Shown: positions 1 to 36,990 of the stretch, piece by piece | Numbering within the stretch: the first letter of the stretch is position 1 | Layout: each line of letters starts with the position of its first letter | Source: Runella sp. | GTDB lineage: Bacteria > Bacteroidota > Bacteroidia > Cytophagales > Spirosomataceae | DNA length: 36,990 nucleotides | Reading direction: 5' to 3' | Assembly: GCA_023254175.1 (NCBI GenBank) | Contig: JALQYJ010000139.1 | Span: 1 to 36,990 of the forward strand | The notes under the pieces: generated by a model | Databases searched by the model: none | Seen by the model: only the letters and a program-made list of their open reading frames with translations | Told to the model about the DNA's origin: nothing | Position numbers and translations under genes: made by a program

Positions 1-1079
1 TCACGCTCAATCCAAGGAAACGAGTTTTCTTGTCCGATGGCAATTAACACATCATCCGCTTCAAAAAACACCTCAGGTTCACCCGTTGGAACAAGCTTAC
101 GGCGACCGTTTTCGTATTTTGGCTCCACTTTCTCAAACATCATTCCTACCAATTTACCATTTTCGGTCACAAATGATTTTGGAACGTGGTTTTCAAAAAT
201 TGGAATATCTTCGTGCAAAGCATCTTCAATTTCCCATAGAGAAGCTTTCATTTCTTTGCGTGGGCTACGAACCACTACCTTCACATCCTCTCCACCCAAA
301 CGGCGTGAGGTGCGGCAGCAGTCCATCGCGGTATTTCCACCACCCAGTACCAGTACTTTCTTGCCAATTTTTTTGGTATGTTCAAACGCAACACTTGCCA
401 GCCACTCAATACCAATATGAATATTGCCCGATGAATCCCAACGGCCTTTCAAATCTGCCAAATCTTTCCCTTTGGGAGCACCCGTCCCAACAAAAACTGC
501 ATCGTACCCTTTGTCTAATATGCCACGCAGGCTATCAACTCGCGTTTTGAAATGCGTACGAATTCCCAAATCAAGGATAAAGTTCACCTCTTCATTCAAT
601 ACGCTTTCAGGTAAACGAAACGAAGGAATCTGACTACGCATCATCCCTCCACCACGATCTTGGTCGTCATAGAGGTCGATTTCGTACCCAAGCGGAGCCA
701 AGTCACGGGCTACGGTAAGCGCCGCAGGACCACCCCCAATCAACGCAATACGCTTTCCGTTGGAGGCAAAAGGACCTTGTGGCATCATCGACTTCACATC
801 TCCTTTGTTATCAGCAGCTACACGTTTAAGGCGGCAAATCGCAACGGGTTCTTCTTCTACCCGCCCGCGACGGCAGGCGGGTTCGCAAGGGCGGTCGCAG
901 GTACGACCTAAAACACCTGGGAATACGTTTGATTCCCAGTTGACCATGTACGCCTCCGTGTAGCGCTCTGCCGCAATCAGCCGTATGTACTCTGGTACAG
1001 GCGTATGCGCAGGGCAAGCGTACTGGCAATCCACTACTTTGTGGAAATACTCAGGGTTTTTAATATCTGTCGGTTTCAA
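1..1079 (-). CDS. Partial FAD/NAD(P)-dependent oxidoreductase, glutamate synthase small-chain type
   Basis: The reading frame is open from about 1118 to the left edge, so the C-terminus lies outside the window. Near the N-terminus are the cysteines typical of the Fe-S region of GltD-type proteins (VVDCQYACPAHTPVPEYI, then CDRPCEPACRRGRV). A Rossmann motif IALIGGGPAAL binds FAD, and a second, VLVLGGGNTAMD, binds NAD(P)H. The end visible here (VLIAIGQE) is also typical. Family members pass electrons from NAD(P)H to a partner such as glutamate synthase or another reductase; the partner is not visible. The start is uncertain: the in-frame stop TAG is at 1119-1121 and there is no ATG between it and the conserved region. 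TTG at 1077-1079 is the best candidate, and ATT at 1113-1115 would be a longer alternative. Family assignment is firm, exact substrate is not. Confidence 0.85.
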   Translation of the reverse strand, partial: MKPTDIKNPEYFHKVVDCQYACPAHTPVPEYIRLIAAERYTEAYMVNWESNVFPGVLGRTCDRPCEPACRRGRVEEEPVAICRLKRVAADNKGDVKSMMPQGPFASNGKRIALIGGGPAALTVARDLAPLGYEIDLYDDQDRGGGMMRSQIPSFRLPESVLNEEVNFILDLGIRTHFKTRVDSLRGILDKGYDAVFVGTGAPKGKDLADLKGRWDSSGNIHIGIEWLASVAFEHTKKIGKKVLVLGGGNTAMDCCRTSRRLGGEDVKVVVRSPRKEMKASLWEIEDALHEDIPIFENHVPKSFVTENGKLVGMMFEKVEPKYENGRRKLVPTGEPEVFFEADDVLIAIGQENSFPWIER

Positions 1080-1119
1080 AGGAAGTAAGGTTTGAAAAAC
1101 TCTGCTAGCCCAAATTATC

Positions 1120-1565
1120 TAACAACTAAGCACCAATTGTTAGGAAGGTAAATACTCATTTAAGCAACAGAAATCAATAATTTTGATGGGTATTTTTATT
1201 AGTTAATTATGCTTAATTCTTTTTTTGGTGGCAATTAAGGAATTTCGTTTGGTATTACAAAGGCTATATTATCTAAATGTTACTTGGTAGATTTTTAATT
1301 TTTTCGAAGCTAAACTGTAAAATAGTTTTGGTTGGAGGAATGCTCATTAATAATTTTATTTCGTGTCAAAAATACACATTTTTTTACTACCTGAATATCA
1401 AACAATTACTTTCAATTATTTTTGATTTTTTTACAAATGACCAAAATCAAACTTTAGTACATAGATGAATGTTTTTGAATAAAAACAGAAGATTCTCCGC
1501 AATTTCGCCTTTTCAGTGTACTGGAGTATTTTACGCCACACTGGTTCCTATCTTTCTATTTCATC
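1120..1565. other. AT-rich intergenic region, no gene seen
   Basis: About 446 bases separate the divergent flavoprotein and GDPD-GH16 genes. The stretch is much richer in A and T than its neighbours. A 63-codon frame inside it (1277-1468) is low in complexity and resembles no family I know, so I treat it as chance. I found no convincing promoter pair, RNA or repeat here, although promoters for both flanking genes must lie in it. Confidence 0.6.
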
Positions 1566-3074
1566 ATGAATAATAAAAACACTTTCTTTCTCTTGCTCAC
1601 AGGGATATTTATGAGCAGTCTTGCCTTGCACTCCCAATCGTTTCATGCCAATCGAATTGTAGCCCATCGGGGTGCATGGAAAAATACAGGTACTCCCCAA
1701 AATTCCATCGCCTCCCTTAAAGCAGCTATTCAACTTGGATGTGTAGGTTCGGAATTTGACGTCAGAATGACAAAAGACGAGGTGTTAGTCATTAATCATG
1801 ATGCTCATTATGAAGGAATGGACATCGAACAAACCGATTTCTCTGAGTTACGCAAAAAGCCACTCAAAAACGGAGAGTTGCTGCCAACGTTAGAAGAATA
1901 TTTGAAGGAAGGTAAAAAGCAAAAGAAAACCATGCTCGTAACCGAAATCAAACCCTCCCCCGCTGGTAAAGAACGTGCAATGAAATTGACCGAAAAAGTG
2001 GTCGAAACTGTGCAGAAAATTAAAGCCCAAAAGTGGGTGGTTTATATCAGTTTTGATTACGATATCTTAAAAAAAGTGCGTGAACTAGACAAAGACGCCC
2101 AACTGCAATATCTCAACGGAAACATCTCAGCGGCACAGTTAAAGGCAGACAATATCGGCGGCGCAGATTATCATTTCAGTGTGTTTCAGCGCGATGAAAA
2201 ATGGCTACCAGAAGCCCAGAAGCTAGGTATTGTCACCAATACCTGGACAGTCAATGATACCTTAGCAATGGATTATTTTTTAGGCCAAGGAATTGACTAC
2301 CTTACAACTGACGAACCCGAAAAAGGGTTAAAACATGACGCTTATTTTGCTAAAACAAAACGCAAATTGGTATGGAGTGATGAATTTAACTACACGGGTT
2401 TGCCCGACGATCAAAAATGGGGATATGACGTAGGAGGTAACGGCTGGGGCAACAACGAGTTGCAATATTACACCGAAAAAGATAGCAACACTGCCATCGT
2501 TCGGAAAGGTATTTTAAGCATTACCGCTCGCTCTCAGGCTAAAGAAAATCGCAAATTCACCTCGGCTCGTTTGGTAACACGTGGCAAAGGAGAATGGACC
2601 TATGGACGCATTGAAGTTAGGGCCAAATTACCAAAGGGTAGAGGAACTTGGCCCGCGATTTGGATGCTTGGAAAGGATATCAAAGAAGTCGGCTGGCCCA
2701 AATGCGGCGAAATCGACATTATGGAACACGTTGGTTATGACCCCGATACTCTCGTCGGAACGATTCACACCCAAACCTATAACCACGTCAGAGGTACCCA
2801 AAAGTCGAAAAAAATATTTATCAAAAACCCCTATAGCGAGTTTCACATCTATGCCGTTGACTGGACACCCGAGAAAATGGATTTTATGTTGGATGGCGTA
2901 ACCTACTTAAGCATCCCTAATGAGCACAAATCAGTCAACGAATGGCCCTTTGACAAACCAGAATATTTGTTGCTTAATTTGGCCGTAGGGGGCAATTGGG
3001 GTGGTGCAAAAGGAGTAGATGAAGGTGTTTTTCCTGCTACTTTTGAAATTGATTACGTGAGGATTTATCAGTAA
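1566..3074 (+). CDS. Exported fusion of glycerophosphodiester phosphodiesterase and GH16 glucanase
   Basis: This 502-residue protein has an N-terminal signal peptide (about residues 1-24, ending SLALHSQS). Residues 30-255 form a GDPD TIM barrel: H34-R35-G36, E63 and D65 (SEFDVRM) and H78-D79 (NHDAH) match the usual catalytic and metal positions. Residues 266-502 form a GH16 beta-sandwich with the catalytic ExDxxE motif EIDIMEH, putting the nucleophile at E382 and the acid/base at E387. The tail (FEIDYVRIYQ) is the normal end of GH16. GH16 enzymes cut beta-1,3 or mixed beta-glucans; GDPDs cut glycerophosphodiesters. Both sites look intact. The protein is probably periplasmic or surface-exposed. 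The gene stands alone, with YihY 48 bases downstream. Combining the two activities in one chain is unusual; the joint substrate is unknown. Confidence 0.92.
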   Translation: MNNKNTFFLLLTGIFMSSLALHSQSFHANRIVAHRGAWKNTGTPQNSIASLKAAIQLGCVGSEFDVRMTKDEVLVINHDAHYEGMDIEQTDFSELRKKPLKNGELLPTLEEYLKEGKKQKKTMLVTEIKPSPAGKERAMKLTEKVVETVQKIKAQKWVVYISFDYDILKKVRELDKDAQLQYLNGNISAAQLKADNIGGADYHFSVFQRDEKWLPEAQKLGIVTNTWTVNDTLAMDYFLGQGIDYLTTDEPEKGLKHDAYFAKTKRKLVWSDEFNYTGLPDDQKWGYDVGGNGWGNNELQYYTEKDSNTAIVRKGILSITARSQAKENRKFTSARLVTRGKGEWTYGRIEVRAKLPKGRGTWPAIWMLGKDIKEVGWPKCGEIDIMEHVGYDPDTLVGTIHTQTYNHVRGTQKSKKIFIKNPYSEFHIYAVDWTPEKMDFMLDGVTYLSIPNEHKSVNEWPFDKPEYLLLNLAVGGNWGGAKGVDEGVFPATFEIDYVRIYQ

Positions 3075-3122
3075 AAGGGCAAAATCGACCTATTTTTACT
3101 ATTTTCGGGCATTAGAAACGAT

Positions 3123-4091
3123 TTGAGTCGCTTGTCAATGCTCCAACACTGGTCAACCTCCAACTACCGTCAACTTCGACAAATACACCACTCTCTTCAT
3201 TACAAACGGTACTTTTCACACACTGTTTCGCTGGCTGATATTGTAACGATTCTTATAGAAAAAATTCTTTTGTACAATATCGACCAGCGAGCTACGGCTG
3301 TGGCCTATAACTTTACGCTTGCAGTATTCCCTGCCATCCTATTTTTGTTTACGCTCATTCCGTACATTCCCATACAAAACATGGAAGTTCAAATCATGGG
3401 ATTCATGCACGATGCCATACCAGAGCCCCTCTATGATTTTGCAGCCACAACGATTTATGACATCATTAATCGCAAACAAGGAGGGATTTTATCGTTTGGT
3501 TTTATCCTGGCTCTAATCACAGCTACCAATGGGATGGGGGCTTTAATAACCGCCTTCAACACCGCCGACCAAGCCTACGAAAACCGCGGTTTTTTCAAAA
3601 CGAAGGGAATAGCCATCATGTTGACTATTCTATTGTCGTTTGTGCTGTTTTTGGCTGTACTTATTATTATTGTAGGGGACTTTGTTGTAGATTGGTTACA
3701 TGATACTATCTTATTTCGCGATAGTTTTACGGTTTTTCTTTTGGATGTTCTTCGTTACGGAGTCATGTTTGCGACCTTTACGTTAGCGGTTGCTATTATT
3801 TATCGTTTTGCCCCTAAAATTAATCACGGCTGGCGTTTTTTCAACCTTGGAGCTGTCATGTCGTCTTTTCTTATCATTGCCTCCACTTATGGTTTTTCTT
3901 TCTATCTTTCTCACTTTGGGAGTTACAACAAACTCTATGGCTCTATCGGCACCATCATTGCGCTCATGATTTGGTTTTATCTTGTAGCCCTACTTCTCAT
4001 CTTTGGTTTTGAACTGAACTTAAGTATTTGGCGCGCGAAGTATCAAAAAAAATCTTCTTTGACAAAAAATAGTACCCTTACAAAAAAATAA
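3123..4091 (+). CDS. YihY/BrkB-family inner membrane protein
   Basis: A protein of about 320 residues with roughly six hydrophobic helices and the family's early signature (DQRATAVAYNFTLAVFPAILF). The late GSIGTIIALMIWFYLVALLLIFG helix pair is also typical. YihY proteins were once called ribonuclease BN by mistake; their true transport or envelope role remains unclear. The frame can start at TTG 3123 or at ATG 3138, five codons in; neither has a recognisable Shine-Dalgarno, which is normal in Bacteroidota. It lies 48 bases after the GDPD-GH16 gene and may be cotranscribed. A strong hairpin starts at its stop codon. Confidence 0.88.
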   Translation: MSRLSMLQHWSTSNYRQLRQIHHSLHYKRYFSHTVSLADIVTILIEKILLYNIDQRATAVAYNFTLAVFPAILFLFTLIPYIPIQNMEVQIMGFMHDAIPEPLYDFAATTIYDIINRKQGGILSFGFILALITATNGMGALITAFNTADQAYENRGFFKTKGIAIMLTILLSFVLFLAVLIIIVGDFVVDWLHDTILFRDSFTVFLLDVLRYGVMFATFTLAVAIIYRFAPKINHGWRFFNLGAVMSSFLIIASTYGFSFYLSHFGSYNKLYGSIGTIIALMIWFYLVALLLIFGFELNLSIWRAKYQKKSSLTKNSTLTKK

Positions 4092-4120
4092 ATGCCGCAC
4101 GCAGAGCGTGTCGGCATTTA
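4089..4120 (+). terminator. Hairpin overlapping the YihY stop codon
   Basis: The arms TAAATGCCG (4089-4097) and CGGCATTTA (4112-4120) pair perfectly. Inside them CACGC pairs with GCGTG around an AGA loop, leaving one unpaired T. The stop codon TAA forms the base of the stem. No long T run follows on the plus strand, so it may be a weak or bidirectional terminator or an RNA-stabilising hairpin. Confidence 0.7.
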
Positions 4121-4436
4121 TGAACTACCCTAACCCATAAATATTGAAAGATGTTTTTCTACATCATACCAAAGTCATAGAGAAAATCATGCCAAAATTC
4201 AGATTTATGCTGAATAATATTTCCTACTCCATAAAATAAATACAATTAACTATCTGATAATCTTTTTATTAGCAACAGACACAATGATTTTATAGTATCA
4301 ATTAGCTCACCCTATTTATGTCGAATAACAGTTGTAGCTTTGACCGTTTACTAAAAAGTAAGTATGTACCGAATAAAATTTGTAAATATTAGATTACATT
4401 TACTAATCAAATAAATGCCCTTTTACGCAATTATAA
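4121..4436. other. AT-rich intergenic region, nothing recognised
   Basis: About 316 bases between the YihY hairpin and the glycosyltransferase, very rich in A and T. A TTTG at 4339-4342 and a near TAnnTTTG at 4374-4382 are spaced 31 bases apart, too far for a Bacteroidota promoter. I see no ORF, RNA or repeat. Confidence 0.5.
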
Positions 4437-5459
4437 ATGCTCTCAACCTACCCGATGAATCCAGAAGTGACGGTTATTTGTACGTGCTACAATCATGCAC
4501 CTTTTATTAAAGAGTGCCTGCAATCGGTAGTACTGCAATCTTATAATAATATACAATTGATAATTATTGATAATGCAAGCACTGACGATTCTCGTCGTCT
4601 TATTTTACAATTTATCGACGATTACCCTAAAACCATTTTCATACGTAATAATCAAAATATTGGGCTTTGCAAAGCTTTTAATCAAGGACTTAGTAAAGCA
4701 ACAGGTAAATACGTAATTGATTTGGCCGCTGACGATATTATGCCACTTCAAAGAATCGAAAAACAAGTTAGAGCGTTTGAACTACTTCCAAAAGACTACG
4801 CAGTTGTATTTTCAAATACCTCATACATAGACACTTCAGGCAAATTAATTGGTTATCATTATGCTTTAGGAAAAGATGGAAAAGCACATGGGGTTGTCCC
4901 GACGGGGCATGTTTACAAAGAAATTTTACGCCGTTATTTTATCTGCACTCCCTCCATTATGATACGAAAATCTGTACTCATTAAATTGAGTGGCTACGAT
5001 GAATCTTTGAGTTATGAGGATTTTGATTTTTTTATTCGTTCTGCTCATAATTATAAATACCATTATATCGACGAAGTATTGATGAATAAAAGAGTCCTCG
5101 AAGACTCCATGGCATCACAATTTTACCGTATTGGTAATGACATGTTAAAATCAAGTTGGAAAGTCTGTAATAAAGCCTATGACCTCAGCCGTTCCCAAGA
5201 AGAATATGACTTATTAGCAAAAAGAATTCGTCAATTCATCAAAAAATGTTTTGTGGCTCAAGACGCCGAACAAGCTACTGAGTTTCGAAAACTCCTCAAT
5301 TATATCGAAGACCCAGGGTGGGAAACTGAGTTACTTGTCTTTGCATGCCGACTGCACTTACCTGTCAATTGGCTGTATCGGTTTTATGCCAAATGGCAAC
5401 GTAATCGTAAACTTTCAATGATGCAGCAAGGTATCCCGTTTGTCCAACTCGACTCGTAG
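4437..5459 (+). CDS. Family 2 glycosyltransferase
   Basis: This 340-residue protein begins directly with a GT-A nucleotide-sugar fold: VTVICTCYNH (residues 11-20), IIIDNASTDDS (42-52) and the metal-site region LAADD (96-100). A conserved SYEDFDFFIRSA segment follows further on. No membrane helices are evident, so it is probably cytoplasmic or peripheral. It would transfer a sugar from a nucleotide donor onto a glycan, but acceptor and donor cannot be told. ATG 4455 is an alternative start six codons in. No neighbouring gene belongs to a polysaccharide cluster, and both gene and upstream DNA look more AT-rich than the surroundings, hinting at acquisition. Confidence 0.88.
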   Translation: MLSTYPMNPEVTVICTCYNHAPFIKECLQSVVLQSYNNIQLIIIDNASTDDSRRLILQFIDDYPKTIFIRNNQNIGLCKAFNQGLSKATGKYVIDLAADDIMPLQRIEKQVRAFELLPKDYAVVFSNTSYIDTSGKLIGYHYALGKDGKAHGVVPTGHVYKEILRRYFICTPSIMIRKSVLIKLSGYDESLSYEDFDFFIRSAHNYKYHYIDEVLMNKRVLEDSMASQFYRIGNDMLKSSWKVCNKAYDLSRSQEEYDLLAKRIRQFIKKCFVAQDAEQATEFRKLLNYIEDPGWETELLVFACRLHLPVNWLYRFYAKWQRNRKLSMMQQGIPFVQLDS

Positions 5460-5558
5460 TAATACAGCCCTGATTTTCATAATTTGCGTTATCCAAATAA
5501 AATGATAGGTTTGTAAGTCAAAGTTTTTCAATTAAACGGATACCGTCCAACTTGTCGA

Positions 5559-6176
5559 ATGCCTGCTGAGTTCCTAAAAATCCACCCTCAAACCCCCGAA
5601 CCACGCAAAATTCACCAAGTGGTTACTTGCCTTCAAGAGGGGGGATTAGTTGTTTATCCTACTGATACAGTGTATGCTTTAGGATGCGATATTCACAATG
5701 CTCGCGCAGTGGAACGCATTGCCCGAATCAAAGGAATTAAGCCTCAAAAAAACGATTTTTCATTTATTTGCCACGATCTTAGTCATATAGCTGATTATGC
5801 CAAAGTGAGCAATTCGGCTTTTAAAGTAATGAAACGTATTCTTCCAGGCCCATTTACCTTTATTCTCTCAGCTGGTAGTCGCGTTCCGAAGGTTTTGGCC
5901 AACCGAAAAACAGTGGGGATTCGAATACCCAATCACCCCATTCCATTGCAAATTGTCCACGAACTGGAGAACCCTATCATCACCACATCTATTAAAGACG
6001 ATGACGATTTTATGGAATACCCTACCGACCCTGAAATCATGTTTGAACGCTTTCAACATCAAGTAGATTTGGTCATCGACGGAGGCTTTGGGGGCTTGAT
6101 ACCTTCTACCATCATTGACGCTACCACCGATGATTTTGAGGTAATTCGTGAAGGTGCAGGACAATTTATCTACTAG
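5559..6176 (+). CDS. YciO-type member of the Sua5/TsaC family
   Basis: The 205-residue length and order of motifs follow E. coli YciO closely: YPTDTVYALGC near residue 34, FICHDLS, PGPFTFIL, VGIRIPNHPI, TTSIKDDDDF and VIDGGFGG. Sua5/TsaC proteins make threonylcarbamoyl-AMP from threonine, bicarbonate and ATP for the t6A modification of tRNA. YciO paralogues share the fold, but their cellular activity is less certain, and the TsaC KxR pattern is not clear here. I would therefore not call this the main t6A enzyme. The stop codon is one base before the ATG of the DUF58 gene, indicating translational coupling. Confidence 0.85.
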   Translation: MPAEFLKIHPQTPEPRKIHQVVTCLQEGGLVVYPTDTVYALGCDIHNARAVERIARIKGIKPQKNDFSFICHDLSHIADYAKVSNSAFKVMKRILPGPFTFILSAGSRVPKVLANRKTVGIRIPNHPIPLQIVHELENPIITTSIKDDDDFMEYPTDPEIMFERFQHQVDLVIDGGFGGLIPSTIIDATTDDFEVIREGAGQFIY

Positions 6177-6177
6177 C

Positions 6178-7509
6178 ATGAAAACCATCAAAAACCTTTA
6201 TTTTTCTCCCTTCTTCTGGACGCTACTGATTGTATTAGTTGCTGCTTTTTTGGTTTCTTATCTTTTCATTGGGCTTTTTGGTCTGGTAAAATTGGCGACA
6301 GCAGTCGCATTCGTTGTTAGTCTTACTGATGCTTTTTTGCTTTTTCGTACCGAAAAAGGAGTCTTTGTTCGTCGAGATGTAGCCGAGCGGCTTTCCAATG
6401 GCGACCCTAACCCCATTATTCTCTACCTAGAAAACCGCTATTTTTTTCGAGTAGACCTTGAAATTGTGGACGAAATCCCGTTTCAATTCCAACGCCGTGA
6501 TGTATTATTTCAAACTCGTTTGGCCCCCAACGAGACCGAACAGCTTCACTATGACCTCCGACCTACCAAACGGGGAGAATATAGTTTTGGAGCAGTCAAT
6601 GTGTTTGTTAAAAGTCCACTTGGGTTGCTGAAACGGCGCTACCAGTTTGCACAGGATAAAACAGTTGCAGTTTACCCTTCGTATTTACAAATGCGCCAAT
6701 ACGAACTGTTGGCCATTTCTAACCGACTGACGGAGGTTGGAATCAAACGCCAGCGTAGACTAGGACACAGCATGGAGTTTGAACAAATTAGACCCTATGT
6801 TCAAGGTGATGATTTTCGGACGGTCAACTGGAAAGCCACTGCCCGTCGCAACGAACTCATGGTTAATGCCTATCAAGACGAGCGCTCACAGGCTGTTTAT
6901 TGCTTGATTGACAAAGGAAGAGTAATGAAATCACCTTTTGAGGGGCTAACATTGTTGGATTATGCCATCAATGCCTCCTTGGTATTGAGCAACATTGCGC
7001 TGTTAAAACAAGACAAAGCGGGAATAATTACTTTCTCAGAAGTGATTGGGCAACTTCTACCCGCCGACCGCCGCACAGGGCAAATGCAGAAAATTTTGGA
7101 GGTATTGTACAAACAAAAAACGCGTTTTTTGGAAAGTGACTACCAAACGCTCTATACCCACGTTAAAACTCAAATTCGCCAGCGTAGTTTATTGCTTTTG
7201 TTTACCAATTTTGAAACCTTAAATGCTCTACACCGTCAGTTGCCTTTTTTACGACAACTAGCTAAAAATCACCTTCTTATTGTTGTATTCTTTGAAAATA
7301 CAGAAACGGCTCAATTGCTAAAAACACCCGCCAAAACTACCGAGACGATTTATTTGAAGACCATTGCCGAGCGATTTTATTACGAAAAACGCCGTATCGT
7401 TAAAGAACTTGAACAATACGGCATTCAATCGATTTTAACGGCACCACACGACTTAAATGCAAATACCGTCAACAAATATTTGGAGTTAAAATCACGAGGA
7501 ATACTGTAA
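6178..7509 (+). CDS. DUF58 domain membrane protein
   Basis: The ATG at 6178 lies one base after the yciO stop and gives 443 residues; a longer frame from GTG 6148 would overlap yciO and is less likely. Two hydrophobic helices lie within residues 8-55, followed by a beta-rich region. The DUF58 core is QRRLGHSMEFEQIRPYVQGD then VNWKATARRNELMV, leading into a VWA-like half (YCLIDKGRVM). DUF58 proteins usually occur beside a MoxR ATPase and act in poorly defined chaperone or envelope functions. Here no MoxR gene is adjacent; the only one in the window is at 18.0-18.8 kb beside a different VWA protein. The gene ends four bases before the convergent gamma-glutamyltransferase gene. Confidence 0.88.
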   Translation: MKTIKNLYFSPFFWTLLIVLVAAFLVSYLFIGLFGLVKLATAVAFVVSLTDAFLLFRTEKGVFVRRDVAERLSNGDPNPIILYLENRYFFRVDLEIVDEIPFQFQRRDVLFQTRLAPNETEQLHYDLRPTKRGEYSFGAVNVFVKSPLGLLKRRYQFAQDKTVAVYPSYLQMRQYELLAISNRLTEVGIKRQRRLGHSMEFEQIRPYVQGDDFRTVNWKATARRNELMVNAYQDERSQAVYCLIDKGRVMKSPFEGLTLLDYAINASLVLSNIALLKQDKAGIITFSEVIGQLLPADRRTGQMQKILEVLYKQKTRFLESDYQTLYTHVKTQIRQRSLLLLFTNFETLNALHRQLPFLRQLAKNHLLIVVFFENTETAQLLKTPAKTTETIYLKTIAERFYYEKRRIVKELEQYGIQSILTAPHDLNANTVNKYLELKSRGIL

Positions 7510-7513
7510 ATTT

Positions 7514-9385
7514 CTACCAGCCAATTCCATAATCTTCTCCGTGGTTGCTAGAGCCTCCCCAAAAACTGCCGTGCTCCCAATCAAAGTAAATAGCATTGAT
7601 AGGGCCACTGGTACGCTCTTGGTAATTGATTTTATACCCCATTCGTCCGAGGTCTTTCCGAATCCAGGTAGGCATAGCTTCGTTGAGCGTTAAACCTCCG
7701 TTGATACGTTCGTGCTTGCCAAAACTCGAATACATTTGAAAGGTTTTGAAACTTGGAGCTTCGCACGACTCTTGTACTGTCATTCCAAATTCGACCATAT
7801 TGAGGAAAAATTGAAGGAGTAACTGATCTTGTTCATCGCCTGCTTGTTTTGCAAAAGATAGAAAAGGCTTCCCATTTTTCATGGCGAGGCTTGGGGTTAG
7901 CGTAACGCGGGGTCGTTTTCCAGGCTCCACCACGTTGAATGGATTTTCTTTTGGATCGAGCACAAACGCTTGCATCCGTTGGCTCATTCCAATGCCCGTG
8001 TTTCCCGCAATACAAGCAGGCACCCATCCCCCACTTGGGGTCATCGATACTACCCAACCTTCGGCATCAGCTGCCTCTACTGAGGTGGTTCCTGCTGTGA
8101 AGCTCTCCTGGAATTTTTCGTCCAATGTTGCGTTATTTTTGGGAGCCATCAAACTAGCACTTCCCCAATTTTTAATCAAATCTAAATACGGATTTGCTTT
8201 CCCTTCAAACGGATAAGGGTCGCCTGGGCCAATTTTGGGGTCGTTCATTTCTGGGTTTATCAACTTACTCCGCTCCTTAGCATATTCTTTTGAAAGCAGC
8301 CCTTTCATGGGTTCTTCAGGACCAAAGGCAGGGTCGCCATAGTAAAAATCGCGATCAGCAAAGGCCAAATTCATCGCTTGATACAAAGTATGGACATAAC
8401 GAGTTGAGTTATAACCCATACTTTTGAGGTCAAAATTTTCCAAAATATTTAGAGTTTGAAGCATGGCAGGGCCTTGTGTCCATTGCTGGAGCTTATACAC
8501 CTCAATTCCCTTATAAGTGGTCATCATTGGCTCCTCAATTTTCACTTTCCAATTGGCCAAATCTTGTTCGGTAATCAACCCACCTTGTTCTTGACACCCC
8601 CTCGCAAACTCTTTCGCAATTTCGCCACGGTAAAAAAGGTCGTTGGCTGCATAAATCGCATCTTTGCGAGATTTGCCCTTCGCTAAGGCTTGTTGCTCGG
8701 CATTCACCAGTTTTTTCAGAGTTTCAAGCAAATCTTTTTGAACAAAAATTTCACCCGCGTCGGGTGCTTCGCGTTTGGCACCCAAGTGCGGTAGAAACAC
8801 CTTTTTGGAATATGGCCATTGTTTTATAAGATCTTTACGGCTTTCAATAGAATTGGCCGTTTGGGCTTCGATAGGATAACCTTCCGCCAATTGCATGGCA
8901 GGGGTAAGCACCTCTTTGAGCGACATGGTTCCGTATTCGGCCAAGATGGTCATTAAACCACCAGGTGTCCCAGGCGTTACGGCAGCCAACGGCCCATATT
9001 CAGGTGGATATTTCATGCCTTTATTTTTATAAAACTCCGCAGTCGCTCCCGTAGGTGCTACTCCAAGTGCATTGATGGCTATTACTTTTTTAGTTTTTGG
9101 ATTGTAAATGAGGGCTTGAGTTTCTCCGCCCCAACTAAGCACATCCCACATGGTGCAAGTAGCTGCCAACATGGCACAGGCCGCATCTACGGCATTGCCT
9201 CCTTTGGCAAATACCATTGCACCCGCCGTAGCTGCCAATGGTTTACCCGTAATGGCCATCCAATGTTTGCCGTGCAAAGGTGGTTTTTGAGTAATGACGG
9301 GTAAGTTATTAAATGACTGGGCGAAGGTTTGTCCCCAGATGGCTACCAATAATAATGTTAAAGGTATAGGTTTTGTCCAATTCAT
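7514..9385 (-). CDS. Exported gamma-glutamyltransferase-family protein
   Basis: Starting at ATG 9385 gives 623 residues and a clean signal peptide (MNWTKPIPLTLLLVAIWGQTFAQ). A start at 9448 would place 21 residues before the signal and is rejected. GGT proteins are Ntn-hydrolases that self-cleave before a threonine. The matching site is T433 in AGTTSVEAADAEGWVVS, where the family normally has TTHxSVxD; here the His and the SVxD pattern are altered. Also visible are GKPLAATAGAMVFAKGGNAVDAA and VTPGTPGG. GGTs transfer or hydrolyse gamma-glutamyl groups, for instance of glutathione. Because the site differs, the substrate may not be glutathione. Confidence 0.87.
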   Translation of the reverse strand: MNWTKPIPLTLLLVAIWGQTFAQSFNNLPVITQKPPLHGKHWMAITGKPLAATAGAMVFAKGGNAVDAACAMLAATCTMWDVLSWGGETQALIYNPKTKKVIAINALGVAPTGATAEFYKNKGMKYPPEYGPLAAVTPGTPGGLMTILAEYGTMSLKEVLTPAMQLAEGYPIEAQTANSIESRKDLIKQWPYSKKVFLPHLGAKREAPDAGEIFVQKDLLETLKKLVNAEQQALAKGKSRKDAIYAANDLFYRGEIAKEFARGCQEQGGLITEQDLANWKVKIEEPMMTTYKGIEVYKLQQWTQGPAMLQTLNILENFDLKSMGYNSTRYVHTLYQAMNLAFADRDFYYGDPAFGPEEPMKGLLSKEYAKERSKLINPEMNDPKIGPGDPYPFEGKANPYLDLIKNWGSASLMAPKNNATLDEKFQESFTAGTTSVEAADAEGWVVSMTPSGGWVPACIAGNTGIGMSQRMQAFVLDPKENPFNVVEPGKRPRVTLTPSLAMKNGKPFLSFAKQAGDEQDQLLLQFFLNMVEFGMTVQESCEAPSFKTFQMYSSFGKHERINGGLTLNEAMPTWIRKDLGRMGYKINYQERTSGPINAIYFDWEHGSFWGGSSNHGEDYGIGW

Positions 9386-9417
9386 CGGTCTTTTAGTTAA
9401 GTTGATAGATAATTCCC

Positions 9418-9449
9418 TAAAATTAAAGACAACGAATAAGGAAGTCAAC
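9418..9449 (-). promoter_or_regulatory. Possible Bacteroidota-type promoter for the GGT-like gene
   Basis: On the minus strand GTTG (9449-9446) is followed after 20 bases by TAATTTTA (9425-9418), close to the TTG / TAnnTTTG consensus. Transcription would begin near 9410, about 25 bases before ATG 9385, supporting that start. The -7 element lacks the final G. Confidence 0.4.
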
Positions 9450-9502
9450 GAAACTGCCTTTTTTACGACAAGAAGGTGTTTTTCAGCGAGGCGAATCTCA
9501 AT

Positions 9503-10189
9503 TTAGTGCGCAAGATAACGCGAAACCGTCGCATCACCGAGGTTTGTTGAAGGCGAAGTAAGCTGAGATAATGCTTCAAAACGATACCCGAGTTGGGCAA
9601 AATGATCCAACATTCGCGGCAAAACGTAGCTCATATTACGCCATGCTTTGAGGCTATCATGCATCACTACAATTGAGCCTGCTTTGGTGTATTTCAACGT
9701 TTTTTCGAGGCAGCGTTCAGCGCTTAAGTACTTTTCAAAATCGCCCGTCAATACATCCCACATAACTATATGATAGTCATTAAGAAGCGGGTAAGCTTGA
9801 CTAAGTTTAATCCGACCATAAGGTGGACGAAACAAGGTTGTCTCAACGGGTAAGATTTCATTGCACTGCTTAACATTATTGAGGTAAGTTCTATCATCTG
9901 TATTCCAGCCCTTCAAATGGTTAAAAGTATGATTACCGATGCTATGACCTTTGGCAAGCATTTGGATAAATACATCGGGGTACTTTCGAACGTTGTCGCC
10001 AATGCAGAAAAAAGTAGCTTTGGCCAAATACGTATCCAATTGTTCCAACACCCACTCTGTTACGTCTGGAATAGGTCCATCGTCGAACGTTAAATAAATC
10101 ACTGGCTCTTCCGTCGGGATTTCCCATACAAACGGTGAATAAAATGATTTAAGGATTCGTGGCGACTTATGAACAAACAATGGAATCAT
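9503..10189 (-). CDS. Polysaccharide deacetylase, NodB domain
   Basis: A 228-residue carbohydrate esterase family 4 protein. The five usual motifs are all visible: TFDDGP with D36 and D37, GNHTFNH with metal ligands H86 and H90, RPPYG at 120-124, WDVLTGD near 143, and VMHDS with the catalytic His at 176. CE4 enzymes remove N- or O-acetyl groups from chitooligosaccharide, PNAG, xylan or peptidoglycan. No signal peptide is evident, though the N-terminus (IPLFVHKSPRILKSF) could be a weak anchor. It follows a membrane glycosyltransferase by 87 bases on the same strand, suggesting that it modifies the glycan that enzyme makes. Confidence 0.93.
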   Translation of the reverse strand: MIPLFVHKSPRILKSFYSPFVWEIPTEEPVIYLTFDDGPIPDVTEWVLEQLDTYLAKATFFCIGDNVRKYPDVFIQMLAKGHSIGNHTFNHLKGWNTDDRTYLNNVKQCNEILPVETTLFRPPYGRIKLSQAYPLLNDYHIVMWDVLTGDFEKYLSAERCLEKTLKYTKAGSIVVMHDSLKAWRNMSYVLPRMLDHFAQLGYRFEALSQLTSPSTNLGDATVSRYLAH

Positions 10190-10276
10190 AGCTGTTGATG
10201 ATGTTGGTAAGACGCGTTAGTAATGATAAAACGATTGGTTGCAATCTACTGGCATAACTAATAGTCTGGCGAGGAG

Positions 10277-11428
10277 TTATTTCAAACTTCTACCCTTCCA
10301 CACATAGCCTTTTCGTTGCGCCCCTATTCCAAAAAATAGCACATAGATAGGGTAAAAAAATTGAACAACGGGGATGTATTTCGCCCATTTTTCTCTACCC
10401 AAAAATCTGATAATCAAACGTAAAAACAAAAATTCAGGCACATATTTTAACAATAGAATTGTACAAAACTCCCAAGGCACTACTTTTTCGCGGAATGGTA
10501 CAATTAATACGACGAGTGTCAATAAGTTGACTAAAAATACCCCAAACGCCACTACCATTGTCGCAGGACGTTTATTGACGGCCCATTTACTGGCCCAGCG
10601 AACGCGTTGGTAGTAAAAGCCTCGCCACGAATCTTGCGCGTGCGTTGAGACAATTGCGGCTTTATTTTTTAAAAAATAAAGCTTTTCAACCCCAAAATGT
10701 TTTGCAATTTTTTGAAGTAAAAACTCATCGTCACCCGAGGCAATTTGGTCAACACCTTCAAACCCCCCCACTGCCTCAAAAGCAGCCCGTTCATACGCCA
10801 AATTTGCACCGTTGCACATGGTTGGATACCCCGCTTCGAGCAAACAAGCCCCCGTCCCAATCAGGCTTGAAAATTCGATGGTTTGGGCTATCGCTCCTCC
10901 CCTCCTTAAAACGCTACTAGCTACTGTGTTCAAAAACGTTACTGGACCACTAATTAATTTTGCCCCTGTCTCTAAGTACGTTTGAGCAAAGATTTCCAAC
11001 CATCTTTCCCCTACTCTACAGTCTCCGTCGATTGTGATAATCAACTGCCCATGGACTCGCTTGAGGGCTTCTGTTATCGCCCTTTTTTTAGGAGAACTTG
11101 CAGCGACATCAGTCAGCGACACCAAGTTCAGCGACATCGTTTTTTTCTGAATGTACCCATTTACAATTTCTGTTGTTTTGTCGGTAGAGGCATCGTCCAT
11201 TACCCACACTTCAAAAAAACGACGGTCTAAGGTTTGCTTTTCGAGGTCATTTAACAGTACGCCAATGTGTTCGGCTTCGTTGCGAACGGGGATAATGATT
11301 GACAATTTAAGGTCTGATGGCAAAAAAACGTGTTTCAAAGGCCGCACGGGAATTTGACACCATTTCCAACACAACCAGCTACAAGCCAAGGCGTACAGTC
11401 CAAAAATTCCACTAAAAACTAACAACAT
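10277..11428 (-). CDS. Membrane-bound family 2 glycosyltransferase
   Basis: The 383-residue protein has one N-terminal helix (about 1-20), a GT-A domain with SIIIPVRNEAEHI, WVMDDASTDKT, a TIDGDCR donor/metal motif, a SGDDEFLL region and the processive-type QRVRW motif, then two to three C-terminal helices. This layout matches enzymes such as NodC, IcaA and other polymer or lipid glycosyltransferases. The order Lrp regulator - this gene - CE4 deacetylase, all on the minus strand, resembles synthase/deacetylase pairs that build deacetylated amino-sugar polymers or lipid glycans. The exact product is inferred. The start codon lies only three bases after the regulator's stop codon. Confidence 0.9.
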   Translation of the reverse strand: MLLVFSGIFGLYALACSWLCWKWCQIPVRPLKHVFLPSDLKLSIIIPVRNEAEHIGVLLNDLEKQTLDRRFFEVWVMDDASTDKTTEIVNGYIQKKTMSLNLVSLTDVAASSPKKRAITEALKRVHGQLIITIDGDCRVGERWLEIFAQTYLETGAKLISGPVTFLNTVASSVLRRGGAIAQTIEFSSLIGTGACLLEAGYPTMCNGANLAYERAAFEAVGGFEGVDQIASGDDEFLLQKIAKHFGVEKLYFLKNKAAIVSTHAQDSWRGFYYQRVRWASKWAVNKRPATMVVAFGVFLVNLLTLVVLIVPFREKVVPWEFCTILLLKYVPEFLFLRLIIRFLGREKWAKYIPVVQFFYPIYVLFFGIGAQRKGYVWKGRSLK

Positions 11429-11431
11429 ATT

Positions 11432-11893
11432 TTATACTTTAAGGGCGGTTTCGTGTTTGATTTCGCTCATCACAAAAATACTGTGGGTGTTACCGATACT
11501 ATCTAATGCGCCTAACTTTTCCATCAAAAACCGCTGATATTCAGGCATATCATTTACCACTACTTTGAGCATAAAATCATATTCTCCCGAAATGTTATAA
11601 CATTCCATCACTTCTTCAAAGGTCATTACTGCCGACACAAACTTCTCGCCGTTGGCGCGGCTGTGTTCTTTAAGGGAAACGTTGCAGAAAGCAATCAGAT
11701 TACGTCCTATTTTCTCGCGGTTAACAATCGCAACGTACTTTTTAATGATTCCCTCTTTTTCCAATTTCCGTACTCGCTCATAGACGGGCGTATAGGAAAG
11801 ATTGAGTTGAGTCGCCAATTCTTTGGTCGTTAAGAGCGCATTTTGTTGGAGATAGCGTAAAAGCCCACGGTCGGTAGTATCAAGTTTGAGCAT
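11432..11893 (-). CDS. Lrp/AsnC-family transcriptional regulator
   Basis: A 153-residue protein of normal family length. Residues 1-60 form the winged helix-turn-helix (LLTTKELATQLNLSYTPVYERV as recognition region). The rest is the RAM ligand-binding domain with the typical pattern of YNISGEYDFMLKVVV and a closing MSEIKHETAL. Lrp/AsnC regulators bind amino acids and control metabolism or their own genes. This one precedes the glycosyltransferase with a gap of three bases, so both are likely transcribed together; whether it controls glycan synthesis is unknown. Its promoter should lie in 11894-12060. Confidence 0.95.
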   Translation of the reverse strand: MLKLDTTDRGLLRYLQQNALLTTKELATQLNLSYTPVYERVRKLEKEGIIKKYVAIVNREKIGRNLIAFCNVSLKEHSRANGEKFVSAVMTFEEVMECYNISGEYDFMLKVVVNDMPEYQRFLMEKLGALDSIGNTHSIFVMSEIKHETALKV

Positions 11894-12069
11894 TGTTGTA
11901 TTTTATATTGAAATTGAGGTTAGACATTTTATCTATTTCTTGCAGAATGACTTCCGAAAAATCGGGTATTTTATAGGTATTATAGGTTTAAAAGTATAAA
12001 ATAAATCTATTTTCAAAGATTAATTGACAATAATCGTCTAAATAATCGAAAATTCTTTCTGAATTACGT

Positions 12070-12077
12070 TAATTTTG
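12070..12077 (+). promoter_or_regulatory. Candidate -7 promoter element TAATTTTG
   Basis: TAATTTTG is a perfect match to the Bacteroidota -7 consensus TAnnTTTG, but there is no TTTG 19-21 bases upstream. It would drive the toxin-antitoxin remnant and possibly metH, because no terminator is visible between them. Confidence 0.4.
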
Positions 12078-12175
12078 TACAATCCTAAGATGTCTATTTT
12101 TCCGAACAAACGCCTCCTTCAAAGCGAACGTGCCAAGAGGAAAGTATGTTTTTGACCTAATAAACATTGACAACT

Positions 12176-12376
12176 ATGACTGTGTCTCGAAAACCTTTGT
12201 CGAATGTTCCGTTAGAACTATTAAAAATTTACTCGGCTGATATTTTAGACAACGACCTGTTGGAGTTAAAACGGATTTTAGCCCAGTATTTCGCAAAAAA
12301 AGCGATTGCCAACGCGGCTAACGTATGGAAGGAAAAAGGGTTAACAGATACTATACAGGTCATTCAAGCCCTTTGA
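12176..12376 (+). CDS. Antitoxin-like protein of a PIN toxin module
   Basis: A 66-residue protein from ATG 12176 (TTG 12167 would add three residues). The core LELLKIYSADI and LKRILAQYFAKKAIANAAN, followed by VWKEKGLT, resembles small helical proteins encoded just before PIN-domain toxins in Bacteroidota. It is judged so mainly because a PIN fragment starts 12 bases downstream. If translated it would be a small cytosolic DNA- or toxin-binding protein. Its last residues (DTIQVIQAL) differ from what I expect of the family, so the deletion that damaged the toxin may have reached its end. Confidence 0.6.
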   Translation: MTVSRKPLSNVPLELLKIYSADILDNDLLELKRILAQYFAKKAIANAANVWKEKGLTDTIQVIQAL

Positions 12377-12388
12377 GAGTTACCTAAT

Positions 12389-12586
12389 ATGAAACCTGTG
12401 CATATTCATTATCAATTCAACTTAATTTACTCTGACCCCGACGACACCAAATTTGTTGACTGTACCATCGCATCAAATGCAGATTATCTAGTCTCTAACG
12501 ATAAGCATTTGAATATTCTAAAAAAGATTCCATTTCCGAAAATAATATTGTATTTAAAAAGCTTTTTGCTTTTCGAACATAAGTAA
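12389..12586 (+). pseudogene. Truncated PIN-domain toxin, C-terminal part only
   Basis: The 65-codon frame encodes YQFNLIYSDPDDTKFVDCTI then ASNADYLVSNDKHL, the conserved second half of PIN-family toxins (putative toxin component, about 135-140 residues). It carries the late acidic residues of the active site. The first 75-85 residues, including the early VxDTN acidic motif, are absent, so the nuclease cannot be functional. The preceding antitoxin frame is open, consistent with a module inactivated by an internal deletion. Confidence 0.75.
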
Positions 12587-12621
12587 TTGTAAACCGACAT
12601 TTTGGACAATAACCAGTTATA

Positions 12622-15600
12622 ATGCAACAACCACCTATCCAAGAAATACTCAAATCGCGAATCCTTGTGCTTGATGGCGCGATGGGTTCGATGATTCAGC
12701 GTTATAAATTGACGGATGCCGATTACCGTGGCGAACGTTTCAAAGATTTCCCACACGAGGTCAAAGGCAACAACGATTTGTTGTCGTTGACCCGCCCCGA
12801 CATTATCAGCGAAATCCACGAGGCTTACCTCGAAGCAGGTGCCGACATCATCGAAACCAATACCTTCAGTGGGACGACCATCGCCATGGCCGACTATCAC
12901 ATGGAAGACTTGGTGTATGAGCTAAATTACGAATCGGCCCGTTTGGCACGGGAAGCTTGTGATAAATACACAGCCATGAATCCGGATAAGCCTCGTTTTG
13001 TGGCAGGTTCCATTGGCCCCACCAACCGTACGGCCTCGCTCTCTCCCGATGTCAATGACCCTGGTTATCGTGCTGTAACGTTTGATGACTTAGTGAATGC
13101 CTACTACGAACAAGTTCAAGCTCTTGCCGACGGAGGTTCTGATATCTTTTTGGTCGAAACCATTTTTGATACACTCAATGCTAAAGCAGCACTTTATGCG
13201 ATTGATTTGTTTATAAACCAAAAGCCCCCCGCTCCCCAATGGGGGGAGAATCGTTGTGATAGGAATAAGTTTCCAATCATAGATGGTTTAGTTTGGAAAT
13301 ATATTAACTCCCCTGGGTCTGCCAAAGCGGGTCGAGGGGTCGCTCCTATCATGGTATCAGGTACGATTACGGATGCTTCGGGAAGAACCTTGTCGGGACA
13401 AACGACGGAAGCGTTTTTGACGTCGGTTTCGCACATGCCTTTGCTTTCGATTGGGCTCAACTGTGCGTTAGGAGCCGATTTGATGCGTCCGTATGTACAA
13501 ACTTTGGCCAACCAAGCTCCTTTCTTTACTTCGGCTCACCCCAACGCAGGTTTGCCCAACGAAATGGGCGAATACGACCAATCACCTGCCGAAATGGCAA
13601 AGATTATCGAAGGATTTTTGAAAGATAATTTTATTAATATCATTGGAGGATGCTGCGGAACAACGCCACCGCACATCAAGGCCATTGCTGAAGTTGCCGC
13701 CAAATATGCCCCCCGAGATTTACCCGAAAACGATCATGTTCAGAAACTTTCAGGGCTTGAACCCCTCAAAATCACGAAAGAAACCAATTTCGTAAACATC
13801 GGCGAGCGTTGTAACGTAACAGGCTCTAAGAAATTTGCTCGCTTGGTTCGTGAAAGCAAGTACGATGAAGCTATCTCAGTAGCTCGAGAACAAGTCGAAA
13901 CAGGCGCTCAAGTCCTTGACATCAACATGGACGAAGGGATGATTGACGGCGTGCAAGCCATGACCAAATTCTGCAACTTGCTCATGGCCGAACCCGACAT
14001 TGCCCGCGTTCCTTTCATGGTGGATTCGTCCAAATGGGAAGTGATTGAGGCAGGTTTGAAATGTTTACAAGGCAAAGCGATTGTAAACTCTATTTCGTTG
14101 AAAGAAGGCGAAGAGAAGTTTATCGAACAAGCTGAAAAAGTAAAGCGCTACGGGGCTTCGGTAGTGGTAATGGCCTTTGATGAAGTAGGCCAAGCCGACA
14201 ATTACGAGCGTCGTATCGAAATCTGCGAGCGGGCGTATTGGATTTTAGTCAACAAAGTAGGTTTTCCTCCACAAGACATTATTTTCGACCCCAACATCCT
14301 TACGGTGGGTACAGGAATCGAAGAACATAATAACTACGCCGTTGATTTTATCAACGCAACTCGCTGGATAAAAGAACACTTACCGTACGCCAAAGTGAGT
14401 GGTGGGGTTTCCAACGTTTCGTTTTCATTCCGTGGCAATGAACCCGTTCGGGAAGCCATTCACACCGTTTTCTTGTACCATGCCATCAAGGCTGGTATGG
14501 ACATGGGGATTGTGAACGCAGGTCAGTTGGGAGTTTATGACGACCTACCTAAAGACATGTTGGAGCACTGCGAAGACCTAATTCTTAACCGCCGCCCTGA
14601 CGCAACGGAACGCATGTTGGCTTTTGCCGAAACCGTAAAATCGAAAGGAAAAGAAGTAGTAGTAGATAATGCTTGGCGCGACCAACCCGTTTCAAAACGT
14701 TTGGAACACGCTCTTATCAAAGGGCTTACTGAATACATCGACGAAGATGTGGAAGAAGCGCGTCAGCAGTCTAGTCGCCCGTTAGATGTGATTGAAGGCC
14801 CTTTGATGGACGGCATGAATGTCGTAGGCGACCTATTTGGGGAAGGGAAAATGTTCCTTCCACAAGTGGTAAAATCGGCTCGAGTAATGAAAAAAGCCGT
14901 GGCGTACTTGACTCCTTACATCGAAGCTGAAAAGGCAGGTGGTGCGGCAGCAGCTGGAAAAATTTTGATGGCAACAGTGAAGGGTGACGTCCACGATATT
15001 GGAAAAAATATTGTGGGTGTAGTACTTGGCTGTAATAACTACGAAATCATCGACCTTGGAGTGATGGTACCGACCGATAAGATTTTAGCGGCCGCCCGAG
15101 AACATAGCGTTGACATTATCGGCCTATCGGGTTTGATTACACCTTCCTTGGACGAAATGGTAGGTGTTGCCAAAGAAATGGAACGCCAAGGTTTTACCAT
15201 TCCGTTGTTAATTGGGGGTGCGACCACCTCACGTATTCACACGGCAGTGAAAATTGACCCGCACTATTCAGGGCCTGTTATTCACGTGTTGGACGCAAGT
15301 CGTGCGGTGCCAGTAGCTGGCAAGTTGACGCAAAACGAAAAAATCTACGCTGATACTTTAGCCGACATCAAGAAAGAATACACCAAACTTCGCGAAGACC
15401 ACGCTAAGCGCCAACAAGCAAAAGAAGCCTTGTCGATTGCGGCCGCAAGAGCCAATAAAACCAAAATTGATTGGGCAGGGTTTGAACCAGTGAAACCAAA
15501 ATTCCTGGGCAATAAGTACTTCTACGATTATCCGTTGGAAGAGATTGCAAAGTACATTGACTGGACGCCATTTTTCCAAACGTGGCAATTACACGGAAAA

Positions 15601-16479
15601 TATCCAACGATATTTAACGATGCCACCGTCGGAACTGAAGCGAAAAAACTGTACGAGGATGCCAATGCCATGTTGGCCAACATCATCAAAAATAAATCCC
15701 TCAAAGCCAATGCCGTCATTGGTTTTTATCCTGCCAATTCGGTGGGAGATGACATCGTTTTGCACGAATTTGAAGAGGCTGAAGTAAGTTTTGCAGGCCA
15801 AGGACAAGCAAAACGGAATGAATACCGAGTAGTAACTACCGAAAATGGCCTGGCAACTGAGCAACTTACAACGCTTCATCATTTACGTCAGCAAAATCAA
15901 AAAGCGGCCAATTTGCCAAACCTCTGTCTAAGTGATTTTATAGCACCCACAAGTGTAAACAAAACGGACTATATCGGAGCTTTTGCCGTAACGACTGGAA
16001 TTGGAATTGAGGCATTGTTGGAAAAATACGAAGCCGACCACGACGACTATAACAGCATTATGCTCAAGGCCATCGCCGACCGTTTGGCCGAAGCCTTCAC
16101 GGAATTGATGCACGAACGCGTTCGGAAAACGTTTTGGGGATATGCTTCGGATGAATCGTTGAGCAACGAAGAATTAATTGCCGAAAAATACCAAGGAATT
16201 CGGCCAGCACCAGGATACCCTGCCTGCCCCGACCATACCGAGAAGCGCACGATGTTTGATTTATTGGATGCGGAAGCACAAGTAGGTATTCATTTAACTG
16301 AAAGCTTTGCCATGTACCCTGCGAGTTCGGTCAGTGGCTGGTACTTTGCGCATCCCGACAGTAAATATTTTGCCCTCGGAAAAATCGCCAAAGACCAAGT
16401 AGAAGACTATTCCAGCCGCAAGGAAATGCCACTTGATGTGACTGAAAAATGGCTAGCGCCAGTGTTAAATTACGATTAG
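12622..16479 (+). CDS. metH: Cobalamin-dependent methionine synthase with an extra in-frame segment
   Basis: This 1285-residue enzyme transfers a methyl group from 5-methyltetrahydrofolate to homocysteine through B12. Domain order is complete. The homocysteine domain has zinc ligands C281, C344 and C345. The pterin-binding domain begins near [16 protein letters not shown], and the B12 cap and Rossmann domains carry DVHDIGKN with the cobalt ligand H791. The activation domain closes with [20 protein letters not shown]. In E. coli the equivalent residues are C247, C310, C311 and H759, so everything after about residue 199 is shifted by 32-34 positions. The shift comes from an insertion at 13221-13344. 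The rest of the frame is intact. No cobalamin or SAM riboswitch is seen upstream. A rho-independent terminator follows. Confidence 0.97.
13221..13344. repeat. GC-rich palindromic repeat element inserted in frame in metH
   Basis: The segment lies between AIDLFINQ and APIMVSGT, where other MetH proteins have only a short linker. It contains three nested palindromes: CTCCCC (13232-13237) with GGGGAG (13243-13248); TTTCCAA (13270-13276) with TTGGAAA (13293-13299); and CCCC (13310-13313) with GGGG (13336-13339). The outer ends are imperfect inverted repeats, AGCCCCCC at 13223-13230 against the complement of GGGGTCGCT at 13336-13344. Its composition (runs of C and G around an AT-rich centre) is unlike the surrounding gene. 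It adds about 41 codons with no stop. No second copy is in this window. Confidence 0.75.
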
Positions 16480-16491
16480 TCTAGTATTCGT

Positions 16492-16524
16492 GGGTCGGGG
16501 TATCTACGTCCCGACTCTTTTTTT
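16492..16524 (+). terminator. Rho-independent terminator after metH
   Basis: GTCGGG (16494-16499) pairs with CCCGAC (16510-16515), followed by TCTTTTTTT. It starts 13 bases after the metH stop codon. Confidence 0.85.
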
Positions 16525-16737
16525 ACTTATATAAACGGCTTTGTTGAATCGCAGTAGTAAAGCATCTGTACCTGTATAAAAAGCACTGGAATGATGAACT
16601 CTGAAATTACAGAACCTCCAAAGTTGCTGCTTTATGGCCTCCAGTACTATGCTAAAATTACACCACTTCTTTAGCCAAGCCGATAACCCAATTCCCCAAA
16701 AAAGGTTAAGAAGCCACAACGAAAGAGGTCCTAACAT
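16504..16737 (-). CDS. Unrecognised 77-residue open frame, doubtful
   Basis: The frame starts eight bases after the stop of the VWA gene and ends inside the metH terminator. It has a hydrophobic first segment (LSLWLLNLFWGIGLSAWL) and many aromatic and cysteine residues, with no family I recognise. It could be a small membrane protein at the end of the MoxR-VWA operon, a remnant, or chance. No ribosome-binding site helps decide. Confidence 0.2.
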   Translation of the reverse strand: MLGPLSLWLLNLFWGIGLSAWLKKWCNFSIVLEAIKQQLWRFCNFRVHHSSAFYTGTDALLLRFNKAVYISKKRVGT

Positions 16738-16745
16738 AATTACTA

Positions 16746-17954
16746 CTATCCGCCAGTTTCAAATTTAATTTTCGGATTTTTCAAACATTTCATGGCTTGA
16801 GTAAGTCCGTTAAGCGTCAGCGGAAACATTCGCTTTTCGGACCATTCACGAATAATACTGATACTATGGGTATATTTCCAGTAATCGGCCACTGAGATGG
16901 GATTTAGCCATACAAAATGAGGGTATTGTTCTTTAAAACGATTCAGCCACGTAATGCCTGCTTCTTCATTATAGTGCTCCACGCTTCCTTTTGGGTGCGT
17001 TATTTCGTAGGAAGCCATGGAAGCGTCACCCACAAAAATCACTTTATAGTCTTTATTATACTTATGTAAAACCTCCAACGTCGGCACTCGGCTCGACCGC
17101 CGACTATTATCCCGCCAAAGCGTTTCGTAAATACAATTGTGGAAATAAAAACACTCGATGTGCTTAAACTGATACTTGGCCGCCGAAAACAACTGCGAAC
17201 ACAACTCGATATGGTCGTCCATCGAGCCACCTACATCGAGCAACAATAGCACCTTTATGTTGTTTTTTCGCGACGGGTGCAGATGAATATCTAAAATGCC
17301 ACCGTTTCGGCTTGTACCTTCGATAGTGGCGTTCATGTCAAGTTCTTCGTCAGCTCCCTCCCGCGTTAGAATGCGTAACCGTCGAAGCGCCATTTTCATA
17401 TTTCGAGTATTGAGTTCTATGTCTTCATCGTAGTTTTTATACTCACGCTGTTCCCACACTTTCAGAGCTGTTCGATTTCCAGCCGAAGCGCCTTTTACTC
17501 GAAAACCTTCGGGGTTGTAACCATTATTCCCAAAAGAGGAAGTTCCACCCGAGCCAATCCACGTATTTCCTCCAGAATGGCGTTCGTTTTGCTCATGCAA
17601 TAATTGTTGAAAACGCTCGAAGAGTTTCTCCAAACCGCCCATTTTTTCAATTAATACTTTTTCCTCATCGGTCAATTCTCGTTTGAGTGCGTCTTCAAAC
17701 CAATCGGGCGGCACGTTCACTTCCAACAATTTGGTTTCGACGGTTTCGGCGTTTTTGAAATACTCCGCAAACAGTCGGTCGAACAAATCGTAGTGCATTT
17801 CATTTTTAATCAATGCCGTCCGACTAAGGTAGTAAAACTCTTCCACGCTCATTTGAATGACCTGCTGCTTGAGTCCTTCCAATAAGTTCAAATACTCCCC
17901 TACTGATACAGGAATTGCGTATTTTTTGAGCAATAAAAAAAAATCTAAAAACAT
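16746..17954 (-). CDS. VWA domain protein, CoxE-like
   Basis: A 402-residue cytoplasmic protein. Residues 1-120 are helical, 128-165 are a Gly/Ser/Asn-rich linker, and a VWA-like domain follows with the metal-ion site DVGGSM (D240, S244), then FVGDASM further on. This is the CoxE-like VWA type paired with MoxR AAA+ ATPases. In characterised pairs (CoxD/CoxE, NorQ/NorD and relatives) they remodel metalloenzymes or other complexes. The target here is unknown, as no dehydrogenase gene is adjacent. It lies 44 bases after the ATPase gene on the same strand. Confidence 0.88.
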   Translation of the reverse strand: MFLDFFLLLKKYAIPVSVGEYLNLLEGLKQQVIQMSVEEFYYLSRTALIKNEMHYDLFDRLFAEYFKNAETVETKLLEVNVPPDWFEDALKRELTDEEKVLIEKMGGLEKLFERFQQLLHEQNERHSGGNTWIGSGGTSSFGNNGYNPEGFRVKGASAGNRTALKVWEQREYKNYDEDIELNTRNMKMALRRLRILTREGADEELDMNATIEGTSRNGGILDIHLHPSRKNNIKVLLLLDVGGSMDDHIELCSQLFSAAKYQFKHIECFYFHNCIYETLWRDNSRRSSRVPTLEVLHKYNKDYKVIFVGDASMASYEITHPKGSVEHYNEEAGITWLNRFKEQYPHFVWLNPISVADYWKYTHSISIIREWSEKRMFPLTLNGLTQAMKCLKNPKIKFETGG

Positions 17955-17998
17955 CTTTTTGAGCGACGGAGTAAAAGTTGATAGATCATCAAAAACGC

Positions 17999-18847
17999 TT
18001 AATACGGGCGAAAACCTTTAGAACGTAAGGCCGCGTACAAGTCGTTATCTTGTTCATTTTTGAGCAATGCCCCCAAAAAAGGCGGCACATCAGGCATAGA
18101 CTCAAGGTCTTTGAGGTCATCGGCGGATACTTTTGCCCAAATCAACAGCTTAATCCAATCAATCAATTCGCTAGTAGAGGGTTTCTTTTTGAGCGCTTTC
18201 ACGTCCCGAACGACAAAAAATAGTTTTAACGACCGTTCTAATAACTCTTTATCAAGGTCAGGATAGTGAACATTGACAATTTGTAGCATGGTATCTCGAT
18301 CAGGAAAACGAATAAAATGAAAAAAGCAGCGCCGCAAAAACGCGTCGGGCAACTCCTTTTCGTTGTTGGACGTAATAATAACAATCGGGCGATGTTTTGC
18401 CGCAACGGTTCGGTTGAGTTCATAGCAAAAAAACTCCATGCGGTCGAGTTCTTGAAGTAAATCATTCGGAAACTCAATATCGGCTTTATCGATTTCGTCA
18501 ATCAACAGCACTACCTGTTCTTCCGCTTCAAAGGCTTCCCACAATTTTCCTTTTTTGATATAATTCTCTACGTCATACACCCGCTGATCGCCAAGTTGTG
18601 AATCGCGCAATCGAGAAACGGCATCGTACTCATAAAGACCTTGATGCGCTTGCGTCGTTGATTTGATGTGCCACGTAATGAGTCGTTTTCCCAGTGCTTT
18701 GGCTACTTCATAGGCAAGCATGGTTTTGCCAGTACCAGGTTCGCCCTTGAGCAGCAGCGGTTTTTGCAAACTCACCGAGGCATTCACGGCCACGGCCAAC
18801 TCACGCGTTGCAACGTACTTTTCGGTTCCTTCAAATTGAGGCGTCAT
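17999..18847 (-). CDS. MoxR-family AAA+ ATPase
   Basis: A 282-residue single-domain ATPase. Walker A is GEPGTGKT at 35-42 and Walker B is VVLLIDEID at 112-120. A sensor-1-like region (IVIITSNNEKELPDAFLRRC) with its arginine finger follows. It shows the short MoxR architecture with a helical C-terminal lid. ATP hydrolysis would drive remodelling of a client presented by the VWA partner encoded next. It starts 38 bases before the remains of an OLD-type gene on the same strand, so its promoter may now lie inside that wreck. Confidence 0.93.
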   Translation of the reverse strand: MTPQFEGTEKYVATRELAVAVNASVSLQKPLLLKGEPGTGKTMLAYEVAKALGKRLITWHIKSTTQAHQGLYEYDAVSRLRDSQLGDQRVYDVENYIKKGKLWEAFEAEEQVVLLIDEIDKADIEFPNDLLQELDRMEFFCYELNRTVAAKHRPIVIITSNNEKELPDAFLRRCFFHFIRFPDRDTMLQIVNVHYPDLDKELLERSLKLFFVVRDVKALKKKPSTSELIDWIKLLIWAKVSADDLKDLESMPDVPPFLGALLKNEQDNDLYAALRSKGFRPY

Positions 18848-18885
18848 GTGTGTAGGGATTCCTTTTTCTAAAATTCTTATTACGT

Positions 18886-19367
18886 TTATAGTACTTCGTC
18901 TAAGTAATGTTTCACAAAATACTTCAAACTAGGATTCTGTGAATAGTGCCTTTGTAATATCTTGTGTTTACAAAAATCACGCGATAGTTTTTCATAAACT
19001 CTTGGTTCCTTACGACTAGAGCTAATGGCTTCTTTTTTATTTTTAATTAATACCTGAGTTACCTTATGAAGGTAGTTATTTACGGAAGCACGTGCTGCAA
19101 TGGTCGTACAACAAGGTCGGGGTCATTAAAATAACCAATCAAAATATTCTCCAATACCACATGGTCAGTCACTCCTTCTGCCACGAGTCCAAATGTCACC
19201 ATTGTCTAAAAGTTTTTGGGTAACCCTCCAATTTACTGCCGAACCCATGGCAATTGCTTCAAGGATATTGCGCTTCCATTTTCACCAATAAAGACATTTA
19301 TTCTTCCCAACTCTATGGTTAAGGATTCGATAAATTTAAAATTCTCAATCGTTACTTGCTGAACCAT
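18886..19367 (-). pseudogene. Decayed OLD-family ATPase/TOPRIM nuclease gene
   Basis: Read on the minus strand from ATG 19367 it begins MVQQVTIENFKFIESLTIEL then GRINVFIGENGS, the start of an SMC/RecF-type AAA ATPase. The Walker A lysine region is lost and the frame breaks at about 19275; the next frame continues NILEAIAMGSAVNWRVTQ. Then, at 19151-19187, comes LVAEGVTDHVVLEN, the first TOPRIM motif of OLD nucleases with its conserved Glu. The last part, in yet another frame, ends in SLKYFVKHYLDEVL and a stop at 18886. The middle of the gene is missing: about 160 codons remain of the several hundred usual. OLD proteins act in phage defence (with GajB, PARIS or retron partners) or alone; no partner is seen. 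Confidence 0.8.
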
Positions 19368-19452
19368 ACGTTCATGGTTTTCTTTTACCAACGCAAATTA
19401 CGTTTTTTTAAAAGTTCTTCCTAACAAAGGTGGACGATAAAAACAGCCCAAA

Positions 19453-20184
19453 ATGATGGACAATAGAATGGAAACTTATGTATATTTGGGTAAAAACTTA
19501 CTCACAATGCTCTTACCTACTTTACTCTCAGTTACTCTACTTTTTCAATCCTACAAGTACCCCATTTTACCCGCTTCGGGTACCAAAGTCGAGTCGTTTA
19601 TCCCTAAAGGCTGGCACGTTCACGAAAAAGCCGAAGGCGACCTCAACAAAGACAATCTTCCCGACCTTGCGGCGGTTATTGAGGCCGATAAACCCGTTAA
19701 AAACCTAAAAGAAACCGACAACGACCAGCAACCCCGTATCCTTTTAGTGGCCTTCAAACAAGCCGATGGGAGTTACAAACTTTCGATTCAATCCAACGAA
19801 TCAATCATGCTATCCAACGAAGGCGGTGTTTTTGGCGACCCCTGGGAAGGACTATCCGTAGAAAGGGGGTCTTTTTTAGTACGTTTTTATGGGGGTAGTT
19901 CGAGTCGCTGGGGTTACGCTTACCGTTGGAGGTTTCAAGAAAACGACTGGTTTTTGATTGGTGCGACTTACACAGAAAGTTCTACGCACGACGGTTCGTA
20001 CGAAAAATACGACTTTAACCTCATTACAGGTGCCACTGAGATTTCTAAAGGAGCCGGGGAAAATGTTAAAGGTACTACTCCGAAAGAAAAGGTCACTAAG
20101 CTTAACATCGGCAAAAAACCTTTATTAAAACTCAAATCCTTTAAACCCGTACAATACGTTATTTACAAGGACATTTACCTGTAG
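19453..20184 (+). CDS. Putative exported protein of unknown function
   Basis: The frame encodes up to 243 residues. A hydrophobic segment (LLTMLLPTLLSVTLLF, about residues 16-31) looks like a signal peptide or anchor. ATG 19468 or 19507 may be the real start. The body contains a short FG-GAP-like acidic stretch (EGDLNKDNLPDLAAVI) and aromatic-rich beta strands (GSSSRWGYAYRWRFQENDWFLIG). I do not recognise a named family. It is followed 93 bases later by another exported protein on the same strand. Confidence 0.7.
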   Translation: MMDNRMETYVYLGKNLLTMLLPTLLSVTLLFQSYKYPILPASGTKVESFIPKGWHVHEKAEGDLNKDNLPDLAAVIEADKPVKNLKETDNDQQPRILLVAFKQADGSYKLSIQSNESIMLSNEGGVFGDPWEGLSVERGSFLVRFYGGSSSRWGYAYRWRFQENDWFLIGATYTESSTHDGSYEKYDFNLITGATEISKGAGENVKGTTPKEKVTKLNIGKKPLLKLKSFKPVQYVIYKDIYL

Positions 20185-20277
20185 TTTTATGTGCCCCTCC
20201 TATCTGATAGGGCTGACTCGCATCAAACCAACAATCAGGCGCAAAATAGATGATTCAGAAACTAAACTCTAAAACTA

Positions 20278-21186
20278 ATGAAATACCTATTTTTCGCTCT
20301 TATTGCTTCGTTTTTTTCTTTGAGCATCCTTGCCCAAGAATACATGGTTGCTCAACCTAAAGTGAACACCTTCAAAAATCCTGCCTCAACGGGGGCCACT
20401 GCAGGCAATTATAGAATCGGAACCAAAGTCAAACTTCTTGAAAAATCGGCCAATGGTAAATTTCTAAAAGTTAGCCAAGACAAAGGAGCCACGGGTTGGG
20501 TAACCCCTTCCCAAATTGTGGCATTAGATAAGCCCACCCCCAAGGAAATATTCCTGAGTATCGCTCGTAGTTACAATAGCAAACCCAAAGAGGACGGTGC
20601 AGCCAACGTGGAAGTGGAAAATTGGCTCAATTCCCTCAAAACAGATAAAACACTCACTCCTACCGAATTGGCAGAAGTAGAATTCCTTCGTTTGGTCACA
20701 ATTCAGCGCATTGCACGCAGCATTCCGTTTGGCACCAATGAATTAAAATCTTGGACTGATAGCCACAAAAAAGAGGTCTATTACAGCGACTATGGGAACG
20801 CAGGCCATTTTTTACAACAAGACCTTTTGTGGAAACTGGAAGCGACCGTCCCTGCCACCGACCCACTCAAAGAACGTATCGCCTACGAAGCAAGCCAACT
20901 CGAAACGGGTGGCGAATGCGAGGGTTATTGGGTATGCGTATTAGACCGTGCCCTGTCTAAGTCAGGCGAATACTTAAAACGCCATCCCAAAGGAACAAAT
21001 GCCAGCGAGTTAGTAAAATCGGTTCTCGAAGAATTTAGGTACTTAGACCCTGCGGAGGTAAAATCGTACGACGCCACTGGCCAAAAATTGGCTAAAAAAT
21101 CAGCAAACGACTGGAAAACTATCCTCAACAAAACAGCCGAAAGCTCCGAAAAAAAACAGCTAATTGCAGTTCTTAACAAATTATAA
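20278..21186 (+). CDS. Exported protein with N-terminal bacterial SH3 domain
   Basis: The 302-residue protein has a clear signal peptide (residues 1-19, ending SILAQ). Residues about 22-75 form an SH3b-like domain (YRIGTKVKLLEKSANGKFLK then GWVTPSQIV). The rest is an alpha-helical region of unknown role with a CEGYWVC pair of cysteines that could form a disulphide. SH3b domains often bind peptidoglycan. Its stop is 16 bases before the next ATG, so the two are probably cotranscribed. Confidence 0.82.
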   Translation: MKYLFFALIASFFSLSILAQEYMVAQPKVNTFKNPASTGATAGNYRIGTKVKLLEKSANGKFLKVSQDKGATGWVTPSQIVALDKPTPKEIFLSIARSYNSKPKEDGAANVEVENWLNSLKTDKTLTPTELAEVEFLRLVTIQRIARSIPFGTNELKSWTDSHKKEVYYSDYGNAGHFLQQDLLWKLEATVPATDPLKERIAYEASQLETGGECEGYWVCVLDRALSKSGEYLKRHPKGTNASELVKSVLEEFRYLDPAEVKSYDATGQKLAKKSANDWKTILNKTAESSEKKQLIAVLNKL

Positions 21187-21202
21187 CCCTATTTTTTCGA
21201 TA

Positions 21203-21628
21203 ATGAGTAAGTCCCTTCTTATAGTTTTAGCATTCGTTGGTTTGATAAATACCTCGCTTGGACAATCCAAATCATCTACCCAAACGGTACAAAAATTTTA
21301 TAAATGGTACACCACGAGGGGAGTCATGCTTGAATGGCGTCAGGTGCTTAAGCGACCCGAGTTTAGTCCTGCTTTAAAAAAAAGACTGACCGTATTTTAC
21401 CAGAAAATGGAGAAAGATAACGAAGGAGGCTACGACCCTATCGTTCAGGCACAAGATTTTGATGACCAATTTAAAATCAAGCCAATATCCAATACGGCTA
21501 CCAAAGCAACCTTTGAGTTATGGATGTTTGGCGAAAAAGCCGCAACAGTCACACTCAACAATATAGCAAATCAATGGCTGATTGATGATATAAAAGGGGT
21601 ACTAGAAATCAAGACGGATAAAATCTGA
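21203..21628 (+). CDS. Small exported protein, DUF3828-like
   Basis: ATG 21203 gives 141 residues with a signal peptide (MSKSLLIVLAFVGLINTSLGQS); the frame could start at 21164, but that would overlap the previous gene and precede the signal. The QTVQKFYKWYTTRG beginning and the late WLIDDIKG resemble small secreted DUF3828/NTF2-like proteins. Function unknown. Its TGA stop lies in the loop of a long hairpin. Confidence 0.8.
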   Translation: MSKSLLIVLAFVGLINTSLGQSKSSTQTVQKFYKWYTTRGVMLEWRQVLKRPEFSPALKKRLTVFYQKMEKDNEGGYDPIVQAQDFDDQFKIKPISNTATKATFELWMFGEKAATVTLNNIANQWLIDDIKGVLEIKTDKI

Positions 21629-21653
21629 GATTTTACCCGTTTTGATTTCTAGT
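21601..21653. terminator. 25-bp hairpin with the TGA stop codon in its loop
   Basis: Arms 21601-21625 and 21629-21653 are inverted repeats with only two differences, both tolerated as G-U pairs in RNA of the plus strand. The three-base loop is the TGA stop codon of the plus-strand gene. The minus-strand arsenic gene ends two bases beyond. It most likely stops transcription from both sides. Confidence 0.8.
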
Positions 21654-21654
21654 A

Positions 21655-22998
21655 CTAGCAACATCCCGAATTGGGCGTACAGCAAGACGACACTTGATCT
21701 AATTCTATAAGTTTTATTTTGGGTTTTTCGACCAATTTCTTCATTACCGTCGCTGAACTTGGACATAGATTACTAAACTGCTGCAATTGTGCAATTTCAA
21801 CAGGGACAGATTCTCTTTCGACTTTTTCAAAACCTTGTTTAGCAAAATATCCTTCAGCCGTTGTTGTGATTAAATACAACTCTTTTACCCACTGTAAACG
21901 CATTTGTTTGGTTAAGTCATTGACCAAACGTTTCGCAATTTTATAGTTCCGAAACGACTCTTTAACTGCTACCGAACGTAAGAGTCCTACTTCACCAGTT
22001 ACCTCCACTCCTGCTGTACCTACCAACTGACCATCAGCAAAAGCAAGTAAAAAATTGGAAAGTTCTGGATTCAAATCTGCCGTTGGCAAACCTACCGATT
22101 CTAGCAATTCCGCAACTGCATCTTTATCTGTTGGTTTAGCGCTACGGATTTCGATTTCGGCAGCAGCGGGCGATGGTTTATCGGCATAAACTGTAATGCT
22201 GTAAATTCCCAAATTTCCTTTACGGTACGACTCGATTTCTTCAACGGAAATATATTCAGCCAAAATCGAATCGGGAAGTACAATTTCTCGGTCTTTCTGA
22301 AGTGTTATGTTGACAAACCCAGTTTTTTCAATCAATCCCAAATAGTCTGATTTTTGAATTGCCCCCGACACACAACCTGCGTACATTTCGGCGGCGTGTT
22401 GCAAGCCCACAGGCAGTTCTCCTTCCAACACAATGTCAGAAATACTAAAATGCCCGCCAGGTTTCAAGGTGCGGTAGATTTCCTTGAACACATTGGCTTT
22501 GTTCGGCACTAAATTCAATACACAATTACTCACAATCACATCGGCGATGTTATCACTTACAGGCATCGCTTCGATATCTCCCTGACGAAACTCCACGTTA
22601 TTGAACCCCAATTTTTCAGCGTTTACCCTTGCTTTAATAATCATGGCTTCGGTGAAGTCCACACCAATAATCTTACCCGTACTGCCCGTTGCAGCCCGCG
22701 CTACAAACGCATCGTTGCCCGCACCACTTCCCAAATCAATCACTGTATCTCCCTCATTGATTTGAGCAAATTGAGTTGGCAGTCCACATCCTAAACCGAG
22801 GTCGGCATCAGCTACGTAGCCGCTCATTTTTGTGTAATCTTCCGCCATAATTCCTAAAAACTCTCCGTCAGTTTCACAGCTTGGGCCGCAGCCACAGCAA
22901 GAGGCTGCATTGAAATCCTTCGATTGATTTGCTACCTCGGTGTATTTTTCACGCACGAGGTTTTTGAGCGATTCGTCAGTTGTCATTGTATTATTCAT
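21655..22998 (-). CDS. arsM: Arsenite methyltransferase fused to ArsN2 acetyltransferase
   Basis: The 447-residue protein starts at ATG 22998 (ATG 22986 is a second option). Residues 1-275 are ArsM: a CCGCGPSC cysteine cluster (34-41), the SAM-binding loop DLGSGAGND (88-96), and three cysteines at the arsenic-binding positions, C71 (GLGCGLP), C159 (SNCVLNL) and C209 (YAGCVSG). Residues 281-425 are a GNAT domain of the ArsN2 type (VGLPTADLNP, LLRSVAVKESFRNYKIA, FSNLCPSSATVM). The chain ends with a thiol-rich tail, SSCCTPNSGCC. ArsM methylates As(III) with SAM. ArsN-type proteins acetylate some organoarsenicals, while the ArsN2 substrate is unclear. It follows arsR by 42 bases. Confidence 0.93.
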   Translation of the reverse strand: MNNTMTTDESLKNLVREKYTEVANQSKDFNAASCCGCGPSCETDGEFLGIMAEDYTKMSGYVADADLGLGCGLPTQFAQINEGDTVIDLGSGAGNDAFVARAATGSTGKIIGVDFTEAMIIKARVNAEKLGFNNVEFRQGDIEAMPVSDNIADVIVSNCVLNLVPNKANVFKEIYRTLKPGGHFSISDIVLEGELPVGLQHAAEMYAGCVSGAIQKSDYLGLIEKTGFVNITLQKDREIVLPDSILAEYISVEEIESYRKGNLGIYSITVYADKPSPAAAEIEIRSAKPTDKDAVAELLESVGLPTADLNPELSNFLLAFADGQLVGTAGVEVTGEVGLLRSVAVKESFRNYKIAKRLVNDLTKQMRLQWVKELYLITTTAEGYFAKQGFEKVERESVPVEIAQLQQFSNLCPSSATVMKKLVEKPKIKLIELDQVSSCCTPNSGCC

Positions 22999-23007
22999 TG
23001 TTTTTCA

Positions 23008-23023
23008 ATTGCAATATTACGAT
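23008..23023 (-). promoter_or_regulatory. Second ArsR operator copy, between arsR and arsM
   Basis: The bases GCAATATTACGATAAA at 23011-23026 are identical to those at 23392-23407 in front of arsR. The near-palindrome is ATTGCAATATTACGAT. It lies 10-25 bases before the arsM start. No TTTG is found 19 bases upstream, so it may be an operator or roadblock rather than a separate promoter. Confidence 0.7.
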
Positions 23024-23040
23024 AAATATAGGCAAAAAAT

Positions 23041-23367
23041 TTAGCAACAGCCATTTTTAAGATACGACGAAAACAACAACCCAAAATACTGCATTGCTTC
23101 GTTCCAAACTTCTTCGTCGATGCAGTAACAAACACGGGGCGGCGCAATATCTCCTTTGATGATTCCGATGCGTTTCAACTCCTTCAGATGTTGTGAAACG
23201 GTGGCCTGTGAAAGCGGTAATTCATCCACAAGGTCTCCACAAACACACGCTTTTTTCTCGGCCAAAAGTCGTAAAATGGCTACCCTTGCAGGATGGGCAA
23301 ATGCCTTCGCCAAATCAGCAATCCGATTTTCTTCTACGGTAAAAACCTCCGATTTTGTTGTTCCCAT
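23041..23367 (-). CDS. arsR: ArsR-family metalloregulator
   Basis: A 108-residue winged-helix repressor. The helix-turn-helix is [20 protein letters not shown]. The As(III) site is the CVCGDLV motif with C41 and C43, as in the classical ELCVCDL type. C80, C82 and the terminal C107-C108 are further thiols that could join metal binding. The repressor is expected to leave DNA when As(III) binds, allowing transcription of itself and arsM. It is the first gene of the two-gene operon and has an operator on its own -7 element. Confidence 0.95.
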
Positions 23368-23388
23368 TTGTCGTTCAAGCCTTGAATC

Positions 23389-23423
23389 ATCGCAATATTA
23401 CGATAAAAAATTTTAATTCCAAA
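23389..23423 (-). promoter_or_regulatory. arsR promoter with ArsR operator covering the -7 element
   Basis: On the minus strand TTTG (23423-23420) is followed after exactly 19 bases by TAATATTG (23400-23393), matching the Bacteroidota TTTG / TAnnTTTG promoter at all but one position. The -7 element sits in the middle of the near-palindrome ATCGCAATATTACGAT (23389-23404), so a bound repressor would block polymerase. Confidence 0.75.
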
Positions 23424-23488
23424 AATTTGGCAAAAAAAACTTTCTTTTCTTACTTGTCGGAGCGTTCGACCCTATAAAAAAGTACCTG

Positions 23489-23818
23489 ATGAAAAAATGA
23501 ATTTTTGTTCTTGGAATCTGTCTTTTAACGACCGTTTCATTTGCCAAAAAGCACCTTAGTTACCGTTCGGGAGGAAGCTCTCCCAAAGGCTTTGACGGCT
23601 CAGGTATTGTTTCTCTAAGTTCGGGATGCTTCTCCCCCATTCTAGCGCCGCTCAAATCTCGCACGGTGTCGAAATTGCCCTTGGCGAAGCTCGCCCAAAT
23701 AATTTGATTTTCTTCAAAGGGAGCAGTTCAAAGAGTGCTCACAGCGGCCATGTCGAAATGATTGTAACCTTTAGGGATGGCTACGTCAAAACTTTAGAGC
23801 ACCACTACAGTTTCACTA
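23489..23818 (+). pseudogene. Dead NlpC/P60 (C40) peptidase gene
   Basis: ATG 23489 opens with MKK and then TGA; the same frame continues as a signal peptide (IFVLGICLLTTVSFAKK). Then comes SYRSGGSSPKGFDGSGIV, the NlpC/P60 active-site block, in which the catalytic Cys of FDCSG is replaced by Gly (GGC for TGC). After about 23615 a frameshift is needed to continue into MLLPHSSAAQISHGVEIAL, ARPNNLIFFKG and SGHVEMIV, which carries the catalytic His. NlpC/P60 enzymes cut peptidoglycan stem peptides. Stop codon, frameshift and lost nucleophile make this a pseudogene. Its end overlaps the convergent aminotransferase gene. Confidence 0.85.
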
Positions 23819-24956
23819 ATCTCTCTACCGCTTTTTCAAGCGTTTCTTGTTTTTTAGCAAAGCAAAAACGCACCACTCCGTTGTCAATCCCTTCTTGATA
23901 AAACGCTGAAACAGGAATACAAGCCACACCATGTTCTTTGGTAAGCCAAATGGAAAAGTCTTTGTCGGATAAGTCGGAAAGGTGGTTGAAATAATATAGT
24001 TGAAAATAACTACCGTAACTCGGTAGGGGCTTGAAGCGCGTTTGCTTCATCAATTCCGCAAAATAATCACGCTTCTTTTGGTAAAACGCCGAAATTGAAC
24101 GGTAAGCCTCCTTATTTTTCAGGTACTCGGCTAAAGCTACTTGAGCTGGGGTATAACAGCTAAAACAGTTGAATTGGTGCACTTTACGAAATTCGGCAGT
24201 AAACGCAGGCGGGGCAATACAGTAGCCCATTTTCCAACCCGTACAGTGGTAGACTTTACCAAACGAAAAATTTACAAATGCCCGTTGGCGCAAATCTTCG
24301 TATCTCAAAATACTCTGATGGGGCTCTCCGTCGTAAATCAGGTGTTCATAGACTTCGTCTGACATAATGAGCAAATCAAATTCTTCTACTAACTGACGCA
24401 GTTGTTCGATGTCTGAACCACGTAAAATACTTCCCGTTGGATTGTGGGGCGTATTGAGCGCAATCATACGCGTGCGAGGCGTAATTTTAGCACGAACCGA
24501 TTCCCAATTGATACGATAGGTAGGAAACGTCAGCGGAATCCGAACCGCGACACCACCGTTTATTTCAATGTTAGGGATATAACTATCGTAGGCGGGTTCA
24601 AACACAAGCACCTCGTCACCAGGTTGTAGCACGGTGGTAAAAGCCGTATAGATTCCGTACGTTCCGCCAGGAGTGATGGTGATTTCGGAATCGGGATTGA
24701 TGTCTACACCGTACAAATCATGCACCTTGGCCGCGATACTTTCCCGCAAAGGCATCCAACCCGCCATAGGTGAATATTGATTATATCCATTTTGAAGGGC
24801 ATCACATGTAAGCCGAACCAACTCCTCAGGCATCTCAAAATCAGGAAAACCCTGCGAAAGATTAATCGCTTTGTGTTCTGTGGCCAACGCCGACATTACC
24901 GTAAAAATAGTCGTACCCACGTTGGGAAGTTTTGAGGTTATTTTTTTACCACTCAT
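23805..24956 (-). CDS. PLP-dependent methionine aminotransferase, YbdL-type
   Basis: The 383-residue fold-type I aminotransferase closely follows E. coli YbdL: INLSQGFPDF near 31, YNQYSPMAGWMPLRE, TPGGTYGIY, NTPHNPTG (N172), SDEVYEHL (D200, Y203), and the PLP lysine K234 in SFGKVYHCTGWKMGY. Such enzymes convert methionine, and often aromatic amino acids or kynurenine, to keto acids. A role in methionine salvage fits. The gene is monocistronic; its 3' end runs over the ruined NlpC gene. Confidence 0.9.
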   Translation of the reverse strand: MSGKKITSKLPNVGTTIFTVMSALATEHKAINLSQGFPDFEMPEELVRLTCDALQNGYNQYSPMAGWMPLRESIAAKVHDLYGVDINPDSEITITPGGTYGIYTAFTTVLQPGDEVLVFEPAYDSYIPNIEINGGVAVRIPLTFPTYRINWESVRAKITPRTRMIALNTPHNPTGSILRGSDIEQLRQLVEEFDLLIMSDEVYEHLIYDGEPHQSILRYEDLRQRAFVNFSFGKVYHCTGWKMGYCIAPPAFTAEFRKVHQFNCFSCYTPAQVALAEYLKNKEAYRSISAFYQKKRDYFAELMKQTRFKPLPSYGSYFQLYYFNHLSDLSDKDFSIWLTKEHGVACIPVSAFYQEGIDNGVVRFCFAKKQETLEKAVERLVKL

Positions 24957-25056
24957 GGAGCGTTTGGTTTTTTCGTGTAAAATTAGCTTATTGAATTCAA
25001 ATAGCCCTTCAATTTTGAACTTTCTTAACTAAAATCAATCATTCAATTATTAAAAA

Positions 25057-25887
25057 ATGGATTCACTATTTACTGCAGAAACCATCGTTAGCTTGTTAAC
25101 CCTTACGTTTTTAGAAATCGTTTTGGGTATCGACAACATCATTTTTATCTCCATTGCCGCCAACAAACTAGCGCGCAAAGACCAACCCAAAGCTCGAAAT
25201 ATCGGCTTAGTTTTAGCCATGATTTTTCGGGTAACGCTGCTATTTGGTATTTCATTCATCATTTCTTTGTCCAAACCTTTTACGCATATCGACGCGGGCT
25301 GGTTTCATGCAGCCTTTTCAGGACAAAGCGTTATTTTAATAGTGGGGGGGCTTTTTTTACTGTATAAGAGTACGTCCGAAATTCACCATAAACTAGAAGG
25401 CGAAGAAGATGAAGTACAAAAACCCAAAGGAAGTGCTGCCAATAAACTTTCGAACGTGGTGATGCAAATTGCGCTTATTAACGTCGTTTTCTCCATTGAT
25501 TCCATCCTTACGGCCATTGGTCTTACGCAAAACGTCACCGTCATGATTATTTCGGTCGTACTTTCAGTGATTATCATGATGGCATTCTCAGGCCCTGTAG
25601 GCGATTTTGTCAACCGTCACCCTTCCGTTCAAATGCTCGGTTTGGCTTTTTTAATTGCCATTGGATTTATGTTAATTGCCGAAGGTGCTCACCTAGCCAA
25701 CGTTTCAATATTCAATTCTCACGTTGGTTCTGTGCCTAAGGGTTATTTGTATTTTGCCATTGCATTTTCACTTTTGGTAGAAGTGCTTAATATTCGCATG
25801 CGCAAAAATAGCAAACCAGTTCAACTTCGTGACTATAAAGCGCAAGCTGAGCGTGAGGGAATTATCGCAGACAACGAAAGCAAATAA
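25057..25887 (+). CDS. TerC-family integral membrane protein
   Basis: A 276-residue protein with about seven to eight hydrophobic helices. The two acidic family motifs are present: EIVLGIDNIIF (E20, D26, N27) and VVFSIDSILTAIG (D148). TerC proteins were named for tellurite resistance; several act in manganese export or loading of exported proteins. A short charged loop (EGEEDEVQKPKG) lies between helices 3 and 4. It stands alone, in front of a strong bidirectional terminator. Confidence 0.92.
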   Translation: MDSLFTAETIVSLLTLTFLEIVLGIDNIIFISIAANKLARKDQPKARNIGLVLAMIFRVTLLFGISFIISLSKPFTHIDAGWFHAAFSGQSVILIVGGLFLLYKSTSEIHHKLEGEEDEVQKPKGSAANKLSNVVMQIALINVVFSIDSILTAIGLTQNVTVMIISVVLSVIIMMAFSGPVGDFVNRHPSVQMLGLAFLIAIGFMLIAEGAHLANVSIFNSHVGSVPKGYLYFAIAFSLLVEVLNIRMRKNSKPVQLRDYKAQAEREGIIADNESK

Positions 25888-25897
25888 TACTAATCAA

Positions 25898-25937
25898 AAA
25901 AAGAGAAAGACGCCCGAACGGGCGTCTTTCTCTTTTT
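25898..25937. terminator. Bidirectional terminator between terC-like gene and elbB remnant
   Basis: A 19-bp perfect stem: the right arm is CGGGCGTCTTTCTCTTTTT and the loop is AA. A and T tracts at the two ends let it terminate transcription from both sides. Confidence 0.95.
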
Positions 25938-25940
25938 GAC

Positions 25941-26470
25941 CTATGTTAACGCAATCAAGGCATCTACCGCTTGCTTGATATTGTCACGAACTTCGACAAT
26001 GCTCGCCTCCATCATATAACAAGGCACTGTCACGATTTTGAGTTTTTTATCCACCACAAATTCCCGCACCGATACCATTTCTGCCACTTGGCCAATTGAT
26101 TCTATTCCTGCTGAAATAGCAGCGATTTCGTAGGGTGACGCTTCCTCTGATGTACCAACAGTCAAATGCGCGTGATATTCAGTTCCTTCCAACGCTTTGG
26201 CAATGGTTGTGGGGCTCACACACAAGCCTGCAATCGGTTTTCCTTGTGCCACTAGCTCTACAATCAGTTTTTTAACCGATTCCAAAATCGGGTCATTAGG
26301 CCCTTCAAACGCCCATTTTGTAATGTTTTTGGCTGTCCCGAAGCCTCCTGGCATCACCAGGCCGTCCAAGTCAGACAAATAAATATCGGTAATATCGTTA
26401 ATATTTCACCGTGAATTTCTGAACCATCAAACACTCCACTCCCGTGAAGAAATATGCCAATTTTTTTCAT
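25941..26470 (-). pseudogene. elbB-like DJ-1/PfpI gene with internal deletion
   Basis: The minus-strand frame from ATG 26470 reads MKKIGIFLHGSGVFDGSEIH, the true N-terminus of ElbB. It then runs to a stop near 26355. In another frame, from about 26400 down, the rest follows: NDITDIYLSDLDGLVMPGG, FGTAKNITKWAFEG, then GLCVSPTTIAKA with the nucleophile-elbow cysteine, to a stop at 25941. About 65 residues between EIH and NDI are missing compared with the usual 217 residues. ElbB is a DJ-1-like glyoxalase linked to isoprenoid synthesis in E. coli. The 145-codon remainder from 26378 could be made but would lack half of the first fold. Confidence 0.8.
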
Positions 26471-26630
26471 ATTCTAGTTAGCAATTGAATAAAACTTCCT
26501 TTTTTTAAGTACAAAAATATACGTCGAATCAATAGCCTCTATCTCATGCAATAAGGTATTTTAAAGCCAGTTCAAAAACTTACCGTAACTTAGCCGCAAC
26601 TTTTTTTAGTTTCTAACTACACCTTTACAA

Positions 26631-28271
26631 ATGAAGTACCTCAAACTAACTTTAGCGCTTTTAAGCATCAGTACGCTTTGGGCGCAAACCAAACCAACCA
26701 AACCCGCGACGTTAGCACGTCCCAAACTAGTGGTAGGAATTGTCGTAGACCAAATGCGTTACGATTATTGGTTCCGTTATTACGATAAATACAGTGAGGG
26801 TGGCTTTAAACGCCTAATGCGTGAAGGCTTCAATTGCCGCAATCACCACTATCACTATGCCCTCACAGTGACAGCGGCGGGTCACGCATCGGTTTATACG
26901 GGTTCGACACCAGCTATCCACGGAATCGTGGGGAATGACTGGTTCGACAAACGCCTCGGTAAAGGTATGTATTGTGTGGCCGATTCAACCGTCCAGCCCG
27001 TCGGAACAACCAACGTTCCCGCAGGCAAAATGTCCCCAAAAAATATGTTGGTAAGCACTATTACCGACCAATTGCGCATCGGCACCAACTACCAAAACAA
27101 GACCATCGGTATTGCCATCAAAGACCGTGGCGCCATTTTACCCGCAGGGCACACTGCCAACGCTGCATATTGGTTTGATAGCAAAACGGGGAACTGGATT
27201 ACGAGTACCTTTTATATGAACGACCTCCCCCAGTGGGTCAAAGATTACAATGCTAAAAAACGCCCATCGGAGTTGATGAAGCAAAACTGGACGACGCTGC
27301 TTCCGATTGAGCAATACACCGAAAGTACCGCCGATGACCAACCCTACGAAGCTAAACTTTCTGGCGCAAAAAAATCCGTTTTCCCGTATGACCTGGCAGG
27401 AATCGCAGGAGATGCCTTTGGCGTATTGGCAAGTACCCCACACGGCAACACCATTACCAAAGAAATGGCATTGGAAGCCCTGAAAAGTGAGCAGCTAGGT
27501 AAAGGAAAATCAACCGACTTTTTGGCCGTGAGTTTCTCTACTCCCGACTACGTTGGGCACGGTTTTGGTCCTAACTCAGTGGAAGAAGAAGACATTTATC
27601 TACGCCTCGACCGTGACTTAGCGGAACTTCTCAATGCTTTTGATGCACAAGTTGGAAAAGGTAATTATCTACTCTTCCTATCTGCCGACCACGGAGTAAT
27701 GGACGTAGTTGACCTTTGGAAAACCAACCGTTTGCCTGCGGGACGCTTGAATATCGGGCAAGTAAATACAGCCGTAAAGGCCGTATTGAAAGAAAAATTT
27801 GGTGAAGGCGACTTTATTCGTGCTTCAGAAAACTACCAATTCTACCTCAATCACGACTTATTGAAACAAAAAAACTTGTCAGTCGATGAAATCGTTGAAG
27901 CCATTCGCCCAACGATGCTTGACTTTAATGGCATAGCTGAAGTACTCAATACACATGATTTGAGCAACGCCAACATCAACGATTACTTGCTTACGCTCTA
28001 CAAAAACGGCACCCACGCCAAACGCAGTGGAGATATTCAGATTGTAACCGAGCCAGGTTGGATGTCGAGCACCATTGCTGCCACCCACGGAGCTCCTTAC
28101 AATTACGATACACACATACCCCTTCTTTTCTTTGGATGGGGAATCAAATCAGGCGAAACATTTAGCCGTACGGCCGTTGCTGATACAGCTCCTACTGTTG
28201 CAGCTCTACTCAAATTATTAGAGCCTAGCGGAAATATTGGGCACATCATCGAAGACGTGATGAAGAAATAA
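26631..28271 (+). CDS. pafA: PafA-type alkaline phosphatase
   Basis: The 546-residue protein has a signal peptide (ending TLWAQ) and follows Elizabethkingia PafA nearly block by block: PKLVVGIVVDQMRYDYWFRY, the nucleophile T79 in LTVTAAGHASVYTGS, HGIVGNDWFDK, the KDRGAILPAGH phosphate-binding lysine and arginine, FSTPDYVGHGFGPNS, and LSADHGVMD for the zinc site. PafA is a calcium-independent periplasmic phosphomonoesterase that releases phosphate from organic phosphates even when phosphate is plentiful. The gene is monocistronic; I saw no Pho box. Confidence 0.95.
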   Translation: MKYLKLTLALLSISTLWAQTKPTKPATLARPKLVVGIVVDQMRYDYWFRYYDKYSEGGFKRLMREGFNCRNHHYHYALTVTAAGHASVYTGSTPAIHGIVGNDWFDKRLGKGMYCVADSTVQPVGTTNVPAGKMSPKNMLVSTITDQLRIGTNYQNKTIGIAIKDRGAILPAGHTANAAYWFDSKTGNWITSTFYMNDLPQWVKDYNAKKRPSELMKQNWTTLLPIEQYTESTADDQPYEAKLSGAKKSVFPYDLAGIAGDAFGVLASTPHGNTITKEMALEALKSEQLGKGKSTDFLAVSFSTPDYVGHGFGPNSVEEEDIYLRLDRDLAELLNAFDAQVGKGNYLLFLSADHGVMDVVDLWKTNRLPAGRLNIGQVNTAVKAVLKEKFGEGDFIRASENYQFYLNHDLLKQKNLSVDEIVEAIRPTMLDFNGIAEVLNTHDLSNANINDYLLTLYKNGTHAKRSGDIQIVTEPGWMSSTIAATHGAPYNYDTHIPLLFFGWGIKSGETFSRTAVADTAPTVAALLKLLEPSGNIGHIIEDVMKK

Positions 28272-28349
28272 AAAACGCCTGATTATCAATTATCTTTGAA
28301 ATGTATGGGGGAAGTAGAGGAATTTAGTCGAAGGATATTACGTTAAAAA

Positions 28350-28380
28350 TTTGACAGGAAAAGAAATTTTCTTATCTTTC
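28350..28380 (+). promoter_or_regulatory. Promoter of the TPR protein gene
   Basis: TTTG (28350-28353), 19 bases, then TATCTTTC (28373-28380), seven of eight positions of TTTG / TAnnTTTG. The start of transcription would be near 28387, which favours ATG 28412 over TTG 28391 as start codon. Confidence 0.75.
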
Positions 28381-28411
28381 GACTAAGACATTGACCCCAT
28401 ACGTTCAGGAT

Positions 28412-29818
28412 ATGCAACCAGAATTTGAGGAGAGACAACCCGATTGGCGGGATTCGGTTCAACGATTTGAGGTAATGCTCAAGAACCAAGAACACCAATT
28501 TTTTGATTTAGATACCTACGAACACATCGTAGAACATTACATTGGAGAGGGGAACTGGGAGCGCGCTTTACAAGCCTGTGAGTATGGACTCGAACATTTT
28601 CCGTATTCGTTAGAGCTTTTACTTGATAAAGCTCATTTACTTGCCCAAAAACAACGTTACGAAGAATCGCTCGAATTACTCGAACGTGCTTCTCTTTTTC
28701 ACCCTCACGATTTGGATGTCCTTTTTATGCAAGGGGGTATCTACAACATGATGGGTGAGTACGAACAATCCGTTGAGGTTTACGAAGAAATGCTTCGCTA
28801 CATCGAAGATGGCGATAAAGATGACGTATTATTCCAAATTGGACAAGCCTACCAAAACTCAGGCAAATACGAAGAAGCGATAAAATACTACAAATCGTCG
28901 CTTGAACTCAATCTTGACAATGAAAGTGCGTTGTATGAGCTAGCCTTTTGCCTCGAAATCATGGGGCAATTGGAAGGCAGCATTGACTACTACAACGAAC
29001 TTATCGACCGTGACCCTTATTCGTACAATGCTTGGTATAACTTGGGTATTGTGTATAGCAAATTGGGTCGGTACGAAGAAGCCCTTCATGCCTACGATTA
29101 CGCTACGGTTATAAAAGACGATTTTTCTTCCGCTTATTTCAACATGGCCAATGCCTACATGAATTTAGAGCGGTACGAAGAGGCAAATGCCAATTATTTA
29201 CGAACCCTTCAGTACGAGTCGCCCACTGCTGACTTGCACTGCCATATTGGAGCGAGTTTCGAAAAATTGAAAGATTTTGGGAAAGCGCTAGAAAACTACC
29301 GTGCTGCCCTCCAACTTGATAAAGAGTGGGACGAAGCTTGGTACGGAGTGGCGGTTTGTTTGGCCGTTGAGGATAAATTGGTAGAAGCGCTCAACTGCAT
29401 TCGGAAAGCTATCAAAATCAATGACTTTATTGCCGACTACTGGCTGCTTGTTGCCGATTTAGAATACAAAATTGGCAATGTGTTTACAAGTATTGAAGCC
29501 TTTGAAAAAGCCGCCGATTTAGATCCTGAATTTGAAGATATTTGGCTAAAATGGTCACTCATTATGTTTGACCAAGGAGACTTCAAACAAGCTTACGAAA
29601 TCATTCAAGAAGGATTGGATACTATTCCCGACAGTCCAGCACTGTATTACCGAGGAGTCGCCTATTTATTACACGCTGGAGAATACAAAGAAGCCCTTGT
29701 TCATCTTGAAATTGCCCTTGCTCTCGATTACGATGCCCATGAGCAATTGTACGTTTTCTTCCCCGAACTCGAAAAGCAAAAAGCGTTATTCAAGCTTATT
29801 GAACAGCATCGCAAATAA
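28412..29818 (+). CDS. Tetratricopeptide repeat protein
   Basis: A 468-residue protein made almost wholly of TPR units of about 34 residues, e.g. AWYNLGIVYSKLGRYEEALH and AYFNMANAYMNLERYEEANA. There are roughly ten to twelve repeats between residue 35 and the end. It has no signal peptide, so it is probably a cytoplasmic scaffold for protein contacts; the partner is unknown. The protein is acidic, rich in Glu, Asp and Tyr. ATG 28412 is chosen over TTG 28391 because of the promoter position. It ends four bases before a palindromic element. Confidence 0.92.
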   Translation: MQPEFEERQPDWRDSVQRFEVMLKNQEHQFFDLDTYEHIVEHYIGEGNWERALQACEYGLEHFPYSLELLLDKAHLLAQKQRYEESLELLERASLFHPHDLDVLFMQGGIYNMMGEYEQSVEVYEEMLRYIEDGDKDDVLFQIGQAYQNSGKYEEAIKYYKSSLELNLDNESALYELAFCLEIMGQLEGSIDYYNELIDRDPYSYNAWYNLGIVYSKLGRYEEALHAYDYATVIKDDFSSAYFNMANAYMNLERYEEANANYLRTLQYESPTADLHCHIGASFEKLKDFGKALENYRAALQLDKEWDEAWYGVAVCLAVEDKLVEALNCIRKAIKINDFIADYWLLVADLEYKIGNVFTSIEAFEKAADLDPEFEDIWLKWSLIMFDQGDFKQAYEIIQEGLDTIPDSPALYYRGVAYLLHAGEYKEALVHLEIALALDYDAHEQLYVFFPELEKQKALFKLIEQHRK

Positions 29819-29821
29819 TTC

Positions 29822-29894
29822 TTTGTCACTCCGACGATAGAAGGAGTCTATACTCGATTGGGATGTAGGCTCTTCCTGTTGTCGGAGTGACAAA
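29822..29894. repeat. 73-bp palindromic element between convergent genes
   Basis: The 14-base ends TTTGTCACTCCGAC (29822-29835) and GTCGGAGTGACAAA (29881-29894) are perfect inverted repeats. Inner parts, AGAAGGAG and CTCTTCCT, continue the symmetry loosely. It looks like a dispersed MITE/REP-type repeat and could work as a two-way terminator between the TPR and GH13 genes. No second copy is in the window. Confidence 0.8.
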
Positions 29895-29899
29895 CAAAT

Positions 29900-31786
29900 T
29901 TACTTCAACTCCAATACCAACGTTGTCATTGCTGGAATTTTGAGGCTACCCAGTGAATTTATTTTCTCTTCTGTCAATACGTTAGTTGCCGATGTAGTTC
30001 CCTTCATTCGTTCCTCAAAACGTGCCGTTGTCAGATCGGTATCTTTCGCATTAGAGTTCATAATCACCATGATTGTTTTGGCACTGTCATGTCTGAAATA
30101 AACATATACTCCGTCTTGTGGTAGGTACTGCGTAAACTTCCCACTGTGGAGTGTAGACGTATTTTTACGGTAATTGGCCAATTTTTTCACCAAATCAAAG
30201 GCTTCATTTTCTTTGGCAGTGCGTCCTGCGGCGGTAAATTTGTTTTGTTTATCGCCTTTCCAGCCTCCCATAAAATCTTGACGAACTTCGGCATCGGTAG
30301 GGTTTTTGGTATTTTTCATCAACACCTCTGTGCCATAATACAAATGAGGAACCCCTCGCGTCGTCAATAGCCACGTTATACCCATTTTATATTTGGCAAA
30401 ATCTTCCCCAATCACCGACAGAAAACGATCAGTGTCGTGGTTATCCAAAAACGTTACCATTTTAGAGGGGTTCTTATAGAAATAATCTTGCGCCAATGTA
30501 CTATAAAGACGGTTCACGCCTCCATCCCAGCTCCATGGCTGAGTTAAGGCGTCGTTGATGGCCGAATAGCTAGGAAAATCACAGCTACCAGGTAGGTTAC
30601 ACTGGAAAGGATAATTGACGTTATTGCTCACAAAATAATTCATAAAAGCAGGGTTCGTTACAAACGTTTCCCCAAAAATGAGCATATCGGGGTATTCGTC
30701 TAACAACGCTTTGTTACAACGATTCATAAATTCCATGTCGTTGTATTTGTAAGTATCAATGCGCCATCCATCTACTCCAAACTCCTCCGTTGACCATAAC
30801 GCATGTTGAATCATATAAGTAGCGAAGTGTGGATTTCGGGCATTTATATCGGGCAAAAAGGGCATAAACCAGCCATCAATCAGCAAACGACGGTCAGATT
30901 CTACACCATTAGGATCAAGCATTGATTGCTCTTTATGGCTACTCCCAGTGTAAGAAGGCCACCTATTGAACCAATCCTTGGTAGGTGGGTCCAAAAACAT
31001 CCAATGATCTTCCGATACATGGTTATAAACAGCATCCTGAACCAGCTTCATTCCACGTTGATGAAGCGCCGCCGACAGTTTTTTATAGCCATCGTTTCCA
31101 CCCAAACGGCGGTCAACTTTATAATGGTCGCTAAAATGATACCCGTGGTAAGCCGCTTGCATATTGCCATGAAGCTCCTTTTTCAAGCCTGTATTGTTCT
31201 CAATAACGGGGGTATTCCACAGAGTTGTTACCCCAAACTCCTCCAAGTAATCTAAATGGTTGATAATTCCCTGAAAATCTCCCCCGTGACGTAAATAAGG
31301 CACATTTTTATCCGCTTGCGTGTCCAGCATATCCGAAAACTTATCGTTCGATTCGTCTCCGTTGGCAAAGCGGTCGGGCATCACCAGATAAATAAAATCG
31401 GCGGTGGTGATATTGTTGGGTTTATGCTTTCTAATCGCCAATGGAAAAGGCTGGGTGTTTTTGAATTTGCCGTTACTAAACACCAATTTAACGACTCCAG
31501 GTTTAGTAGTTTTAGCAATGACCAAATCAACGAGAAGGTAGTTTGGATTTTCTAGCTTTTGCGTTTTTTTTATTTGAACCCCTGGGTAAGAAAGACTCAC
31601 TTTGGCGGTGCTGATGTTTTTACCATGCACAAGAAGCTGCACGTTAGGGTTTTTCATTCCAATCCACCAATTGGTAGGATGCAAATGCTGAATATCGAGA
31701 TTTTGGGCAAATGAATTTACAGCAAGCACGCCTACCCATAAGGCAAGGAAAAAGGTTTTTAATACGTTTATCATAGGTTTAATCAT
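29900..31786 (-). CDS. Exported GH13 alpha-amylase-family enzyme, neopullulanase-like
   Basis: From ATG 31786 the protein has 628 residues with a signal peptide (VLKTFFLALWVGVLAVNSFAQ); the frame to 31852 would add 22 residues ahead of it and is rejected. An N-terminal beta-sandwich of cyclomaltodextrinase type (NWWIGMKNPNVQLLVHG) precedes the TIM barrel. The catalytic residues are D344 (GWRIDTY), E373 (FGETF) and D451 (LDNHD), with DAVYNH as motif I. It resembles SusA and other Bacteroidota neopullulanases that degrade alpha-1,4-glucans in the periplasm. No SusC/SusD pair sits beside it; the susD-like end at the right edge is 4.6 kb away. Confidence 0.92.
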   Translation of the reverse strand: MIKPMINVLKTFFLALWVGVLAVNSFAQNLDIQHLHPTNWWIGMKNPNVQLLVHGKNISTAKVSLSYPGVQIKKTQKLENPNYLLVDLVIAKTTKPGVVKLVFSNGKFKNTQPFPLAIRKHKPNNITTADFIYLVMPDRFANGDESNDKFSDMLDTQADKNVPYLRHGGDFQGIINHLDYLEEFGVTTLWNTPVIENNTGLKKELHGNMQAAYHGYHFSDHYKVDRRLGGNDGYKKLSAALHQRGMKLVQDAVYNHVSEDHWMFLDPPTKDWFNRWPSYTGSSHKEQSMLDPNGVESDRRLLIDGWFMPFLPDINARNPHFATYMIQHALWSTEEFGVDGWRIDTYKYNDMEFMNRCNKALLDEYPDMLIFGETFVTNPAFMNYFVSNNVNYPFQCNLPGSCDFPSYSAINDALTQPWSWDGGVNRLYSTLAQDYFYKNPSKMVTFLDNHDTDRFLSVIGEDFAKYKMGITWLLTTRGVPHLYYGTEVLMKNTKNPTDAEVRQDFMGGWKGDKQNKFTAAGRTAKENEAFDLVKKLANYRKNTSTLHSGKFTQYLPQDGVYVYFRHDSAKTIMVIMNSNAKDTDLTTARFEERMKGTTSATNVLTEEKINSLGSLKIPAMTTLVLELK

Positions 31787-31871
31787 CAATGGTACTTGAG
31801 GCCGAAGATAAAGAAAACTTTTTAGATTATCTTTGGCCGTTTTAGGTACCACCCTTAGTCTCGATTACACA

Positions 31872-32733
31872 ATGCCTTTTTTCAAAAAAAATTGGTTTTT
31901 ACTGACATTACTTCCCGTTTTTTCGCTCAGTTAGGTACTTTATCGAACTCTTATTAATCTTCCCGTTAGCAACGATATTTATGTCATGAGCCTATTCAAT
32001 CAGCTTAGTGACGTCACCCATTTTGGCGACCAATTCAACGCTTTTTTTATCAATACAACGAGCATCGAATAGTCATCACACGGGGCTTTGGGCATGGTTA
32101 CAATTTCAAATTACGGGTCAAATTGACTTGAGATGGTGGCTAGTAGCTGGGAACTTAAGCCTACTTGGAATTACCTACTTGTTTTACACTAATCTAGCTA
32201 ATTTTCCTCGTTGGTGGAACCTCCCTGTGGCCTTTTTTAAGCGATACGAATATGGCATTACCACTACTACCTCCCAACGGTATTCCATTTACTCGGTCAT
32301 TTCAACGGCCTCTCTTTTTGTTTTTATCTTATCCGAAGCACAGACATTTTCGCATATCAAACGATTTCTATTCCCAACGATTTTCGCTTTCTCCGTTGCC
32401 ATTCACCTGAAGTATGTTACGTTTTGTTTACGAAATCCAGAAGGTAGAAAAGCTGAGCTAACTACAAAAATGGAGAATTATCAACTTACCCACTTGGGAT
32501 ATGACTACTTTGAAATTGCCATTTTGGACAAATTAAGGCGAAACAGCAACTACAATTTGTCCATTTCAGCCCCTATTCATTCTAAAGCCTTTTACGACAA
32601 TTTCAATCAACCTCCCGTCAAAAGTATTAAGTTGAGGGTAAACCAACTTTATCAAACCAGAGATAAGCTCCATTTTACGGGTACTATTCTCGGCACAACC
32701 GAGCACATTGCGGCAATTAATAGAATATTCTAA
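31872..32733 (+). pseudogene. Wreck of a multi-pass membrane protein gene
   Basis: ATG 31872 opens MPFFKKNWFLLTLLPVFSLS, then TAG at 31932. The same frame continues VLYRTLINLPVSNDIYVMSL and ends at TAG 32070. A second frame reads EHRIVITR (32060-32083). The third frame then carries on LWAWLQFQITGQIDLRWWLV and GNLSLLGITYLFY, and stays open to 32733 with further hydrophobic helices and a soluble tail. Three frames, two stops and a shift in a smooth hydrophobic protein show decay. I remember a family of large Cytophagales membrane proteins with an EHRI motif, of unknown role. The remainder after YLFYTN seems shortened. A continuation in 32743-32991 is possible but not certain. Confidence 0.7.
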
Positions 32734-33039
32734 TCGACTCTTATGCTCCAGCAGAGGGATGTTCCACTGGACTGGATAACAAACGTCTTGACACACCCCA
32801 AGAGCCAGCAAGGCTTGATTCCCAATACTGAATTAGAAAACGATTTGGCCAAAACTTCCCTGCCTACTGTTACATTTATTATTTCAAAAAAGCCACTAAT
32901 TGCGCGTTCTTACACGCTCTATTTTTTACTAATGAATGAATCGACTCCTACCCTCCACCCCATCAAAACAAACGTGTCGTTTCGGCTGTAAATGAGGAGT
33001 AGGAATAGAAAATCTTACCTTTCGACACCACATTTTCAC

Positions 33040-33047
33040 TAACTTTG
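33040..33047 (+). promoter_or_regulatory. Likely -7 element TAACTTTG for kdnA
   Basis: TAACTTTG is a perfect TAnnTTTG match, 21 bases before the kdnA ATG. The -33 region 19-21 bases upstream is poor, so this is a partial promoter call. Confidence 0.55.
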
Positions 33048-33068
33048 CATCAAAAAAAGTAAAAAGCT

Positions 33069-34277
33069 ATGCCAGGAACAGAATTATATGGCGCAGAAGA
33101 GCGCAAAGAAATTAACGACGTATTAGAAACAGGAATTTTCTTTCGTTATAACCACGAAGCTCAACGCAACAATATTTGGAAAGCCCGCGAAATGGAAGCG
33201 GAAGTGTGTAAAGTAGTAGGAGCAAAATATGCCCATGCTGTATCAAGTGGCTCAACGGCCATTCAAACCGCCCTTGTTGCCGCAGGAATTGGCACAGGCG
33301 ACGAAGTAATTGTTCCTCCGTTTACTTACATTGCATCAGTAGAAGCGGTTTTGATGATTGGCGCATTGCCCATTTTTGCCGAAATCGACGAAACACTTTG
33401 CCTTTCTGCCGAAGGAATCCGCAAAGCCATCACTCCCAAAACCAAAGCCATTTGTTTGGTGCATATGTGTGGTCAAATGGCTGACATGGACGCAATCATG
33501 GAAGTAGTTAAAGAACATAATCTCATTTTGGTAGAGGACGCTGGGCAAGCAATGGGTGCCCATTACAAAGGAACTTTTACAGGGCTTTGGGGTAAAACGG
33601 GCGCATATTCATACGACTTTTTCAAAATTGCCACTGCAGGTGAAGGGGGCGTATTTGTCACCAACGACGAGCAGGCTTATAAATTTGCGGACAGCTACGC
33701 CGACCACGGCCACGACCACGTAGGAAGCAACCGTGGCATGGAACAGCACCCGATTATTGGGTTCAATTACCGCATTTCGGAGCTTCATGCAGCCGTAGGT
33801 TTAGCCCAAACACGCCGAGTGCCTTATCTTGTAGAAAAAAACAACGAGCATAAGAAGTGGTTGATGAGCCGCCTTGCCAATATACCAGGCGTTTCGTTCG
33901 CACGCATACCCGATACAGAAGGAGATTCTGCCACGTTCTTGAACTTGTTGCTGCCAGATACTGAAAGTGCGCAGGCCGTAGTGGCAGAACTAAACGCTGC
34001 GGGTGTGGGCGGATTTAACTACTGGTTTACCAATATGTACCACTTTATCAATCAATGGGATCACCTCAAAGAATTGCGTACAGCAAGTAAATTGGCCGTT
34101 CAAGTATTGGGCGCTCCTCAAGATTATGTTCACCTTGATTTGCCAAAATCGCAGGAAGTAATTGGACGTTTGATTTCGTTTGGAGTACGTGTTACATGGA
34201 CGCAAACTGAGCTTGAAACCCTTGCTAATAACCTCGAAAAAGCGATTCGTAAAGCAATGGCGGCTTATACCTGCTAA
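33069..34277 (+). CDS. kdnA: 8-amino-3,8-dideoxy-manno-octulosonate transaminase
   Basis: A 402-residue DegT/DnrJ/EryC1 sugar aminotransferase. The PLP lysine is K186 (SYDFFKIATAGEGGVF), D157 lies in LVEDAGQAMGAH, and SSGSTAIQTAL binds the phosphate. By itself it could be any sugar aminotransferase, but the next gene is a clear kdnB homologue, and this pair makes 8-amino-Kdo in Shewanella: KdnB oxidises C8 of Kdo to an aldehyde and KdnA transaminates it. The product replaces Kdo in the lipopolysaccharide core. The two genes are separated by 93 bases and are probably cotranscribed. Confidence 0.88.
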   Translation: MPGTELYGAEERKEINDVLETGIFFRYNHEAQRNNIWKAREMEAEVCKVVGAKYAHAVSSGSTAIQTALVAAGIGTGDEVIVPPFTYIASVEAVLMIGALPIFAEIDETLCLSAEGIRKAITPKTKAICLVHMCGQMADMDAIMEVVKEHNLILVEDAGQAMGAHYKGTFTGLWGKTGAYSYDFFKIATAGEGGVFVTNDEQAYKFADSYADHGHDHVGSNRGMEQHPIIGFNYRISELHAAVGLAQTRRVPYLVEKNNEHKKWLMSRLANIPGVSFARIPDTEGDSATFLNLLLPDTESAQAVVAELNAAGVGGFNYWFTNMYHFINQWDHLKELRTASKLAVQVLGAPQDYVHLDLPKSQEVIGRLISFGVRVTWTQTELETLANNLEKAIRKAMAAYTC

Positions 34278-34370
34278 TGCTCTTTTTCAAAAGTTTTAGT
34301 AAGTCAATCGTAATCTGCACTATTAACGGATAACCATTAACAAATAACTGTGCTTTAGCACTTTAGATTC

Positions 34371-35450
34371 ATGCATAAAAATTTCAAAGGAATCGAAAAA
34401 ACCGTTTTTGGACGGGGAAGTTTCAGTCAATTGGGCGAAATTATCGCCCCATACCGTAGCAAAAACAACGGCTATATGGTATTTATTGTTGACAATTATT
34501 TCAAAGGCAAAGAATTAGAAGGCCGCTTGCCACTTCAACCTGAAGATACCGTCTATTTTATCGACGTTGACCCGCATGAACCCACTACCGAACAAATAGA
34601 TACCCTTCGTGATGAAATCATGGCCACGAAAGGCTTACCTTCTGGCATCATTGGAATTGGCGGTGGTGCCATTATGGACATTGCAAAGTGTGTGTCGTTG
34701 ATGGTCACCAACGAAGGTTCTTCTACGTTATACCAAGGAGTGAATCTCATCAAAAAACCAGGTATCTACCATGTGGGTGTTCCAACTATTTCGGGAACTG
34801 GCGCCGAGGTTTCAATGACCGCCGTGTTGACAGGTCCTGAGAAAAAACTGGGTTTAAAATGCGAATGGACCGTTTTTAACCAAGTAGTTCTTGACCCTGA
34901 ATTAATTGCTACCGTTCCACGCGACTGGTGGTTTTATGTTGGGATGGATACGTACATCCACTGTATCGAGTCAGAAAATGGACAGTTTAATAACGCTTAT
35001 TCGCACGCTTATGCCGAGCAGTCGATGAAACTTTGCCGCGATATTTATTTGGGAGAAAATGCTGGACAAACTGCCGAAAATGACGACAAATTAATGGTTG
35101 CATCATTGATGGGTGGCCTAAGCCTAACTTATTCTGAAGTAGGTATTTGTCACGCCATTAGCTACGGACTTTCAAAAATTTTTGGAATGCGCCACTGTTA
35201 TTCTAACTGCATTGCTTTCAATCATTTAGAAGATTATTATCCAGAGGGTGTGGCTGAATTTAAACAAATGGTGGCTCAACATAACATTACGCTTCCACAA
35301 GGGTTATCAAAAGGCTGGACCGACGAGCAAATTACGGCAATGGCTCATGTTTCGTACAAGCTCGATCACATGTGGAATCATGCAGTAGGGTACGACTGGA
35401 AAGAAAAAGTAACAATTACCGACATCGAAGCCATTTTTAGAAGATTGTAA
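34371..35450 (+). CDS. kdnB: Kdo 8-oxidase, iron-type alcohol dehydrogenase family
   Basis: A 359-residue group III metal-dependent alcohol dehydrogenase, very similar in order of motifs to Shewanella KdnB (about 355 residues): TVFGRGSFSQLGEI, the nucleotide-binding GGGAIMD (98-103), SGTGAEVSMTAVLTGP, the metal ligands starting with D193 and H197 in GMDTYIHCIES, then GICHAISYGL and HNITLPQG. It oxidises the C8 hydroxyl of Kdo to the aldehyde used by KdnA. Its stop codon is one base before the TTG start of rsgA, suggesting translational coupling. Confidence 0.9.
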   Translation: MHKNFKGIEKTVFGRGSFSQLGEIIAPYRSKNNGYMVFIVDNYFKGKELEGRLPLQPEDTVYFIDVDPHEPTTEQIDTLRDEIMATKGLPSGIIGIGGGAIMDIAKCVSLMVTNEGSSTLYQGVNLIKKPGIYHVGVPTISGTGAEVSMTAVLTGPEKKLGLKCEWTVFNQVVLDPELIATVPRDWWFYVGMDTYIHCIESENGQFNNAYSHAYAEQSMKLCRDIYLGENAGQTAENDDKLMVASLMGGLSLTYSEVGICHAISYGLSKIFGMRHCYSNCIAFNHLEDYYPEGVAEFKQMVAQHNITLPQGLSKGWTDEQITAMAHVSYKLDHMWNHAVGYDWKEKVTITDIEAIFRRL

Positions 35451-35451
35451 T

Positions 35452-36474
35452 TTGAAAAAATCAGGTAAAATAAAAGCCCCACCCGTCAAGTTTCAGACCA
35501 AAAGCGCTGCAGCTATTGCCAAACGTACCGAGGAAATCAACGCAAACTCATTAAAAGGGTTAGTCATTCGTTCTACGGGTTCTTGGTACGATGTCCGCGA
35601 TGAAGAAGCTCATATTTGGCGTTGCCGCTTACGGGGTAAATTTAAGTTTCAGGACTTAAAAGTAACCAATCCCGTGGCCGTTGGAGATCGTGTTTTTTGG
35701 GAAATTGAAGACGAATCATTACAAACAGGTATCATCAACGACATCGAGCCTCGTTCTAATTATATCGCACGGCAGTCTGTACAAAAGTCAGCTCATTCTC
35801 ACTTACTTGCCGCCAATGTCGACCAAGCAATCATCGTAGCAACACTTACGTTTCCACGTACTTCATTAGGGTTTATTGACCGTTTGTTGGTAGTAGCTGA
35901 GTCGTTTAGGATTCCAAGTGTGGTGATTTTCAACAAACAAGATTTATTTGATGATGAGACCAAAGAATATCAAAAGTACTTGATTGATTTGTATCGAGGG
36001 CTAGGGTATATGTGCTTTACTACTTCGAGTGTTACGGGCGAGGGAGTAGATACCTTTCGAGAGCTATTACTTAGTAAAATTTCAGTCCTCTCGGGGCATT
36101 CAGGCGTTGGAAAATCAACGCTGGTTAATGCGATTGCGCCGCATCTAAACTTACGAACCAATGAAGTATCGACCTTTGCCAACAAAGGCGTTCATACCAC
36201 GACTTTTGCCGAAATGTTTGAGCTGGCTCCCTCTACCTTTATTATCGATTCGCCTGGTATCAAAGAATTAGGTTTATCCAAGATTGAAGAAGAAGAAATC
36301 AGCCATTATTTTCCCGAAATGCGCGATTTACTTAACGAATGTCGCTTCAATAACTGTCTCCATATCGACGAACCCAAATGTGCAGTTAAAGAAGCCGTTG
36401 AGGCGGGTACCATTGCCATGAGCCGCTACCAGAGTTATTTGAGTATGGTTGGCGGGCAAGACAACAGAAGATAA
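35452..36474 (+). CDS. rsgA: Ribosome small-subunit GTPase RsgA
   Basis: A 340-residue circularly permuted GTPase. An N-terminal OB fold (residues about 35-110) is followed by G4 NKQD (161-164), G1 GHSGVGKS (215-222) and G3 DSPG (266-269), in this permuted order. The C-terminal zinc motif has C297, C302, H304 and C310. RsgA helps late maturation of the 30S subunit. The start is TTG 35452, one base after the kdnB stop; there is no ATG before the conserved OB fold. A strong terminator follows. Confidence 0.96.
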   Translation: MKKSGKIKAPPVKFQTKSAAAIAKRTEEINANSLKGLVIRSTGSWYDVRDEEAHIWRCRLRGKFKFQDLKVTNPVAVGDRVFWEIEDESLQTGIINDIEPRSNYIARQSVQKSAHSHLLAANVDQAIIVATLTFPRTSLGFIDRLLVVAESFRIPSVVIFNKQDLFDDETKEYQKYLIDLYRGLGYMCFTTSSVTGEGVDTFRELLLSKISVLSGHSGVGKSTLVNAIAPHLNLRTNEVSTFANKGVHTTTFAEMFELAPSTFIIDSPGIKELGLSKIEEEEISHYFPEMRDLLNECRFNNCLHIDEPKCAVKEAVEAGTIAMSRYQSYLSMVGGQDNRR

Positions 36475-36490
36475 TTGATTGTATCAATAA

Positions 36491-36520
36491 AAAAAAGAGA
36501 GGCTAAAGCCTCTCTTTTTT
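36491..36520. terminator. Bidirectional terminator between rsgA and the susD-like gene
   Basis: AAAAAAGAGAGGC pairs with GCCTCTCTTTTTT around a TAAA loop, with more T after it. Suited to stop transcription from both converging genes. Confidence 0.95.
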
Positions 36521-36540
36521 TTATTATGGTTGTTAGAAAA

Positions 36541-36990
36541 TTAATAACCAGGGTTTTGTGGGAAAGTTGAAGTTCCTTCCGCCGTCTTGGCACTTCTGTC
36601 AATTTGTGTTTGCGGTATTGGACGTAGATAGTGTTTTTCAGCCACAGCCTGAGCTTGTGGGTTATACTTTTTAACTCTATCCACCAAAAGCCCCCAACGT
36701 TTCAAATCTAACCAGCGTGTTTGCTCCCCTGCCAGTTCACGAGCACGCTCATCAACAATAAAGTCAAAAGTCAGTTGTGCTTCAGTGATTTTCATCGCGT
36801 CTTTTTTACCTGGCCAACCCGCTCTTTGTCTTACCACGTTTACATCAGCAACCGCGTCCGCTTTTTTACCTAACTGAAACAATGCCTCAGCACGCATGAG
36901 GTAAATATCGGCTAATCTCCATACAAAATAATCTCTTGAACCTCTTGGCTCAGTTCTGTCTGAACGCTTGGTATCAAAAAACTTTTGTAA
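36541..36990 (-). CDS. SusD/RagB-family protein, C-terminal part
   Basis: The frame runs from the right edge to a stop at 36541, giving the last 149 residues. The sequence is typical of the SusD C-terminal half: VWRLADIYLMRAEALFQLGK, VRQRAG, FIVDERARELAGEQTRWLDL, KRWGLLVDRV, and a closing LRPIPQTQIDRS with FPQNPGY. SusD proteins are outer-membrane lipoproteins that bind glycans next to a SusC TonB-dependent channel; the susC gene should lie outside the window upstream. Substrate unknown. Confidence 0.95.
   Translation of the reverse strand, partial: LQKFFDTKRSDRTEPRGSRDYFVWRLADIYLMRAEALFQLGKKADAVADVNVVRQRAGWPGKKDAMKITEAQLTFDFIVDERARELAGEQTRWLDLKRWGLLVDRVKKYNPQAQAVAEKHYLRPIPQTQIDRSAKTAEGTSTFPQNPGY

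Follow-up and report, generated by a model that had tools for sequence, protein, structure and literature searches.

In-frame palindromic insert in the metH gene of Runella sp. and its proposed relation to DUF559-bearing elements of Bacteroidota

A segment with palindromic ends lies within the gene for cobalamin-dependent methionine synthase in the window, that is, the whole 36,990-nt stretch of Runella sp. DNA analysed here (contig JALQYJ010000139.1). The locus raises the question whether this segment is a mobile repeat kept as part of a protein or a loop peculiar to the lineage. Below, the genome carrying the window is called the own genome; G numbers denote relatives' genomes, and L and C numbers denote loci and copies.

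Anatomy of the insert and of the MetH loop

The host gene metH (12622-16479, plus strand) forms a single open frame of 1285 codons (1285 aa) and is intact: S-methyl_trans, Pterin_bind, B12-binding_2, B12-binding and Met_synt_B12, all five, were found in its product by Pfam search, and the ligands C281 and H791 are at the positions given in the initial annotation. The in-frame palindromic insert claimed there was likewise confirmed. It is a palindrome-flanked element, a REP-like doublet, at 13224-13340 on the plus strand (117 nt, 39 codons, within residues 201-240), located in a loop of the homocysteine domain. Its bounds were set by comparison with the closest relative, G010, whose MetH is 97% identical at the protein level. 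The end of an ORF at about 12400-12585, just upstream of metH, may belong to a PIN-domain protein, judging from its motif.

The element consists of a 5' arm, GCCCCCCGCTCCCCAATGGGGGGAG (13224-13248, plus strand, 25 nt), named class A here, for which the common form in the family is GCCCCCTAACCCCCAATGGGGG; an AT-rich interior (13249-13306, plus strand, 58 nt) that forms a separate hairpin when folded as RNA; and an inverted, eroded 3' arm (13307-13340, minus strand), of which G010 holds the intact form CTCCCCCGTTGGGGGGCGGGGGGC. A GC-rich element of about 124 bases with three nested palindromes had been described. The element itself is present at a length of 117 nt, GC-richness is confined to the arms (80% and 68%, with 28% in the interior), and RNA folding gave three successive hairpins, side by side and not nested (-46.3 kcal/mol, z -2.8; 2 of 200 shuffles equally good). 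When folded as DNA, z was -1.8 and 10 of 200 shuffles were equally good. The imperfect inverted ends are real: in the 108-nt G010 counterpart, which starts GCCCCCCGCCCCCCAATGGGGGGA, the two 24-nt ends agree at 21 of 24 positions. The 5' arm pattern (25 nt, up to 3 mismatches) occurred once in the window and not at all in 100 shuffles of it. A second copy of the 58-nt interior was sought in the own genome, and none was found. Inside the element, TGATAGGA at 13257-13264 is the exact inverse of the host sequence TCCTATCA at 13344-13351 just downstream, which may be chance. Close inverted repeats with long arms are also present in the window at 21599-21655, 25898-25937, 29819-29897 and 36486-36525; these are perhaps terminators.

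For the structural check on a surface loop, a predicted structure of MetH was used (mean pLDDT 85; best PDB match human MetH, 9SSP). In the model, helix 184-198 precedes and strand 243-249 follows the extra loop of the homocysteine domain encoded by codons 201-240 (13222-13341, plus strand). Only residues 206-238 fall below pLDDT 50, and the loop is predicted to be disordered. The segment 205-240, about 36 residues, is missing from human MetH.

Most other MetH proteins do have a short loop at this place, as had been stated. Loop length was measurable in 76 of 80 metH loci: 61 loops had 19 residues, 9 had 20-26 and 6 had 34-63, the last group coming entirely from Arcicella, Spirosoma, Dyadobacter or Flammeovirga. 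A hand count on the same basis gives 55 residues for the window's loop. Judged from these sequences, the MetH loop is usually of fixed length and is variable in Cytophagales. Other repeat-like insertions were seen at the same loop, namely short-repeat peptides in L033 and in Arcicella (L298) and a different palindrome in L022. Class A arms were also seen at a third place in MetH, nearer the C-terminal end, in G018 (L112, frame residue 1299) and G019 (L113, frame residue 1457).

Among 12 genomes of the genus, the element is present in metH of two, the own genome and G010, and absent from ten, of which nine carry an unrelated loop of about 38 residues (L011-L019) and G007 carries a short one (L026). 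The own and G010 inserts are 92.5% identical over aligned bases, and their flanks (600 nt each side) 93.7% and 88.0%. Because the insert has diverged about as much as its flanks, the two genomes most likely received it from a shared ancestor. An assembly artefact is unlikely, since G010, a separate genome, holds the same insert. The insertion point at metH is unreadable because the loop of the sister species is itself long and different, which leaves no clean empty site. Of the two marks of a MITE derived from an insertion sequence, inverted ends are present, and no target-site duplication is definable, because the element-free loops differ in sequence.

Class A repeats in other conserved genes

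For the family search, the pattern GCCCCYNNNCCCCNAWGGGGR was used with up to 1 mismatch, and the reversed pattern served as control. With overlapping matches partly counted twice, the own genome gave 40 matches (21 + 19) and G010 gave 155 (76 + 79), with 0 for the control. Thus the proposal of a mobile repeat rather than a lineage loop has held up: neither do all relatives carry the segment in metH, nor is the arm confined to that gene. Class A matches were found in 14 of 18 genomes, very unevenly (G010 155, G007 132, G018 93, G004 84, own 40), and over all 18 the control was 0 except for 1 match in G012. The arms often stand in inverted pairs, about 30-105 nt apart.

The 40 matches of the own genome were merged by hand into 29 arms at 24 sites, of which 9 lie in frame within genes, 1 at the 3' end of hisD and 11 between genes or before a start codon, and 3 were set aside; only open frames were considered in this sorting, so that gene-destroying copies would be scored as intergenic. 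The in-gene hosts are IcmF (two places), LigA, GcvP, a CusA/CzcA pump, a PQQ-type protein, a peptidase, an SDR protein and an acyl-CoA dehydrogenase. NCBIfam gave the names IcmF, LigA, GcvP, CusA/CzcA and HisD, and named the SDR protein and the acyl-CoA dehydrogenase at family level only; PQQ-type protein and peptidase, which had no NCBIfam match, are what we take the remaining two hosts to be.

In protein alignments with two to six relatives, the in-gene sites hold repeat-encoded peptides such as SPLTPNGG, PPLGVGG and SPIGGAG, and at 8 of the 9 sites of the own genome a relative was found to be free of the repeat. The LigA repeat is present in the own genome only, of 7 compared, and the GcvP repeat in the own genome, G010, G004 and G007 and not in G001, G006 or G011. 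For acyl-CoA dehydrogenase, both orthologues compared hold similar peptides and no empty site was seen. Altogether 14 segments were compared, with FADox and MoxR (C176, ambiguous) left out of the insert count; the FADox copy (C108) was rejected as an insert, its length being equal in the three relatives compared.

One shared reading frame is used by 11 of 18 sense arms in genes. Four sense arms use the frame in which the usual arm has a TAA/TAG stop, and these are variants without that stop, as expected if open frames have been selected. In G010, a 1148-aa frame with four in-frame class A arms was seen at L114 (C1:286000-291000).

DUF559 nuclease genes inside host frames

In G010, a 626-aa open frame joins two 3-oxoacid CoA-transferase subunits via an arm, a DUF559 domain and a second arm. 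A search of 18 genomes for PF04480 (DUF559) gave 23 matches, 18 strong and 5 weak, and frames of at least 300 aa held 10 of the 18 strong matches (14 of 23 counting the weak). The 10 strong long frames span 620-1645 aa and comprise MetH (three inserts in two genomes), UvrA (2), MnmE (3) and CoA-transferase (2). One DUF559 insert of G019 MetH sits in the same loop as the insert of the window. In the same 18 genomes, with matches that are not independent, frames of at least 300 aa held 2 of 72 PF01797 (RAYT) matches and 0 of 65 PF05635 genes; PF05635 (four-helix) genes, with a longest frame of 202 aa, were rejected as in-frame cargo. Among the matches listed, DUF559 was in frames of at least 300 aa for 58 of 150 in Cytophagales (291 genomes) and 42 of 150 in a phylum sample (296 genomes); the two samples overlap, and some of these long frames may be ordinary fusions.

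Hosts named by NCBIfam or Pfam were LeuRS (two sites), MetH (two sites), MnmE, UvrA, HsdR, the linker of CoA-transferase and, with DUF559 as a C-terminal extension, PurQ; in the 18 genomes, one or two frames per host were named in this way and the remaining frames by likeness. The long frames L385, L386 and L388 received no NCBIfam name at the threshold used. In the HsdR (type I restriction) frames L392 and L394 of the phylum sample, DUF559 adjoins palindrome-like peptides. Two further frames with DUF559, of 1385 aa (G112:C74) and 1542 aa (G118:C133), gave weak LeuRS-type matches and are probably IleRS or ValRS.

For detailed analysis, a set of 45 DUF559 loci was used, 26 in frames of at least 300 aa and 19 in shorter ones, a few contig-end or weak loci being left out. 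The 26 long-frame copies comprise 19 flanked on either side by host sequence within a single open frame, 6 C-terminal extensions of the PurQ type (NCBIfam was run on L216 only) and 1 broken copy. The latter is L211 (G206:C1:4682779-4683093), a MetH with a DUF559 insert in which the host resumes in another frame, indicating a broken gene or faulty sequence. In each of the 8 tested genomes that carry DUF559 in LeuRS, a single LeuRS exceeded the cut-off, and it was the interrupted copy; this enzyme must therefore either function with its insert or undergo processing. UvrA gives weaker evidence: a further UvrA-like gene (49% identity) is present in both G001 and G004, so that UvrA need not be essential there.

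All 26 long-frame DUF559 copies share E15, Q35, D44, E55, D57 and H61 without exception; these are presumably the catalytic residues. The long-form inserts match PF04480 with the conserved acidic core, and a solved homologue is 3HRL, an endonuclease-like protein (E 1.4e-16). Ka/Ks was 0.005-0.15 in 6 of 13 DUF559 pairs with finite Ks (five embedded, one stand-alone), the other 7 being saturated; in the measurable pairs the domain is under purifying selection. In 23 of the 26 long-frame copies and 11 of the 19 short-frame ones, the two flanks matched as inverted copies better than in any of 100 single-base shuffles; detectable inverted ends were absent in the other 3 and 8, respectively. Class A arms flank 5 of the 45 loci, one of which (L232) was recognised on one side only. 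These five copies form one clade (support 98/91) with CoA-transferase, MetH and LeuRS as hosts in four genera.

On the DUF559 tree, host labels change 14 times, with a minimum possible of 8 and 24.7 in shuffles, none of 200 of which was as low. The MnmE, UvrA and CoA-transferase inserts each form a single clade, whereas the PurQ, MetH-linker and second LeuRS-site copies each require no fewer than 2 changes on branches with good support. Since the inserts cluster by host, moves between genes would be only occasional. Short-frame copies stand mostly apart (5 changes vs 14.7 shuffled). Class A counts agree in part with the presence of class A-armed DUF559: G010, G007 and G018 are highest in class A matches, whereas G004 (84) and the own genome (40) are without such a DUF559 and G019 (5) has one. 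In the own genome the PF04480 search gave 0 DUF559 matches, and the copy of the window is without a nuclease. Its interior was considered as a DUF559 remnant, which was not supported, as 43 of 200 shuffled peptides gave DUF559 alignments that were just as good. Phages and plasmids were considered as carriers by a search with the G010 CoA-transferase DUF559; 2 records among 50,697 from phages and 39 among 72,556 from plasmids matched, all at less than 60% identity, which says little either way.

Several loops were found in more than one state. By protein and DNA comparison, the MnmE loop holds palindromes with DUF559 in G010, G007 and G008, a doublet in G006, outer arm heads only in G001 and less clearly in G004, and nothing alike in G011. 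This loop ties the doublet to the long form, in either direction. In one direction, the nuclease would be lost from the long form and the doublet would remain; in the other, a nuclease cassette would dock on arms already present, and equal frames would preserve the frame of the host. The CoA-transferase linker holds DUF559 in G010 and G007. In G001 and G004 a class A doublet at this linker was rejected on DNA comparison, the sequence being a single arm-like stretch of another class. The MetH loop holds DUF559 with other arms in G019, the class A doublet in the own genome and G010, and other sequence elsewhere.

Proposed mechanism, alternatives and meaning

The preferred reading starts from a multi-copy family with open frames, patchy presence, inverted arms, a conserved nuclease core and some mixing of hosts. 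On balance we think it fairly probable that the insert of the window is an old, partly decayed mobile palindromic element in a variable MetH surface loop, with movement driven by DUF559 as the proposed engine. The long forms suggest a nuclease-bearing element retained as an unspliced insert. Arms and DUF559 would together be one mobile unit. The Vsr-like nuclease would be made within the host protein and would need no promoter, ribosome site or splicing of its own. By nicking or cutting DNA at palindromes or target loops, it would allow the element to be copied in by repair, in a homing-like manner, or by recombination between pre-existing arms. Survivors would be stop-free arm variants with a length that is a multiple of three, the host protein working on with a flexible extra loop; the metH repeat would accordingly appear in the protein as an additional surface loop. 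Doublets that lack the nuclease, as in the window, would be passengers or remnants moved in trans. The copy of the window could have had another mobiliser, because the own genome gave no DUF559 match and the interior shows no sign of a DUF559 remnant.

A wider proposal, to which we give somewhat less credence and which is put forward tentatively, is that Bacteroidota harbour, in these inserts, a new class of mobile element. Inverted palindromes and a Vsr-like (DUF559) endonuclease would share one open frame, permanently translated and unspliced in essential proteins; the host-expressed nuclease would drive homing or copying to new loops, and nuclease-less doublets would be mini-forms or docking sites.

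Transposition by a RAYT (Y1 HUH transposase) would account for an ordinary REPIN or REP doublet, with DUF559 as a mere frequent neighbour or passenger of REP-rich loops. REPINs associated with RAYTs consist of two inverted REPs with a short spacer, and an inverted pair with a short spacer is also found here (the 108-nt G010 copy). Inverted doublets of REP size, the presence of Y1_Tnp in 17 of 18 genomes, with one gene in the own genome, and the intragenic REPs already known all speak for such an origin. However, many copies here are in frame inside genes, and the own Y1 locus (L129, about 3.3 kb), the sole Y1 locus covered, is without class A arms. Moreover, G010, the genome richest in class A, has only a weak Y1 match (E 2.9e-5), though over the cut-off, and class A arms track one DUF559 clade. 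This explanation is weakened by G010 and by the own Y1 locus, and we regard it as unlikely.

Retention of DUF559 or of the loop for a function of the host, for example in regulation or repair, with mobility lying far in the past, would agree with the low Ka/Ks in the five embedded pairs, with the same sites being filled in several families (LeuRS, the MetH B12 linker) and with the clustering of host labels on the tree. Presence is nevertheless patchy between close species, and the hosts are unrelated, with three host genes in a single clade, which makes such domestication rather improbable.

Nuclease genes within genes recall introns and inteins, from which the insert would be removed at the RNA or protein level. 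Inteins and the Vsr-like (EDxHD) homing endonucleases of introns likewise combine a nuclease encoded inside a conserved gene with recurring sites and patchy presence. Here, in contrast, inverted palindromes flank the nuclease, the frame is open across arms and nuclease, the copy of the window is without a nuclease, and the insert seems to stay in the protein. An Rfam intron search of the window and 7 loci (8 sources) gave no match, and Pfam scans of 7 proteins gave no intein family and no splicing domain; removal of this kind is therefore very improbable. A lineage-specific loop or slippage product that was never mobile is hardly credible: the loop does vary in Cytophagales (up to 63 residues), the insert is common to two related species and its interior is single-copy, but the arms are multi-copy with a reversed-pattern control of zero, and the same arms stand in unrelated genes.

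Among described repeats, Rickettsia palindromic elements (RPEs) are repeats of roughly 150 bp that have inserted in frame into protein-coding genes unrelated to one another (PMC10969869, PMC2229807). The element here is also palindromic and in frame in unrelated conserved genes; compared with RPEs, which were used here by description only, it differs in its occurrence in Cytophagales, in the GC-rich arms at both ends and in the long form with a nuclease gene. The Rickettsia comparison would thus be apt as an analogy and not as membership. The initial annotation named RPEs as the only well-known parallel; intragenic in-frame REPs are also known in other taxa: in the accessible part of one report (PMC3733652), GTAG/CGTC REPs of Opitutus terrae, R. 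conorii and others occur as singles and dimers inside uvrA, DNA ligase and tRNA synthetase genes, CGTC repeats are reported in Bacteroidetes, and no endonuclease cargo is mentioned for these REPs. The arms studied here differ from them also in having practically none of the tags (of 58 distinct arms taken together with 8 nt on either side, 1 has GTAG and 2 have CGTC). A literature search, with most subscription journals and bioRxiv as such outside its scope, found no description of REP-flanked in-frame DUF559 elements and no paper joining DUF559 with leucyl-tRNA synthetase; of the papers that mention DUF559, none has in-frame inserts as its subject, judged by title and opening of the abstract. 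The novelty of a coding-compatible repeat in Bacteroidota is judged from literature searches; the long form may be a new class, and the metH insert by itself is a variant of in-frame repeats already known.

If the preferred reading is true, protein-coding mobile repeats would extend from Rickettsia and some other genomes to Bacteroidota, with a candidate engine. An unspliced nuclease domain in LeuRS, MnmE, UvrA or MetH would be a new way to keep and express a selfish gene. It would account for odd proline- and glycine-rich peptides and for DUF559 domains in the middle of housekeeping proteins in the phylum, and the inserts would provide a map of insertion-tolerant loops.
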